From NCBI GenBank assembly GCA_016870775.1, contig VGAK01000012.1:1-56665 (forward strand): a stretch of DNA of 56,665 nucleotides, written 5' to 3'. Origin of the DNA: Actinomycetota bacterium. Its GTDB lineage: Bacteria > Actinomycetota > Acidimicrobiia > Acidimicrobiales > Ilumatobacteraceae. A program made the translations under genes and the position numbers. Below, in pieces: positions 1-56,665 of the stretch. Every line of letters starts with the position of its first letter. Within the stretch, counting starts at the first letter, position 1. The notes below the pieces were generated by a model. The model saw only the letters and a list, made by a program, of their open reading frames with translations. It had not been told where the DNA came from and made no database searches.

Positions 1-309
1 GCGCACCACGACACCGGCAGCGCGCACGAGGGAGATCACCACCAAGATCAGGCACCCGGTGATCACCGTTCCGGTGGCCACCGAGCCCTCCCCGAACCTC
101 GGCACGATGACATGGTCGATCACCCACCGCACGCCGAGGGAGGAGCCCGCTGTGCACAGCGCGAACACGGCCGCGGCACTCACCGCCACGGCGAACGACC
201 TCGGCTCGCGGGACACGAGGGCCACGATCAACGACACCGCCCGCGACCAACGCGACCCGCGAGGGTGGTCCGCACTCGCACTGTCGGGGAACACCGCACC
301 GATCGTCAC
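1..309 (-). CDS. ABC exporter, N-terminal part of the membrane domain (cut by window edge)
   Basis: The minus strand stays open from a GTG at 309 to the window edge, giving 103 residues. After about 35 polar residues there are two hydrophobic segments separated by 'RWVIDHVIVPRF', the layout of TM1 and TM2 in type I ABC exporters (MsbA-like half-transporters). The ATPase domain would lie outside the window. A CAGACT hexamer ends 7 nt before the GTG, compatible with a leaderless start; an alternative GTG lies 15 nt inside. Third codon positions are strongly G/C, which supports real coding. The substrate cannot be told. Confidence 0.6.
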   Translation of the reverse strand, partial: MTIGAVFPDSASADHPRGSRWSRAVSLIVALVSREPRSFAVAVSAAAVFALCTAGSSLGVRWVIDHVIVPRFGEGSVATGTVITGCLILVVISLVRAAGVVVR

Positions 310-424
310 TCTCCGAGTCTGCCAGTGCGGTCCAACCCATGGATGGACATTTCTCCGTCGATTCGCGGTGGAGCCGGCACCATCGCGAACCGGTGGAGGT
401 GGCCGACCGTGGCACGATGTGCCG

Positions 425-940
425 ATGACGCGGATTGATACCGCCCTCCTCGCCGTGAGGCTCTGCTTCGGACTCTCCATGGCATGGCACGGGCTCAACA
501 AGATGCGCGGGCCGAGGGGGATCGCCGGGACGTCTTCGTGGTTCGCATCGATCGGCATGAGGAAACCGGAGTTGAATGCCCGACTGGCTTGCGCGACCGA
601 GATCATCGCCGGCGTCTGCTTCGCCGCGGGTTTCGCGACTCCCCTCGCCTCGGCGGCCCTGATCGGGCTCATGGTGGTGGCGATCGTGACCGTGCACTGG
701 CGGGTCGGCTACTTCGTGTTCCTCCCCAACCAGGGCTGGGAGTACTGCTTCTGCATCGCGGTGGTGGCCGGTGCAACCGCGATCTCCGGTCCCGGAACCG
801 TCGCGGTCGATCACCACTTCGCCGCGGACTTCTTCGGCGCGGGCACGTGGGCGGTCCTGGCGGTTCCACTCGGGATCATCGCGGCGCTGTGCCAGTTGTC
901 GCTCTTCTGGCGGCCTGCGCGCACCGAGGACCGCCCGTAA
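425..940 (+). CDS. DoxX family membrane protein
   Basis: 171 residues starting at ATG 425. About four hydrophobic segments follow an N-terminal stretch with 'LAVRLCFGLSMAWHGLNKM', the typical first helix of DoxX proteins, and the charged loops with 'GWEY' also fit. DoxX proteins are small inner-membrane proteins tied in some actinobacteria to redox and thiol stress; the exact role here is unknown. The reading frame is open further upstream to 59, but that part is low-complexity and overlaps the divergent ABC gene, so ATG 425 was chosen. A CACGAT hexamer lies 6 nt before it. The next gene starts 10 nt after the stop. Confidence 0.75.
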   Translation: MTRIDTALLAVRLCFGLSMAWHGLNKMRGPRGIAGTSSWFASIGMRKPELNARLACATEIIAGVCFAAGFATPLASAALIGLMVVAIVTVHWRVGYFVFLPNQGWEYCFCIAVVAGATAISGPGTVAVDHHFAADFFGAGTWAVLAVPLGIIAALCQLSLFWRPARTEDRP

Positions 941-943
941 TCT
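938..943 (+). promoter_or_regulatory. Putative -10 box TAATCT giving a leaderless start
   Basis: TAATCT overlaps the DoxX stop codon and ends 7 nt before GTG 951, matching the TANNNT-N6/7-start arrangement seen repeatedly in this window. No Shine-Dalgarno sequence precedes 951. Confidence 0.35.
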
Positions 944-950
944 CTTTGCG

Positions 951-1505
951 GTGGAAACCCAGGAGCCATCGGCGCCGATCCCTCGCCCGGCGCGTCGCGG
1001 CACAAAGATCGTCCTGGTCTTCATCATGGGTCTGATCGTGGCGATGTGGGTCTATGCGTTCGGTTTCGCACCGCGCGAGAGCATCAACCGGATCGGTGAT
1101 CAGCAGTGGTCGGCCCGGGCCGAACGACGCTGTGCCGCTGCCGAGGCCCGCAGGTTCGAGATGCAGGATCTCTCACCCATGGACCCAGACGATTCCGGCG
1201 CGTTGCGCCGCAAGGCCGGGATCGTCGAGCGAGCCACCGACGATCTCGAGGCGGTGATCGACGAGATCGAGGGCGATCGACCGACCGATGCCAAGGGCCG
1301 CGCCATTGTCCCCGACTGGATCGCCGACTACCGCGTGTACATCTCGGATCGGCGTCTTTTCGTGGACCGGCTGCGCTCACTCCCGACGCGCCCCAATTTC
1401 AACGAGACCGACGTCGGTGGTGTTCCGGTGAGCGAGCGGATCAACAAGTTCGCTCGCGAGAACGACATGAAGTCGTGCCAGACACCCTACGACCTCTCAG
1501 TCTGA
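951..1505 (+). CDS. Hypothetical protein with one N-terminal membrane anchor
   Basis: 184 residues from GTG 951. Residues about 18-40 form one transmembrane helix (with 'VLVFIMGLIVAMWVYAFGF') after a short basic, proline-containing cytoplasmic tail. The remaining 140 residues are hydrophilic, alpha-helical, rich in Arg/Asp/Glu and should face outside the membrane (positive-inside rule). I do not recognise the family; the style suggests a lineage-specific actinobacterial protein. It follows DoxX by 10 nt, so the two may be co-transcribed, although a -10-like TAATCT before the GTG offers its own start. The next gene is convergent, 16 nt away. Confidence 0.65.
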   Translation: METQEPSAPIPRPARRGTKIVLVFIMGLIVAMWVYAFGFAPRESINRIGDQQWSARAERRCAAAEARRFEMQDLSPMDPDDSGALRRKAGIVERATDDLEAVIDEIEGDRPTDAKGRAIVPDWIADYRVYISDRRLFVDRLRSLPTRPNFNETDVGGVPVSERINKFARENDMKSCQTPYDLSV

Positions 1506-1521
1506 GGCAACGTCTCGCACA

Positions 1522-2142
1522 TCAATCCACGTCGATCCATCCGCGCTCGGGATCGTGGCGGCGGATCACACGGGCGGGTGCGCCGACCGCGACACTGAAG
1601 TCGGGGATCTCCGATGTCACCACCGAATTAGCTCCGATGACCACATGCACGCCGATGCGGGCGCCGGGGAGGATGACCGAGCCGTGCCCGATCCACGACC
1701 CGTCACCAATCGAGATGGCGCGCTCCGGCTGGGTCTGGCGCGATATCGGAAGCGAGATGTCGCCGTAGCCATGGTTCTGGTCGGTGATGTAGACGTGATG
1801 GCCCGTCCAGACGTCGTCGCCGATCTCGATCGAGAAATGACCCACGATTCCGCTGCCCCTCCCGATCAGGCACCTGTCACCGATGACGACGACACGATCG
1901 GTGACGCACTCCTGGCCCGGGACCATTCCCGCCGACAGCGCGGCGTGCTGTCCGATCAGGGTGTGCTCCCCGATGTGGATGTAGCGCTCGTTGAAGATCG
2001 TCGTGGGCGGCCACATGATGTAGCTGCCCGCCCCGAAGGAGCCGAACGCACGACCACGGGCCTCGTCGGGACCGATCCCCGCCCACAGCGAGAGTCTCTC
2101 GTTGAGGCGGGCCCACGCGACACCGATCGAACGCGCCAGCAC
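1522..2142 (-). CDS. Hexapeptide-repeat (left-handed beta-helix) acyltransferase
   Basis: 206 residues from GTG 2142. Many imperfect [LIV]-G-x4 turns mark a left-handed beta-helix ('IHIGEHTLIG', 'IEIGDDVWTGHHV', 'ISIGDGSWIGHGS', 'VHVVIGANSVVT'). The closing 'VAVGAPARVIRR' is the standard end of the CysE/LacA/WbbJ acetyltransferase group. Such enzymes move an acetyl or acyl group from CoA to a sugar or amino acid, and the trimer forms the active site. The substrate is unknown, as no glycan genes lie nearby. The start is supported by a TAACGT hexamer 6 nt upstream. It is divergent from the carboxylesterase. Confidence 0.85.
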   Translation of the reverse strand: MLARSIGVAWARLNERLSLWAGIGPDEARGRAFGSFGAGSYIMWPPTTIFNERYIHIGEHTLIGQHAALSAGMVPGQECVTDRVVVIGDRCLIGRGSGIVGHFSIEIGDDVWTGHHVYITDQNHGYGDISLPISRQTQPERAISIGDGSWIGHGSVILPGARIGVHVVIGANSVVTSEIPDFSVAVGAPARVIRRHDPERGWIDVD

Positions 2143-2148
2143 GACGAT

Positions 2149-2180
2149 ACGTTAGGGCACCGACTCGCCCTGCCTATCAT
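2149..2180. promoter_or_regulatory. Divergent leaderless promoter pair
   Basis: On the minus strand TAACGT (2154-2149) ends 6 nt before the acyltransferase GTG 2142. On the plus strand TATCAT (2175-2180) ends 7 nt before the esterase ATG 2188. A TTAGGG sits 17 bp upstream of the plus -10. Neither start has a Shine-Dalgarno sequence, so both mRNAs may begin at or next to the start codon. Confidence 0.45.
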
Positions 2181-2187
2181 GAGTGCA

Positions 2188-3609
2188 ATGAAAGTAATGA
2201 ATACATCGGTGTCATCCGACGGCTGGACCGTCTCGGGGGTCGTGAACGACGACGGTTCCTGCGAGTACCGGGGACTCCGTTTCGCACGTGCCCACCGTTT
2301 CAGTGATCCGGTCGACGAACCGCTCGTCGGTGTCGTCGATGCGAGTGAGTGGGGCCAGATGTGCCCGCAGACTCCGGGCTTCCTCGAGGCGATGTTCGGC
2401 TACGACGCAGACAGTGCCGGCGAGGACTGCCTGCACCTGAATGTCTTCGTTCCCCCGGGCGCATCGGCCGATTCGAAGTTGCCCGTGCTCGTGTGGATCC
2501 ACGGGGGGGCATACCTGAATGGGGCGGGTTCTCTCGCGTGGTACCACGGCTCGCGTCTCGCTGCTCGCGGTGCGGTCGTGGTCACGGTGAACTACCGACT
2601 CGGAGCACTCGGATTCCTCGGTGGGGACAATTTCGGGACACTCGACCAGATCTCCGCGCTGAGATGGGTCGCCTCCCACATCGCGGCCTTCGGTGGCGAC
2701 CCATCGAATGTGACGATCTTCGGCGAGTCCGCGGGCGGCTCCGCTGTGATCTCGTTGATGGCGGCACCCGGTGCGAAGGGTCTGTTCCACCGAGTGTGGG
2801 CCCTGAGCCCCTCTATCGGTCAGTTGCGCACGCTCGAGCGTGCCGAGACGCTCCTTGCCGAGTACCTCTCGCTTCTCTCGTGCGATTCGCTCGCCGAGGC
2901 GGCGACCAAGTCGGTGGAAGAGCTGCTCGCCGCGCAGAACACGCTCATCACCCGACCCTCGGCCGGGTACGACTTCTTCTCCCCTGCCGGCGGGGGGTCC
3001 GGGCTCCCTCACGACATCCTCGGTGAGGCGGCACGCAGCGGCATACCCCTCGTGCTCGGGACGAACCGTGATGAGAACAAACTCTTCTCGGCGTTCAATG
3101 CCGAGTTCACCTCCAAGACCGAAGCGGACTGGATCGCAACGACCGAGGCGACTTTCGGGGCGCGCGCAGAGGAGGCGCGGTCCGTTTATGCGCGACTGCG
3201 CACGGGGGAACCCTGGGAACTCATCTCGGCTGTCACGACCGACGTCGGTTTCCGTCAGCACGCACGGCGCCTCGCAGAGGCGCGCGTCGCAGAGGGGACC
3301 CCGACATGGATGTATTGGTTCACCTTCGCCTCGACGTCCTTCGGAGGACGTTTCGGATGCTGCCACGCGCTCGACATCCCCTTCGTCTTCGACATGCTCG
3401 ATGCGCCGGGAGCCGAGGCCCTCACCGGTGACTCCCCCGAGCGTGGCGGGGTCGCCGAACGATTCGGGCACGAGTTGGTGTCACTGGCGACCCACGGCCA
3501 TCCCTCGTGGGCCCAATACGACGCGTCCACTCGTTCCACCCTCGTGATCGACACGACGACGACGCTCGTCGACGACCCCGAATCCGAGATCAGAGCGCTG
3601 TTCTCCTGA
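2188..3609 (+). CDS. Type-B carboxylesterase
   Basis: 473 residues of an alpha/beta-hydrolase of the carboxylesterase type B (PnbA) family, which hydrolyses carboxylic esters. The oxyanion-hole motif 'WIHGGAY' and the nucleophile elbow GESAGG (Ser about 181) are present, with the acid in 'TNRDENKLF' (Glu about 296) and His about 393 in 'CCHALDIPF'. There is no signal peptide, so it is cytoplasmic. ATG 2188 was chosen over in-frame ATG 2179 because TATCAT lies 7 nt before it and covers 2179; the open frame further upstream lies antisense to the acyltransferase. The following oxidase gene lies 71 bp downstream. Confidence 0.93.
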   Translation: MKVMNTSVSSDGWTVSGVVNDDGSCEYRGLRFARAHRFSDPVDEPLVGVVDASEWGQMCPQTPGFLEAMFGYDADSAGEDCLHLNVFVPPGASADSKLPVLVWIHGGAYLNGAGSLAWYHGSRLAARGAVVVTVNYRLGALGFLGGDNFGTLDQISALRWVASHIAAFGGDPSNVTIFGESAGGSAVISLMAAPGAKGLFHRVWALSPSIGQLRTLERAETLLAEYLSLLSCDSLAEAATKSVEELLAAQNTLITRPSAGYDFFSPAGGGSGLPHDILGEAARSGIPLVLGTNRDENKLFSAFNAEFTSKTEADWIATTEATFGARAEEARSVYARLRTGEPWELISAVTTDVGFRQHARRLAEARVAEGTPTWMYWFTFASTSFGGRFGCCHALDIPFVFDMLDAPGAEALTGDSPERGGVAERFGHELVSLATHGHPSWAQYDASTRSTLVIDTTTTLVDDPESEIRALFS

Positions 3610-3680
3610 AGCCATGCGACGGCCTCGCAGCGCAGTCCGGTTGATGAGAGCCGGGCTCGGAGCCGATCGGTGACTGAGCC

Positions 3681-5078
3681 ATGACCAGCCCGTCGGCCTG
3701 GCCGAACTCCCTCTGGCTCTCGGGCCGCACCGTCGGGACGCATCGTGCGGTCTCACCCGACGATGGAGCCGATGTCATCATCGTCGGTGCGGGTTTCACC
3801 GGACTGTGGACCGCGCTCCACCTCAGGAGACTGGCACCGACCCTGTCGATCATGGTCCTCGACGCCGCGCAACCCGGCTTCGGAGCGAGTGGGCGGAACG
3901 GCGGATGGTGCAGCGCGATGGCACCGATGTCGCTCGACAGCCTCGCCGAGACGGCGTCACCTGCAGCCGCCGTGGCGTTCCAGAGGGCTCTCATCGACAC
4001 CGTGTCTGCGATAGGTGACTTCACCGCCGCACACGGGATCGACTGCGGATGGACACACGCCGGGACACTCTCGCTCGCCAGGACCGGCCCGCAGGTGGAA
4101 CGCCTCCGCTCGAGCATCGCAGAGGCACGCCGGCACGGTTTCGGGGAAGAGTTCCTCCGCATGCTCCCGTCCAACGAGGTTGACGAACACCTTCGGGTGC
4201 CGGGAGTTCGTTGCGCCACCCACAGCCCGGCGTGCGCGACCGTGGATCCCCTCGCCCTCGTGCTCGGCATCTCTGCGGTGGCGTGCGAGGCAGGGGTGGC
4301 CGTGCGCGGAGACTCGCGCCTCCTCTCGCACCGACGGGAGCGCGGCGGCAATGTCGTGAGGCTCGCCGTTCCGGGCGGTGAGGTCGAGACGAGGTGCGAC
4401 TGGCTCCTGCTGTGCACCGAGGGCTTCACCGCGCGACTGGCCGGCCACCGACGCCGGATCGCACCGTTGCACTCCTACATGGTTGCGACCGAGCCGCTCC
4501 CCGATTCCGTGTGGCAACGGATCGGCTGGGATTCCCGCGAGACGATCGCCGATGCGAGGAGGCTCGTCATCTACGCGCAGCGGACGCGCGACGGTCGCAT
4601 CGCCTTCGGTGGACGCGGTGCCTACCGCTGGGCGAGCAGGGTCGGCCCGCAGCACGACACGGACCCGACGGTCCACGATCGCATCGTGTCGACGATGTTC
4701 GAGATGTTTCCCGCGGCCCGTGGCGCCGAGGTGACGCACCGATGGGGAGGAGTGCTCGGGGTCACCCGGGACTGGCACGCCACCGCACGCGTGGATCGCG
4801 CGACCCGCACCGGCTTCGCCGGTGGTTACGTGGGCGACGGAGTGGCGCTGTCGCATCTGGTGGCTGCGGGGTTCGCACGAGCCATGCTGGGTGTCGACGA
4901 CGAGATCTCGCGGCTGCCCTTTGTCGGGCACCAGGTGTCCGACTGGGAACCCGAGCCGTTCCGCTGGCTCGGCATCAACGGCATGATCCGCGCCGTCGCC
5001 CTTGCTGATCGCATCGAGGCACGCACGGACCGGCCAGCGAGGCGCCTCGGCTCGTTGATCGAGCGGTTCATCGGCTGA
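3681..5078 (+). CDS. FAD-dependent amine/amino-acid oxidase (DAO family)
   Basis: 465 residues. The Rossmann motif 'VIIVGAGFTGLWTALHLRR' is near residues 33-51. 'GFGASGRNGGW' follows, the signature of DAO-family enzymes related to gamma-glutamylputrescine oxidase and N-methyl amino acid oxidases. The C-terminal 'GYVGDGVALSHLVA' closes the FAD site. Such enzymes oxidise a C-N bond with O2 or another acceptor, giving an aldehyde or keto acid. The substrate is unresolved; with a ProA-like dehydrogenase and an aminotransferase nearby, an amine or amino acid is likely (inference). No Shine-Dalgarno or TANNNT box is seen before ATG 3681, so the start is less certain. It is convergent with the dehydrogenase. 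Confidence 0.88.
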   Translation: MTSPSAWPNSLWLSGRTVGTHRAVSPDDGADVIIVGAGFTGLWTALHLRRLAPTLSIMVLDAAQPGFGASGRNGGWCSAMAPMSLDSLAETASPAAAVAFQRALIDTVSAIGDFTAAHGIDCGWTHAGTLSLARTGPQVERLRSSIAEARRHGFGEEFLRMLPSNEVDEHLRVPGVRCATHSPACATVDPLALVLGISAVACEAGVAVRGDSRLLSHRRERGGNVVRLAVPGGEVETRCDWLLLCTEGFTARLAGHRRRIAPLHSYMVATEPLPDSVWQRIGWDSRETIADARRLVIYAQRTRDGRIAFGGRGAYRWASRVGPQHDTDPTVHDRIVSTMFEMFPAARGAEVTHRWGGVLGVTRDWHATARVDRATRTGFAGGYVGDGVALSHLVAAGFARAMLGVDDEISRLPFVGHQVSDWEPEPFRWLGINGMIRAVALADRIEARTDRPARRLGSLIERFIG

Positions 5079-5108
5079 ACGGCGGGCGCGAGCGGAGTCT
5101 GGCGCGCC

Positions 5109-6593
5109 TCAGCGGTGGAGGAAAGGATCCGTCTGTCGCACCCTCAGACGCACCGAGTAGGCCGAGTCACCCGAGAGAATCCCGCCCCGCGCAAAGAGCC
5201 GACCGTTCTGCCAGTTGGACAGCCCGAGTTCCGGACGCAGCAACGCGAACTGGCCGTCCACCCACCGGGTGAAGCCGTCACCCACGAAGGGGGCATCGAG
5301 GCGGCGCCAGGCTGCGAGGAACGTCTCCTCGTTCTCGGTGATGACGCTCGCAATGAACCTCGGACTGTGCGCCGCGAACAATTCGAGGGCCTCTTCGAGC
5401 GAGTCCACGAGAACAACCGAGAGTTCCGGATTCTCCTCCCACTCGTGCTCGATGGCGAGGTCTCCCACGTCGCACACCGTCACGGCGGGCTCCAGCGCCA
5501 CCCCATCGGCGCGTCGCACGTGGATCTCGTCCGGGTCGCCGAGCACACCCACAGCGTCCCCCACTGCATGGAAACGGGCGCGCACGCCGCGGGACGCCGA
5601 AGCGCGATCGGCGGCCGCACGCACCAGTGGCCCCCACTTCACCGCGCGCGTGCGTGGGAGGCAGACGACATTTGCGGTGTTGCACACCTTCCGGTCCAGA
5701 CTGTGTTCGATCACCGCCGACAGACGCACCTCGTCGGCATCGTCTGCCACGATCATCCAGGCGCCACCAGTGCCGTGGAGGCTCACCGCCGTTCCGGCTT
5801 GGCGCGCGATGGAACCGAGCTCGGCCACCGCGGGTCCGGACCCACGCGCGACCGCCAGTGACAGGCGCGAATCTGCGAAGAGGGCCCAGCCCGCAGCGTG
5901 CTCGGGGGACTCGACGAGCACCACCGCCCCCTCGGGTAGTCCGGACAGTCGCAGAGCCGGGCGCACCACCGACTCCATCACCGCGACAGCCGTGGCGAGT
6001 GCGTCACTTCCGATGCGCAACACGACGCAGTTCCCGCCCTTCAGCACGCCCGTGGCATCGGCGAACACGTTGGGTCGCCCCTCGAAGACGAACCCCACCA
6101 CACCGAGAGGGGCGCGCCACTGCTCGACGGTCCAACCGTCGTGGGAGATCGTGAACTCCGCTGACTCGGGGACCGGGAGGTCACGCCACATCCGCAACGA
6201 GGACACCATGTCCTCCCGCATCCGCCCCGTCAGTTCGAGCCGGGTCGTGGAGCGTCCCCTCGCCCTCGCCGAGGCGACATCGGCACTGTTCGCCCGGAGC
6301 ACTGGTGCGCACACCTCGTCATCGGCCAACCGCTCGGCAGCGATCCCGAAGAAGCGCTCGATGGCCTGCGGTCCCGCATCACCGAGCCTGGCAAAAGCAT
6401 CAGTGGCTGCGGTCACGGCATCGGCCACCAATCGTGCCGTCGCCGACGGAATCCGTCGCAGTTGTCCCGTCGCCGCGACACCGATCAGCCGATCACCCGG
6501 GGAGAACTCGGCCGCGAGCGCCTCATCGACGACCACAATGTGGTCACCAACAAGGACCCTGTCCCCGGCCCGGAGCCCCTCTGGTGCAACCAC
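5109..6593 (-). CDS. ProA-like aldehyde dehydrogenase superfamily protein
   Basis: 494 residues from GTG 6593 (in-frame GTG/TTG codons up to 6632 are possible). The middle and C-terminal parts resemble gamma-glutamyl phosphate reductase: 'RAPLGVVGFVFEGRPNVF', 'GVLKGGNCVVLR', a Cys-containing 'KVCNTANVVCLP' at the catalytic-thiol position, and 'GDGFTRWVDGQFALL' near the end. It differs from true ProA in having some 75 extra N-terminal residues and in replacing the 'PRGG' region with 'ARGSG'. It may use NADP(H) on an aldehyde or acyl-phosphate substrate; proline synthesis is not established, since no proB is here. Its start lies back to back with the MBL-fold gene. Confidence 0.78.
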   Translation of the reverse strand: MVAPEGLRAGDRVLVGDHIVVVDEALAAEFSPGDRLIGVAATGQLRRIPSATARLVADAVTAATDAFARLGDAGPQAIERFFGIAAERLADDEVCAPVLRANSADVASARARGRSTTRLELTGRMREDMVSSLRMWRDLPVPESAEFTISHDGWTVEQWRAPLGVVGFVFEGRPNVFADATGVLKGGNCVVLRIGSDALATAVAVMESVVRPALRLSGLPEGAVVLVESPEHAAGWALFADSRLSLAVARGSGPAVAELGSIARQAGTAVSLHGTGGAWMIVADDADEVRLSAVIEHSLDRKVCNTANVVCLPRTRAVKWGPLVRAAADRASASRGVRARFHAVGDAVGVLGDPDEIHVRRADGVALEPAVTVCDVGDLAIEHEWEENPELSVVLVDSLEEALELFAAHSPRFIASVITENEETFLAAWRRLDAPFVGDGFTRWVDGQFALLRPELGLSNWQNGRLFARGGILSGDSAYSVRLRVRQTDPFLHR

Positions 6594-6599
6594 GACCTC

Positions 6600-6606
6600 T
6601 ATTGTG
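6600..6606. promoter_or_regulatory. Overlapping divergent -10 boxes (bidirectional promoter)
   Basis: The 7-bp stretch reads TATTGT on the plus strand (6600-6605), ending 7 nt before GTG 6613. It reads CACAAT on the minus strand (6606-6601), ending 7 nt before GTG 6593. Both spacers fit leaderless transcripts, and neither gene has a Shine-Dalgarno site. The whole gap between the two start codons is only 19 bp. Confidence 0.45.
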
Positions 6607-6612
6607 CGTCGT

Positions 6613-7338
6613 GTGGACACGCACGACACCAACCGCTTCTACTTCCGCCAGTTGCTCGGCGGACGGGACTTCGCCGCCAGCGACATGGTCGCCCGCCAAA
6701 TGGTGAATTTCGCCTATCTCGTGGGCGACCGGGCCACGGGCGAGTGCCTGATGGTCGATCCCGCCTATGCAGTCGGCGACCTGCTCGCGATCGCCGAGGC
6801 CGACGGGATGCGCGTGACCGGGGTGCTCGCCAGCCACTACCACCCCGATCATGTGGGTGGCTCGATGATGGGCCACACGATCGAGGGCGTCGCCACACTG
6901 CTCGAGAAGTGCCCCGTGCCGATCCACGTGAACAAGCACGAGGTTCCCTGGGTCGTGCGCACCACGGGAGTGAGTGACACCGACCTCGTCGCCCACGACG
7001 CCGGTGATGTGATCACCGTCGGCGACCTCGAAATCTCGTGTCTCCACACACCCGGACACACCCCCGGGAGTCAATGCTTCTTTGCCAACGGGTGCCTCTT
7101 CTCCGGCGACACGTTGTTCCTCGAAGGATGCGGCCGGACCGACCTGCCGGGGTCCGACCCCGCGGACATGTGGGAGAGCCTGTCGCTGCTCGCGGGACTA
7201 CCAGATGACACGATCGTGTTCCCCGGCCACCAGTACAGCGCGCCCCCGGCCGCGCACCTGGGGGAGATCAAGGAGATCAACTACGTCTTCAAACCGCGCA
7301 ATCGTGAGGCGTGGCTCACCATGTTCGGCCACGACTGA
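6613..7338 (+). CDS. Metallo-beta-lactamase-fold hydrolase (glyoxalase II / ETHE1-like)
   Basis: 241 residues. The zinc motif 'SHYHPDHVGG' (HxHxDH), a second His in 'TPGHTPGSQCF', an Asp in 'SGDTLF' and a final His in 'FPGHQYS' give the full two-metal ligand set. Size and the C-terminal 'GHQYS' fit hydroxyacylglutathione-hydrolase or persulfide-dioxygenase-like proteins acting on thioesters or sulfur species; the substrate is not determined. The start at GTG 6613 is supported by TATTGT 7 nt upstream. A downstream TauE/SafE family gene on the opposite strand is often sulfur-related, which makes a sulfur role possible (inference). Confidence 0.88.
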   Translation: MDTHDTNRFYFRQLLGGRDFAASDMVARQMVNFAYLVGDRATGECLMVDPAYAVGDLLAIAEADGMRVTGVLASHYHPDHVGGSMMGHTIEGVATLLEKCPVPIHVNKHEVPWVVRTTGVSDTDLVAHDAGDVITVGDLEISCLHTPGHTPGSQCFFANGCLFSGDTLFLEGCGRTDLPGSDPADMWESLSLLAGLPDDTIVFPGHQYSAPPAAHLGEIKEINYVFKPRNREAWLTMFGHD

Positions 7339-7368
7339 CACCATCCGATCCGGGCCAGTGCAGGCCGA

Positions 7369-8133
7369 TCATGGTGCAAACGACGCGACGATCGCACTCA
7401 CTCCCGCCAGCATCAGGAGAGCCAGCACCAGCCGTCTGAAGCGCTGACCCGCCACGTGCGGTCGCGCCGCATACCCGAGGCGAACCGCCGCGAACATCGA
7501 TGGAAGCGCGACAGCTGCCCCCACCAGACCATCACCGTTCACCTTGCCCGCCCCGACGAAGAACGCGAGCGCACCGATGTTCGACAGGGCAAAGACCGTG
7601 TTGATCGTTGCCCGGAACGTGTCCGGCGCCATCGCCCTCGCCTGCAGTGCGAGCACGAGCGGCGGGCCGTTCGTCGAAGTTGAGGTGGCGAGCACTCCGC
7701 TGACCGCCCCCATCGCCCAGTCCAATCGATCCGGGGGTGCCTCGAGACGCGACCCGCGCGCCAGCATCGCCGTGGCCACGAGGACGGCAATCCCCACCAA
7801 CAGGCGCAACGTGTCCGCCGACACCACGAGGAACAGAACCGACCCGATCGGCATGCCGAGGAACGCTGCCGTCGCCAACCGCGCCGACACGTCCCGCGCC
7901 ACATGGCGCCGATCGGTCCATGCCTGCACGGTCGTGGAGACCGCGCCCACCATCGTGGCCACCACCACCGCCACGTGGGGCTCGAGAACCACTGTCATCA
8001 GGGGCACGGCGATGAGTGCGAACCCGAACCCCGAGAGACTCTGAGCGAACGCTGCGAGCGCCACACAGACCACGACCCAGGCGAGATCGGGGTACAACCC
8101 GAGAGCCGCCAAGACTGCCAGATCGAACGACAA
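7369..8133 (-). CDS. TauE/SafE family anion exporter
   Basis: 254 residues, mostly hydrophobic, with about eight predicted membrane helices in two similar halves. The N-terminal 'FAQSLSGFGFALIAVPL' is the TauE/SafE repeat signature. Family members export sulfite, sulfoacetate or related organic anions. The start is a TTG at 8133, 12 nt after the aminotransferase stop on the same strand, so the two are probably one transcript. Export of an anionic breakdown product of the neighbouring catabolic genes would fit (inference). Confidence 0.85.
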   Translation of the reverse strand: MSFDLAVLAALGLYPDLAWVVVCVALAAFAQSLSGFGFALIAVPLMTVVLEPHVAVVVATMVGAVSTTVQAWTDRRHVARDVSARLATAAFLGMPIGSVLFLVVSADTLRLLVGIAVLVATAMLARGSRLEAPPDRLDWAMGAVSGVLATSTSTNGPPLVLALQARAMAPDTFRATINTVFALSNIGALAFFVGAGKVNGDGLVGAAVALPSMFAAVRLGYAARPHVAGQRFRRLVLALLMLAGVSAIVASFAP

Positions 8134-8145
8134 CGGGGCGCGGAC

Positions 8146-9537
8146 CTAACCGACGAGGGACGCGACCGCGCCGGCAAAGATCTCGGTGTGTCTGTCGACG
8201 TCCGACCGGTCGTGGAACGGTGACATCAGGGCCATGTTGTGGAACGGAGTGAGCAGGATCCCACGGTTGAGCGCGAACAAGTGCATGTACGCGTCCAGTT
8301 CGTGATCGATTGCTGCCGCCGCCATCGCCCCGTCGCGCGGGGGCGGACAGAACCAGTACTCGGCCCGGCAACCGAGCCTCTGCACGTGCCAGGCGAGTCC
8401 ATGCGCCTCGTACCCCGCGCGCACGCCGGCAGTCCACGCCTCGGCGAGTGGCTCCATGCGTGCGAAATCGTCCTCTCGCAGCCTCGAGGACAGGGTCGCC
8501 CTCATCGCAGCGAGTGCCAGTGCGTTGCCTGCCAGCGTCCCACCAACCCCGGAGACATCGACTGCATCACCGGCCAGTGCATCCTCCAGACGCTCCGCGA
8601 CATCTCCGCTCATCCCGTAGGCGGCCGCGGGCATTCCCCCACCGATCGGTTTGCCGATGACGAGGAAGTCGGGCTCGAGGCCCCATGCGCGCGTGCAACC
8701 GCCGGGCCCGGCACAGATCGTGTGGGTCTCGTCGATGACGAGGAGCACTCCGTGCCGCCGGGTGACCTCGCGCACCGCATCGAGGTACCCCGGATCGGGC
8801 AGCACGATGCCGATGTTGGTCAGGGCGGGCTCCATCAGCAGACACGCCACATCGCCGTGTGCGAGCGCCTCGTCGAGCGCGACGGGATCGTTGAACGGCA
8901 CCACCCTGGTCGTTGAGGCGGGATCGAACCCCGGCCCGATCGCGCCGGGTCTGCTCACCGCCCTCCCGTCGTCACCGCGGATCGCCAAGGTTTCGTCGAC
9001 GGTCCCGTGGTAGCACCAATCGATCACGCAGATCTTCGGGCGTCCGGTGAGGTGCCGGGCGAACCGGAGCACGAAACGGTTCGCGTCGGTGGCCGTCATC
9101 GCGAACTGCCACGTCGGGAGGCCGAATCGCCTGCCGAGTTCCTCGGCCACCCAGATCGCATCCTCGTTCGGGAGCATCGTCGTGACACCTCGCAGCGCGC
9201 GCGAGTGCAGTGCCTCGGCCACGTCCGGAAGGGCATGGCCGGTCATCGCGCCGGTGTCCCCGAGACAAAAATCGACGTACTCAATACCGTCCACGTCGGT
9301 GAACCGACCGCCCGTCGCCTCGGCCACGAAGACGGGGAAGGCGCCGGGCCATCTGGTCATCCACGGCATGGGCACTCCCGACAGAAGCGGACCCCGGGCC
9401 GACTCTGCCAAACCACGAGAGATCGGGTGGTTTCGCACGAAAAGATCGAGTTCGCGGGTGCGAAGGTCGGAGAGGCGCTGGCGATCCATGGAAACCGTGC
9501 CGAACGGCGCCCGAAGCGTAGGCGCGCCTCGGCCCAT
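8146..9537 (-). CDS. Class III PLP aminotransferase, glutamate-1-semialdehyde aminomutase-like
   Basis: 463 residues. The PLP-binding region includes 'VIDETHTIC' and the Schiff-base lysine in 'LVIGKPIGGGMPAAAYG'. The GSA-type N-terminus 'GGRFTDVDGIEYVDFCLGD' is present. It is probably not HemL, because the neighbours are catabolic and no haem genes are seen; a transaminase for an omega- or beta-amino acid is more likely (inference). ATG 9537 was chosen because AGAGGAA stands about 8 nt before it, while a later ATG at 9489 has none. It is divergent from the M20/D-carbamoylase/molybdenum-hydroxylase operon, 69 bp away, and continues into the TauE gene. Confidence 0.88.
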   Translation of the reverse strand: MGRGAPTLRAPFGTVSMDRQRLSDLRTRELDLFVRNHPISRGLAESARGPLLSGVPMPWMTRWPGAFPVFVAEATGGRFTDVDGIEYVDFCLGDTGAMTGHALPDVAEALHSRALRGVTTMLPNEDAIWVAEELGRRFGLPTWQFAMTATDANRFVLRFARHLTGRPKICVIDWCYHGTVDETLAIRGDDGRAVSRPGAIGPGFDPASTTRVVPFNDPVALDEALAHGDVACLLMEPALTNIGIVLPDPGYLDAVREVTRRHGVLLVIDETHTICAGPGGCTRAWGLEPDFLVIGKPIGGGMPAAAYGMSGDVAERLEDALAGDAVDVSGVGGTLAGNALALAAMRATLSSRLREDDFARMEPLAEAWTAGVRAGYEAHGLAWHVQRLGCRAEYWFCPPPRDGAMAAAAIDHELDAYMHLFALNRGILLTPFHNMALMSPFHDRSDVDRHTEIFAGAVASLVG

Positions 9538-9594
9538 GATCGGATTCCTCTGCCGCGCGACCGAAGAACACCTCCGTTTATCCTTTACATTTCG

Positions 9595-9600
9595 TACACT
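9595..9600 (+). promoter_or_regulatory. Putative -10 box TACACT for the heterocycle operon
   Basis: TACACT ends 6 nt before GTG 9607, predicting a leaderless operon mRNA. It lies in a locally AT-rich patch (9577-9600) of an otherwise GC-rich 69-bp divergent region. The tetramer TACA occurs at 9586 and 9595. The aminotransferase promoter must share this region. Confidence 0.4.
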
Positions 9601-9606
9601 TGGCGC

Positions 9607-10899
9607 GTGCCCCGCACAACCAACGCACCCATCGTCTCGGTCGACGGCGATCGTCTCATGGCCTCGTTGATGAACCTTGCCCGCATCGGCGAGATCGACG
9701 GAGGCGGGTGCGCCCGACTGGCACTGACGGAGGAGGACCGGGCCGGTCGCGACCTCGTGCTGGGCTGGATGCACGAACTCGGGCTCGAGGTCACAGTCGA
9801 CGTCATCGGCAACGTGATCGGCACATGGAACGTCGGAGTTGGGGCCCCAGTGATGACCGGGTCCCACATCGACACCGTGCGCACGGGCGGCAAATACGAC
9901 GGCAACCTCGGCGTTCTCGCGGGACTCGAGGTGATCCGGACCTGCCAACAGGCGGGCCTCGTTCCAACGCGGCCGCTCGCAGTCGCCTTCTTCACCAACG
10001 AGGAGGGTTCCCGATTCGCACCGGACATGATGGGGTCGCTGGTGTACGCCGGCGGGATGAGCACCGAGACCGCCCTCGATGTCGTCGGGATCGACGGTGC
10101 GAGGGTCGGAGACGAACTCGAGCGCATCGGGTACAACGGTGCATCGCCGTGCCCCGGGATCGCTCCCCACGCCTTCGTCGAACTCCACATCGAGCAGGGC
10201 CCGGTCCTCGAGCAGGAGGGCATCACGATCGGGGCGGTGACCGGCGTCCAGGGCATCAGCTGGCGCGAGCTCGTGCTGAGGGGTCAGTCAAACCACGCGG
10301 GGACAACACCGATGTCGTTGAGACGCGATCCGGGCTATGTCGCGGCGGAGGTCACGGCCTTCTTGCGACGGCTCGCCCGCGAGATGGGCGGGCACCAGGT
10401 CTGCACCGTGGGTCGGGTCGAGTTCCATCCGAACCTCGTCAACGTGGTCCCAGCGAGCGTGGCGATGACGCTCGACGTGCGCAACACCGACGAGGCACTC
10501 CTCGTGGCGGCCGAAAACGCAATCACCGCCGAAGTCGAGCGTCTCTGTGCCGCCGAACACGTGGAGGCCTCGTGGAGGCGACTCACTCGCTTTGAGCCGG
10601 TGGTCTTTGACCGCGCGGTGATCGATCTGGTGGCCGGTGTCGCGCGCGAGCAGGGCCATTCGGTGATGGAACTGCCCTCCGGGGCGGGACACGACGCCCA
10701 GATGATCGCACGTATGTGTCCGACAGCGATGATCTTCGTGCAGAGTCACCGCGGAATCAGCCACAATCCAGCCGAGCACACCGACCGCGACGATCTCATC
10801 GCCGGGGCCGACGTGTTGCTGCACGTGATGCTCCGGCTCGCCGGCCTCGATCCGTCGGGCAACAGAGCATCCGGCGACAGTGACGGGACGACTCGATGA
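9607..10899 (+). CDS. M20-family N-carbamoyl-amino-acid hydrolase / allantoate amidohydrolase
   Basis: 430 residues. The metallopeptidase M20 fold is shown by 'TGSHIDTV', 'KYDGNLGVLAG', 'TNEEGSRF' and 'HIEQGPVLE', the di-metal ligands of allantoate amidohydrolase, beta-ureidopropionase and L-carbamoylase (HyuC). A late 'SGAGHDAQMIA' supplies the last His. Members remove a ureido (carbamoyl) group as CO2 and NH3, freeing an amine or amino acid. Which ureide is used cannot be told. It is the first gene of a six-gene operon; its stop overlaps the next ATG by 4 nt. The GTG start is backed by TACACT 6 nt upstream. Confidence 0.92.
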   Translation: MPRTTNAPIVSVDGDRLMASLMNLARIGEIDGGGCARLALTEEDRAGRDLVLGWMHELGLEVTVDVIGNVIGTWNVGVGAPVMTGSHIDTVRTGGKYDGNLGVLAGLEVIRTCQQAGLVPTRPLAVAFFTNEEGSRFAPDMMGSLVYAGGMSTETALDVVGIDGARVGDELERIGYNGASPCPGIAPHAFVELHIEQGPVLEQEGITIGAVTGVQGISWRELVLRGQSNHAGTTPMSLRRDPGYVAAEVTAFLRRLAREMGGHQVCTVGRVEFHPNLVNVVPASVAMTLDVRNTDEALLVAAENAITAEVERLCAAEHVEASWRRLTRFEPVVFDRAVIDLVAGVAREQGHSVMELPSGAGHDAQMIARMCPTAMIFVQSHRGISHNPAEHTDRDDLIAGADVLLHVMLRLAGLDPSGNRASGDSDGTTR

Positions 10900-11828
10900 C
10901 ACGAATCGTCACGGTGGGTGCGGCCCAGATGGGTCCGGTCCAGCGCGACCATTCGCGCACCGATGCCGTCACTCGCATGCTCCATCTGATGCGCGAGGCT
11001 GCCTCGAGGCGCTGCGACCTCGTGGTGTTCCCCGAACTGGCGCTCACCACCTTCTTCCCGCGCTGGTTCGTCGAGGACATCCGTCAAGCCGACCATTGGT
11101 ACGAGGTCCAGATGCCCTCGCCGGAGACCGCGCCACTGTTCGATGAATCAGCGCGCCTCGGGATCGGGTTCTGCCTCGGGTTCGCAGAACTGACTCCCGA
11201 CGGACACCGGTTCAACACCCAGGTGCTCGTCGACAAGACCGGGCGAGAGATCGCGCGTTACCGGAAGGTCCACATTCCCGGTCACGAGAACCATGAGCCC
11301 GACCGACCGTTCCAGCACGCCGAGCGCCACTATTTCCAGCCCTCGATGGACGGCTTCGGTGTGTGGAACGCCTTCGGTGGGCGGGTGGGAATGATGATCT
11401 GCAACGACCGTCGCTGGCCGGAGTCGTACAGGGTGATGGGTCTGCAGGGAGTCGAGATGATCCTGTGCGGCTACAACACGCCGATCCACTACGTGCCCGA
11501 TCCGAGCCAGGACATCCTGCAGGGCTTCCACAATGCGCTCGTGATGCAATCTGGTGCCTACCAGAACGGCACGTGGGTCGTGGGGGTCGCAAAGGGTGGC
11601 GTCGAGGAGGGCGTCGACAGCCTCGCCCAGTCGATGATCGTGGCGCCCTCGGGCCAGATCGTGGCCCAGGCCCTCACCACCGACGACGAGTTGATCACCG
11701 CCTCGTGCGACCTCGACTGGTGCGGGCGGTACACCGGCACGCTCTTCGACTTCGACCGCTACAGGCGCCCAGAGATGTACGGGATCATCGCCAGCCAGCG
11801 TGGCGTGACCCATCCCGACGGGGAGTAG
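10896..11828 (+). CDS. N-carbamoyl-D-amino acid hydrolase-like nitrilase
   Basis: 310 residues of the nitrilase superfamily, close in motif to Agrobacterium D-carbamoylase. The triad is intact: Glu47 in 'VVFPELALTTFFPRW', Lys124 in 'RYRKVHIPGH' and Cys169 in 'MMICNDRRWPE', each within about three residues of the reference enzyme. It should hydrolyse an N-carbamoyl amine to the free amine, CO2 and NH3. The length matches the family (about 304). It overlaps the upstream M20 hydrolase by ATGA, so two unrelated ureido-hydrolases are translated together. They may act on opposite enantiomers or on successive carbamoyl compounds (inference). Confidence 0.92.
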   Translation: MTRIVTVGAAQMGPVQRDHSRTDAVTRMLHLMREAASRRCDLVVFPELALTTFFPRWFVEDIRQADHWYEVQMPSPETAPLFDESARLGIGFCLGFAELTPDGHRFNTQVLVDKTGREIARYRKVHIPGHENHEPDRPFQHAERHYFQPSMDGFGVWNAFGGRVGMMICNDRRWPESYRVMGLQGVEMILCGYNTPIHYVPDPSQDILQGFHNALVMQSGAYQNGTWVVGVAKGGVEEGVDSLAQSMIVAPSGQIVAQALTTDDELITASCDLDWCGRYTGTLFDFDRYRRPEMYGIIASQRGVTHPDGE

Positions 11829-11834
11829 GTCCCC

Positions 11835-12893
11835 GTGCGAGAGACCAACGGGCTGGTGTGCGCGCACCACCACCTGTATTCGACACTGGCCCGCGGGATG
11901 CCCGCTCCCCCGCGGACTCCGACATCGTTCATCGAGGTCCTCCAGCAGGTCTGGTGGCGCCTCGACGACGCCCTCGACCTCGACCTGATCCACTGGTCGG
12001 CCGCACTCGGAGCCGCCGAAGCGCTCCTGGCGGGCACCACCGCGGTGATCGACCATCACGAATCCCCCTCTGCGATCGAGGGATCCCTCGACGCGGTCAC
12101 GACGGCCTGCGACATGGTGGGGATCCGGTGCATCCCGTCCTATGGCGTGACTGATCGCTGGGCAGCCGGGGGAATCACGAGCCGCGTCGATCCGACCACT
12201 CCGATGACCGAGGGCGCCCGCAGGGGACTCGCCGAGAACGAGCGGTTCCTCGCCTCGGGTCGTCGGGCGATGGTCGGGGTGCACGCATCCTTCACGTGCG
12301 GGGACGAGACCCTCGCAGCAGCCGCCGATCTTGCTGCCAGGTACGGCACGGGCGTTCACATCCATGTCGCCGAGGGTCCCGACGACGCGCATGCGCACGT
12401 GCGACTCGCACCTCTCGCGCGCCCGGACTGGCTGCTCGTCCACGCGGTGCACCTGGTCTCGAACCTGCCGGGCACGATCGTGCACAATCCCCGCTCCAAC
12501 ATGAACAATGCCGTGGGGTACGCCCGGCCCGCGGCGAGGCAGAACCGGGTCGTCCTCGGAACCGACGGCATCGGGGCCGACATGCTCGACGAGGCGCGAC
12601 TGGCCTATGCGCGCCACCGCGAGGACGACCTCTCCGCGACACCCGAGACGGCGTGGTCGTGGCTCTCGAACGGCGAGGATCTCGTGCCCGAGGTGCGCAA
12701 CGACCGTGTGGTCTGGAACTACGACCACCTCGAGAGTCCCTGGCATCTCGCATTCACTCCCGGAGTGCGTCCCCTCGAGGTCTGGGTGGATGGCACGCAA
12801 CTCATCGCCGAGGGTCGGCCACTTCATTTCGATCTGGAGGAGGTGCGTGCCAAATCCGCGGAGGCAGCGACGCGCCTCCATGCGAGGCTCTAG
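11835..12893 (+). CDS. Minimal SsnA-like amidohydrolase
   Basis: 352 residues. The body follows E. coli SsnA closely: 'GLVCAHHHLYSTLARGM' (metal HxH at 11/13), 'VWWRLDDALD', 'GTTAVIDHHESPS', 'VHIHVAEGPDD', 'NPRSNMNNAVGYA' and 'LGTDGIGADM'. SsnA and guanine-deaminase-type enzymes hydrolyse amino or cyclic amide groups on N-heterocycles. Here the first about 57 residues, half of the usual beta-sandwich, are absent: a stop lies in frame just upstream at 11826-11828, so no longer start exists. The C-terminal half of that domain is also short, lacking the usual 'G-x-x-ADL' segment. It sits 6 nt after the D-carbamoylase gene and 26 nt before the FAD subunit. Confidence 0.85.
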   Translation: MRETNGLVCAHHHLYSTLARGMPAPPRTPTSFIEVLQQVWWRLDDALDLDLIHWSAALGAAEALLAGTTAVIDHHESPSAIEGSLDAVTTACDMVGIRCIPSYGVTDRWAAGGITSRVDPTTPMTEGARRGLAENERFLASGRRAMVGVHASFTCGDETLAAAADLAARYGTGVHIHVAEGPDDAHAHVRLAPLARPDWLLVHAVHLVSNLPGTIVHNPRSNMNNAVGYARPAARQNRVVLGTDGIGADMLDEARLAYARHREDDLSATPETAWSWLSNGEDLVPEVRNDRVVWNYDHLESPWHLAFTPGVRPLEVWVDGTQLIAEGRPLHFDLEEVRAKSAEAATRLHARL

Positions 12894-12919
12894 CCCATGC
12901 GAGGCCCCGGGAGGACACC

Positions 12920-13753
12920 ATGCCCGTCTTGATTCCCCGATCACTGGACGTCGCCGTGGAGATGGCGTCGTCGCACCCCGACGCCCACATCCTCGCCGGT
13001 GGGACCGACCTCATGGTGGAGGTCAACTTCAACCACCGCAAGCCCGAGACCGTGCTGGCTCTCCGGCACGTGGACGAGTTGCGTGGATGGACGATCGATG
13101 CAGCGACGCGCACCGTGCACATCGGCTCGGCGGTTCCGTTCTCGGAGATGGAGCACGGCGCCCTCTCAGAGGCACTCCCCGCACTCGCCGAGGCGGCACG
13201 CACCGTCGGCTCACCCCAGATCCGCGCCGCCGGCACCATCGGAGGAAACCTCGGAACCTGCTCGCCAGCTGGCGACTCGCTCCCGGTGCTCGCCGCCATG
13301 GAGGCCACGGTCCATCTCCGCTCCACGAGCGGGGAGCGCGCTATGCCTTTCGCCGAGTTCATGACCGGCCCGAAACGCAACGCGCGCAGGGGTGACGAGA
13401 TCATCACCGGTGTCTCGATGCCGATCGCCGACGGATGGCAGGGCTACGCCAAGGTCGGGGTGCGCAATGCCATGGTGATCTCGGTCGCCTCTGCGTGCCT
13501 CGCGCTCCAGTCGACCGGGCCCCGGCTCGCGCTCGGCTCCGTGGGACCGGTGATCATCCGGTGCCACGACGCCGAAGCACTCGTGGCGGACCGTCCCGGT
13601 GCGGTCGATGCCGCCCTTGCCGCCGAGTTCGGACGGCTCGCTGCTGCGGCGTCATCGCCGATCGACGATCACCGCTCCACCGCCGCCTACAGGCGCCATG
13701 CCGTGTCGGTCCTTGCGGGCCGCCTGCTCCAGAGAGGAACCGCACGCCCATGA
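12920..13753 (+). CDS. Molybdenum hydroxylase, FAD-binding subunit (XDH/CoxM type)
   Basis: 277 residues. The FAD motifs 'ILAGGTDLMVEV' and 'AAGTIGGNLGTCSPAGDSLP' are typical of the medium subunit of xanthine-dehydrogenase-family enzymes. It passes electrons from the 2Fe-2S subunit to NAD+ or another acceptor. ATG 12920 is preceded by GGGAGGA at a good distance. Its stop overlaps the next start (ATGA). The order FAD, FeS, Mo is the same as in coxMSL and in many XDH operons. Confidence 0.92.
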   Translation: MPVLIPRSLDVAVEMASSHPDAHILAGGTDLMVEVNFNHRKPETVLALRHVDELRGWTIDAATRTVHIGSAVPFSEMEHGALSEALPALAEAARTVGSPQIRAAGTIGGNLGTCSPAGDSLPVLAAMEATVHLRSTSGERAMPFAEFMTGPKRNARRGDEIITGVSMPIADGWQGYAKVGVRNAMVISVASACLALQSTGPRLALGSVGPVIIRCHDAEALVADRPGAVDAALAAEFGRLAAAASSPIDDHRSTAAYRRHAVSVLAGRLLQRGTARP

Positions 13754-14232
13754 ACGAGCACTACACACTGAGGGTGAACGGAGTCGAGCGCGACGTGTGC
13801 GACTCCTGGATCGGCGAGAGCCTGCTGTATGTGCTGCGTGAGCGACTCGACCTCCCGGGTGCAAAGGGTGCCTGCGAACAGGGCGAGTGCGGGTCGTGCA
13901 CCGTCTTCGTCGACGGTGCAGCCGTGTGCAGTTGCCTGGTGCTCGCGGCTTCAGCGGTCGATGCCGAGATCGCCACGGTCGAGGGCCTCAATCCGGACGG
14001 CACCCTCACCGATGTGCAGGAGGCGTTCGTTCGCGAGGGGGCCGTCCAGTGCGGATTCTGCACCCCGGGTCTCGTCATGGCGGTGCATCACCTCCTCGAT
14101 GCGGAGCCCGAGCCGAGCGATCTGCAGGTCAAGGAGGCCCTCTCGGGCAACATCTGCCGCTGCACCGGCTACGGCCGCATCTTCGCCGCGGTGGATGCAG
14201 TGATCGCCAGGCGCAGGGACGCAGCACGATGA
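13750..14232 (+). CDS. Molybdenum hydroxylase, 2Fe-2S subunit
   Basis: 160 residues. The plant-type ferredoxin cluster uses C42, C47, C50 and C62 ('GACEQGECGSC' then 'CSCL'). The second, helical cluster domain has C101/C104 ('CGFCTPGL') and C136/C138 ('NICRCTGY'). All eight cysteines are in place, so electron transfer from the Mo site to FAD should be intact. The length is normal for XdhC/CoxS-type small subunits. Both ends overlap neighbouring genes by 4 nt, pointing to coupled translation and equal stoichiometry. Confidence 0.94.
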   Translation: MNEHYTLRVNGVERDVCDSWIGESLLYVLRERLDLPGAKGACEQGECGSCTVFVDGAAVCSCLVLAASAVDAEIATVEGLNPDGTLTDVQEAFVREGAVQCGFCTPGLVMAVHHLLDAEPEPSDLQVKEALSGNICRCTGYGRIFAAVDAVIARRRDAAR

Positions 14233-16523
14233 GCCGGTCCACGATCGACACGGTGCGCACCGACGACCGGAGCGGGACGAGCCGCGAGGTTCTCGGAGCC
14301 AACGCGCTCAGACCCGATGGCGCAGCCAAGGTCAAGGGAGAGTTCGCCTTCTCCTCGGACATGTGGGCCCAGAACATGCTCTGGGGCGGCACCCTCCGCT
14401 CGCCGCATCCCCGCGCCCGCATCGTCTCGATAGATGTGTCGGCCGCGTGGAGAATCGCCGGTGTCGAGACCGTCGTGACCGCCGACGATGTCCCCGGTCA
14501 ACTGACCTACGGTTTGATCAGCGAGGACCAGCCCGTCTTTGCCCGTGGTGAGGTGCGCTACATGGGCGAACCCATCGCCGCTGTCGCCGCCGATCATCCC
14601 GAGACCTGCCGCCGCGCGCTCGCAGCCATCGCGGTCGAGTGGGAGGTCCTGCCGGCTCTCGTGGATCCCGAGACCGCGATAGCCGGAGGGTTCGACCCGA
14701 TCCATCCCGACGGCAACGTGATCCGTCACCAGCGCATCATCCGCGGTGACACATCGGCGACGGGTGCCATCGTTGTGGAGGGCACCTACGAGCTCGGCAT
14801 GCAGGACCAGGCATTCCTCGGCACCGAGGCCGCACTCGCCGTCCCCGACCACGACGGGGGCGGCGTCGAGGTCTACATCGCGACGCAATGGCTCCACGAG
14901 GACCGCAAGCAGATGGCCAAGTGCCTGGCTCTCCCCGAGGACAAGGTCCGTCTGGTCCTGGGTGGCGTCGGCGGCGCGTTCGGTGCGCGCGAGGACATCA
15001 GCCTGCAGGTTCACACTGCCCTGCTCGCACTGCGCACCGGCCGACCCGTGAAGATGCAGTACGGACGCGAGGAGAGCTTCTTCGGCCACGTCCACCGTCA
15101 CCCCGCGACGATCTGGATGCGCCACCACGCGACCGACTCGGGAGAGATCGTCAAGATCGAGGCCCGCTTCGTCTTCGACGGTGGCGCGTATGCCTCGACC
15201 TCCTCTGCCGTCCTCATCAACGGCGTGACCCACGCTCAGGGCCCCTATCGCTGCGACAACGCCGTGGTGGATGGTTGGGCGGTGCGCACGAACAACCCCC
15301 CGTGCGGGGCGATGCGCGGCTTCGGCGTGGTGCAGGCATGCTTCGCCCACGAGGGGCAGATGGACAAGATCGCCGCCGCGGCAGGACTCGACCCCGTCGA
15401 GGTGCGTCTTCGCAACGCCATGCGCACCGGTGACCGGCTCATCACCGGTCAGGTGGTGGAGAGCGTGGCGCCTGTGGAGCGTTGCATCCGCGAGACCGCG
15501 GCGCTCCCGATGCCCTCCCCGCTTCCCGACCGGCCCGACGCGCTGCTCATGCCCGGCGGATCGGGGCTCACCGCCGACCGGCACCACATCCGCCGCGGAG
15601 TCGGCTGGGGTGTGAGCATCAAGAACATCATGTACAGCGAGGGTTTCGACGACTTCTCCACCGCACGGTGCGTGCTCGCGGACGGCGTGGTCACACTCAA
15701 GTTCGCCACCAGCGAGGTGGGACAGGGGTTCGTGACCCTCGCCCCTCAGATCGCGCGGTCGGTCCTCGGTGTGGACGACGTGGTTCTCGACACGATCGAC
15801 ACCGGCGTCGGGTCGGCCGGCTCGACCTCGGCCTCGCGCCAGACATGGATGTCGGGCGGCGCCGTCGACGGCGCTTGCCGCCTGGTGAGGGAGAGACTCT
15901 TCGAACATGTCGGCCGGGCCCACGGGGTCGACCCCCTCCGGCTCGTGATCGAGGACACCGACGTCGTCGACTCGATGGGCTCGTTGCGCGTTCCCGTGGG
16001 CGAGGCCTCAGCCGGATTGCGCATCGATGAGACCTTCGAGCACCACCACCGCCCCACCGAGGAACTCGACGAGAACGGACAGGGCAATTGCCATGTGGCG
16101 TTCGCGTTCGTGGCCCACCGCGCCGTGGTCGACGTGGATCCCGAGCTCGGCCTCGTCAAGGTCGTCCAGGTGGCGACTGCCCAGGACGTCGGGAGGGCAC
16201 TCAATCCGCTCTCGGTGGTCGGACAGATCGAGGGAGGCATCGCCCAAGGTCTCGGCCTGGCCGTGATGGAGGAGATCATCGTCGACAACGGTCGGGTGCG
16301 GAACCCCTCGTTCACCGATTACCTGCTCCCCACTGCGCTGGACGCACCCGAGGTGATCGCGACACTGGTGGAGGAACATGAACCGCAGGCTCCACTCGGA
16401 GCCAAGGGTGTCGGAGAGCCGCCCTGCATCTCGGTGACTCCGGCAATCGTGGCTGCGATCCGCGATGCGATCGGCCGTGATCTCGCGCGAGTTCCCGTGC
16501 GTCCCCAGGACATCTGCTTCTGA
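14229..16523 (+). CDS. Molybdenum hydroxylase, molybdopterin-binding catalytic subunit (XDH family)
   Basis: 764 residues. Molybdopterin-contact motifs are 'GGVGGAFGAREDI' and 'CGAMRGFGVVQACF'. The catalytic Glu is in 'PLGAKGVGEPPCI' near the C-terminus. The enzyme would hydroxylate a carbon next to nitrogen in an N-heterocycle or an aldehyde. The CO-dehydrogenase active-site loop (AYxCSFR) is absent, so CoxL is excluded. The exact substrate is unknown; the ureido-hydrolase and amidohydrolase partners suggest purine-, pyrimidine- or hydantoin-like rings (inference). No maturation gene (xdhC/coxF type) is present in the window. It is the last gene of the operon, convergent with the next. Confidence 0.93.
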   Translation: MSRSTIDTVRTDDRSGTSREVLGANALRPDGAAKVKGEFAFSSDMWAQNMLWGGTLRSPHPRARIVSIDVSAAWRIAGVETVVTADDVPGQLTYGLISEDQPVFARGEVRYMGEPIAAVAADHPETCRRALAAIAVEWEVLPALVDPETAIAGGFDPIHPDGNVIRHQRIIRGDTSATGAIVVEGTYELGMQDQAFLGTEAALAVPDHDGGGVEVYIATQWLHEDRKQMAKCLALPEDKVRLVLGGVGGAFGAREDISLQVHTALLALRTGRPVKMQYGREESFFGHVHRHPATIWMRHHATDSGEIVKIEARFVFDGGAYASTSSAVLINGVTHAQGPYRCDNAVVDGWAVRTNNPPCGAMRGFGVVQACFAHEGQMDKIAAAAGLDPVEVRLRNAMRTGDRLITGQVVESVAPVERCIRETAALPMPSPLPDRPDALLMPGGSGLTADRHHIRRGVGWGVSIKNIMYSEGFDDFSTARCVLADGVVTLKFATSEVGQGFVTLAPQIARSVLGVDDVVLDTIDTGVGSAGSTSASRQTWMSGGAVDGACRLVRERLFEHVGRAHGVDPLRLVIEDTDVVDSMGSLRVPVGEASAGLRIDETFEHHHRPTEELDENGQGNCHVAFAFVAHRAVVDVDPELGLVKVVQVATAQDVGRALNPLSVVGQIEGGIAQGLGLAVMEEIIVDNGRVRNPSFTDYLLPTALDAPEVIATLVEEHEPQAPLGAKGVGEPPCISVTPAIVAAIRDAIGRDLARVPVRPQDICF

Positions 16524-16556
16524 CCGGTGCCAGCCGCGTGGCCGGGGGTCACACGG

Positions 16557-17852
16557 TCAGGGCCCGAGTACGCGTCGCGTGTAGTCGTTCGAGAACGTGC
16601 GCTGCGGATCCAGCTCGTCGCGCGCGCGGAGGAACTCGTTCCACCTGGGGTAGAGCCCGGCCAGATCCTCGGAGGTGCGGTGGTGGATCTTGCCCCAATG
16701 AGGGCGACCGGCATGTCCGATCATGATCGCCTCCACGTCGCGGAAGTAGGGCTCGTGGGCCATCCCCTTGAAGATGTGCACCGCCACGTACGCCGTCTCC
16801 CGTCCAGTCGCCGTCGACAGGGCAAGATCGTCGGCGGCGGTGAATCGCACCTCGACCGGAAAACTCAGGAGGTGCCCCTCGCGCTCGACCATGGCGCGAA
16901 TCTCGGCCACCGCCGGTCCCACCGCCTCGGCGGGGATCGCGTACTCCATCTCGTAGAACTTGACGAGTCGCTCACTCGCAAAAATCTTCCACGATGAGTC
17001 GACATACTCGCGCCGGCCCGACGATGGCAACGCCGTCGCCAGTCGGGGGATGAGAGATGGTCGCACGCGACCGAGACGACACAGCATCCCGAATGCGTGG
17101 TTCTCGATCAGCGTCTTGTCGACCCAATTGCGCACCCGCGGGAGTGGATCGAGCGGGTCGTCGGTGCGGTTGTTGCGCTTCGTCAGTGCCCACCCGGTGT
17201 GGGGCACCCAGAAGAACTCGAAATGATCGTTCGCGGCGGCGAGGTCGTGCACCGACTCGAGCACCGCGTCGAGTCGCATCGGCTCCTCCCTCGCGCGCAG
17301 CCTGAATGCGGGAACCACCTGGAGGGTCACCTCGGTCAACGCACCGAGCGCACCGAGCGAGACGGCCGCCGACCTCAGCAGTTCGGGGCGCGTCGAGCAA
17401 TCGATCGAGACAACCTCTCCCGATCCATCGACCAGCCTGACTCCCCGAACGCACGTGGCGAGCCCACCGAGTGCCGTGCCCGTGCCGTGCGTCGCGGTGG
17501 AGATCGCGCCCGCAACCGTCTGGTAAGCGATGTCCCCGAGATTCGGCATCGCGAGGCCGTGCTCGTGGAGTGCGAGGTTCAAATCGGCCAGCGTCGTCCC
17601 CGCACCGACCCGCACGCGCATCGTGTCGGTCTCGATCGACCGTATCCCCGAGAGCGCCCCGATCCGAACGAGCACGCCATCGGTGGCGGCGGCGGGGGTG
17701 AAACTGTGGCCCGACCCCACCACCTTGACCGTGGCACCGTGCGATGCAGCCCCCGCCACGACCTCGGCGAGTTCGGCCTCGTCGTGGGGGCTCACGATCC
17801 GCGACGGCCGGGCGGTGACATTCCCCGCCCAGTTGGACCACTTGGAGGTCAT
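16557..17852 (-). CDS. FAD-linked aldonolactone oxidase-like protein (GLO/ALO type)
   Basis: 431 residues from ATG 17852; a longer open frame reaches 18023 but its added part is repetitive and proline/arginine-rich. The N-terminal PCMH-type FAD domain has 'VVGSGHSFTPAA' with His49 as probable covalent FAD ligand, and 'ATHGTG'. The C-terminal 'ALO' domain ends with 'RPHWGKIHH' and 'LDPQRTF', as in L-gulono- and D-arabinono-lactone oxidases. It likely oxidises a sugar lactone or alditol with O2; the substrate is unproven. It is convergent with the molybdenum hydroxylase operon (33 bp) and divergent from the DUF35 gene. Confidence 0.87.
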   Translation of the reverse strand: MTSKWSNWAGNVTARPSRIVSPHDEAELAEVVAGAASHGATVKVVGSGHSFTPAAATDGVLVRIGALSGIRSIETDTMRVRVGAGTTLADLNLALHEHGLAMPNLGDIAYQTVAGAISTATHGTGTALGGLATCVRGVRLVDGSGEVVSIDCSTRPELLRSAAVSLGALGALTEVTLQVVPAFRLRAREEPMRLDAVLESVHDLAAANDHFEFFWVPHTGWALTKRNNRTDDPLDPLPRVRNWVDKTLIENHAFGMLCRLGRVRPSLIPRLATALPSSGRREYVDSSWKIFASERLVKFYEMEYAIPAEAVGPAVAEIRAMVEREGHLLSFPVEVRFTAADDLALSTATGRETAYVAVHIFKGMAHEPYFRDVEAIMIGHAGRPHWGKIHHRTSEDLAGLYPRWNEFLRARDELDPQRTFSNDYTRRVLGP

Positions 17853-17939
17853 TGATTCGGTCGCCCGGGATCGCTCACCCCACCATTCTGTCCCAGCCGG
17901 GGCCCCGTGGCTCTCCCGATCCGCACGCCTCTCCGGGGC

Positions 17940-17981
17940 CCCATCCCGGTGCAGACCCAACCCCGGGATGGGACATAGAGT
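17940..17981 (+). promoter_or_regulatory. Inverted repeat plus -10 box before the DUF35-thiolase genes
   Basis: CCCATCCCGG (17940-17949) and CCGGGATGGG (17963-17972) are perfect 10-bp arms 13 nt apart. TAGAGT (17976-17981) follows 3 bp later and could be the -10 of the plus-strand genes starting at 18007. The repeat would cover the -35 region, the usual place of a repressor operator. A GGAG stands about 7 nt before ATG 18007. Confidence 0.35.
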
Positions 17982-18006
17982 GATCTGCGAGCGATCGGAG
18001 AGCCCC

Positions 18007-18414
18007 ATGTCGACCGAAACCACGCTGAGTCAAGTGCCCCACGTCGGGTACCTCCAACTCGGGGTTCGTCCCCATCTCGTGGCGAACGAGTGCACACAGT
18101 GCAAGGCGCGCTACTTCGACCGCCGCAACGCATGCGCCTCCTGTTTCGGCTCTGACTTCGTCAAGGTGGACATCCCCACCGAGGGCGTGGTGCGCTCGTT
18201 CACGATCGTGACGTTCGCCTCCCCCGGCATCCCGGTGCCCTTCGTGGCCTCCATCGTGGATTGCGGCGGCACGAGCGTGCGCGGCAACATCATCAACTGC
18301 GAGCCGACTCCCGAGAAGGTGCACCTCGGGATGAAGGTGCGCCTGGCGACCTTCACGATGGGTGCGGACGACAATGGTGTCGAGGCGATCGGCTTCGGCT
18401 TCGAGCCCCTCTGA
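18007..18414 (+). CDS. DUF35 / OB-fold zinc-ribbon acyl-CoA-binding protein
   Basis: 135 residues. A rubredoxin-like zinc ribbon uses C29, C32, C43 and C46 ('ECTQC' and 'CASC'), followed by an OB-fold ('VVRSFTIVTFASPGIPVPF'). Such proteins partner SCP2-type thiolases and thiolase-like aldolases and stabilise or channel the acyl-CoA substrate. The thiolase gene follows after 61 bp, as with Rv1628c/Rv1627c of M. tuberculosis, so a heterocomplex is expected (family knowledge plus inference). Confidence 0.88.
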   Translation: MSTETTLSQVPHVGYLQLGVRPHLVANECTQCKARYFDRRNACASCFGSDFVKVDIPTEGVVRSFTIVTFASPGIPVPFVASIVDCGGTSVRGNIINCEPTPEKVHLGMKVRLATFTMGADDNGVEAIGFGFEPL

Positions 18415-18475
18415 CCCGCACTCGGCCACACCAGGAACCCACGACAGAGACATCCCCAACAAGGAGACAACCACC

Positions 18476-19675
18476 ATGGCAGCAGACGACATCTACATCC
18501 TCGGGATCACGATGACCAAGTTCGGAAAGCACCCGGACAAGGACACCGTCGACCTCGCGGCAGAAGCGGCGATGGGCGCCCTCAAGGACGCTCAGGTCTC
18601 GATGGGTGACATGGGGATCCTCGCGGCCGGTTGCCTCATGGGACAGGGGTCCATCGGCCAGCAGATCCAGAAGCAGATCGGCCAGACGGGCATCCCGGTG
18701 TTCAACGTCTCGAACGCCTGCGCCACGGGCGCCACGGCGCTCCGCACGGCGGTCATGGCGATCAAGGCCGGTGAGTGCGACATGGGCCTCGCTGTCGGCG
18801 TTGAGAAGCTGGCCGGCGTCGGTCTCCTGGGGGCGCGCCCGGCCCAGGCCACAAAGGAGTGGACCCCGTCGGGTCGCTTCGGCGCGGTCGCGGGGACCGA
18901 CGGCCGCATCGGAACCGACAACATGCCCGGCACCTTCGCCCAGGTCGGCATGGAGTACGGCCACAAGTACGGCGGCGCGACTTTCGAGCTGTTCGCAAGG
19001 ATCGCCGAGAAGAACCACGCCCACTCGACCCTCAATCCGCTGGCGGCCTACACGAAGCGGATGACCCTCGAGGAGATCATGAACGACGTGATGATCGCCT
19101 ATCCCAACACCCGCTCGATGTGCTCGGCGAACTGCGACGGCGGAGCCGCAGCGGTGGTGGTGAGCGGTGCCAAGTTGCGCACCCTCTCCAAGGAACAGCA
19201 GCGCCGCGCGGTGAAAGTGTCGGCCTCGGTCCTCACGAGCGATCCCTACCAGGAGGCCTGTCAGGTGCTCCCGGACGTGAACACCCTCACCCGCAACGCT
19301 GCCAAGAAGGCCTACGAGCAGGCGGGGGTCTCGCCCGAGGACCTCGACCTCGTCGAGTTGCACGACTGCTTCGCCACCGCGGAACTGGTGCACTACGACA
19401 ACCTCATGCTCTGCCCCGAGGGTGGTGCGGTCGACTTCTTCAACTCTGGCGCCACCTGGCGCGACGGCTCAACACCGGTCAACGTCTCCGGTGGTCTGGA
19501 GTCGAAGGGTCATCCAATCGCTGCGACGGGGATCGCCAACATCTGGGAGATCTGCCATCACCTCCGCGGGGAGGCCGGTGACCGCCAGATAGAGGGCGCA
19601 AAGGTCGGTCTCGCCCATGTCATCGGCCTTGCCTCGGCATGTGGCGTGCACATCCTGGAGAAGTCGGCCCTCTGA
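18476..19675 (+). CDS. SCP2-type thiolase (lipid-transfer/acetyl-CoA acetyltransferase-like)
   Basis: 399 residues. The nucleophilic Cys82 lies in 'NVSNACATGATAL', and the catalytic 'LHDCFA' and 'GLESKGHPIAATG' motifs are in place. The sequence belongs to the thiolase-like SCP2 group found in actinobacterial steroid and fatty-acid breakdown. It would cleave or form a carbon-carbon bond on an acyl-CoA. ATG 18476 has AAGGAGA about 10 nt upstream. It follows its DUF35 partner and runs into the serine hydrolase gene, whose frame overlaps its 3' end. Confidence 0.92.
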   Translation: MAADDIYILGITMTKFGKHPDKDTVDLAAEAAMGALKDAQVSMGDMGILAAGCLMGQGSIGQQIQKQIGQTGIPVFNVSNACATGATALRTAVMAIKAGECDMGLAVGVEKLAGVGLLGARPAQATKEWTPSGRFGAVAGTDGRIGTDNMPGTFAQVGMEYGHKYGGATFELFARIAEKNHAHSTLNPLAAYTKRMTLEEIMNDVMIAYPNTRSMCSANCDGGAAAVVVSGAKLRTLSKEQQRRAVKVSASVLTSDPYQEACQVLPDVNTLTRNAAKKAYEQAGVSPEDLDLVELHDCFATAELVHYDNLMLCPEGGAVDFFNSGATWRDGSTPVNVSGGLESKGHPIAATGIANIWEICHHLRGEAGDRQIEGAKVGLAHVIGLASACGVHILEKSAL

Positions 19676-20805
19676 CCGCAGACCCCGGGTTCGGGGGGAC
19701 CGTCGACCCGGCCTTCGCGGCCGTGCTGTCCGCTTTCCGGGACAATTTTCTGATCGGCGACGAGATCGGTGCCGGGCTGTGCGTGCGCGTCCATGGTCGC
19801 ACGGTGGTGGATCTCTGGGGCGGGTTGGCACGTGCCGACGGCACGGCATGGGGGCCCGACACGATGGTCAACTCCTTCAGTGTCGGCAAGGGAGTGCTGG
19901 GCATCGTCACCGCACTGTGCGTGGACCGCGGACACCTCGGGTGGAACGATCTCGTCGCGGACCACTGGCCCGAGTTCGCGGCCCACGACAAGGGCTCGGT
20001 CACCCTCACCGATCTCCTCGGCCACCGCGCCGGACTCCCCGCCATCAGGCGCCTCCTACCGGACGGCACGATGCTCGACTGGGGCACCATGTGCGCCCAT
20101 CTCGCAGCAGAGAAACCGTGGTGGTCCCCCGGGTCACAGCACGGTTACCACGTGAACACCTTCGGATTCCTGGTGGGCGAGGTCCTGCGTCGTGCGACGA
20201 GTCGGTCAGTGGGGATGCTCCTGCGCGAATTCGTCGCCGCCCCGCTCGGAGCCGACGTCCACTACGGCCTCGCGAACTCTCGGCACGAGTGCGTGGCCGA
20301 TCTCATCTGGCACACCGCGACCGTGCATCCTGCTCCCGGGGAGAACGCCGACGAGGCCGAGATCCTCCAGCACCGTGCCTACGCCAACCCGCCGGGTCTG
20401 TCGGGCATCGGCTGGGTGAACGGGCCCCACTGGCGCAGTGCCGAGATGCCGAGCACCAACATGCACGCCTCGGCCAGGGGCATCGCGCGCGTCTTCGACG
20501 GGTTGTGCAGTGGCGACCTTGTGTCGCCGGGGGTACTCACCGATGCGACCGAGGAGATCTCCAACGACACCGACGCGGTGCTCGGTCGCCGCACCCGGTT
20601 CGCTCGGGGCTTCCAGCTCCCCCTCCCCGAGCGTCGCTTCGGCCCGAACGAAGGGGCCTTCGGTCACTACGGCGCCGGGGGTGCACTGGGGTTCTGCGAC
20701 CCGGTCGCGGGAGTGGCATTCGGGTACGCGATGAACCGGATGGGCACGGGGTGGCAGAACGAACGCAACTCCACGCTGCTCGCCGCACTGTACTCGTGCC
20801 TTTGA
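19639..20805 (+). CDS. Beta-lactamase-family serine hydrolase (class C/EstB-like)
   Basis: 388 residues from ATG 19639. The SxxK nucleophile is in 'SFSVGKGVLG', a YxN-like element follows in 'HGYHVNTFG', and the C-terminal triad is represented by 'FGHYGAGG' in place of KTG. The family covers esterases, D-aminopeptidases and carboxylesterases (EstB, LACTB). It lacks a signal peptide, so a cytoplasmic ester or amide hydrolase is more likely than antibiotic resistance. The start is uncertain: the first 11 residues overlap the thiolase gene, and a CTG at 19672 overlaps its stop as CTGA with GGAGAAG about 9 nt before it. Confidence 0.85.
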   Translation: MWRAHPGEVGPLTADPGFGGTVDPAFAAVLSAFRDNFLIGDEIGAGLCVRVHGRTVVDLWGGLARADGTAWGPDTMVNSFSVGKGVLGIVTALCVDRGHLGWNDLVADHWPEFAAHDKGSVTLTDLLGHRAGLPAIRRLLPDGTMLDWGTMCAHLAAEKPWWSPGSQHGYHVNTFGFLVGEVLRRATSRSVGMLLREFVAAPLGADVHYGLANSRHECVADLIWHTATVHPAPGENADEAEILQHRAYANPPGLSGIGWVNGPHWRSAEMPSTNMHASARGIARVFDGLCSGDLVSPGVLTDATEEISNDTDAVLGRRTRFARGFQLPLPERRFGPNEGAFGHYGAGGALGFCDPVAGVAFGYAMNRMGTGWQNERNSTLLAALYSCL

Positions 20806-20843
20806 TTGGGTGTGCCGACGCATTCAGTGGGACGCTGTAGCCC

Positions 20844-22109
20844 GTGAGGTCGGATCGTGACGGGGCAAAGCTCGCGGGGGCTTCCGAGGGAATCCGGGCC
20901 GCCGACCTCCTGCGGATCAGACCCTTCCGACTTTTGTGGCTGAATTCGTTCCTCTTCATCCTCATCCAGAGCACCCAGCGCTTCGCGTTCATCACCCTCG
21001 CACTCGACCTCGGTGCCAAGAGCGACATCAACGGCCTGATCCTGTTCGTGATGGGCATTCCCGCCCTGCTCATCTCCCTGCCTGTCGGTGTCATGAGCGA
21101 CCACATGAACCGCCGCACCCTGCTGCTCGTGAGCCAGACGGGATGCCTGGCGATCACCCTCCTCATCGCCACGATGGTCTCTGCCGGCACGATGAGCGTC
21201 GATTGGCTCATCGTGTCCGCCGTCGTGTCGGGAACGTTCATCGCCCTGGGAACCCCCGTGCGCACGGCGATCCTTCCCTCGCTGGTGCCACCCGAGAAAT
21301 TGGTCGGGGCGATTGCCGTGAGCACGGTGGCCACGAACATCGCGATGATCCTCGGCCCTGCCTCGGCGTGGCCCGTGATCGCTGTCTGGGGTCTCGAGGG
21401 CGCCTTCTGGCTCCAAGTCGTTCTCTACCTCGTGGGCCTCGTGGTGCTCCTGCCTCTCTCGCTCCCCCCGAGTGCGAACGCGGGCATCCAGCGGCAGAGC
21501 CTGAAACTCGAAATCATGGGGGGGCTCTCCTTCGTCCGGGGCCACGAGGCGGTGGGTTCGTTCATGGCACTGCTGGCCGCCTCGACCGTGTTCATGATGG
21601 CACCTTGGATCGTCCTCGGCCCGCAAATCGCCGAGCAGAACGCCGGTGCGAGCGAGGGCGAGGCATTCGCCCTCGTCGGCCTGCTCGGTATCGGTCAGTT
21701 CCTCACCTCGATTCTGATCATGCGGTTCAACCACAGGCTGGTGCGCAAGGGGCTGTGGTTCATGTGCGGTCTGTGCTGGGGGTCGCTCGTCCAGACCGCA
21801 CTCGGTCAGTCGTCGACGCCGTGGATGATGGGGCTGTTCCTGTTCATGTGGGGTCTGGGTGGTGGCCTCTACATAAACCTGAACCAGACACTCATACAGA
21901 ACAACACTCCACCCCATGTGATGGGTCGCGTGATGGCCCTGCACTCACTCCTCATGAGTGGCCTGGCCCCCGCGGGGGCGCTGCTCATCGGTGTGATCGC
22001 ACGCCGCGTGGACTCGGCACCGCTGACATTCTCGGGCGCGGGACTGGTGATGCTCGCCACCACACTGATGTTCCTCGGTGGACGCAAGCATCTCCACGGA
22101 CTGGCCTGA
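20844..22109 (+). CDS. MFS transporter (MFS_3/EntS-like exporter)
   Basis: 421 residues with 10-12 hydrophobic helices. 'RPFRLLWLNSFLF' at the first helix and 'GVMSDHMNRRTLL' in the loop between helices 2 and 3 are typical of the drug/siderophore exporter-like MFS_3 family. The loop motif 'VMGRVMAL' appears in the second half. Substrate and direction are unknown. It starts with GTG 20844, 38 nt after the serine hydrolase, and is probably in the same transcript. Confidence 0.88.
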   Translation: MRSDRDGAKLAGASEGIRAADLLRIRPFRLLWLNSFLFILIQSTQRFAFITLALDLGAKSDINGLILFVMGIPALLISLPVGVMSDHMNRRTLLLVSQTGCLAITLLIATMVSAGTMSVDWLIVSAVVSGTFIALGTPVRTAILPSLVPPEKLVGAIAVSTVATNIAMILGPASAWPVIAVWGLEGAFWLQVVLYLVGLVVLLPLSLPPSANAGIQRQSLKLEIMGGLSFVRGHEAVGSFMALLAASTVFMMAPWIVLGPQIAEQNAGASEGEAFALVGLLGIGQFLTSILIMRFNHRLVRKGLWFMCGLCWGSLVQTALGQSSTPWMMGLFLFMWGLGGGLYINLNQTLIQNNTPPHVMGRVMALHSLLMSGLAPAGALLIGVIARRVDSAPLTFSGAGLVMLATTLMFLGGRKHLHGLA

Positions 22110-22120
22110 GACACTTCGCG

Positions 22121-22167
22121 CCCGGGTCGGTGCGACGACTCGCCGGTTCGAGACCCGGGACTAGGGT
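22121..22167 (+). promoter_or_regulatory. Inverted repeat and -10 box before the F420-type oxidoreductase
   Basis: CCCGGGTC (22121-22128) and GACCCGGG (22152-22159) are perfect arms 23 nt apart. TAGGGT (22162-22167) directly follows and could be a -10, giving a leader of about 25 nt that ends in GGAGAACC before ATG 22201. The layout resembles that at 17940-17981, but CCCGGG is common in such GC-rich DNA. Confidence 0.25.
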
Positions 22168-22200
22168 CGGCCCGGTCGCACCTGCACCGAACGGAGAACC

Positions 22201-23229
22201 ATGAGACTGGGATTGAGCGCTGGATACTGGTCCGCGGGACCCCCCGCGGGAATCGTCGAGCAGATCAAGGCAGCCGAAAGACTCGGCTTCGACACTGTGT
22301 GGACGGCCGAGGCCTACGGATCCGATGCCTTCACACCGTTGGCGTGGTGGGGCTCGGCAACCTCCACCATCAGGCTCGGGACAGCCATTGCGCAGATGTC
22401 GGCCCGCACACCCGCTGCGACCGCGATGGCAGCCATCACGCTCGATCACCTCAGCGGTGGGCGCGTGGTGCTCGGCCTCGGGGCCTCGGGGCCCCAGGTC
22501 GTGGAGGGGTGGTACGGCGAGCCCTACCCGCGACCACTGGAGCGAACCCGCGAGTACGTCGACATCGTGCGCCAGGTGTTCCGGCGCGAGGCACCCGTCG
22601 AGTTCCACGGCCGCCACTACGACATTCCCCTCCGCGGCGGAGCGGGACTCGGCAAGGCCCTGAAGCCCACCGTCCACCCGCTGCGCAGCGACATCCCGAT
22701 CTATCTCGGGGCGGAGGGCCCGAAGAACGTGGCGTTGTCGGCCGAGATCTGCGACGGATGGATTCCGTTCTGGTTCTCACCCAAGAGCGACACCTTCTAC
22801 CGCGAGGCTCTCAACGCGGGATTCGACGCTGCCGGCAAGGGCGCCGAACAGCGCGCCGCCTTCGAAGTCTCGGGGGTGTTGCCGGTGATCATCGGCGATG
22901 ATGTCGACAGGTGCGCCGACATGATCCGGCCGATGATCGCACTCTACGCCGGTGGCATGGGGGCCCGCGATGCGAACTTCCACTTCGATGTTTTTGCGCG
23001 CATGGGCTGGGAGGAGGTCTGCGTCAAGGTGCAAGATCTCTACCTCGCGGGCAGGAAGGTCGAGGCAATGTCGGCGATCCCCCTCGAGATGGTCGAGGAC
23101 GTCGCCCTGGTCGGTCCTGTCGACAAGATCGCCCGCGACGCCCAGGTGTGGAAGGACTCCTGCCTCACCTCGGTCACCGTTGGCGGGTCGACCAAGCACC
23201 TCGAGATGATCGCTGACATCCTCGGCTGA
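22201..23229 (+). CDS. LLM-class F420-dependent oxidoreductase
   Basis: 342 residues of the luciferase-like monooxygenase TIM-barrel family. Diagnostic segments are 'AERLGFDTVWTAEAYGSDAF', 'IRLGTAIAQMSARTPAATAM', 'LSGGRVVLGLGASGPQVVEG' and 'YLGAEGPKNV'. The actinobacterial LLM subgroup mostly uses F420H2 for hydride transfer, often in breakdown or modification of hydrophobic compounds (family knowledge); FMN use cannot be excluded. GGAG precedes the ATG. It is convergent with pyruvate kinase. Confidence 0.9.
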   Translation: MRLGLSAGYWSAGPPAGIVEQIKAAERLGFDTVWTAEAYGSDAFTPLAWWGSATSTIRLGTAIAQMSARTPAATAMAAITLDHLSGGRVVLGLGASGPQVVEGWYGEPYPRPLERTREYVDIVRQVFRREAPVEFHGRHYDIPLRGGAGLGKALKPTVHPLRSDIPIYLGAEGPKNVALSAEICDGWIPFWFSPKSDTFYREALNAGFDAAGKGAEQRAAFEVSGVLPVIIGDDVDRCADMIRPMIALYAGGMGARDANFHFDVFARMGWEEVCVKVQDLYLAGRKVEAMSAIPLEMVEDVALVGPVDKIARDAQVWKDSCLTSVTVGGSTKHLEMIADILG

Positions 23230-23235
23230 GGCTCT

Positions 23236-23260
23236 CCGACACCGCGACCTCAGCGGTCGG
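23236..23260. terminator. Weak stem-loop between convergent genes
   Basis: CCGAC-ACCGC and GCGGT-CGG can pair around a 7-nt loop with a small bulge, in the 44-bp gap between the LLM oxidoreductase and pyruvate kinase stops. There is no T-run, so an intrinsic terminator role in either direction is only possible. Confidence 0.25.
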
Positions 23261-23273
23261 ATGTGCCCGAGCA

Positions 23274-24647
23274 TCAGGGCTCGAGATGCAGCAGGATCGT
23301 GTCGGCATCGGAGTTCGGTCCGAGCCTCGAGGCACAGATCACGAGGCGCTCGCCCGCATCCACCATGCCCGCATCACGTGCAGATGCGATGCCCTCGGCG
23401 ATCGTGCGCGAGATCTCCGAGTCGCGCTCCACCACCACCGCCGACACACCTCGCGCCGCAGCCAGCCACCGCGCCACCTCGGGCCTGGGTGTCACCGCCA
23501 CGATCGGGCACGAGGGGCGGCAAGCCGCCAACAACAGGGCCGAGTAGCCGGTGTTGGTGATCGAGACGATCCGGTCGGCATTGATCCGCTTGGCAAGCGC
23601 CGCGGCGGCCGCGGTCACGGCGGCCTTCTCGGGGTTCGCATCGGCGAACCAGTTCGGCATCGACACCTCGGCCTCAGCCGACTCGGCGATGCGCGCCATG
23701 GCGCGCACCGCACCCACGGGGTCGGCACCGACAGCCGTCTCACCCGAGAGCATGACCGCATCGAACCCGTCGCGCACCGCGGCCGTCACGTCGGAGACCT
23801 CCGCCCGCGTGGGCCTGTTCGACGTCGTCATCGACTCGAGCATCTCGGTGGCGCAGATGCTGATCGTGCCCGACCGCAGGGCTGCGAGGGCGATCTGGCG
23901 TTGGGCCGACGGCACCTGCTCGTAGGGCAACTCGACTCCGAGATCTCCGCGGGCGGCCATCACCCCGTCACTGACCGCACAGATCGACTCGATCTGTGCG
24001 AGTGCCTGTGGACGCTCGATCTTTGCGAAGACCAATTGCCCCGGAGCGAGCAGGGAGCGCACCTCCTCGACATCCGAGGCACGCTGCACGAACGACACCG
24101 CCACGATGTCGGAACCGGACTCGCGGGCCACGATCAAATCGGCGTGATCCTTCTCGGAGAGCACGCTTCCCTCGACGACCGTGTCGGGAAGGTTGACTCC
24201 CTTGCCCAACCTCAGAGTCCCCCCGGCAACCACGGTCACCTCGACGTTTCCCGCCTCCACCGCCCCGACCCTCGTCTCGATGCGACCGTCGTCGAGAAGA
24301 ATCCGCTCTCCCACGACGAGCCCGCGCGTGAGCGACCCTGCGATGCCCTCGAGCCCCAGTTCGGCGAGACCGAACATGACCTTGGCACCCTTTTGGAGTT
24401 TCCGCTCGGGGCCGGCATACCGAAGTTTCGGACCCCTGATGTCGACGAGCACAGCGGCTGTGGGTGCGTTGGTGCGGACGTCGCGGATCGCGGTCCCCAA
24501 TGCATCGGTGGCGAGGTGGGAGCAGTTCAAACGGAAGACAGAGACCCCGACCTTCTGGAGACCGGAGATCATCTGGGGCGACATGGATTTGGGTCCGAGG
24601 GTCGCGATGATCTTGGTCTTTCGCACGATCGGAAAGGCTAATCGCAC
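23274..24647 (-). CDS. pyk: Pyruvate kinase
   Basis: 457 residues from GTG 24647, preceded by GAGGGA. It converts phosphoenolpyruvate and ADP to pyruvate and ATP. Signatures are 'RKTKIIATLGP', 'FRLNCSH', the catalytic lysine in 'VFAKIERPQAL', 'MAARGDLGVELP', 'ICATEMLESM' and 'MLSGETAVG'. The length is slightly below the usual 470-480, and the C-terminal domain looks complete. It starts 13 nt after the AIM24 stop, so both probably share the AIM24 promoter. The upper glycolytic genes gap-pgk-tpiA lie about 7 kb away on the same strand. Confidence 0.95.
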   Translation of the reverse strand: MRLAFPIVRKTKIIATLGPKSMSPQMISGLQKVGVSVFRLNCSHLATDALGTAIRDVRTNAPTAAVLVDIRGPKLRYAGPERKLQKGAKVMFGLAELGLEGIAGSLTRGLVVGERILLDDGRIETRVGAVEAGNVEVTVVAGGTLRLGKGVNLPDTVVEGSVLSEKDHADLIVARESGSDIVAVSFVQRASDVEEVRSLLAPGQLVFAKIERPQALAQIESICAVSDGVMAARGDLGVELPYEQVPSAQRQIALAALRSGTISICATEMLESMTTSNRPTRAEVSDVTAAVRDGFDAVMLSGETAVGADPVGAVRAMARIAESAEAEVSMPNWFADANPEKAAVTAAAAALAKRINADRIVSITNTGYSALLLAACRPSCPIVAVTPRPEVARWLAAARGVSAVVVERDSEISRTIAEGIASARDAGMVDAGERLVICASRLGPNSDADTILLHLEP

Positions 24648-24660
24648 CGGTTCCCTCGAT

Positions 24661-25386
24661 TCAGGAACGCGAGAGCAAACCCCCGATTAATCCTCCCGAT
24701 CCGCTGCCACTGTTCGAGGGCAGGAACGACGAGATCCACCCGACCAACTCCATGGGGTTGCGCGTCTGCACCCACACCCGACCCGGCCCCTCGAAATCGA
24801 GCACGAGTCCCTCACCACTCTTGAACATCTGCACGATGCCGCCCGTGGCCTTGCGGATGGACATGTTGACCGACCCCTCGTAGGCCACCATGTGGCCCGA
24901 GTCGACCGTGACCTTCTGGCCCGCAGCGAGGTTCCATTCCTCGAGGGCGCCGTAGCAGGCAAAGACAACCTTGCCGCGGCCCCCGGCGCGGAGGATGAAG
25001 CCGCCCTCGGATCCGAACATGTTCTTGAACCCGCCCCACTTGGTGTCCAATTCGACCGACTTCTCGTTGGCGAGCCACGAGCCGCGCGAGATGAACAGTG
25101 CGGTGGGCTCGGCCACCTCGTACACGGTGATGTCTCCGGGCAGTCGGGCCGCGATGTCCACGAATCCTCCGGCCGGCGGTGCGGTGTAGGTGGAGACGAA
25201 GAGGCTCTCGCCACCCAGCGCTGCGCGCTTGAGTGACTTCAGGACCCCGCCCTCGGCCTTGGCGGTGAGGTTGACCTCCGGCGACATCGCCATCATCGCC
25301 CCGGATTCCACGACCACAGCCTCTGAACCGGCGAGACCCAGCCGGGCCACGGAAAACGACGGGGACTGACGCAGTGTGATGTCCAT
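24661..25386 (-). CDS. AIM24 / TIGR00266 family protein
   Basis: 241 residues, all beta-rich with glycine turns, no signal peptide. Motifs include 'VVVESGAMMAMSPEV', 'GGVLKSLKRAALGGESLF' and 'PGRVWVQTRNP' near the end, typical of the AIM24 family (tryptophan RNA-binding attenuator-like fold). The C-terminus is a glycine/serine-rich tail. Function is poorly defined; AIM24 is a mitochondrial protein in yeast and bacterial members are often membrane-associated. It is the first gene of a pair with pyk; TAGCCT lies 7 nt before the ATG. Confidence 0.87.
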   Translation of the reverse strand: MDITLRQSPSFSVARLGLAGSEAVVVESGAMMAMSPEVNLTAKAEGGVLKSLKRAALGGESLFVSTYTAPPAGGFVDIAARLPGDITVYEVAEPTALFISRGSWLANEKSVELDTKWGGFKNMFGSEGGFILRAGGRGKVVFACYGALEEWNLAAGQKVTVDSGHMVAYEGSVNMSIRKATGGIVQMFKSGEGLVLDFEGPGRVWVQTRNPMELVGWISSFLPSNSGSGSGGLIGGLLSRS

Positions 25387-25393
25387 GAAACGC

Positions 25394-25399
25394 AGGCTA
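25394..25399 (-). promoter_or_regulatory. Putative -10 box TAGCCT before AIM24-pyk
   Basis: Read on the minus strand, TAGCCT ends 7 nt before ATG 25386 and no Shine-Dalgarno site is present. This predicts a leaderless transcript for the AIM24-pyk pair. Confidence 0.38.
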
Positions 25400-25446
25400 G
25401 ACCGGCGCGTGCGCGCTCACGGGCGACGGGTCACCGACCGGACCAA

Positions 25447-25533
25447 TGGTGTCGAAGGGGGGACTTGAACCCCCACGCCCTTGCGGGCGCCAGCCCCTCA
25501 AGCTGGTGCGTCTGCCAATTCCGCCACTTCGAC
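25447..25533 (-). tRNA. tRNA-Leu (anticodon GAG)
   Basis: The 7-bp acceptor stem GTCGAAG/CTTCGAC, the D-arm with GCGGAATTGGCAGAC, anticodon stem CCAGC/GCTGG around loop TTGAGGG (anticodon GAG), a long variable arm CGCCCGCAAGGGCG and T-arm GGGGGTTCAAGTCCCCC give a complete class II tRNA. Discriminator A is followed by CCA in the DNA (25449-25447). It reads CUC and CUU codons. Confidence 0.95.
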
Positions 25534-25544
25534 GAGGAAAACAG

Positions 25545-25550
25545 AGACTA
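25545..25550 (-). promoter_or_regulatory. Putative -10 box TAGTCT before tRNA-Leu(GAG)
   Basis: On the minus strand TAGTCT ends 11 nt before the mature tRNA 5' end, the spacing expected for a short 5' leader trimmed by RNase P. Confidence 0.35.
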
Positions 25551-25578
25551 CCGACGCGGATCGGCGCACCCAAAAGAC

Positions 25579-25818
25579 TCAGACAGCGAGCAGGAACCCG
25601 AGCGCGACCACGGAGAACAGCCACACCGTGGCCAACACCGTGGTGATGCGGTTCAGGTTCCGCTCGGCTGCGGCCGAGCCGAGCGCGGCACCGCCACCGC
25701 CGCCGAACATGTCCGAGAGACCCCCACCCTGACCGCTGTGGAGCAGAACACCGATGATGAGGGCGATCATCGAGACCACATTTATCGCGATGGTGAGATA
25801 CAGGACGATGTCGCGCAC
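25579..25818 (-). CDS. secG: Preprotein translocase subunit SecG
   Basis: 79 residues from GTG 25818: helix 1 ('YLTIAINVVSMIALIIGVLLHSG'-type segment), a glycine-rich loop with 'GGGLSDMFGGGGG', and helix 2 near the C-terminus. This is the standard two-helix SecG pattern, and the protein assists SecYE in export. In many actinobacteria it directly follows tpiA; here the opp transporter lies between. The start is not backed by a clear ribosome site; an in-frame start at 25863 would add 15 unlikely residues. Confidence 0.85.
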   Translation of the reverse strand: MRDIVLYLTIAINVVSMIALIIGVLLHSGQGGGLSDMFGGGGGAALGSAAAERNLNRITTVLATVWLFSVVALGFLLAV

Positions 25819-25867
25819 GATCAAAAAGCCTATCGGCGACGGGGCGGACCGGGTCGGCCGCACCGAC

Positions 25868-26869
25868 TCACGCCGGCCGCGCCCCGATGGTGATGGGGAC
25901 CTCGTTCGGGAAGTGGCAGGCCACCATGTGGTTCTGGCTCACCTCGCGCAGGACGGGCTCCTCCTCGGCGCAGCGCATCTCGGCGCGACCGCACCGCGTC
26001 CGGAACCGGCACCCCGAGGGCGGATTGATCGGGCTCGGGACATCGCCGACCAGCACGATCCTCTCCCTCATGCGCTCGACGACGGGATCGGGCTCGGGCA
26101 CAGCCGAGAGCAAGGCCTCGGTGTAGGGATGGGCGGGGGCTCCGTGCAGTTCCTCGGCACTGCTCACCTCGACCACTTTGCCCAGGTACATCACGGCGAC
26201 CCGGTGCGAGACGTGCCGCACGACGGAGAGATCGTGTGCGATGAACAGATAACTGAGCCCCATCTCGTCCTGCAGATCGTGAAGCAGGTTCACCACGCCC
26301 GCCTGGATGCTCACATCGAGCGCCGACACCGGCTCATCGAGAACCAGGAAACTCGGGTTCAATGCGAGCGCCCGCGCGATGCCGATGCGTTGACGTTGGC
26401 CCCCGGAGAACTCGTGGGGGAATCTCCGCGCATGGTCGGGAGACAACCCGACCAAAGTCAGCAGCTCTCGCACACGATCGTCGTGGTCACCCTCCACACG
26501 GTGGATCGCCAGTGGCTCGCTGATCGCAGACCCCACGGTGAGGCGCGGGTCGAGCGAGGCGAACGGATCCTGGAAGACGATCTGCATGTCACGCCGCAGG
26601 TCCCGCATCCGGCTCCGGTCGATCCCCACCAGTTCCTCACCCTTGAAGACCACCGACCCGGCGGTGGGGGCGAGCAGTTGGAGCACGCACCGCCCGACGG
26701 TCGTCTTGCCCGATCCGGATTCACCCACGAGCCCGAGCGTCTCGCCGTTGCCGATCGTGAACGACACGTTCGACACCGCCTGAACCCTCTGGTTGCTCGA
26801 GCGCAAGCCCTTGGTGCTGCGCACATCGAACTCCTTGACGAGCCCCGACACTGTCAGCATGTCGCTCAT
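25868..26869 (-). CDS. oppF: Oligopeptide ABC transporter ATP-binding protein (OppF-like)
   Basis: 333 residues. Walker A '[15 protein letters not shown]', signature '[15 protein letters not shown]' and Walker B '[12 protein letters not shown]' form a full ATPase. The C-terminal oligopeptide/dipeptide-transporter domain with '[14 protein letters not shown]' is the [4Fe-4S]-like cysteine motif of OppD/F and DppD/F. It energises peptide uptake with OppD. The ATG at 26869 overlaps the OppD stop (ATGA), so the longer open frame upstream is disregarded. It is the last gene of oppA-B-C-D-F. Confidence 0.93.
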
Positions 26870-27837
26870 CGGCTGACCCCGATCTCGGAGATCCGCACGC
26901 ACGCCGACAGCGTCGGTCCGGCCTGCACCAGCTCTCCCGAGGCACCCCGGCACTCATCGGCAGCGTGCGGACAACGCGGCCGAAAGGCACAGCCCTCCGG
27001 TGGCGCGAGCATGTTGGGGGGCGCACCCACGATCGGGCTGAGACGGTCCCTCCCGACCACGGGGAGGGATGCGAGGAGCCCACGGGTGTAGGGGTGGTTC
27101 GAGTGGGCGAACAAGTCCCCCACGGGGGCCTTCTCCACACAGTTGCCCGCGTACATCACCTCGACCCGATCGGCGATCCTGGCGATGACGCCCAGGTCGT
27201 GGGTGATGAAGACCACGGCAGTGTCCGTCATCCGGCGGATCTCCTGGATCACGTCCAGGATCTGGGCTTGGACGGTCACATCGAGGGCCGTGGTCGGTTC
27301 GTCGGCGATCAGCACGTCGGGATCATTCGCGATCGCCATCGCGATCATCACCCTCTGGCGCATGCCACCCGAGAACTGGTGCGGGTACTGCCGTGCCCGC
27401 ACATCGGGTTGCGGCAAGCCCACCAGATCGAGCAGCTCCATCGCGCGGGCATGCGCTGCGTCGTCGTCGAGGTGCTGGTGCGACTGGATCATCTCCACGA
27501 TCTGTGCACCGACGCGCTGCACCGGGTTCAGGGCCGACAACGGGTCCTGGAAGATCATCGCGACCTTCTTGCCCCGCATCCGGCGCACGGTGTCGCGGTC
27601 GACACCGATCATCTCCTGACCCGCCAGGATCGCCGACCCGCTCACCTGGGCGTGCGGGGGCAGGAGGCCCATGATCGACAGGAACGACACAGACTTGCCC
27701 GAACCCGACTCCCCCACGACCCCGACCAACTCGCCAGGCTCGAGATTGAAGTTCACCCCGCGCACGGCCCGCACGAGGCCGGCCGGCGTCGGGAACGAGA
27801 CCCTCAGGTCGCGGATAGACAGGATCGGGGCACTCAC
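26866..27837 (-). CDS. oppD: Oligopeptide ABC transporter ATP-binding protein (OppD-like)
   Basis: 323 residues. Walker A '[15 protein letters not shown]', signature '[15 protein letters not shown]' and Walker B '[12 protein letters not shown]' are intact. The C-terminal '[14 protein letters not shown]' is the cysteine-rich peptide-transporter extension. It partners OppF as an ATPase heterodimer on the cytoplasmic face. Both ends overlap neighbours by 4 nt, consistent with one coupled operon. Confidence 0.93.
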
Positions 27838-28793
27838 GAGTCCACCATGTGCTTCGGATCGAAGGCGTCGCGCAGACCGTCACCGATGAAGCTGATGCAC
27901 ATCGTGATGATCAGCAGTCCCGCGAAGGGAAAGAGAGCCAACCACCAGTAGCCCGCCCGCACCGCCGTGCGGGCCTCCGAGACGAGCAGTCCGAGCGAGG
28001 TCGCTCCCGATCCGGGATTGGGTCCGTACCCGAAGAGAGCCAGCGTCGCCTCGCTCACGATCGCCCCCACCACGCCCAGACTGAGCGCGACCAGCATCGG
28101 CCCCGCAGAGTTCGGCAACAAGTGACGCCGGATGATGTACCCGTTCGAAGCGCCCGCAGCCCGTGCGGCCTCCACGAACTCGCGCTCCTTGAGCGAGAGA
28201 ACCTGTGCGCGGATGACGCGCGCGACCCCCATCCAGCCGAACAGTGCGAACAAGAAGATGAGGAACCGCACCGTGTTGATCTCGCCAGTCAAGGGCTTCA
28301 ACCAGGGCACATTCGCGAGCGTGCTGCGGACCACCATCAGCGCCACGAGGAACGGGAACGCGAGGAAGATATCGGTCACTCGCATCACCACGTCGTCGAA
28401 TCGACCACCCTTCAGGCCCGCCACGGACCCGACTAGAGCCCCGATCGCCAACGAGAGGAACGCCGACGCGAAGCCGATGAGGAGAGACACACGCATTCCG
28501 TAGATGATCCGGCTGTACAGGTCGCGGCCGATTTGGTCGGTGCCGAACCATGCCTTCGCGAACGGTGCGAGGTTCTGGTTCGCCCCCTCGTTGATGTCGA
28601 TGACGGCCTCGTTGATGCCGTAGCGCGCGGTGATGGGCGACAGCAGGACCCACAGCGTCACGACTGCGAGCACGACGATCGAGACCATGGCGGCCTTGTG
28701 GGTGCGGAACCGACGCAACACCATGCGACCGGGCGAGACCGACTGCACGGTCACCCCGAGGGATTCATTCAGGGAAGCCACTTCGATGGTCAC
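27834..28793 (-). CDS. oppC: Oligopeptide ABC transporter permease (OppC-like)
   Basis: 319 residues with about six helices and the N-terminal OppC extension ('MVLRRFRTHKAAMVSIVVL'-type start). The conserved EAA loop region is 'EFVEAARAAGASNGYIIRRH', followed by 'LGYGPNPGSGATSLGLL'-type elements in the usual place. With OppB it forms the membrane channel. Its gene is 12 nt after oppB and overlaps oppD. Confidence 0.92.
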   Translation of the reverse strand: MTIEVASLNESLGVTVQSVSPGRMVLRRFRTHKAAMVSIVVLAVVTLWVLLSPITARYGINEAVIDINEGANQNLAPFAKAWFGTDQIGRDLYSRIIYGMRVSLLIGFASAFLSLAIGALVGSVAGLKGGRFDDVVMRVTDIFLAFPFLVALMVVRSTLANVPWLKPLTGEINTVRFLIFLFALFGWMGVARVIRAQVLSLKEREFVEAARAAGASNGYIIRRHLLPNSAGPMLVALSLGVVGAIVSEATLALFGYGPNPGSGATSLGLLVSEARTAVRAGYWWLALFPFAGLLIITMCISFIGDGLRDAFDPKHMVDS

Positions 28794-28805
28794 GGCATAC
28801 CTCCC

Positions 28806-29789
28806 CTAATCCAGTGCGATCCGCGGATCCAGGACGGCATAGGCGATGTCTGCGAAGAGATTGAACAGCACGACCGAGAAGATGATCAGCACCATCCACG
28901 GCATCAGCTCGGGGAAATCGCCGTTCGAGTAGGCAGTGAGGAAGAACTTGCCCATCCCCGGGTATTCGAAAATGCCCTCGGTGATGATCAGACCACCCAC
29001 GATGGAGCCGACATCGAGGAACGCGAGCGTCGTCACGGGGATGAGTGCGTTCCTGAGCCCATGGCGCACCAACACCCGGCGGTCGGAGATGCCCTTGGAC
29101 CGGGCCGTGCGCATGTAATCGCTGTTCAGCACATCGAGCAGTGACGACCTCATGTACCGCGCGTACACAGCCATCGACTGGATCGCAACGACCACAACCG
29201 GTAGAACCATGTGCTTGGCCATCAACACCAGATCGAAACCGGAGTGCCCGGGTGGGTAGACCCCCGATGTCGGGAAGAGCGACTTGCCGAACCACGTCTG
29301 CCACTGGACCGCGAAGAACAACTGCAACAGAAGTGCCGTCACGAACGGTGGAACCGCGAGTCCGATCAGCGCGGCTGAGTTCACGCTGGTGTCCCGGAGC
29401 CTGCCGGGCCTTAGCGCGGCGAACACGCCCATTAAAATGCCGACCAGGATCCCCACCGCCGACGCCACGATCCCGAGGCGCAGCGAGTTGGCGAGGGCGT
29501 CCTTCAGATTGGGCCACACCTCGCGTTGCCCCTTGATGCTGCGCGGCCAGTCGAAGGAGAGGAATCCACCGAGCCATTGGAAGTATCCCCGCACATAGCC
29601 GAACGCCCCCTCATAGAGCCCGTTATGGGATCGGTAGCGCTCGAGTTGCTCTCGCGTGGCACGGATGTTGACGCGCTTGTAACTGGCGACCGGATCGGTT
29701 CCGATCCTGATGGCGCAGTACACCAGGAAAGTAACCAGCAGCAGTGTCGGGATCATCCAGACGAAGCGGCGCGCGATGTACCTCAACAT
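28806..29789 (-). CDS. oppB: Oligopeptide ABC transporter permease (OppB-like)
   Basis: 327 residues from ATG 29789, which has a G-run about 8 nt upstream; an in-frame GTG at 29795 is possible. The N-terminal 'MLRYIARRFVWMIPTLLLV' is the OppB/DppB first helix. About six helices and the EAA loop 'DYMRTARSKGISDRRVLVRH' follow. It is separated from oppA by 147 bp that hold a strong hairpin, so permease and ATPase genes may be expressed below the binding protein (inference). Confidence 0.92.
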   Translation of the reverse strand: MLRYIARRFVWMIPTLLLVTFLVYCAIRIGTDPVASYKRVNIRATREQLERYRSHNGLYEGAFGYVRGYFQWLGGFLSFDWPRSIKGQREVWPNLKDALANSLRLGIVASAVGILVGILMGVFAALRPGRLRDTSVNSAALIGLAVPPFVTALLLQLFFAVQWQTWFGKSLFPTSGVYPPGHSGFDLVLMAKHMVLPVVVVAIQSMAVYARYMRSSLLDVLNSDYMRTARSKGISDRRVLVRHGLRNALIPVTTLAFLDVGSIVGGLIITEGIFEYPGMGKFFLTAYSNGDFPELMPWMVLIIFSVVLFNLFADIAYAVLDPRIALD

Positions 29790-29877
29790 GCGCACCCCCC
29801 GGTCATCGCCCGATCATTCTTGCCCATCGGGGACCGCCGGTGCACCACCCGCGGCGCTCCGATCCACCCGGGAACGC

Positions 29878-29913
29878 AAAGAGGGTGCGGGACCGGGGTC
29901 CCGCACCCTCTTT
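29878..29913 (-). terminator. Strong hairpin between oppA and oppB
   Basis: Perfect 17-bp arms, 29878-29894 and 29897-29913, lie 24 nt after the oppA stop. They close on a 2-nt gap, so the true loop is 4-6 nt. On the transcript the stem starts AAAGAGGG and ends CCCUCUUU, giving only a short U-tract. It may stop part of the transcription or protect the oppA 3' end. Confidence 0.6.
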
Positions 29914-29936
29914 AGATGCGTCCTGTGAGGGGCGAA

Positions 29937-31637
29937 TCAGTCGAGCAGCACGACCTTGGGCTCGCCCGCCATCATCTCGGTGACCTCGTAGCGACCGTCA
30001 TCGGTCGTGACGAAGACTCCCGGCATCAGGTTCTGAGAGCCCGTCCACGCGGCCCACGAGGAGCTCGCGCACTCCGTGACGGGGTTCAGACAGGACGGCC
30101 ACTGCTCGGCACCGATGATCACCTGGCCGTCGCCATCGACGTCGGTCCACGTGTAGGTGTCGTAGAAGGCCGCATTGTTCGCGAGGTTGTTCTCCGTCCC
30201 GGAGACTTTGTCCTTGCGGTAGGCGCCCAGGTTCGGGAACTGGAACAGCGGGACCATGATGTAGTCCTTGTCGATCTCGACGATCGCAGACTTGATCAGG
30301 TCAGCTCGCTTGGTGGCGTCGGTCTCGTTGTCGGAGTCGTTCAGTAACTTCGTGGCCGTGTCATTGACCCAGCCCTGGAAGTTCCCGCCCCGGTTGCCGT
30401 TTTCGGCCGTCGGGACCTGGTCACCGGCGAACGAACCGACCAGGTAGGCCGGGTCCGGCGGAGCGACCGAGATGTACATCGCGAGGTCGTAGTCCATGCC
30501 GGGCAGGCGCTTCTGGAAGTAGGTGTCTGCGTCGGAGTTGTCCGCCTCGACGTTGAAGCCGGCCTTCCTGAACAGCGGGATGAGGTACGCCTGGGTGCTC
30601 TCGCGACGGGTGTTGCCCGTGTTGACGACCCACCGCACCTTCGGTGCCACGCCGTCCTTGGCCCACAGGCCACTGCCATCCTTGGCGTAGCCGGCGTCGG
30701 TCATGATCTTGTCGGCCGCGGCTTGGTCGTACTTGTTGCCGAAGAGACCCTCGGGACAGTACGGACCGGGCGTGATCGGACCACAGGTCAGGAGCGATGC
30801 GTTGGGGTTGATCGGGATGTAGATCTGCTTGAGCAACGCATCGAGGTCGATCGACTTGTAGAACGCCTCGCGGTAGGCCGGGTCAGCGAATACGCGCGGG
30901 TTGCCGTCCGCGTCCTTGCCGTCCACGCCGAGGTTGAAGTAGAGCGCCTCGAAATCCCTGCCGTACTTGGTCACCTGGGTGATGTTGGCATCCTCGAGCT
31001 CCTTGTCGATGCCCGCGTAGAACTGCGGGAAGATGAAGTCCACCTCACCGGCCTTGAGGGCCGCGATCTGGGTCTCTATCTTCGGCACCATGACCAACTT
31101 GCTGTAGCTGGCCTTCTTGGAGCCGAAGTAGTTCTCGTTCGGCACGAACACGACCTGGTCCGGGCTCCACGACTCCATCTTCCACGGCTGACCCGAGAAC
31201 GGGATGCTCGTCTGGAAGTCCTGGGAGATGTCGGCGCAGTTCGCCACGGCCGCCTTCTTGATGAGACCACCGAAGAGACCGCGCCACGGCGCATACGTCG
31301 CCTTGAAGGAGACCTTGACCTGCTTGTCGCTGTCACCCCTCTCGATGTTGGTGATCTTGTCGACACCAGTGGTCGCGATCGACCCCGGGGTCTTCAGCGC
31401 TGCGAGAGCGGTGCACTCGAAGTCCTCCCAGGTGATCGGGGTGTTGTCTTCCCACACCGCGTTCTCGGCGATGTCATAGGTGATCGTCATCTTGGCGTCA
31501 CCCGTTGCCCACTTGCCGGTGCTGTCACCGCCGGCGTCCTCGGTTGCGCTGTCGCTGCCACCGCCGCAAGCGGCGAGAACGAGCGCAGCGCCGAGGAGTG
31601 CACCGGTGAGTGTGTGGCTTTTGTGGACTCTCTTCAT
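29937..31637 (-). CDS. oppA: Peptide/substrate-binding lipoprotein (SBP family 5, OppA-like)
   Basis: 566 residues. A signal peptide with lipobox 'LVLAAC' (Cys24) is followed by a Gly/Ser/Asp-rich linker, so the mature protein is lipid-anchored outside the membrane. The body is an SBP_bac_5 domain, although the N-terminal lobe is slightly divergent. It captures peptides or other solutes and delivers them to OppBCDF. GGAGGT precedes the ATG by 6 nt. Its gene heads the operon. The substrate is unknown; nickel, glycoside or antibiotic precursors are other options for this family. Confidence 0.92.
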   Translation of the reverse strand: MKRVHKSHTLTGALLGAALVLAACGGGSDSATEDAGGDSTGKWATGDAKMTITYDIAENAVWEDNTPITWEDFECTALAALKTPGSIATTGVDKITNIERGDSDKQVKVSFKATYAPWRGLFGGLIKKAAVANCADISQDFQTSIPFSGQPWKMESWSPDQVVFVPNENYFGSKKASYSKLVMVPKIETQIAALKAGEVDFIFPQFYAGIDKELEDANITQVTKYGRDFEALYFNLGVDGKDADGNPRVFADPAYREAFYKSIDLDALLKQIYIPINPNASLLTCGPITPGPYCPEGLFGNKYDQAAADKIMTDAGYAKDGSGLWAKDGVAPKVRWVVNTGNTRRESTQAYLIPLFRKAGFNVEADNSDADTYFQKRLPGMDYDLAMYISVAPPDPAYLVGSFAGDQVPTAENGNRGGNFQGWVNDTATKLLNDSDNETDATKRADLIKSAIVEIDKDYIMVPLFQFPNLGAYRKDKVSGTENNLANNAAFYDTYTWTDVDGDGQVIIGAEQWPSCLNPVTECASSSWAAWTGSQNLMPGVFVTTDDGRYEVTEMMAGEPKVVLLD

Positions 31638-31725
31638 GTGCTGACCTCCATGTCATGGCTTCCCGCCCCGAAGGAGTGCCCGCACCCACAACCAGGCACG
31701 ATGGTCATTCCCCCGAACCGACCCA

Positions 31726-31765
31726 CCGGTGAGAAACTATCACGTTGTTTGGGCTCGCTCACCGG
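31726..31765 (-). promoter_or_regulatory. Inverted repeat around a -10-like box upstream of oppA
   Basis: CCGGTGAG (31726-31733) and CTCACCGG (31758-31765) are perfect 8-bp arms 24 nt apart. On the minus strand GATAGT (31742-31737) lies inside the repeat and could be the -10 for oppA, leaving an approximately 90-nt leader. Such bracketing would suit repressor control. Confidence 0.3.
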
Positions 31766-31823
31766 CCGGCCAAATGGGCCGTGTTTGGACCCGATTTCCC
31801 CGTACCCGTGGCGAAACACTGTG

Positions 31824-32618
31824 TCAAGACGGCTCGACATGGAGGCGGTACTGGATGATCCGGGCGAACTCGTCGGGATCGAGGGATGCACCCCCCACGA
31901 GGGCGCCGTCGATGTCGGGTTGGGTCATCAAGTCAGCGATGTTCGCGGCCTTGACCGATCCCCCGTATTGGATCCGCACCGACGCTCCGGCCGGAGCCCC
32001 CGCCAGAACCGCGACCTCGCGCCGAATCGCCCCGCACACTTCCTGGGCGTCGAAAGACGTGGCACTGCGTCCGGTCCCGATCGCCCAGATCGGCTCGTAG
32101 GCCACCACCAATGCGGCGACCTGCTCGGGCGCTAGTCCCGACACCCCCGAGCGAACCTGCCCGAGAACCTTGTCCAAGGTCTGGCCCGCCTCCCTCTCGA
32201 CCAACGTCTCGCCCACACACAGGATCGGCGTCATTCCATGGGCGATGACCGCGACCACCTTGCGGCGCACCACCTCGTCGGTCTCATCGAACATGTCGCG
32301 GCGCTCACTGTGCCCGCAGATCACGTACTTGGTGCCCAACTTGGCGAGGAACGGCGGCGCGATCTCGCCCGTGAAGGCGCCCCTGTCCTCCCAGTGACAG
32401 TTCTGGGCACCCAGTTGCATGTGGAGCCTGTCGGCGTCGATCAGGGTCTGCACACTGCGGAGATCGGTGAACGGCGGATGGATCGTCACATCCACCGCGT
32501 CGTGGTCCTCCTTGGAGATGAGATAGGCGAGTTTCTGGACGAACTGGATCGCCTCGTAGTGGTTCTGGTGCATCTTCCAGTTGCCGCTGATGATCGGACG
32601 GCGCGTCTCACCTGACAT
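31824..32618 (-). CDS. tpiA: Triosephosphate isomerase
   Basis: 264 residues, normal length. It interconverts glyceraldehyde-3-phosphate and dihydroxyacetone phosphate. 'SGNWKMH' holds Asn and the catalytic Lys, 'VICGHSERR' the electrophile His, and 'VVAYEPIWAIGTG' the catalytic Glu and loop 6. The C-terminal phosphate site 'RIQYGGSVKAANI' is present. The start overlaps the pgk 3' end by 11 nt in the operon gap-pgk-tpiA. Confidence 0.97.
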   Translation of the reverse strand: MSGETRRPIISGNWKMHQNHYEAIQFVQKLAYLISKEDHDAVDVTIHPPFTDLRSVQTLIDADRLHMQLGAQNCHWEDRGAFTGEIAPPFLAKLGTKYVICGHSERRDMFDETDEVVRRKVVAVIAHGMTPILCVGETLVEREAGQTLDKVLGQVRSGVSGLAPEQVAALVVAYEPIWAIGTGRSATSFDAQEVCGAIRREVAVLAGAPAGASVRIQYGGSVKAANIADLMTQPDIDGALVGGASLDPDEFARIIQYRLHVEPS

Positions 32619-33723
32619 TGGGGGCTCCCCTCAGAGCGGCCAGCCCGGGAAGATCACCGAGTTCCAGCAGCTCGAGCGACGCACCACCACCGGTCGAGAC
32701 GTGGTCGACTTCGTCATCGAGACCGAACTGTGCCAGAGCTGCCACACTGTCACCGCCTCCCACCACCGTGAACGCCCTCGTATCTGCCATGGCCTGGGCA
32801 ACGGTGCGCGTGCCCGCGGCGAATCGCTCGTCCTCGAACATCCCCATCGGGCCGTTCCACAACACGGTCCTGGCCTCCATGATCACGTCGGAGAACGCCG
32901 CCGCGCTTCCAGGCCCGATGTCGAGCCCCTTGGCACCACTCGGGAGACGTTGACCGAAGGTCGCGAAGTTCCCATCGCCATCCAGACCGACGATGTCGTC
33001 GGGGAGATGGATCGCTTTGTCCGCATCGAGCAGCCGGCGACAGGTGGCGACCTGGTCGAGCTCGCAGATCGAGTCCCCGACCGGGTACCCCCTGGCGGCC
33101 AGGAACGTGAAGCACATGCCACCGCCGATGACGAGCGAATCGACCACTTGGAGGAGTGCTTCGATCACCCCCATCTTGTCGGAGACCTTGGCCCCACCGA
33201 GGACCGCCACGAACGGCCTCTTGGGCGTGTCCCGGAGGTTCCCCAGCACCTCCACCTCGCGCTGCAGCAGACGTCCGGCGGCGGAGGGAAGACTCCGAGG
33301 CGGGCCCACGATCGACGCGTGTGCACGGTGCGCCGCACCGAAGGCATCGTTCACGTACATGTCGACCCCATCGATGAGGCGCGCCACGAACTCGGGGGTG
33401 TTCCCCTCCTCCCGCGGGTCGAACCGCAGGTTCTCCACCAGATCGACGCCCGGTGCGAGTTCAGCCAGACGCTCACGGACCGGCGCCATCGAGTACTTCT
33501 GCTCGGGCGCACCCTTGGGGCGGCCGAGATGACTGGCGCACACCACGGAAGCCCCGCGCGTGACCAGCCACTCGATCGTGGGCAGCGCGGCACGGATGCG
33601 AAAATCGTCGGTGATGCGTCGTGCGTCGTCGGGGCCCTCCATCGGCACGTTGAAGTCGGTGCGGACGAGCACCCGCTTCCCCGCGACATCGCCCAGGTCC
33701 TCGAGGACGGGAACGCGTGTCAC
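32608..33723 (-). CDS. pgk: Phosphoglycerate kinase
   Basis: 371 residues from GTG 33723, short for the family (about 390-415). It transfers phosphate from 1,3-bisphosphoglycerate to ADP. 'KRVLVRTDFNVPM', 'SHLGRPKGAPE', 'VENLRFDPRE', 'YVNDAFGAAHRAHAS' and the nucleotide-site 'GGGDSVAAL' are all present; the missing length is spread over loops. It starts 4 nt after the gap stop. Slightly compact but with no key residue lost. Confidence 0.96.
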   Translation of the reverse strand: MTRVPVLEDLGDVAGKRVLVRTDFNVPMEGPDDARRITDDFRIRAALPTIEWLVTRGASVVCASHLGRPKGAPEQKYSMAPVRERLAELAPGVDLVENLRFDPREEGNTPEFVARLIDGVDMYVNDAFGAAHRAHASIVGPPRSLPSAAGRLLQREVEVLGNLRDTPKRPFVAVLGGAKVSDKMGVIEALLQVVDSLVIGGGMCFTFLAARGYPVGDSICELDQVATCRRLLDADKAIHLPDDIVGLDGDGNFATFGQRLPSGAKGLDIGPGSAAAFSDVIMEARTVLWNGPMGMFEDERFAAGTRTVAQAMADTRAFTVVGGGDSVAALAQFGLDDEVDHVSTGGGASLELLELGDLPGLAALRGAPNVR

Positions 33724-33727
33724 GGCA

Positions 33728-34726
33728 TCACTTGCCGACGTGCAGCACGAGGTCGACGAGGCGGTTCGAGTAACCCCACTCGTTGTCGTACCACCCGAGC
33801 ACCTTCACGAGCGTCCCCATGCTCATCGTGAGGTCGGCGTCGAAGATGCACGAGTGCGGGTTCGTCACGATGTCACTCGAGACGATCGGAGCCTCGGTGT
33901 ACTCGAGCACACCCTTCAGCGGCCCCGAAGCAGCCGCGGCGAAGGCCGAGTTGATCTCCTCCACCGTGGCGGGCTTCTTCAGGTTCGCGACGAAATCGGT
34001 GATCGAGCCGGTGGGCACCGGCACGCGCAGTGCGGTCCCGTCGAGCTTGCCCTTCATCGACTCCATCACGAGGCTCGTGGCACGCGCCGCACCCGTGGAG
34101 GTGGGCGTGATGTTGATGGCGGCGCCGCGGGCACGACGCAGGTCGCTGTGTGGACCATCGACGAGCGACTGGTCGCCGGTGTAGGCGTGCACGGTCGTCA
34201 TGAGTCCGTTCTCGACGCCGAAGGCGTCGTCGAGCACCTTGACGAGGGGCACGAAGCAATTCGTGGTGCAACTCGCATTCGAGATCACCCTGTGCCTGGC
34301 GCGGTCGAAGTCGAAGTGGTTCACGCCGTAGACGAAGGTGGCGTCGGCCCCGTTCGAGGGCGCCGACACGACCACGAGCGGTGCTCCCGCTTCGAGGTGC
34401 ACCGCGGCTTTGTCCCGGTCGGTGAATATGCCGGTGGACTCGATCACGAGGTCGATCCCGAGGCCGCCCCAGGGGAGAGCCCTCGGGTCGCGTTCCGACA
34501 ACACCCTCAGCACTCTCCCATCGATCGAGATTCCACCCTCGACTGCCTCGATCGTGTTCGGGAGCACGCCGAGGACGGAGTCGTACTTCAGGAGGTGAGC
34601 CATGGTCTTGAGGGACCCCAGGTCGTTCACCGCCACGATCTCGACGTCGGCCGATGAGGCCGCGACTGCGCGGAAGAAGTTGCGGCCGATCCGGCCGAAT
34701 CCGTTGATACCGACCCGCACGGTCAC
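33728..34726 (-). CDS. gap: Type I glyceraldehyde-3-phosphate dehydrogenase
   Basis: 332 residues from GTG 34726, which has GAGGAG about 8 nt upstream; a longer frame to 34762 is ruled out. 'VGINGFGRIGRNFFRA' is the NAD-binding motif, 'SNASCTTNCFVPL' holds the catalytic Cys (about 153), and 'NPHSCIFDADLTM' and 'WYDNEWGYSNRLVDL' are family standards. It oxidises glyceraldehyde-3-phosphate to 1,3-bisphosphoglycerate. It is the first gene of gap-pgk-tpiA, 102 bp after rapZ; CTATTGT near 34760 may be a -10 for it. Confidence 0.97.
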   Translation of the reverse strand: MTVRVGINGFGRIGRNFFRAVAASSADVEIVAVNDLGSLKTMAHLLKYDSVLGVLPNTIEAVEGGISIDGRVLRVLSERDPRALPWGGLGIDLVIESTGIFTDRDKAAVHLEAGAPLVVVSAPSNGADATFVYGVNHFDFDRARHRVISNASCTTNCFVPLVKVLDDAFGVENGLMTTVHAYTGDQSLVDGPHSDLRRARGAAINITPTSTGAARATSLVMESMKGKLDGTALRVPVPTGSITDFVANLKKPATVEEINSAFAAAASGPLKGVLEYTEAPIVSSDIVTNPHSCIFDADLTMSMGTLVKVLGWYDNEWGYSNRLVDLVLHVGK

Positions 34727-34828
34727 GTCTGGTCTCCTCTCACCTGAGCCAACCCGTGACAATAGTTCGCAGCCGCCCGCCCAACCCCGTTCCCGGGCTC
34801 CCCGCGCGGTTGTCCCCCACCACCGAGC

Positions 34829-35683
34829 TCACAGGCCGATGTCACGGTGCGAGACCCGGGGGTTGTGCCCCGTCTCGCGAAGCGCTCGGCCGATCGCCTC
34901 GGCGATCGCGACCGAGCGATGCCGTCCGCCGGTGCACCCGATCCCCACGGTGAGGTAACTGCGGCCCTCGGCCACGTAGGCCGGCAGGACGAACTCGAGC
35001 AGGTGCATCGTGCGCGCGAGAAATTCACGCGCAGCGTCATTGCCGAGCACATGGTCGCGCACGGCAGAGTCGAGCCCCGTGAGTGGCCTCAGCGCCTCGT
35101 CCCAGTGGGGATTCGGGAGGAACCGCACGTCGAGAACAGTGTCCACATCGATCGGTACCCCGTGCTTGAAACCGAACGACACCACAGAGACCTGCAGTGT
35201 GTCGCCCGGGGCCTCGGGCCCGAACAACTCAGTGAGGCGGGTCTTCAGTTGGTGCACGGTCAGCCCGGTGGTGTCGATCATCAAGTCGGCGGCGGCGCGC
35301 ACCTCATTCACTGTCGAACGCTCGCGCTCGATGACCCCCTCGAGGCCGGTCGATCCGTCGCTCAGCGGATGTCGCCGTCTCGTCGTCTCGTAGCGCCGCA
35401 CCAGTTCGCGCGTCGAGGCCTCGAGGAACAAGATCCGCACGCGGTGACCCTGACCGCGGAGCGAATCGACCGCGCCGAGGATCCCCTGCTGTTGACGTCC
35501 GTTGCCGACCACGAGGCACAACTTGTCGATCTCGCCGCCGGCCTGACCGGTCAGGTCCACCACCTTGTCGACGAGCACGACCGGGAGGTTGTCGACAACG
35601 AACCAACCCATGTCCTCGAGGTCAGCCGAGGCCTGGGAACGCCCCGCGCCGGAGAGCCCGGCCACGACCAGAATGTCGGTCAT
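34829..35683 (-). CDS. rapZ: RapZ family nucleotide-binding protein (RNase adapter)
   Basis: 284 residues. Walker A 'VAGLSGAGRSQASADLED', 'WFVVDNLPVVLVD', 'SFGFKHGVP', 'DVRFLPNPHW' and 'TVGIGCTGGRHRSVAIAE' are the RapZ/YvcJ signature. In enterobacteria it binds a small RNA and glucosamine-6-phosphate; in actinobacteria its role is less clear, and it is usually followed by yvcK and whiA. Neither is found here: gap follows directly. TAGCCT lies 8 nt upstream of the ATG. Confidence 0.95.
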   Translation of the reverse strand: MTDILVVAGLSGAGRSQASADLEDMGWFVVDNLPVVLVDKVVDLTGQAGGEIDKLCLVVGNGRQQQGILGAVDSLRGQGHRVRILFLEASTRELVRRYETTRRRHPLSDGSTGLEGVIERERSTVNEVRAAADLMIDTTGLTVHQLKTRLTELFGPEAPGDTLQVSVVSFGFKHGVPIDVDTVLDVRFLPNPHWDEALRPLTGLDSAVRDHVLGNDAAREFLARTMHLLEFVLPAYVAEGRSYLTVGIGCTGGRHRSVAIAEAIGRALRETGHNPRVSHRDIGL

Positions 35684-35691
35684 CGGCGCCG

Positions 35692-35697
35692 AGGCTA
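35692..35697 (-). promoter_or_regulatory. Putative -10 box TAGCCT before rapZ
   Basis: On the minus strand TAGCCT ends 8 nt before the rapZ ATG and no Shine-Dalgarno sequence is seen. It may start a leaderless or nearly leaderless mRNA. Confidence 0.3.
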
Positions 35698-35741
35698 TCC
35701 GTGTCGCACACGGGTCGGGGCGACGGTGTCACCCCGAAGCG

Positions 35742-36482
35742 TCAGGATTGCGGTACCTTCCGCGCGCGCACGTACAGCAGACGGGGCACGGTGTGCGCGA
35801 GCGCGTACTCGGGTGCACGCACGAGGAACCCGGGCGGTGGCGGGGGCTCGATCATCGTCTCGATGAGCAGACCGTGAGCCGCGAGCACATTCACATATCG
35901 AGACAGCGGACGGTGAATGAATCGCACCCACACGCCCGGCTCCACCTCCTCGACGGATTCGGTCTCTACGAGGTAGGCCCCGATGCGCCAGTACTGCTCG
36001 GGCGGGTCGATGATGTGGTCGTCGATCCACCCGCTCCCCGGCGTCTGCAACAGGGGGTGGTTGAGGAAGAGGGCGAACACCCCGCCCGGCTCGAGCACCC
36101 TGGCGACCTCGGCGATGGACTCCTCGAGTGCATCGATGTGCTCGAACACGAGACATGCCACGACCGCATCGAACTGTCCAGCACCGAAGGGCAGGCCGTC
36201 GGCGGTGCCGATCCGGTACTCCGGCCCGCCGCCGCGCTCCCTCGCCACGTCGATGTTGCGGCGTGTCGGGTCGATTCCCGTGACCACCGCGCCGCCTGCC
36301 GCGAGCGCACGCGCGATCTGGCCCTCTCCGCACCCGACGTCGAGGATTTTCCGTGCACCCGCGAGCTCTGCGGTCGCCATCGGGATGATCTGCTCGGTGT
36401 ACTCGGCGTCGACGCCCGCTGTGAACCCGTCGATCCACCACTGGGCATGGTCGTCCCATGTCGGGTCGTGATGCTCGTTCAC
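35742..36482 (-). CDS. Class I SAM-dependent methyltransferase
   Basis: 246 residues from GTG 36482; the frame is open to 36629 but overlaps uvrC. SAM-binding motif I is 'KILDVGCGEGQIARALA', then 'VTGIDPTRRNIDVA' and 'FDAVVACLVFEHIDALEESI', as in the UbiE/COQ5-type Methyltransf_11 family. The methyl acceptor is unknown. It sits between uvrC (17 nt) and rapZ, where mycobacteria have none, so it is a lineage-specific insertion (inference). Confidence 0.85.
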   Translation of the reverse strand: MNEHHDPTWDDHAQWWIDGFTAGVDAEYTEQIIPMATAELAGARKILDVGCGEGQIARALAAGGAVVTGIDPTRRNIDVARERGGGPEYRIGTADGLPFGAGQFDAVVACLVFEHIDALEESIAEVARVLEPGGVFALFLNHPLLQTPGSGWIDDHIIDPPEQYWRIGAYLVETESVEEVEPGVWVRFIHRPLSRYVNVLAAHGLLIETMIEPPPPPGFLVRAPEYALAHTVPRLLYVRARKVPQS

Positions 36483-36499
36483 TCGTCCGCCGGCTCCGA

Positions 36500-38443
36500 T
36501 CAGTCGCGGTCGTCGATCGCGGGGTCCTGCGTCCCGGAGGTATCCATCCCATGGCCGAGGTGGCTGGCCCGGGGTGCGTCGGGGTGGAATCGTGCATGGA
36601 TCGCCGTGGCCACAGCCGTCGGCAGCCACGACAACGCCGCCAGATCCTCCGGGCTCGCGCGTTTCACCGCGTTGACTCCACCCATCTCCTTCACCAGCCT
36701 CCTCGCCCGCGCATCACCGAGACCGGGGATGCCCTCCAGTGACGACGACACCATCTTCTTCGAACGCAGTTCCCGGTGGAACGTGTTGGCGAAACGATGC
36801 GCCTCGTCACGGATGCGCTGGAGCATGAAGAGCGCCTCGCTGCCCCGCGGAACCCTCACCGGGGCCGGATCCCCGGGGACATAGACCTCCTCGAAGCGCT
36901 TGGCGAGGGAGGCGACCGGGATCTCGTGCTCCAGACCAAGTTCCCGAACCACGCGCTCAGCGACGGCCAACTGGCCCTTGCCCCCGTCCACCAGGAGAAG
37001 TTGGGGCGGGTAGGCGAATTTCCCCGGCTTCTCGCTGCGCTCGGTCGCCGCGAGATCGCGCTCGGCGAGGAACGCCGAGAGACGCCTCGTGAGAACCTCC
37101 TCCATCGCCGCGTAGTCGTTGTTGCCCTCGACGTTGCGCACCTTGAACCTGCGGTACTCGCGCTTGGCGGGAAGACCATCCTCGAGAACAACCATCGACC
37201 CGACATAGTCGGTGCCCTGCAGATGCGCCATGTCGTAGCACTCGATGCGCAACGGAGCCTCGGGGAGACCGAGCAGGTCCTGCAGCTCGGTGAGCGCACG
37301 ACTGCGCGTGTTGTGGTCGGCGGCTCTCCGCAGACGGTGGCGCACGAACTCCTCCCGGGCGTTCACCGCCACCGTCTCCAGCAGATCGCGCTTGTCACCC
37401 CGACGCGGCACCCGCACCTCGACCGCTCCCCCGCGGAGCTCGCGGAGCCAGTCTGTGCGGGCCGGATCTGCCGGGGCCTGCGGCACCACCACGACCGGAG
37501 GGATGCCGAGCGGCGGTGACTCGCCGTACATCTCGGCGAGCACCCGATCGACGAGCGCACCCGCTGAGAGATCCTCGACCTTGTCGAGGATGAATCCCTT
37601 GCGGCCCACCACGCGGCCCCTTCGCACGTAGAACACCTGCACGGCCGCCTCGAGATCGTCGTCGACGATCCCAATCGCATCGAAATCCTCGTCGCGCTCC
37701 CCCACCATCTGCTGCTTCTCGATCGCGCGCTGAACACTCCCGAGCCGGTCGCGCACACGGGCGGCGCGCTCGTACTCGAGCGCCGTCGAGGCCTCCTCCA
37801 TCTCCGTGCGCAACCTCACCACCACCGAGTCGGTCTCCCCGTCGAGGAACGCCAACAGACTCCCCACGTGCGAGGCGTACGTGGTGGCATCCACCTCCCC
37901 GACGCACGGACCCGAGCACTTCTCGATGTGGAACAGCAGGCACGGCCGGCCGAGTCGTTTGTGCTGGTTGAACTTTCCCGCACTGCAGGTGCGGACGGGG
38001 AACGTTCGCAGGAGAAGATCGAGTGTCTCGCGGATCGCCCACGCGTGGGCGAAGGGGCCGAAGTACCGCGTTCCCTTTCGCTTGGTGCCCCGCATCACCA
38101 CGGCCCGCGGCCATTCCTCGTCGACGGTCACGGCGAGGAAGGGGTAACTCTTGTCGTCCCGCAAGCGCACGTTGAAGCGCGGTCGGTGTTGCTTGATGAG
38201 ATTGAACTCGAGCATCAGCGCCTCGAGCTCGTTGCGCACCTCGATCCACTCCACGGTCTCGGCGGCCGCCACCATCGCGGCGGTGCGAGGGTGGAGCGCC
38301 CCGGGGTCCTGGAAGTAGCTCGCGACGCGGGATCGGAGGTTCGCCGCCTTGCCCACGTAGATCACGCGGCCAGCGGAGTCCTTGAATTGGTACGAGCCCG
38401 GGGACTGCGGGACCGAGCCAGGGGCGGGCTTGTGCGCCGCCAT
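36500..38443 (-). CDS. uvrC: Excinuclease ABC subunit C
   Basis: 647 residues. The N-terminal GIY-YIG nuclease is seen as 'GSYQFKDSAGRVIYVGKAAN' with the Arg-containing 'NLRSRVASYF' (3' incision). The UvrB-interaction UVR region lies around residues 200-240. The C-terminal RNase H-like domain ('ECYDMAHLQGTDYVGSMVV', 'LLLVDGGKGQLA') makes the 5' cut, and a helix-hairpin-helix 'IPGLGDARARRLVKEMGG' closes the core. It cleaves both sides of DNA lesions with UvrAB. It is 3 nt after uvrA. Confidence 0.97.
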   Translation of the reverse strand: MAAHKPAPGSVPQSPGSYQFKDSAGRVIYVGKAANLRSRVASYFQDPGALHPRTAAMVAAAETVEWIEVRNELEALMLEFNLIKQHRPRFNVRLRDDKSYPFLAVTVDEEWPRAVVMRGTKRKGTRYFGPFAHAWAIRETLDLLLRTFPVRTCSAGKFNQHKRLGRPCLLFHIEKCSGPCVGEVDATTYASHVGSLLAFLDGETDSVVVRLRTEMEEASTALEYERAARVRDRLGSVQRAIEKQQMVGERDEDFDAIGIVDDDLEAAVQVFYVRRGRVVGRKGFILDKVEDLSAGALVDRVLAEMYGESPPLGIPPVVVVPQAPADPARTDWLRELRGGAVEVRVPRRGDKRDLLETVAVNAREEFVRHRLRRAADHNTRSRALTELQDLLGLPEAPLRIECYDMAHLQGTDYVGSMVVLEDGLPAKREYRRFKVRNVEGNNDYAAMEEVLTRRLSAFLAERDLAATERSEKPGKFAYPPQLLLVDGGKGQLAVAERVVRELGLEHEIPVASLAKRFEEVYVPGDPAPVRVPRGSEALFMLQRIRDEAHRFANTFHRELRSKKMVSSSLEGIPGLGDARARRLVKEMGGVNAVKRASPEDLAALSWLPTAVATAIHARFHPDAPRASHLGHGMDTSGTQDPAIDDRD

Positions 38444-38446
38444 CAG

Positions 38447-41407
38447 TCAGGCTCTCTTCTTTGCGCCGGTTGTCCTGTTCTTCGCCGACTTTCCGTTCGC
38501 TGCGGCCGATGTGCCGGTCGCCGACTTCCCGGCCCGCTTCCCGTTGGTGGAGGCGAACGACGGCTCGCCCCCGAGGACATCGCGCAGGAAACGGCCGGTG
38601 TGGCTCGCCTTGACCCGCGCGACCTGCTCGGGGGTCCCCTCCGCCACGATCGTGCCGCCGCCGCTCCCACCCTCGGGCCCCAGGTCAATGATCCAGTCGG
38701 ACGTCTTGATCACGTCGAGGTTGTGCTCGATGACGAGCACTGAGTTCCCCTGGTCGACCAACCGTGACAGCACCGTGAGCAAGCGGCGCACGTCCTCGAA
38801 ATGCAACCCTGTCGTCGGCTCATCGAGCAGATACAGGGTGTGACCGGTCGACCGCTTCGCGAGTTCAGAGGCCAACTTGACGCGTTGGGCCTCTCCCCCC
38901 GACAGGGTCGGAGCCGACTGGCCGAGACGCACGTAACCCAGACCGACGTCGACGAGGGTCTGCATGTGGCGCGCGATCGCGGGTTGGTTGGCGAAGAACT
39001 CGAGCGCCTCGGAGATCGGCATGTCGAGGACCTCGGCGATGTTCTTGCCCTTGAAGCGGATCTCGAGGGTGTCCCGGTTGTACCGCGCCCCCTTGCAAAC
39101 CTCGCACGGGACGTAGACGTCCGGGAGGAAGTGCATCTCGATCTTGATTGTTCCGTCCCCGGAGCACGCCTCGCACCGGCCACCCTGCACGTTGAAACTG
39201 AACCGGCCCGGCTGGTAGCCGCGCACCTTCGACTCGGGCGCGGCGGCGAACAACTTTCGTATGCCATCGAAGACCCCCGTGTAGGTGGCCGGGTTCGACC
39301 TCGGTGTGCGGCCGATCGGCGATTGGTCCATGTCGATGATCTTGTCGATCGACTCCATGCCCTCGATCCGCTTGTGGCGCCCGGGAGACTCCTTGCTCTT
39401 GTGGAGGTGCTGCATCATCGCGGGCAGGAGGATGTCGCGCACCAGCGTGCTCTTTCCGCTCCCCGACACCCCCGTCACCGCGACGAAGCAGCCGAGGGGG
39501 ATCTCGACGTCGATGTCGCGGAGGTTGTGTTCGCGCGCGCCCCGCACCATGATCGAGCCCGAGGAGGGCTTGCGCCGCACCGACGGCACCGGTATCGACG
39601 CACGACCCGACAGGTAACGCCCCGTCACCGAGTCCTTCGCGCGGGCGATCCCCGGCACCGGCCCCGAGTACACGACATCGCCGCCGTGCTCACCGGCCCC
39701 CGGGCCGATGTCGACGATCCAGTCACTCTCCCGGATCGTCTCCTCGTCGTGCTCGACAACCAGCACCGTGTTGCCGAGGTCGCGCAAACGGTGGAGTGTC
39801 TCGATCAGGCGCCGGTTGTCTCGCTGGTGCAGACCGATCGACGGCTCGTCGAGCACATAGAGCGTGCCGACGAGCCCCGACCCGATCTGACTCGCGAGAC
39901 GGATGCGCTGGGCCTCACCACCGGCGAGGGTTCCCGCCGACCGCGACAGCGTGAGATAGTCCAGACCGACATCGAGCAGGAACCCGAGCCGGGCGTTGAT
40001 CTCCTTCGTGATGCGTTCGGCGATGATCGCATCACGTCGGCCGAGCTCGAGTCCGGCCAGGAACTTGGCCGACTCCCCGATCGACATGTCGCACACCTGG
40101 GAGATGCTGAGGTCGTTCACCCTCACCGCGAGCGAGGACGGCTTGAGCCGTGCACCCTGGCACGCCGGGCACGGCACCTCGCGCATGTACGACTCGAACT
40201 GCTCCCGCGTCCAGTCGCTCTCGGAGTCGGCATGACGGCGCTTGATCCACGGAATGGCACCCTCGTAGGAGGTGCTGAACTGGCGCACCTTGCCGAAGCG
40301 GTTCCGGTACTTGACCTGCATGCTCCCGGCCTTGCCGTTCAGGATCAACTTCTGGTGCTTGGCGGACAGTTTCGCGAAGGGCTTGTCGATGTCGATGCCC
40401 TCCTGCTCGCAGACCGCCACCAGCATCCTGTGGAAGTACATGGTGTGGGCACTGCGCCACGGCGCGATCGCACCCTCTGAGAGCGACATCGTGGGGTCGG
40501 GCACCACCAGGTCGGCATCGACCTCGAACTTGGTCCCCAGACCGTCGCAGTTCTCGCACGCGCCGAACGGGGAGTTGAACGAGAAATTCCTCGGCGCCGG
40601 CTCCTCGAACGACGACCCGCACTTCGGACAGGCGAGGTGCTGGCTGAACGTGAGGACCTCGCCGTCCTCACCGTCCTTGGACACGAGTTCCACCGCGGCC
40701 ACCCCTTCGGCGAGCTTGAGGGCCGTCTCGAGCGAGTCGGTCAGACGGCGCTCGATGTCGTCACGGCGCACCAGGCGATCGATGACCACGTCGATCGAGT
40801 GCTGCTCGTAGCGCGCGAGTTTGTCGCCGGAGGCCAGGAATTCGGAGATGTCGCGGACCTCGCCGTCGATGCGGGCGCGCACGAAGCCCTGTCCGGCGAG
40901 ATCCCCGAGGAGCGTGTCGTACTCGCCCTTGCGGGCCCGCACCACCGGCGCGAGCACCTGGAATCGGGTTCCCTCGGGGAGGGTCATGATGCGATCCACG
41001 ATCTGCTGGGGGGTCTGGCGCTGGAGACGCGTGTCGTCGGCCGGGCAGTGCTGGACCCCGATGCGCGCCCACAGGAGGCGCAAGTAGTCGTAGACCTCGG
41101 TGATGGTTCCCACCGTGGACCTCGGGTTGCGCGAGGCCGACTTCTGGTCGATCGAGATGGCCGGCGAGAGACCCTCGATGACATCGACGTCGGGCTTGTC
41201 CATCTGACCGAGGAACTGGCGCGCGTACGCCGAGAGGCTCTCGACATAGCGGCGCTGTCCCTCGGCGTAGATGGTGTCGAACGCGAGGCTGCTCTTTCCC
41301 GATCCGGACAAGCCCGTGAACACGATCAGACGGTCACGCGGGAGTTCGAGGCTGATGTTCTTGAGATTGTGCTCGCGCGCGCCGCGCACCACGATCTTCT
41401 CGGCCAT
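38447..41407 (-). CDS. uvrA: Excinuclease ABC subunit A
   Basis: 986 residues. Two ABC ATPase modules have Walker A '[14 protein letters not shown]' and '[14 protein letters not shown]'. Zinc modules are seen with 'CPKCG'/'CENCDG' and 'CEACSGDG'/'CEVCKG', and the two signatures are '[12 protein letters not shown]' and '[12 protein letters not shown]'. It finds DNA damage and loads UvrB. The last about 40 residues are a Lys/Ala/Thr/Ser-rich tail not in the E. coli protein, perhaps for DNA contact (inference). TAACCT lies 6 nt before the ATG. Confidence 0.97.
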
Positions 41408-41413
41408 GCGTGA

Positions 41414-41419
41414 AGGTTA
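41414..41419 (-). promoter_or_regulatory. Putative -10 box TAACCT giving a leaderless uvrA
   Basis: On the minus strand TAACCT ends 6 nt before the uvrA ATG, in the 20-bp gap after uvrB. It would let uvrA-uvrC be transcribed apart from coaE-uvrB. No SOS-box palindrome is seen nearby. Confidence 0.4.
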
Positions 41420-41427
41420 CCGAGCCC

Positions 41428-43455
41428 TTATCTCGCGTCGCGAAGCTCGCGCCGCAGGTCGGTGATCTCGTCCCTCAGACGGGCGGCATACTCGAACCGC
41501 AGGTCGGTCGCGGCCTCGTGCATCTCCTCTTCCAGTGTCTGGATGAGGCGGGCGAGCTCCTGCTGGGGCATCGACTTGATCTCGCGCTGCACCTTGTCGC
41601 GCTCGCGGCTGCGTCGTTTGTCACGGCCGGGCACGGGAGATCCGTCGTCCACCCCGAGCACCGACAGGATGTCGCCGACCGCCTTGCGGACGGTCTGGGG
41701 ATTGATCCCATGCTCCAAATTGTGGGCGACCTGGGCCGCCCGCCGCCTGTTCGTCTCCCCGATCGCGCGCTCCATCGACTTGGTCACGGTGTCGGCGTAC
41801 ATCACCACCTGACCGTCCACGTTGCGGGCCGCGCGCCCGATCATCTGGATGAGCGAGGTCTCGGACCGCAGGAAACCCTCCTTGTCGGCGTCCAGGATCG
41901 CCACGAGCGAGACCTCGGGCAGGTCGAGGCCCTCGCGCAAGAGGTTGATGCCGACGAGAACGTCGAATTCACCGAGGCGCAGCGAGCGCAGGATCTCGAT
42001 CCGCTGCAGGGTCTCGATGTTGGAGTGGAGGTACCTCACGCGCAGTCCCTGCTCGAGCAGGTATTCGGTGAGATCCTCCGCCATCTTCTTGGTCAGGGTC
42101 GTCACCAGGACCCGGTCGCCCTTGTCGGTGCGCCCACGAACCAACGCGATCAGGTCGTCGATTTGGCCCTTCGTGGGCTTCACCACGACCTCGGGGTCCA
42201 CCAGCCCGGTGGGCCTCACGATCTGCTCCACGACGCGCGAGGAGTTCCTCAGTTCGAAGTCCGCCGGGGTGGCCGACATCAAGACGCACTGGTTGATGCG
42301 CCCCATGGTCTCCTCGAAGCGCAGCGGCCTGTTGTCCCGCGCGCTCGGCAGGCGGAAGCCGTGCTCCACGAGGGTGTCCTTGCGGCTTCTGTCGCCGGCG
42401 AATTGCGCGTGCAGTTGCGGGACCGCGACGTGGCTCTCGTCGATGATGAGCAGGTAGTCCCTCGGGAAGTAGTCGAGGAGGGTGAACGGCGGCTCGCCGG
42501 GATTGCGACCGTCGATGTGCATCGAGTAGTTCTCGATTCCGTTGCAGTAACCCATCTCCCTGATCATCTCGAGGTCGTAGTTGGTGCGCATCCTCAGACG
42601 CTGCGCCTCGAGCAGCTTGCCCTGCTCCTCGAACTGTGCGAGGCGGACGGCGAGCTCGGCCTCGATCCCCTCCATTGCGCGCCGCATCCGCTCGTCACCG
42701 GCCACGTAGTGGGTGGCGGGGAACACCACCACCTCTGACATCTCGGCCAGGCTCTCGCCCGTGAGCGGGTCGAGAAGGGTGATCCGGTCCACCGTGTCAC
42801 CGAACATCTCGACGCGCACCACGTTCTCCTCGTAGGCGGGATGGATCTCCACCGTGTCGCCGCGCACCCTGAAGTTGCCGCGACCCAGTGTCATGTCGTT
42901 GCGGTCGTACTGCAGGTCGACGAGGCGCCGCAGGATGCTGCGCTGGTCGTAGTCCACCCCGACGTGCAGCTCGAGGAGTTGTCCGCGGTACTCCTCGGGG
43001 TCTCCCATGCCGTAGATGCACGAGACGCTCGCGACCACGATCGTGTCGCGCCGCGTGAGCAGGGCCGCTGTCGCCGAATGACGGAGGCGGTCGATCTCGT
43101 CGTTGATCGAGGAGTCCTTCTCGATGTAGGTGTCGCTCGAGGGGATGTAGGCCTCGGGCTGGTAGTAGTCGTAGTACGAAACGAAGAACTCGACCCTGTT
43201 TCCGGGGAAGAACTCCTTCATCTCCTGGGCCAACTGGGCCGCGAGACTCTTGTTCGGCGCGAGGATCAGGGTCGGCCTCTGCACCCGTTCGATGGTCCAT
43301 GCGATCGTGGCCGACTTGCCCGAACCGGTGATGCCGAGCAGTGTCTGGAACCGCTCCCCCGCCTCGATCCCCTCGGCGAGTTGCGCGATGGCCTTGGGCT
43401 GGTCACCGGCGGGCTCGAAGGGTGAGACGACCGCAAAGGGACCGGGGGCGCTCAT
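41428..43455 (-). CDS. uvrB: Excinuclease ABC subunit B
   Basis: 675 residues. Helicase motif I is '[16 protein letters not shown]'. The beta-hairpin region with '[15 protein letters not shown]' is at the usual place, and motifs 'LLIIDESHV', '[13 protein letters not shown]' and 'MIGRAARN' follow. The C-terminal UVR domain '[20 protein letters not shown]' binds UvrC. It verifies the lesion. The start overlaps the coaE stop by ATGA, so it is translationally coupled to coaE. Confidence 0.97.
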
Positions 43456-44078
43456 TGCTCCCGTGCGCCGGCGTCGTCAGCGGCCGGCGGCAACGACAGC
43501 GCCCACTGCCACACGTCGTCGACCTGCTGCTCGAGATCGGCGAGGGTCCCGGAATTGTCGATGATCCGGTCTGCGATCTTGGCGCGCTCCTCGCGGGTCG
43601 CCTGCTTGGCGATGCGGGCGCGCGCGTCGTCAGCGTTCATGGCGCGCTGGTCGACCAACCGCGTGATCGCGGTCTCCACGGGCACGTCCACCACGATCAC
43701 CCCAGAGAGAGCCCTCCTCGGGTTCTCGGCCAGCAACGGGATGTCGAGCACGACGACATTGCCGGTCCCGCGCTGTTCGGTCAAGCGACGATCCATCTCT
43801 CTCGCGACGGCGGGGTGCACGATCTCGTTCAGGGACTTCAGTGCATCGGGGTCGGAGAAGGCGATCGCGGCGAGGGCCGGGCGATCGAGTGATCCATCCG
43901 CCGCGATGATCGACTCGCCGAACCTCGCGGACAATTCGCCGAGCAGTGGCGCACCGGGCGCCTGCAGTTCGCGGGTGATCGCATCTGCGTCGATGATCAC
44001 GGCACCACGCGCGGCCAACAGACCCGACACCGTGGACTTGCCGGATCCGATCCCGCCGGTGAGTCCGAGAAGGATCAC
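43452..44078 (-). CDS. coaE: Dephospho-CoA kinase
   Basis: 208 residues from GTG 44078. The P-loop '[19 protein letters not shown]' and '[12 protein letters not shown]' define CoaE, which phosphorylates dephospho-CoA in the last step of CoA synthesis. Mycobacterial CoaE has a fused C-terminal UPF0157/GrpB domain; here only the kinase is present. It lies between rpsA (22 nt) and uvrB (4-nt overlap), the same order as in M. tuberculosis. Confidence 0.95.
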
Positions 44079-44100
44079 GTCGGATCCCCGGACCGGCCGC

Positions 44101-45420
44101 TCAGGCCTGCTCGGGGGGCGCGGCACCTTCGGCGGGAGCCGCCGTCCCCTCTGCGGGAGCCTCGCCGTACTCCTTGTAGTACTCGGCCCACGCTGCCTCG
44201 CGCTCGGTGTCGTCCCCGCCGACCCAGTTGCCGTGCTCGTCGACCTCGAACTGACCCTGGTACTCGGCGGCGAGCTCGCCACCCTCTGCGGCCTGCTTGA
44301 TCGAGATCGAGATGCGGCGACGTGCGAGATCGAAGTCGATGATCTTGACCCACAATTCCTCACCGGGGGCAACCACCTGTTCGGGTGACTCGACATGGCG
44401 CGCCGACATCTCCGAGATGTGCACGAGACCCTCGATGCCATCGCCGACCTGCACGAACGCACCGAAGGGCACGAGCTTGGTGACGCGACCGTAGACCAGC
44501 TGCCCGACCTCGTGACTGGAGGCGAACTCCTGCCAGGGATCCTGCTGGGTCGCCTTCAGGGACAGGCTGATCCTCTCGCGGCTGTAGTCGATGTCGAGCA
44601 CCTGCACGGTGACCTCCTGGCCGACCTGCACGACCTGCGAGGGGTGGTCGACGTGCTTCCACGAGAGCTCCGAGACGTGGATGAGACCATCCATGCCGCC
44701 CAGATCGACGAACGCTCCGAACTGCACGACCGAGGAGATCTTGCCCGGGCGGACCTCACCGGGCTTGAGGTTCGTGAGGAACGAGTCGCGCGTCTCCTTC
44801 TGGTTCTCCTCGAGGTAGGCGCGGCGCGAGAGGACGACGTTGTTGCGGTTGCGATCGAGCTCGATGATCTTGGCGTCGATCGGCTGACCGATGTAGGGCT
44901 GCAGATCGCGCACCCTGCGAAGCTCGACCAGCGACGCGGGCAGGAAGCCGCGGAGTCCGATGTCGACGATCAGACCGCCCTTGACGACCTCGATGACGAG
45001 ACCGCGGACCGGCTCCTCGTTGTTCTTCTTGCGCTCGATCTCGCCCCAGGCCTTCTCGTACTGGGCCCGCTTCTTGGACAGGACGAGACGACCCTCCTTG
45101 TCCTCGAGCGTGAGCACCAGCGCCTCGATCTGCTCGCCGAGGGACACCACGTCGTGGGGGTTGACATCGTTCTTGATCGCGAGCTCGCGGGTGGGGATCA
45201 CGCCCTCGGTCTTGTACCCGAAGTCGAGCAACACCCCGTCCCTGTCGATCTTGACCACCGTTCCCGTCACGAGCTGGCCGTCTCTGACCTCGACCATCGT
45301 GCCCTCGATGGCATCGGCGAAGCTCTTCTCCACGTCGTTCTCGACAATGGGGCGGGGGGTGTAGTTGCCCTCTGCGTCGAAGGTTCCCATCGGCGCGGAG
45401 GAAAGTGTGGTGTCGGACAA
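44101..45420 (-). CDS. rpsA: 30S ribosomal protein S1
   Basis: 439 residues with four S1 (OB) repeats, as in actinobacteria rather than the six of E. coli: about residues 45-115, 130-195, 215-285 and 300-370 ('VVQFGAFVDLGGMDGLIHVS' and 'LVPFGAFVQVGDGIEGLVHI' in the last two). The C-terminus is acidic and rich in Ala, Glu and Pro. It helps mRNA binding to the ribosome; with many apparent leaderless genes here, S1 may matter less for those (inference). The start is a TTG at 45420 without a clear ribosome site. Confidence 0.96.
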   Translation of the reverse strand: MSDTTLSSAPMGTFDAEGNYTPRPIVENDVEKSFADAIEGTMVEVRDGQLVTGTVVKIDRDGVLLDFGYKTEGVIPTRELAIKNDVNPHDVVSLGEQIEALVLTLEDKEGRLVLSKKRAQYEKAWGEIERKKNNEEPVRGLVIEVVKGGLIVDIGLRGFLPASLVELRRVRDLQPYIGQPIDAKIIELDRNRNNVVLSRRAYLEENQKETRDSFLTNLKPGEVRPGKISSVVQFGAFVDLGGMDGLIHVSELSWKHVDHPSQVVQVGQEVTVQVLDIDYSRERISLSLKATQQDPWQEFASSHEVGQLVYGRVTKLVPFGAFVQVGDGIEGLVHISEMSARHVESPEQVVAPGEELWVKIIDFDLARRRISISIKQAAEGGELAAEYQGQFEVDEHGNWVGGDDTEREAAWAEYYKEYGEAPAEGTAAPAEGAAPPEQA

Positions 45421-45476
45421 GGTGCGTGTCTTTCGGACGGACAGATTCAGGGTGGACAGATGCTGTGTGAGGGGCC

Positions 45477-46256
45477 CTAAGGGGCACCCTCCCGACGGGA
45501 GGGCGTCAAAAACGCTACCACCAGATACTCCGGACTCTCCACGGTGGGTGGGGCGCCCCGGTAGTCACCCGGCTCGACGCTCGTGATCGATCGCACCTCC
45601 ATACCCGCACCGGCGCACAGCAGGCGCAACTCGCGCGGCGTGTAGCACCCGGTCCACATCGGGAACTCCGCCCCCGCGCCGTCGGCATCGCGCACCGTGG
45701 TCGTCTCGCGCGCCACCCCCGAGTCGGCGTCGAACTCGGCCTCGAGGTGGTACTTGACGGCGAAATAGGCGTTGAACGCCGACAGCACCAGTCCACCGCC
45801 GGGTCGCAGCGAACGCGCGATCCCCGCGAGCACCCTCTCGTCGTCGCCGTTCGCACGCATCAGACCGAACGCCCCCTGGCACAGACAGATCGCCGCGTCG
45901 AACTCCGCGTCGAATGTCATCGCTCGGGCGTCCATCACGCCGAAGGTCGCACCGGGAGGAGCGCCCCGGTGGGCGAGATCGATGAAGGTGCGGCTCACAT
46001 CCACACCGTGCACGGCGATTCCGCGACGGGCTAGTTCGTGCGCATGACGACCCGGGCCGCATCCCACGTCGAGGACCCGCATCCCGGGCTCGAGTGCGAG
46101 CAGCGCGACGACCTCGTCGACTTCCCGCACGGTGCCCTTGGTGAACGAGTAGCGCAGGTACGCGGGGCCGAGGTGGTCAGCGATGGCCTCGAACCAGTGC
46201 GACCCGGCCGCCTCGCCGACCCGATCGCTGGCGTCCGCCCCGGTCGGTTCCGTCAT
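45477..46256 (-). CDS. Class I SAM-dependent methyltransferase
   Basis: 259 residues from ATG 46256, whose ATGA overlaps the polA stop. Motif I is 'MRVLDVGCGPGRHAHELA', then 'VHGVDVSRTFIDLA' and 'FDAAICLCQGAFGLM', the Methyltransf_25/11 family. The N-terminal 'HWFEAIADHLGPAYLRYSF' is typical of an actinobacterial subgroup of unknown substrate. It is located between polA and rpsA. Confidence 0.87.
   Translation of the reverse strand: MTEPTGADASDRVGEAAGSHWFEAIADHLGPAYLRYSFTKGTVREVDEVVALLALEPGMRVLDVGCGPGRHAHELARRGIAVHGVDVSRTFIDLAHRGAPPGATFGVMDARAMTFDAEFDAAICLCQGAFGLMRANGDDERVLAGIARSLRPGGGLVLSAFNAYFAVKYHLEAEFDADSGVARETTTVRDADGAGAEFPMWTGCYTPRELRLLCAGAGMEVRSITSVEPGDYRGAPPTVESPEYLVVAFLTPSRREGAP
45487..45503 (-). 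terminator. Stem-loop at the 3' end of the methyltransferase gene
   Basis: CCCTCCC and GGGAGGG flank a 3-nt loop inside the last codons, 67 nt before the rpsA start. There is no T-run. It may slow or stop transcription from the polA side, or be chance in GC-rich DNA. Confidence 0.25.
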
Positions 46257-48928
46257 TGTTTGGCGTCGGCCCATGTCGGGCCCCATGCGGCGTTCACCTC
46301 GAGCGGCACGTCGAGCGCCGCGGCACCGCGCATCGTGCCGATGATGAGATCGCCGACAGTGTCGCGCTCGTCGTCGGGCACCTCGACAATCACTTCGTCG
46401 TGCACCTGCAGCACGAGGCGCGAGCGGTGCCCCGCTTTCCCGAGGGCGTGGTCGATGCCCACGAGTGCGATCTTGAAGATGTCGGCGGCCAACCCCTGGA
46501 TCGCGGCGTTCATCGCCTGCCGCTCCCCGGCCTGTCGCACGCGGAAGTTGTCGCTGAGCAGCTCGGGGATCGGACGTCTGCGCCCGAAGAGGGTCTCGGT
46601 GTAGCCCCTCTGGCGGGCGGTCGTGACCGCCTCGTCCATGTAGTCCTTCACCCTCGGGAACGCGACGAAGTACGCATCGAGAATCCCCGCCGCCTCGTCC
46701 ACCCCGATTGCGAGCCTCTGGCTGAGTCCGTAGGCCTCCATCCCGTAGGCGAGACCGTACGAGACCATCTTGGCCTTCGATCTCTGATCGGTGCTCACCT
46801 TCGACGGCTCGACCCCGAACACCCGGGCCGCCGTCGCGCGGTGTATGTCCTCGCCCGCGGCGAACGCCGACACCAGACCCGGATCAGCCGAGAGGTGTGC
46901 GATGCACCGCAACTCGATCTGGTTGTAGTCGGCCACCATGAGCGACCACCCCGCCGGCGCGGTGAACGCGGTGCGGAACACCCGGCCCTCGTCGGTGCGC
47001 ACCGGGATGTTGTGGAGGTTGGGGCGGTCGCTCGACAGCCGTCCCGTTCGCGCGACCGTCTGGTTGAAGGTGGCGTGGATCCGGCCGTCGACGGGGTCGA
47101 TCTCGGCGAGCAGACCCTCGCCGTAGGTGGAACGCAGTTTCTCCACCTCGCGGTACCGCAGGAGCGGACCGATGAACTCGGGCCACGCGTCGTGGAGTTT
47201 CTCCAGGGTCGCGGCGTCGGTCGAGTACCCGGTCTTGGTCTTCTTGCCCGGCACGAGTCCCCTCTCCTCGTAGAGGATCGTGCGCAACTGAATCGGCGAG
47301 TTCAGGTTGAACGCGTGACCCGCAGCGGCGTGGAGGGCTCCGGTGAGCGTGACCGCCTCGGTGGTGAGCCGGTCACGGATCGCCGCGAGCGTCGGAGAGT
47401 CGACCCCCACGCCCACGTGCTCCATCCGAGCGAGCACCCCGACGAGGGGCAGTTCGATGTCGGTGAACAACCCGGTGTTGCCGATCGCATCGAGTAACGA
47501 TCCGAGGAGCGGCACGAGACGCGCGGTCGCGATCGCACTCTCGCAGCACGCGAGCACCTCGTCGGCCTCGGCATGCCCCCCGAAGTCGAGTTCGCCACTG
47601 GCGGCCGTGGACCTCGGGGCGGCGCCGAGCAGATCCTCGGCCACCTCGGCGATCGAGTACCCCGACTTCGAAGGGTTCACGAGATAGGCCGCGACCGCGG
47701 TGTCGAAGCGCAGGTTCATCAGATCGACACCCCCGGCGAGGAGCCGGCGCATCAACGGCTTCGCATCATGGACGACGACCCCCGTTCCCGACCCGAGTGT
47801 CCGGAGAACCTCCCCATCACCGAGGACATCGGCGCCGAGATGAGCGACCTCACCACGTGTCGAATCGACCACCACGGCGAGCCCCGCGAGATCGGAGCGA
47901 CCCGGCTCACCCGTCCAACGCGGCGCGAGCGTCCATTCGGTGAGTCCCCCCAGGAGAGCGAGCGCGTCAGCGACATTCCCGATCTGGCGGACCGAGACGA
48001 CCGGTGCGTCGTCGACCACGACCGCAACGGACGACGTCCCACCGCGCGGAGTCCACCCGCGCGCAGAGACCACGTCGGCGAGTCGCTTCGCCATGGTCTT
48101 GAACTCCAGGAAGTCGAACAATCGACCGGCGGCCCCCAGATCGGGGGCCGGGACGAGGCGTCCCGGCGCGATATCGATCGGCACGTCGCGACGCAGCACC
48201 ATCACCGAGGCATTGCGCATCACCCGCTCGCCGTGCTCGAGGAGCGAGGCCCTCAACTTGGGGGTCTGCTGTTCGGCGGCCGCGACGGCGGCCGCGATCG
48301 TCCCGTGGGTCGAGATCAGTTTCGCGGCCGTCTTCTCCCCCACCCCGGGGACACCGTCGAGGTTGTCGCTCGGGTCCCCTCGCAGGGCCGCGTAGTCCGG
48401 GTACTGGGCCGGTGTCACCCCGGTGCGCTCGAGGATGCCCGCCTCGTCGTAGAGCGCGTAGTCGCTGACGCCGCGCTTGTTGTAGAGCACCCGCACGTGG
48501 GGATCGCGCACCAACTGATAGCAGTCCCGATCGCCGGTCACGATGATGAGGTCGTCGCCGGCGGCCGCGATTTTCTCGGCGAGGGTCGCGATGATGTCGT
48601 CACCCTCGAATCCCACCGCGTCGAGGCGGACGATCCCGAGCGCATCGAGGAGTTCCTGCACGATGCCGAGCTGCTGGTGGAGCGTGTCGGGCGCCTTCTC
48701 GCGTTGGGCCTTGTACTCGGGCACCGCCTGGTGCCGAAACGTCGGCTCGGGCCTGTCGAAGACCACCACCACGCCATCCGGTTCGTGCTCCTTCACGATG
48801 TTCAGGAGCATCGTCGTGAACCCGTAGACCGCATTCGTCACCTGCCCCGAGGCGTTGGTCATGTCGGGTGGCAGTGCGAAGAACGCCCTGTACACGAGCG
48901 AATTGCCATCGAGGGCGATGATCCGCAA
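46253..48928 (-). CDS. polA: DNA polymerase I
   Basis: 891 residues from TTG 48928. The N-terminal 5'-3' exonuclease is intact ('LDGNSLVYRAFF', 'GFEGDDIIATLA', 'VTGDRDCYQL', 'GDPSDNLDGVPGVGEKTA'). The middle 3'-5' exonuclease fold lacks the acidic metal ligands: 'EWTLAPRW' and 'LAVVVDSTRGEV' stand where DxE would be. Polymerase motifs A ('VADYNQIELR'), B ('RSKAKMVSYGLAYG') and C ('LQVHDEV') are present. Motif B carries Tyr at the Taq Phe667 position, as in mycobacteria. Role: gap filling and Okazaki processing. Confidence 0.96.
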   Translation of the reverse strand: MRIIALDGNSLVYRAFFALPPDMTNASGQVTNAVYGFTTMLLNIVKEHEPDGVVVVFDRPEPTFRHQAVPEYKAQREKAPDTLHQQLGIVQELLDALGIVRLDAVGFEGDDIIATLAEKIAAAGDDLIIVTGDRDCYQLVRDPHVRVLYNKRGVSDYALYDEAGILERTGVTPAQYPDYAALRGDPSDNLDGVPGVGEKTAAKLISTHGTIAAAVAAAEQQTPKLRASLLEHGERVMRNASVMVLRRDVPIDIAPGRLVPAPDLGAAGRLFDFLEFKTMAKRLADVVSARGWTPRGGTSSVAVVVDDAPVVSVRQIGNVADALALLGGLTEWTLAPRWTGEPGRSDLAGLAVVVDSTRGEVAHLGADVLGDGEVLRTLGSGTGVVVHDAKPLMRRLLAGGVDLMNLRFDTAVAAYLVNPSKSGYSIAEVAEDLLGAAPRSTAASGELDFGGHAEADEVLACCESAIATARLVPLLGSLLDAIGNTGLFTDIELPLVGVLARMEHVGVGVDSPTLAAIRDRLTTEAVTLTGALHAAAGHAFNLNSPIQLRTILYEERGLVPGKKTKTGYSTDAATLEKLHDAWPEFIGPLLRYREVEKLRSTYGEGLLAEIDPVDGRIHATFNQTVARTGRLSSDRPNLHNIPVRTDEGRVFRTAFTAPAGWSLMVADYNQIELRCIAHLSADPGLVSAFAAGEDIHRATAARVFGVEPSKVSTDQRSKAKMVSYGLAYGMEAYGLSQRLAIGVDEAAGILDAYFVAFPRVKDYMDEAVTTARQRGYTETLFGRRRPIPELLSDNFRVRQAGERQAMNAAIQGLAADIFKIALVGIDHALGKAGHRSRLVLQVHDEVIVEVPDDERDTVGDLIIGTMRGAAALDVPLEVNAAWGPTWADAKQ

Positions 48929-48946
48929 GGGAGCCGACCTTCCCCG

Positions 48947-49525
48947 CTACTCGGGTCGCAACGTTCCGTCGATGATCCGCTCGGCGACGTTCCTCATCGT
49001 GGTTCGGTGGTTCATGGCAGCGCGCTGAATGAACCCGTAGGCATCGGCCTCGCTCATCGAGTGCGCATCGATCAGGATGCCCTTGGCGCGGTCGAGGGCC
49101 TTGCGGGTCTCCAGCTGCTCGCCGAGAGCGTCGACCTCGCCGTTCAACGCCTGCAACTCGCGGAACCGCCCGATCGCCACCTCTATCGCCGGGATCAGGT
49201 CGCTCTTCTGGAACGGTTTGACGAGGAACGCGAGCGCACCGGCGTCGCGCGCCTCCTCGATCACCTCGCGCTGGGAGAAAGCGGTGAGAACGAGCACTCC
49301 GCAGATGCGGTCGCGCGTGATGTGCCGGGCAGCCTCGAGACCATCCATGCCCGGCATCTTGATGTCCAGGATCGCCAGATCGGGGCGCAACTCGCGCACG
49401 AGGTCGACGGCCTTGTCGCCGCGGCCGGTCTCGGCCACCACCTCGTAGCCCTCCTCCTCGAGTGTCTCCTTGAGGTCGAGCCTGATGATCGCCTCGTCCT
49501 CGGCAATGACGACGCGCACGGTCAC
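48947..49525 (-). CDS. pdtaR: ANTAR-domain response regulator (PdtaR-like)
   Basis: 192 residues from GTG 49525. The receiver domain starts 'VVIAEDEAIIRLDL', has the phospho-acceptor in 'LAILDIKMPGMDG' and 'LVLTAFSQREVIEEARDAGA', closely like M. tuberculosis Rv1626. The C-terminal ANTAR RNA-binding domain ('ALDRAKGILIDAHSMSEADA') acts by antitermination at paired hairpins. The partner kinase PdtaS is not in the window. Its GTGA overlaps the upstream coiled-coil gene. polA begins 18 nt downstream, as in mycobacteria. Confidence 0.92.
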   Translation of the reverse strand: MTVRVVIAEDEAIIRLDLKETLEEEGYEVVAETGRGDKAVDLVRELRPDLAILDIKMPGMDGLEAARHITRDRICGVLVLTAFSQREVIEEARDAGALAFLVKPFQKSDLIPAIEVAIGRFRELQALNGEVDALGEQLETRKALDRAKGILIDAHSMSEADAYGFIQRAAMNHRTTMRNVAERIIDGTLRPE

Positions 49526-49812
49526 GGTGCGGGTTCCATCCGGTCGAGCAGGTCGTTCATCCGGGCGTCCAGTTCGGCCAACTCGGTCACGAGGGCATCG
49601 CGGTGGCGCCGCATGGTCTCGGCATGACGGTTCGCCTCGCGGTACTCGTGGTCCGCCGCTGGGGTCTCCGAGACCAGGGCCCGCAGCGACTTGTCGTCGG
49701 CATCGTCGGCGAGAACCGCCAACTGGTCCTCGACGACACCCAATTCCTCGCGAATCTCTCGCATCCGGGCCGAGGCCTGTGCGAGACGACGCTGCAACAA
49801 CCTCTGTCCCAC
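49522..49812 (-). CDS. Small coiled-coil protein coupled to pdtaR
   Basis: 96 residues from GTG 49812. The whole chain is charged and heptad-like, with two helices ('ARMREIREELGVVEDQLAVL' and the C-terminal 'LVTELAELDARMNDLLDRM'), predicting an antiparallel coiled coil. I do not recognise a family. The stop overlaps the pdtaR start by GTGA, so the two are translated together. It may bind or regulate PdtaR (inference). The frame is open to 49863 but would cross the tRNA gene. Confidence 0.65.
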   Translation of the reverse strand: MGQRLLQRRLAQASARMREIREELGVVEDQLAVLADDADDKSLRALVSETPAADHEYREANRHAETMRRHRDALVTELAELDARMNDLLDRMEPAP

Positions 49813-49838
49813 TTCGGGAAGTGTACGGAGTGCCCGGG

Positions 49839-49921
49839 TGCCCGAGGTGGGACTCGAACCCACACGCCCTTTCGGACAACGGATTTTGAGTCCGTCGCGT
49901 CTGCCGTTCCGCCACTCGGGC
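49839..49921 (-). tRNA. tRNA-Leu (anticodon CAA)
   Basis: Acceptor stem GCCCGAG/CTCGGGC, D-arm with GCGGAACGGCAGAC, anticodon stem ACGGA/TCCGT around loop CTCAAAA (anticodon CAA), long variable arm and T-arm TGTGGGTTCGAGTCCCACC make a complete class II tRNA that reads UUG. Discriminator A is followed by CCC, so CCA is not encoded. TACGCT lies 12 nt upstream of the 5' end as a possible -10. Confidence 0.95.
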
Positions 49922-50084
49922 CGGAGCGAAGCGAGCGTAGCGCTGCACCCTCACCTGAGCCACCGTGGATGCGGCGCTTCCCCCGCTGCCGCGCTCGGGG
50001 CCTCGCACATCGTCCTACTGTGAGGTAGCACCATCTATCGGGTGGTGCGATTGGGTTGGGGGCGGCGTGCCTCCGCGCGCCGTC

Positions 50085-50090
50085 TAGGGT
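50085..50090 (+). promoter_or_regulatory. Putative -10 box TAGGGT of the fab cluster
   Basis: TAGGGT ends 9 nt before the fabD ATG at 50100, with no Shine-Dalgarno sequence between. Transcription would start within a few nt of the ATG. The 178-bp gap from the tRNA to fabD holds no gene I can see. Confidence 0.38.
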
Positions 50091-50099
50091 TCTCCTGCG

Positions 50100-51275
50100 A
50101 TGCTTGCGTTCACGTTCCCCGGTCAAGGTTCCCAGCGACCGGGCATGGGGAGGCCCTGGCGGGGCCACGACAGTTGGGAGCTCGTCGAAGAAGCCTCCGA
50201 GGTGACCGGTCGCGACATCGCGGCTCTTCTCCTCGACGCAGACGCCGAGGAACTGCGCGACACCCGACATGCCCAGATGACCACGTTCGTGTCCAGTCTC
50301 ATGGTGCTGGACGCCGTCGAGCGCCTCGGCATCGAGCCCAGTTTCTGTGCCGGGCACAGTCTGGGTGAGTACTCGGCCCTCGTGGCGACCGGAGCGCTGT
50401 CGTTCGAGGAGGGAGTGCGGCTCGTGGCCGAGCGGTCCGACGCCATGCACGAGGCCGGGCTCGCCTCGCCGGGAACGATGGCCGCTGTGCTCGGCCTCGA
50501 CGACGATTTGGTCGAGGTCGCCTGTCGGCGCGCCGACGCCGACGTGTGGGTTGCCAACTTCAACGCTCCCGGTCAGGTGGTGATCGCCGGGGCCCCCGCC
50601 GCGGTCGCAACCGCCTCTGAGATCACCAAGGAGCTGGGGGCCAAGAAGGTGCTGCCGCTGCAAGTGGCCGGTGCCTTCCACACGCCGTACATGACGGCCG
50701 CACGCGACCGGCTGCGCGCCGCAATCGCCCAAGCCGGCCCACGCGACACCGAGGTGCCGGTGGTCTCGAACGTCGATGCGCTCGCCCATCATGAGGGCGC
50801 CGAGTGGGCCTCGCTGCTGTCGGCACAGCTCTCGAGCCCCGTGCGCTGGAAACACTGCCTCCTCTCGCTCGCTGAGGCCGGTGTCACTGGATTGGTCGAG
50901 CTCGGACCGGGCGGGGTTCTCACCGGCATGGCCAAGCGCACCCTCGAGGCTGCGCGCACCATCAGCGTGTCCACGCCCGAGGAACTCGACAAACTCATCG
51001 AATGGGTCGGAGCGTCGGCTCCCGTGGCACCCGTCGCACTCGAGGGAGAGCACCTGTTCGCCGTCGAACGACTCGTCGTGAGCCCCGCGGCCGGCGTCTT
51101 CTCGCTCGGTGCGGGTCTCGCCCCGGGGAGCCAGATCCTGGTCGGGACCATCATCGGTGTCGTCGGCGCAACCGAGGTGCGCTCACCGTTCGCGGGGCGC
51201 ATCGAGGACTTCATCGCGGTCGAGGGGGAGCGTCTCACCACGCACCAGCCCATCGCCTGGCTCAGGACCAACTGA
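50100..51275 (+). CDS. fabD: Malonyl-CoA:ACP transacylase fused to a lipoyl/biotinyl-like domain
   Basis: 391 residues. Residues 1-300 are FabD: 'FTFPGQGSQRPGMG', nucleophile Ser87 in 'CAGHSLGEYSALV', Arg112, and His194 in 'VAGAFHTPYM'. It loads malonyl groups onto ACP. Residues about 322-391 add a beta-rich domain: 'VVSPAAGVFSLGAGL', 'GSQILVGTIIGVVGATEV', then 'SPFAGRIEDFIAVEGERLT', which follows the biotinyl/lipoyl pattern. The turn that normally carries the modified lysine reads 'VGATEV', with no Lys. Ordinary FabD ends near 310. First gene of the fab cluster. Confidence 0.9.
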   Translation: MLAFTFPGQGSQRPGMGRPWRGHDSWELVEEASEVTGRDIAALLLDADAEELRDTRHAQMTTFVSSLMVLDAVERLGIEPSFCAGHSLGEYSALVATGALSFEEGVRLVAERSDAMHEAGLASPGTMAAVLGLDDDLVEVACRRADADVWVANFNAPGQVVIAGAPAAVATASEITKELGAKKVLPLQVAGAFHTPYMTAARDRLRAAIAQAGPRDTEVPVVSNVDALAHHEGAEWASLLSAQLSSPVRWKHCLLSLAEAGVTGLVELGPGGVLTGMAKRTLEAARTISVSTPEELDKLIEWVGASAPVAPVALEGEHLFAVERLVVSPAAGVFSLGAGLAPGSQILVGTIIGVVGATEVRSPFAGRIEDFIAVEGERLTTHQPIAWLRTN

Positions 51276-51286
51276 GGACCCCGACC

Positions 51287-52237
51287 ATGCCCACGATTCC
51301 CTCCGGCGTGCGGGGTGCCACCTTCACGGGTTGGGGCACGGCGCTCGGTCACGAGATCGTCACCAACGATGATCTCGCACGCTCCATGGACACGAACGAC
51401 CAGTGGATCCGCGAGCGCACCGGGATCGAACGCCGGCACGTGGGCGGATCGACGGCCGAGCTCAGCATCGTGAGCGGCCGAGCCGCGCTCTCCATGGCCG
51501 GTCTCGACCCGACCTCGATCGACGCCCTCGTTCTCGCCACGACCACGCCCGACCGCACCGTGCCCGCGACCTCGGCCACAATCCAGAATTCCCTCGGCCT
51601 GCGTTGCGGGGCCTTCGACGTGAATGCAGCGTGCTCCGGATTCGTCTACGCGCTCGTCACCGCCCACGGCCTCGTGGCGATGGGCGCGGAGCGGGTCCTG
51701 CTCATCGGCACCGACACGCTCTCGCGCATCACCGACTGGACCGACCGCAACACCGCCGTTCTCTTCGCCGACGGATCCGGCGCCGCGGTGCTCGAGCACT
51801 CCGCGGACCGCGGACATCTCCTCGGCTGGGACCTGGACGCCGACGGCTCGGCCGAGGACGCGCTGTATTGCGACATCGGGGGCTTCGTGCAGATGGACGG
51901 CAAGGAGGTGTTCCGCCGCGCCGTGCGCATCATGGTCGACAGTGCGACCAAGTCGATGGCCCACGCGGGTGTCACCGCCGACGACATCGCCCTGATCGTG
52001 CCCCACCAGGCGAACATCCGCATCATCTCGGCGGCATGCGACCGGCTCGGTGTGCCGATGGAGCGAGCGGCCGTCGTCATCCAGGACACCGGCAACACCT
52101 CGTCGGCGTCGATTCCACTCGCGCTCTTCGACGCAGCGGACAGGGGCCGAATCAACGCGGGCGATCTCGTCCTGATGGTCGGCTTCGGGGCGGGCATGAC
52201 GGCCGCCAGTGCCATCGTCTCGTGGGGCGCACGATGA
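51287..52237 (+). CDS. fabH: 3-oxoacyl-ACP synthase III
   Basis: 316 residues. It starts fatty-acid synthesis by condensing acyl-CoA with malonyl-ACP. The triad is Cys116 in 'DVNAACSGFVYAL', His in 'LIVPHQANIRI' and Asn in 'DTGNTSSASIPLA'. N-terminal 'NDQWIRERTGIERR' is standard. GAGGA stands about 8 nt before the ATG, 11 nt after fabD. Primer choice (acetyl or branched) cannot be read with certainty. Confidence 0.95.
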   Translation: MPTIPSGVRGATFTGWGTALGHEIVTNDDLARSMDTNDQWIRERTGIERRHVGGSTAELSIVSGRAALSMAGLDPTSIDALVLATTTPDRTVPATSATIQNSLGLRCGAFDVNAACSGFVYALVTAHGLVAMGAERVLLIGTDTLSRITDWTDRNTAVLFADGSGAAVLEHSADRGHLLGWDLDADGSAEDALYCDIGGFVQMDGKEVFRRAVRIMVDSATKSMAHAGVTADDIALIVPHQANIRIISAACDRLGVPMERAAVVIQDTGNTSSASIPLALFDAADRGRINAGDLVLMVGFGAGMTAASAIVSWGAR

Positions 52238-52253
52238 TCGTGCGGGGTCACCG

Positions 52254-52958
52254 GTGAGCAGGGTCGTGCTGGTCACCGGCGGATCGAGGGGCATCGGACT
52301 GGCGTGCGCCCGCCGGTTCGCCGCACTCGGCGACAAAGTCGCCGTCACATACAACTCGTCACCGCCACCCGAGGGACTCCTCGGTGTGCGGTGCGACGTC
52401 ACCGACTCGGCCCAAGTCGACGCCGCCTTCGCCGAGGTGGAGGAGAAACTGGGTCCCGTCCAGATCCTCGTCTCGAACGCCGGAGTCACCAAGGACACGC
52501 TCCTGCTGCGCATGAGCGAGGCCGACTTCGCCGGCGTGGTCGACGCGAACCTGACCGGGACGTTCCGGGTCGTCAAGAGAGCCACCCAGGGGATGCTGCG
52601 CGCGCGTCGCGGACGCATCATCCTCGTGTCCTCGGTGGTCGGCCTGCTCGGTTCGGCCGGTCAGGCAAATTACGCCGCCTCCAAAGCGGGACTCGTGGGA
52701 TTCGCGCGTTCGATGGCACGGGAACTCGGCTCACGCAGCATCACGGTGAACGTCGTGGCACCCGGTCCAGTCGCCACCGACATGACTGCGGTGCTGGGCG
52801 AGGAACGACTCGCCGAACTCACCGCGGCCGTCCCGCTGGGCCGCGTCGCGACACCCGATGAGATCGCCGGCGTCGTCGAGTTCCTCGCCGGGGAATCGGC
52901 GGCCTACATCACCGGCGCCGTGATTCCCGTGGACGGTGGACTCGGCATGGGACACTGA
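52254..52958 (+). CDS. fabG: 3-oxoacyl-ACP reductase
   Basis: 234 residues from GTG 52254. Short-chain dehydrogenase: cofactor motif '[13 protein letters not shown]', '[10 protein letters not shown]', and catalytic Ser/Tyr/Lys in '[20 protein letters not shown]' plus 'SKAG'. The C-terminal '[14 protein letters not shown]' is typical of FabG. It reduces 3-oxoacyl-ACP with NADPH. It lies between fabH (16 nt) and acpP. Confidence 0.94.
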
Positions 52959-53026
52959 CGTCGATCAGGTGCGGGCCGACCTGCCCGTTGTGCGACAATG
53001 GGACAACCCGACAAGGAGACACACAA

Positions 53027-53263
53027 ATGAGTGACGACAAATTCGCCCGGTTCGTGAAGTGCGCCGTCGACACCCTCTCGGTGGACGCTGCGAAGGTGAC
53101 CCGGGAGGCGTCGTTCGCAGACGATCTGGAGGCGGATTCACTCGACGTCGTCGAACTCGTGATGGCGCTCGAGGAGGAGTTCGGCATCTCCGTGCCCGAG
53201 GAGGAGCTCCAGGACGTCAAGACCGTCGGGCAAGCCTTCGACCTGATCTCATCCAAACTCTGA
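53027..53263 (+). CDS. acpP: Acyl carrier protein
   Basis: 78 residues, acidic. The phosphopantetheine-bearing Ser38 lies in '[20 protein letters not shown]', the classic ACP helix II motif. AAGGAGA precedes the ATG by about 8 nt, one of the strongest ribosome sites in the window and fitting a highly expressed protein. Confidence 0.97.
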
Positions 53264-53306
53264 GCGGACGACCCGCGGCACCCTCCGGCACCGGGAGACA
53301 GACGAC

Positions 53307-54491
53307 ATGAATGGCTCGGGACACCGCGTCGCGATCACCGGTTTCGGAGTGGTCGCCCCGTGCGGGATCGGCAAGGAGGCCTACTGGAGGGGCCTGCTCG
53401 GACCGGGAGTGACCGGCGCGAAGTCCGTCGAGATCGCCGACTGGGACCCCTCGCCCTGGTACGCGAGCCCGAAGGAGTCGCGCCGCGCCGACCGAGTCGA
53501 GCAGTACGCGATCGCGGCCGCGACCGAGGCCTTCACCCAGGCGGGCGAGATCGGTGCCGATCCCTCGCGTTTCGGCACGATCTTTGCGACCGGAATCGGT
53601 GGGCTGCACACACTCGAGGAACAGATTCAGGTGCGTCTCGACAAGGGCGAGCGCCGTGTGTCTCCTTTCCTCGTGCCGATGATGATGGCCAACGCCCCGG
53701 GAGCGGCGATTTCGATGAGGTTCGGACTGAGGGGTCCGAACGAGACGATCTGCACCGCGTGTGCCGCCGGAACGCACGCACTGGGATACGCGGCGCGCTT
53801 GATCGCCTGGGGCAGGTGCGACGCCGTGGCCACCGGGGGATCGGAGTGCGCCGCGACGGCCACCTCGTTGGCGGGATTCGGGAACATGACCGCTCTCTCG
53901 AGCTCCGGCATCTCGAGACCCTTCGACGCCAAGCGTGACGGGTTCGTGATGGGCGAGGGCGCGGCTGTGTTCATCCTCGAGCGCTGGGACCACGCGGTCT
54001 CCCGCGGTGCCACGATCCTGGGCGAGGTTCTCGGGGCCGCATCGAACGCCGACGCACACCACATCACGGCACCCTCCCCCGGCGGTGCCGGGGCGATCGA
54101 GTGCATGCGCCTCGCCCTCGACGACGCCGGTCTCCCACCGTCGGGCATCGCACTCGTGAACGCGCACGGCACGTCGACCCCGTTGAACGATGCCGCCGAG
54201 GCCGAGGCCATCGCGACGGTCTTCGGCGCCCGAACGGTTCCCGTCATGAGTGGCAAGGGCGTGACCGGTCACGCCCTCGGTGCCGCGGGCGCACTCGAGG
54301 CCGCCCAGGTCATGCTCTCGATCGACAAGCGCCTGATCCCGCCCACCGCCGGCACCACCGAACTGGACGCGTCCCTGGCGATCGACGTCGTGCACGGTGC
54401 GCCGCGCGAATGGACCCCCGGTCCCGCCATCTCGAACAACTTCGGATTCGGCGGGCACAACGGGTCCGTCATCATCGCGCCCGCCGTCTGA
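53307..54491 (+). CDS. fabF: 3-oxoacyl-ACP synthase II
   Basis: 394 residues. Elongating ketosynthase with Cys152 in 'ICTACAAGTHALGYA', His in 'LVNAHGTSTPLND' and His in 'KGVTGHALGAAGALEA'; the 'NNFGFGGHNGSVI' end is typical. It condenses acyl-ACP with malonyl-ACP. It is the last gene of fabD-H-G-acpP-F; the convergent GNAT gene stops 1 nt beyond. Confidence 0.96.
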   Translation: MNGSGHRVAITGFGVVAPCGIGKEAYWRGLLGPGVTGAKSVEIADWDPSPWYASPKESRRADRVEQYAIAAATEAFTQAGEIGADPSRFGTIFATGIGGLHTLEEQIQVRLDKGERRVSPFLVPMMMANAPGAAISMRFGLRGPNETICTACAAGTHALGYAARLIAWGRCDAVATGGSECAATATSLAGFGNMTALSSSGISRPFDAKRDGFVMGEGAAVFILERWDHAVSRGATILGEVLGAASNADAHHITAPSPGGAGAIECMRLALDDAGLPPSGIALVNAHGTSTPLNDAAEAEAIATVFGARTVPVMSGKGVTGHALGAAGALEAAQVMLSIDKRLIPPTAGTTELDASLAIDVVHGAPREWTPGPAISNNFGFGGHNGSVIIAPAV

Positions 54492-54492
54492 A

Positions 54493-55074
54493 CTAGCCGC
54501 GCAGCAGCACCCACCGACGCGCGGTTCCCGAGTCGTCCGGAGCCGCGGGTGCGCGCGGGTAGTACGAGATCGCGGTGAATCCGGCGTTCACCGCGACGCG
54601 ACCAGAGGCGGCGTTGTAGGCGTCGTGGTGGATCTCGACCGCGTGCACTCCCTCGATCGCCAGAGCCGCACCGGCCAGCAGGCGCGCGGCTGCCGATGCG
54701 ACACCGAGGCCGTTCTTCTTTCGGGCGACCCAGTAGCCGAGCTCGAGGACTCCGACCCCCTGGCGCACGTGCAGACCCACCGATCCCGCCGGCTCGCCGT
54801 CGTGTCGCACGAGGTAGTCGAAGTCGTGCCGTGCCTCCCAGGCCGCCTCCCACTCCGCGAGCAGCGCGGCACGATCAGCGAGAGAGAGTGGCTCGTTGGC
54901 GATCCACGGCATGGTCGGGCGCAGGTGATCGATGTTGTCGACGACCAGGTCGTCGAGGATGCGCGCATCATCCGCTCTCCAACGCGACAGACGCACCCCA
55001 CCGTCCACCAGAGCCTCGGGCGGAGATGCCCTCGGCACCCACGCCGGTGTGGGACCGGGCGACGAGTCGGGCAT
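54493..55074 (-). CDS. GNAT acetyltransferase (RimJ/RimL type)
   Basis: 193 residues. The RimJ/RimL-like start 'VRLSRWRADDARILDDLV' leads to 'GYWVARKKNGLGVASAAARL', the acetyl-CoA-binding region, and 'VNAGFTAISYYPR' near the end. It would acetylate an amine, perhaps a protein N-terminus; the target is unknown. It starts 6 nt after the fabZ stop on the same strand, and its own stop abuts that of fabF. Confidence 0.87.
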   Translation of the reverse strand: MPDSSPGPTPAWVPRASPPEALVDGGVRLSRWRADDARILDDLVVDNIDHLRPTMPWIANEPLSLADRAALLAEWEAAWEARHDFDYLVRHDGEPAGSVGLHVRQGVGVLELGYWVARKKNGLGVASAAARLLAGAALAIEGVHAVEIHHDAYNAASGRVAVNAGFTAISYYPRAPAAPDDSGTARRWVLLRG

Positions 55075-55080
55075 CGCGGA

Positions 55081-55509
55081 TCAGGCGTCCACGAAGACGA
55101 ACATGAGGTCCAACTCGCAGGCGACGGCGCCGTCCACGAGCGCCCTGCCCGAACCCTTGCCTGCACGGGCGCTCATGCGACCGAGATCGACGACCAACTC
55201 GAGTTCGTCGCCGGGCACGACCTGGCGACGGAACCGCGCACCGTCGATGCCACCGAACAAGGGCAGCTTGCCCGCATGGGCGGGATCGGTGAGCACCGCA
55301 TAGGCCCCCACCTGGGCGATCGCCTCGCACATCAGCACACCGGGCAGGGTCGCACGTCCCGGGAAATGGCCGGAGAAGAACCATTCCTCACCGGTGAGTC
55401 GCCAATGCCCGGTGGCTCCGACCCCCGTCTCGAGCCGCGAGATGCGGTCGACGAAGAGGAACGGCGGACGGTGCGGCAGCACCTCGTCGGGGGCGGCGAA
55501 CCCGCTCAC
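55081..55509 (-). CDS. fabZ: 3-hydroxyacyl-ACP dehydratase (FabZ-like)
   Basis: 142 residues from GTG 55509. Hot-dog fold with 'VLPHRPPFLFVDRI', His48 in 'FFSGHFPGRATLPG' and Glu62 in 'VLMCEAIAQVGAY', the FabZ catalytic pair. It removes water from 3-hydroxyacyl-ACP. It is on the opposite strand to the fabD-F cluster and coupled to bcp by a GTGA overlap. A MaoC-type role is less likely because of the FabZ motif set. Confidence 0.92.
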   Translation of the reverse strand: MSGFAAPDEVLPHRPPFLFVDRISRLETGVGATGHWRLTGEEWFFSGHFPGRATLPGVLMCEAIAQVGAYAVLTDPAHAGKLPLFGGIDGARFRRQVVPGDELELVVDLGRMSARAGKGSGRALVDGAVACELDLMFVFVDA

Positions 55510-55955
55510 TTGCCGAGCGCCTCGAGCAGGTTCTTCGGCGTGTCGGCCGGCGAGATCTTGTACCAGGCCTCCAGCACCACACCGTCCTGCACGAGGAAAG
55601 CCGAGCGCTCGATGCCCATGTACTCGCGACCGTACATCGACTTCTTCTTCCACACCCTCCACGCCTTGGCGACCTTGTTCTCGGTGTCGGCGAGCAGGGG
55701 GAAACCGAGCGAGAACTTCGCATCGAACTTCTTCTGCTTCTCGGGCGTGTCGGGGCTGATCCCCACGATCTTCGTGCGACCGATCTCGTCGGCGATGTCA
55801 CGCAACCCGCACGACTGCGCGGTGCACCCCGGCGTGTCCGCCTTCGGATAGAAGTACACGAGGATCTTTCCCTTGCCCTGCTTGGCGAGGGAGAACGGCT
55901 TGCCGTTCTGGTCGGGCAGGTCGATGTCGGGGGCCTTCGATCCGGGCTTCAGCAT
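55506..55955 (-). CDS. bcp: Bcp-type peroxiredoxin
   Basis: 149 residues. The peroxidatic Cys44 and resolving Cys49 lie in 'YFYPKADTPGCTAQSCGLRD', the intramolecular atypical 2-Cys arrangement. 'VGISPDTPEKQKKF' and 'GIERSAFLVQDG' are family standards. It reduces hydroperoxides using thioredoxin in the cytoplasm. It starts 10 nt after the CxxC/HIT-like gene. Confidence 0.95.
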   Translation of the reverse strand: MLKPGSKAPDIDLPDQNGKPFSLAKQGKGKILVYFYPKADTPGCTAQSCGLRDIADEIGRTKIVGISPDTPEKQKKFDAKFSLGFPLLADTENKVAKAWRVWKKKSMYGREYMGIERSAFLVQDGVVLEAWYKISPADTPKNLLEALGK

Positions 55956-55965
55956 GGGGCCGAGG

Positions 55966-56283
55966 CTAGTTCGTGCGTCGCATCCCGTGTCCGTAGAAGC
56001 CGCGCTTCGGGCGTGCATGGGCGTGGTAGTGGTCGGGGATCGTGCGCATGTCGTCGTCGATGCGCATTTCCATGTCCCAGTGCTTCGCGACCACCCCGGC
56101 GAGCAGAGCATGCAGCCTCTGCTTGACGTCCTCGGGCGGATTCGGGTCGTGCGTGCGCCACACGACCATCGGCACACCACAACTCTCGCACTCGGCGATC
56201 CAGCACTCGTCGTCCTCGTGGAACCACTCGGAGATCCGCGCGGCCTCGCAGAGCTCGCACCCTCCGTCGCCGAAGATGCTCAC
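55966..56283 (-). CDS. CxxC / HIT-like small protein
   Basis: 105 residues from GTG 56283. The N-terminal half holds 'CELC' (9/12), Cys27 and 'CESC' (32/35), a probable zinc site. The C-terminal half ends in 'DHYHAHAR', which fits the HIT-type HxHxH motif, so a divergent HIT-like nucleotide-binding fold is possible. Function is unknown; I recall similar short proteins in other actinobacteria but cannot confirm it. Its GTGA overlaps the trpA stop and bcp follows by 10 nt. Confidence 0.7.
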   Translation of the reverse strand: MSIFGDGGCELCEAARISEWFHEDDECWIAECESCGVPMVVWRTHDPNPPEDVKQRLHALLAGVVAKHWDMEMRIDDDMRTIPDHYHAHARPKRGFYGHGMRRTN

Positions 56284-56665
56284 GCTGATCGTGAGCCCGC
56301 ATCGAGAGCGGCCCGCACCTCGGCCACGAACGCCCCCACGGCGTCGGGTCCACCCTCCATCATCCGCCTCACGACGGCCGCACCCATGATCACCCCGTCG
56401 GCGACACGGCTCGCCTCGACGGCTTGTGCGGCATTCGAGACTCCGACACCGACCAGCACGGGTTTGTCCGTCACGGCCTTGAGTCGTGCGGCCAAGGCCA
56501 CCGCGGTCCCCGCCAGGGTGTCGCGCTCGCCCGTGACGCCGAGCAGCCCCACCGAGTACACGAAACCCCGCGACCGTTCACAAACCCTCGGGAGGCGGGA
56601 ATCGGGTGCTGTCGGAGCGGCCAGCATCACGGTCTCGATCCCCGCGGCATCGGCGGCGTCGCACC
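56280..56665 (-). CDS. trpA: Tryptophan synthase alpha subunit, C-terminal part (cut by window edge)
   Basis: The minus strand is open from the window end to 56280, giving 128 residues. 'AAGIETVMLAAPTAPDSRLP', 'RGFVYSVGLLGVTGER', 'PVLVGVGVSNAAQA' and 'ADGVIMGAAVV' are the TrpA strand 6-8 motifs around the indole-glycerol-phosphate site, including the phosphate-binding Gly loops. It cleaves indole-3-glycerol phosphate to indole and glyceraldehyde-3-phosphate. The N-terminal part and probably trpB lie beyond the edge. Confidence 0.92.
   Translation of the reverse strand, partial: CDAADAAGIETVMLAAPTAPDSRLPRVCERSRGFVYSVGLLGVTGERDTLAGTAVALAARLKAVTDKPVLVGVGVSNAAQAVEASRVADGVIMGAAVVRRMMEGGPDAVGAFVAEVRAALDAGSRSA

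Follow-up and report, generated by a model that had tools for sequence, protein, structure and literature searches.

A probable actinobacterial variant of the reductive uric acid pathway, with its xanthine dehydrogenase and hydrolytic genes in one operon and its reductive genes elsewhere

The reductive uric acid pathway is described in E. coli and C. difficile (Li et al. 2025, PMC12507026), and this reductive uric acid/purine route has so far been worked out in anaerobic gut bacteria. Its described parts are SsnA, XdhD, YgfK/UacX, the hydantoinase HyuA, YgeW/UacY together with YgeY, and YgeX, which convert urate via yanthine to diaminopropionate (PMC12507026). The accessible portion of that paper mentions a variant in Chloroflexota whose luciferase-family enzyme is putatively F420-dependent; in the same portion, we found no description of an Actinomycetota variant. 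Among the literature matches listed, the pathway itself is the subject of PMC12507026 and PMC12990295 only, and none places it in Ilumatobacteraceae, acIV, Acidimicrobiia or Ilumatobacter. According to the excerpted text of PMC11448449, the selenium-cofactor gene yqeB is required for C. difficile growth on uric acid.

The window analyzed here is the whole 56,665-nucleotide stretch of contig VGAK01000012.1 (positions 1 to 56,665; assembly GCA_016870775.1) from an Actinomycetota bacterium of the Ilumatobacteraceae, whose genome (G000) is 80% complete. Open reading frames place six genes on one strand at 9607-16523, encoding an M20 enzyme, a nitrilase, an SsnA-like protein and three dehydrogenase subunits (FAD, 2Fe-2S and Mo). 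The same-strand arrangement with ATGA overlaps or gaps of at most 26 nt, proposed in an earlier note made from the sequence, is borne out by the reading-frame boundaries and family matches. The features of the locus are as follows:

7369..8133, minus strand: TauE/SafE-family membrane protein (PF01925), associated with the operon, possible transporter
8146..9600, minus strand: class III (glutamate-1-semialdehyde-aminomutase-like) transaminase, divergent from the operon (NF005453 PRK07046, 640 bits, cut-off 425)
9607..10899, plus strand: M20 ureidohydrolase of the hydantoinase/carbamoylase type, allantoate-amidohydrolase-like; GTG start (PF01546, TIGR01879, NF006771)
10896..11828, plus strand: N-carbamoyl-D-amino-acid hydrolase, nitrilase superfamily; ATG start, ATGA overlap with the M20 gene (CN_hydrolase; 8i99 match)
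11835..12893, plus strand: short SsnA-type amidohydrolase; GTG start, 6-nt gap after the nitrilase gene (Amidohydro_1, SsnA)
12920..13753, plus strand: FAD subunit of a three-subunit xanthine-dehydrogenase-type enzyme; ATG start, 26-nt gap (PF00941 FAD_binding_5 and PF03450 CO_deh_flav_C)
13750..14232, plus strand: 2Fe-2S subunit of the xanthine-dehydrogenase-type enzyme; ATG start, ATGA overlap (PF01799 Fer2_2 and PF00111 Fer2)
14229..16523, plus strand: Mo subunit, PucD type; ATG start, ATGA overlap (TIGR03196)

This predicted operon probably supplies the xanthine dehydrogenase and the hydrolytic enzymes of a reductive, F420-type pathway for degrading uric acid (purines), with the reductive enzymes encoded elsewhere in the genome. 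The gene content, linkage, family assignments and conservation, the split of the cluster and the absence of uricase are direct results of computation, and several of the family assignments lie at or under their cut-offs.

The Mo subunit exceeds the PucD model cut-off (TIGR03196, 845.2 bits against 783.65), and the FAD and Fe-S subunits score under those of PucC and PucE. Its residues E255, R363 and E730 align with bovine xanthine oxidase residues that we take to be substrate-binding and catalytic, and in the PDB this subunit comes closest to nicotinate dehydrogenase and 4-hydroxybenzoyl-CoA reductase. The PucD-type enzyme would turn hypoxanthine or xanthine into urate.

The M20 protein matches TIGR01879 (403.6 bits, cut-off 204) and passes the NCBIfam allantoate amidohydrolase subfamily model NF006771 (412.5 bits, cut-off 399); allantoate amidohydrolase and hydrolases of N-carbamoyl amino acids are among its relatives in the PDB. 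Its profile hits do not include the YgeY model, which leaves only a trace in the M20 protein of relative L069 (25 against 321 bits). We propose that the M20 enzyme would fill the YgeY slot, cleaving the 3-ureido group of 2,3-diureidopropionate. The nitrilase shows full-length homology to N-carbamoyl-D-amino-acid hydrolase and retains the catalytic cysteine motif CNDRRW. Its best PDB match, 8i99 (380 bits over residues 1-304), justifies the D-carbamoylase-like label given to it before. By identity filters, 51 of the 80 named SsnA loci contain a D-carbamoylase, and this may be the enzyme that removes the 2-ureido group.

SsnA is the best NCBIfam match of the third gene product, at 223 bits against a cut-off of 444, and a second SsnA-family model gives 217 against 455.5. 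Alignment begins only at about position 59 of the SsnA profile and the short form recurs in relatives, so the description "minimal SsnA" stands. The copy in relative L062 also scores under the SsnA family cut-offs, and surveys keyed to those models could therefore miss short SsnA. Residues H11, H13, H177, H203 and D244, presumably the metal ligands, are invariant in 18 homologues. An AlphaFold2 model (pLDDT 92) has amidohydrolases/deaminases as its closest PDB folds; a PDB sequence search returns nothing at 1e-8, and a plasmid search yields 24 records, every one below 60% identity. By homology, short SsnA would open the ring of a reduced 8-oxopurine.

The reductive genes form an adjacent pair on another contig of the same genome, C7, so the cluster is split and its hydrolytic/XDH half is what lies in the window. 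An Fe-S/Mo fusion protein (C7:5322-7904) shares 74% identity with the copy in the cluster of relative L066 and reaches 830.9 bits with TIGR03311 against a cut-off of 830.45; the copies of L066 and of G086, a genome outside the family, fall under it (812 and 792 against 830). Next to it, an F420-type luciferase-family reductase (C7:7933-8931) is 83% identical to a relative's cluster copy, with F420-dependent Mer as its best PDB relative (140 bits). The genome carries a gene for a predicted dearomatizing reductase of one of the three kinds (YgfK, UacX or F420 type). In a panel of 38 genomes selected for SsnA, 35 of them from the family and G000 included, 37 carry the fusion (at least 69% identity) and 33 the reductase, and cofD passes its cut-off in 36. 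The earlier note saw a linear catabolic route for an unassigned heterocycle or ureide. A catabolic route for an N-heterocycle is supported; a complete route within the operon is rejected, since the fusion and reductase sit on C7, and the heterocycle can be narrowed down, since in relatives such genes are linked with those of the reductive uric acid pathway.

The fusion is not an orthologue of E. coli XdhD, with which it shares 25% identity and a gap at XdhD Glu606. Two Gln residues of XdhD are replaced in the fusion by Glu and Arg, which align with the Glu and Arg of xanthine oxidase. Closer relatives are selenium-dependent xanthine dehydrogenases of Collinsella (L181, 39% identity) and Enterococcus (L182, 41%). 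The fusion's two best plasmid matches sit in ssnA/ygfK clusters of these genera, and the enzymes there share its Glu and Arg. Given these differences from XdhD, the urate-reduction reading rests on the 41% likeness to the Enterococcus enzyme. YqeB (TIGR03309) is not found in the 80% complete G000; in the panel, it passes the cut-off in one genome and gives weak matches in 11.

Following Li et al. 2025 and homology for every substrate, product and step order, the pathway may run as follows. The PucD-type dehydrogenase would convert hypoxanthine and xanthine to urate, the TIGR03311-type enzyme on C7 would reduce urate to 2,8-dioxopurine (yanthine), and the adjacent F420-type reductase would dearomatize yanthine. 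Short SsnA would then open the pyrimidine ring, and an unlinked dihydropyrimidinase-type hydantoinase would convert ureidomethyl-hydantoin to 2,3-diureidopropionate. Removal of the 2-ureido group by the D-carbamoylase and of the 3-ureido group by the M20 enzyme would leave 2,3-diaminopropionate. Another enzyme, possibly the divergent transaminase, would stand in for YgeX and channel this product into central metabolism. Urate reduction, the hydantoinase step and the exit are the weakest of these steps. For an aerobic cell, reducing urate is not an obvious reaction in thermodynamic terms.

The reported absence of a hydantoinase holds for the operon but not for the genome, in which an unlinked D-hydantoinase on contig C15 scores 466 bits against a cut-off of 393. 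This protein is closer to the family's non-cluster copies (52-56% identity) than to the cluster-linked copies (43-45%). The diaminopropionate ammonia-lyase YgeX is not found in G000 at E 1e-20 (80% complete genome). Over its cut-off, it occurs in one of the 38 panel genomes (G086) and in none of the 35 from the family; it is under the cut-off in G301. The divergent transaminase is a tentative candidate for diaminopropionate disposal. An orthologue (>50% identity) is present in 17 of the 38 panel genomes, which does not support an obligatory replacement of YgeX; 14 of the 80 named loci have the transaminase gene close to the cluster.

SsnA is found in 130 of 150 sampled family genomes at E 1e-40 or better, and the window-type set (carbamoylase, SsnA, FAD and 2Fe-2S subunits, with neither fusion nor reductase) recurs in 12 of the 80 named SsnA loci; the genes are thus conserved and not a chance grouping. 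Many loci in relatives join operon-type genes to the TIGR03311-type dehydrogenase and the F420-type reductase, and 16 of the 80 hold M20, D-carbamoylase, fusion, SsnA, reductase and three XDH subunits together. A subset of 20 loci has D-carbamoylase in 15, M20 in 12 and PucD-type XDH in 10, counted within the locus only. The reductase seems exchangeable with YgfK: by bit-score filters they occur in 58 and 4 of the 80 loci and never together (59 and 1 by identity filters, the count depending on the filter), and four of the five panel genomes lacking the reductase have YgfK at the SsnA locus instead (L061, L062, L080, L096). A TauE/SafE gene is near the cluster in 25 of the 80 loci, and at least six of the 80 are of lake origin by title.

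Some clusters carry further purine-related genes. By tblastn, YgeX lies inside the cluster in L151, L166 and L180. L151 combines it (57% identity to that of G086) with a hydantoinase (474 against 393 bits), adenosine deaminase and a PF02133 permease, and L180 (56% to that of G086) with adenosine deaminase and 8-oxoguanine deaminase. One stretch of G086 holds YgeX, fusion, hydantoinase, SsnA, reductase and a carbamoyltransferase-like gene that is under all cut-offs. In some relatives, a PnrA-like transporter adjoins the cluster.

Several other readings bear on these data. The C7 Fe-S/Mo enzyme could be oxidative, producing 8-oxopurines or 2,8-dioxopurine from less oxidized purines, so that urate is never reduced and only the F420 step is reductive. 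The xanthine-oxidase-like Glu and Arg in place of Gln in XdhD, the missing Glu606 segment and the fact that yqeB passes its cut-off in one of the 38 panel genomes point this way; however, the operon already holds a dedicated PucD-type XDH, and the identical Glu and Arg recur in the enzymes of the Enterococcus and Collinsella ssnA/ygfK clusters, which leaves this reading unlikely. N-carbamoyl compounds of many kinds serve as substrates for M20 and D-carbamoylase enzymes. This breadth, with the PDB matches of the Mo subunit, would suit a pathway for another N-heterocycle such as a pyrimidine, hydantoin, creatinine or nicotinate, as the earlier note allowed. Such a pathway is very improbable, given the adenosine deaminase, 8-oxoguanine deaminase, cytosine/purine-family permease and PnrA-like transporter that adjoin the cluster in some relatives and the co-clustering of YgeX and hydantoinase in a few.

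Ordinary oxidative purine degradation, from urate through allantoin to allantoate with the M20 protein as allantoate amidohydrolase, draws on the NF006771 match, on an allantoinase/dihydroorotase-like protein at L180 (297 against 358 bits for allantoinase, and under all cut-offs) and on an OHCU decarboxylase in G086. It is rejected as scarcely credible: uricase occurs in 0 of 38 panel genomes and OHCU decarboxylase in one of 38 (G086, neither G000 nor any family genome of the panel), in searches based on PF01014 and PF09349, and SsnA, D-carbamoylase, fusion and reductase would be left unexplained. The locus is therefore not a standard oxidative purine locus, as originally argued; uricase together with allantoinase, the neighbors that the earlier note would have taken as the mark of one, is not seen beside the homologues, where the L180 protein is the only approach to it.

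We return to the reading of a split, F420-type reductive urate pathway. This route is apparently a standard feature of a free-living actinobacterial family, and the frequencies of SsnA (130 of 150) and of the F420-type reductase (33 of 38) suggest an overlooked purine-nitrogen route outside the gut. The evidence seems to us evenly balanced on a broader proposal, that a selenium-free, F420-driven reductive urate pathway is near-core in free-living Ilumatobacteraceae and kin, small-genome lake lineages included. Aerobic plankton would then recover purine nitrogen by reduction and hydrolysis instead of by uricase. The reductase would be exchangeable with YgfK, the carbamoylase D-specific and SsnA trimmed at its N-terminus, and the exit would not run through YgeX. 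If true, the gut pathway would be one branch of an older environmental pathway.

Among known systems, the Bacillus PucABCDE xanthine dehydrogenase resembles the window enzyme in that the Mo subunit passes the PucD model; it differs in that the panel genomes lack uricase and the window FAD and Fe-S subunits are under the PucC/PucE cut-offs. The selenium-dependent xanthine dehydrogenase clusters of Collinsella and Enterococcus share the family of the C7 fusion, and their stretches hold ssnA and ygfK; the Enterococcus stretch also carries selD, yqeB and yqeC, and YqeB is not found in G000. The Chloroflexota variant shares a PF00296 F420-type reductase beside SsnA in a different phylum, a likeness by description. 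Compared with the E. coli and C. difficile pathway, as far as the accessible portion of PMC12507026 describes it, the actinobacterial reductase is mostly of the F420-type luciferase family instead of YgfK/UacX, an unrelated D-carbamoylase and an allantoate-amidohydrolase-like M20 enzyme stand against YgeW/UacY and YgeY, the N-terminal segment of SsnA is missing, the operon includes a PucD-type XDH, the cluster is split in the window's genus, and YgeX passes its cut-off in none of the family genomes of the panel. Both lack uricase, both have hydantoinase and YgeX in the cluster (in a few actinobacterial loci), and in both an SsnA-type ring opener is linked to a Mo/Fe-S dehydrogenase, a dearomatizing reductase and two ureido-cleaving enzymes, each of these roles being predicted in the actinobacteria.

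The window operon is real and conserved. Its six genes have the make-up and arrangement that an earlier note had described at 9607-16523, proposing a catabolic route for a heterocycle or ureide, and family scans concur with the gene family calls made there. The operon and its divergent neighbours, as assigned by family scan, are:

7369-8133, minus strand, TauE-family gene, divergent from the operon
8146-9600, minus strand, class III transaminase of the PRK07046 family, divergent from the operon
9607-10899, plus strand, M20 ureidohydrolase
10896-11828, plus strand, nitrilase, homologue of N-carbamoyl-D-amino-acid hydrolase
11835-12893, plus strand, SsnA-like protein
12920-13753, plus strand, FAD subunit
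13750-14232, plus strand, 2Fe-2S subunit
14229-16523, plus strand, Mo subunit (PucD model)

Three of the operon junctions are ATGA overlaps, and the other two are gaps of 6 nt and 26 nt. The nitrilase gives a full-length match to the N-carbamoyl-D-amino-acid hydrolase 8i99 (380 bits), and the Mo subunit exceeds the PucD cut-off (845 versus 784 bits), with Glu, Arg and Glu aligning to bovine xanthine oxidase residues that we take to be substrate-binding and catalytic. Upstream of the operon, window 3681-6632 carries genes for an FAD oxidoreductase (DAO) and an aldehyde dehydrogenase, possibly a separate amine-catabolic unit; the same upstream neighbours are found at 15/80 (DAO) and 20/80 (aldehyde dehydrogenase) named loci.

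Judged against related loci, the window operon most probably supplies one half of a reductive urate pathway of the F420 type whose genes are split between two places. The gene order in 5/20 loci (L066, L069, L070, L074 and L078) is M20, D-carbamoylase, Fe-S/Mo fusion, SsnA, F420-type reductase, FAD, 2Fe-2S and Mo, and the five loci from the window's genus (L067, L068, L071-L073) have the operon without the fusion and reductase. The window's genome (G000; 1.74 Mb, 80% complete), in which the window is contig C12, carries these two genes on another contig, C7:

C7:5322-7904, Fe-S/Mo fusion, adjoining the reductase
C7:7933-8931, F420-type reductase, adjoining the fusion

By coordinates, the two genes lie side by side in 11 of the 12 window-genus members of a panel of 38 SsnA-positive genomes (35 of them Ilumatobacteraceae); neither was found in the twelfth, G422 (80% complete). 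Other family loci are looser, and across the 20 loci D-carbamoylase occurs in 15, M20 in 12 and a PucD-type XDH in 10. Among 80 named loci, all eight genes are present in 16, and 12 are window-type, with carbamoylase, SsnA, FAD and 2Fe-2S genes and no fusion or reductase.

The fusion is just over the TIGR03311 cut-off of 830.45 in G000 (830.9) and below it in locus L066 (812) and genome G086 (792). Its best two plasmid matches are Enterococcus and Collinsella enzymes, whose stretches both also carry ssnA, ygfK, diaminopropionate ammonia-lyase and YgeY, with hydantoinase and ygeW besides in Enterococcus. The fusion is not an orthologue of E. coli XdhD; at the positions of its Glu and Arg, XdhD carries Gln. 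YqeB exceeds its cut-off in only 1/38 panel genomes, so the fusion probably works without labile selenium. In that one genome, G311, contig C26 also encodes another F420-type reductase (50% identity), some 7 kb from YqeB, possibly a true selenium-type cluster.

The nearest solved relatives of the reductase are F420-dependent methylene-tetrahydromethanopterin reductases (140 bits), and cofD is over its cut-off in 36/38 panel genomes, with partial matches in the remaining two. Four panel loci, L061, L062, L080 and L096, have YgfK; they represent four of the five genomes without the reductase. The 80 named loci comprise 58 with the reductase, 4 with YgfK, none with both and 18 with neither; the Fisher p of 0.005 is only a guide, because the loci are related and the group with neither takes in the 12 window-type loci as well as short contigs. 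At L062 (7445-9295, minus strand), the YgfK-like protein matches chiefly the N-terminal part of TIGR03315, along with ferredoxin motifs (418 bits versus a cut-off of 835), and thus may be missing a portion of the E. coli protein.

SsnA was detected in 130/150 sampled family genomes and 31/296 phylum genomes (E 1e-40 or better). The short form, common to 18 aligned copies (G086, G057 and G263 among them), begins about 8 to 16 codons ahead of the HHHLYS motif, with start codons differing between copies; the N-terminal segment is kept in other Actinomycetota SsnA (L016, L022, L027) and in Collinsella and Enterococcus proteins. An AlphaFold2 model of the short form is confident (pLDDT 92). Its best 10 PDB matches, all amidohydrolases and deaminases, are 404-452 residues long, and their TM-scores run from 0.77 to 0.83 by query and from 0.63 to 0.69 by target. 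The model fits a trimmed member of the amidohydrolase fold and still has some C-terminal strands. A MAG recorded as Thermoanaerobaculia (L159) also encodes a short SsnA; this protein shares 63% identity with that of the window, and YgfK fragments follow downstream of its gene, reflecting either horizontal transfer or mis-binning. Near the main cluster, loci L173 and L177 encode a further SsnA-like protein, distant in sequence (27-28%), and a further Mo subunit (30%).

The putative purine link comes from the gene content of a few loci. L151 (recorded as Acidimicrobiaceae) combines a PucD-type XDH, adenosine deaminase (305 versus 217 bits) and a PF02133 cytosine/purine-family permease with hydantoinase, SsnA, M20, D-carbamoylase, fusion and reductase; it also has a YgeX, 57% identical to that of G086 (tblastn). 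L180 has XDH, adenosine deaminase, 8-oxoguanine deaminase (638 versus 532 bits), SsnA, M20, D-carbamoylase, fusion, reductase and YgeX; a further protein there resembles allantoinase/dihydroorotase but reaches none of the cut-offs. In L172, XDH, 8-oxoguanine deaminase and hydantoinase accompany the other cluster genes, with no YgeX within the stretch examined. G086 carries YgeX (276 versus 274 bits) together with fusion, hydantoinase, SsnA and reductase, as well as a gene resembling ornithine carbamoyltransferase that scores under every cut-off. At L062 a PnrA-like substrate-binding protein and permeases adjoin the cluster. Uricase was found in 0/38 panel genomes, and OHCU decarboxylase only in G086, being absent from the other 37/38. 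In L151 (11070-11699, minus) and L180 (10476-11093, minus), SsnA and M20 are separated by an oppositely oriented gene for a small protein with both Thiamine_BP and HTH_22, a candidate cluster regulator.

Several observations count against the reductive-pathway reading. YgeX is over its cut-off in 0/35 family genomes of the panel (the G301 match reaches 215 versus 274 bits), the window SsnA falls below its family cut-offs in profile searches, the G000 hydantoinase is unlinked to the cluster and outside the cluster-linked hydantoinase group, and the divergent transaminase is patchy (17/38 panel genomes). Single absences in G000 are weak because the genome is 80% complete, and the panel strengthens them; the choice of the panel for SsnA presence is itself a limit on this reading.

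Ilumatobacter has an aerobic life style. For the window's host, a cytochrome P450 gene lying some 3.4 kb away from the C7 pair is a weak hint of the same. Record titles name lakes for at least 6/80 named loci: Baikal (L135, L148), Lanier (L128, L133) and Pavin (L114, L115).

In the published pathway, Li et al. 2025 (PMC12507026) assign urate to yanthine conversion to XdhD and further steps to YgfK/UacX, SsnA, HyuA, YgeW/UacY, YgeY and YgeX; they also mention Actinomycetota SsnA and an F420-type enzyme in Chloroflexota. A commentary by Percudani (PMC12990295) limits the route to obligate or facultative anaerobes and mentions an earlier proposal of an R-configured ureido centre, which a D-specific carbamoylase would fit. 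Other reports describe a C. difficile yqeB mutant that loses benefit from uric acid (PMC11448449) and a conserved E. coli/Enterococcus gene set (PMC2276186), as well as SAR11 purine catabolism (PMC11698098, PMC12636525), with urate oxidase listed in the former. The pathway kind itself has been described recently, and the interest of the window operon lies chiefly in its host and cofactor.
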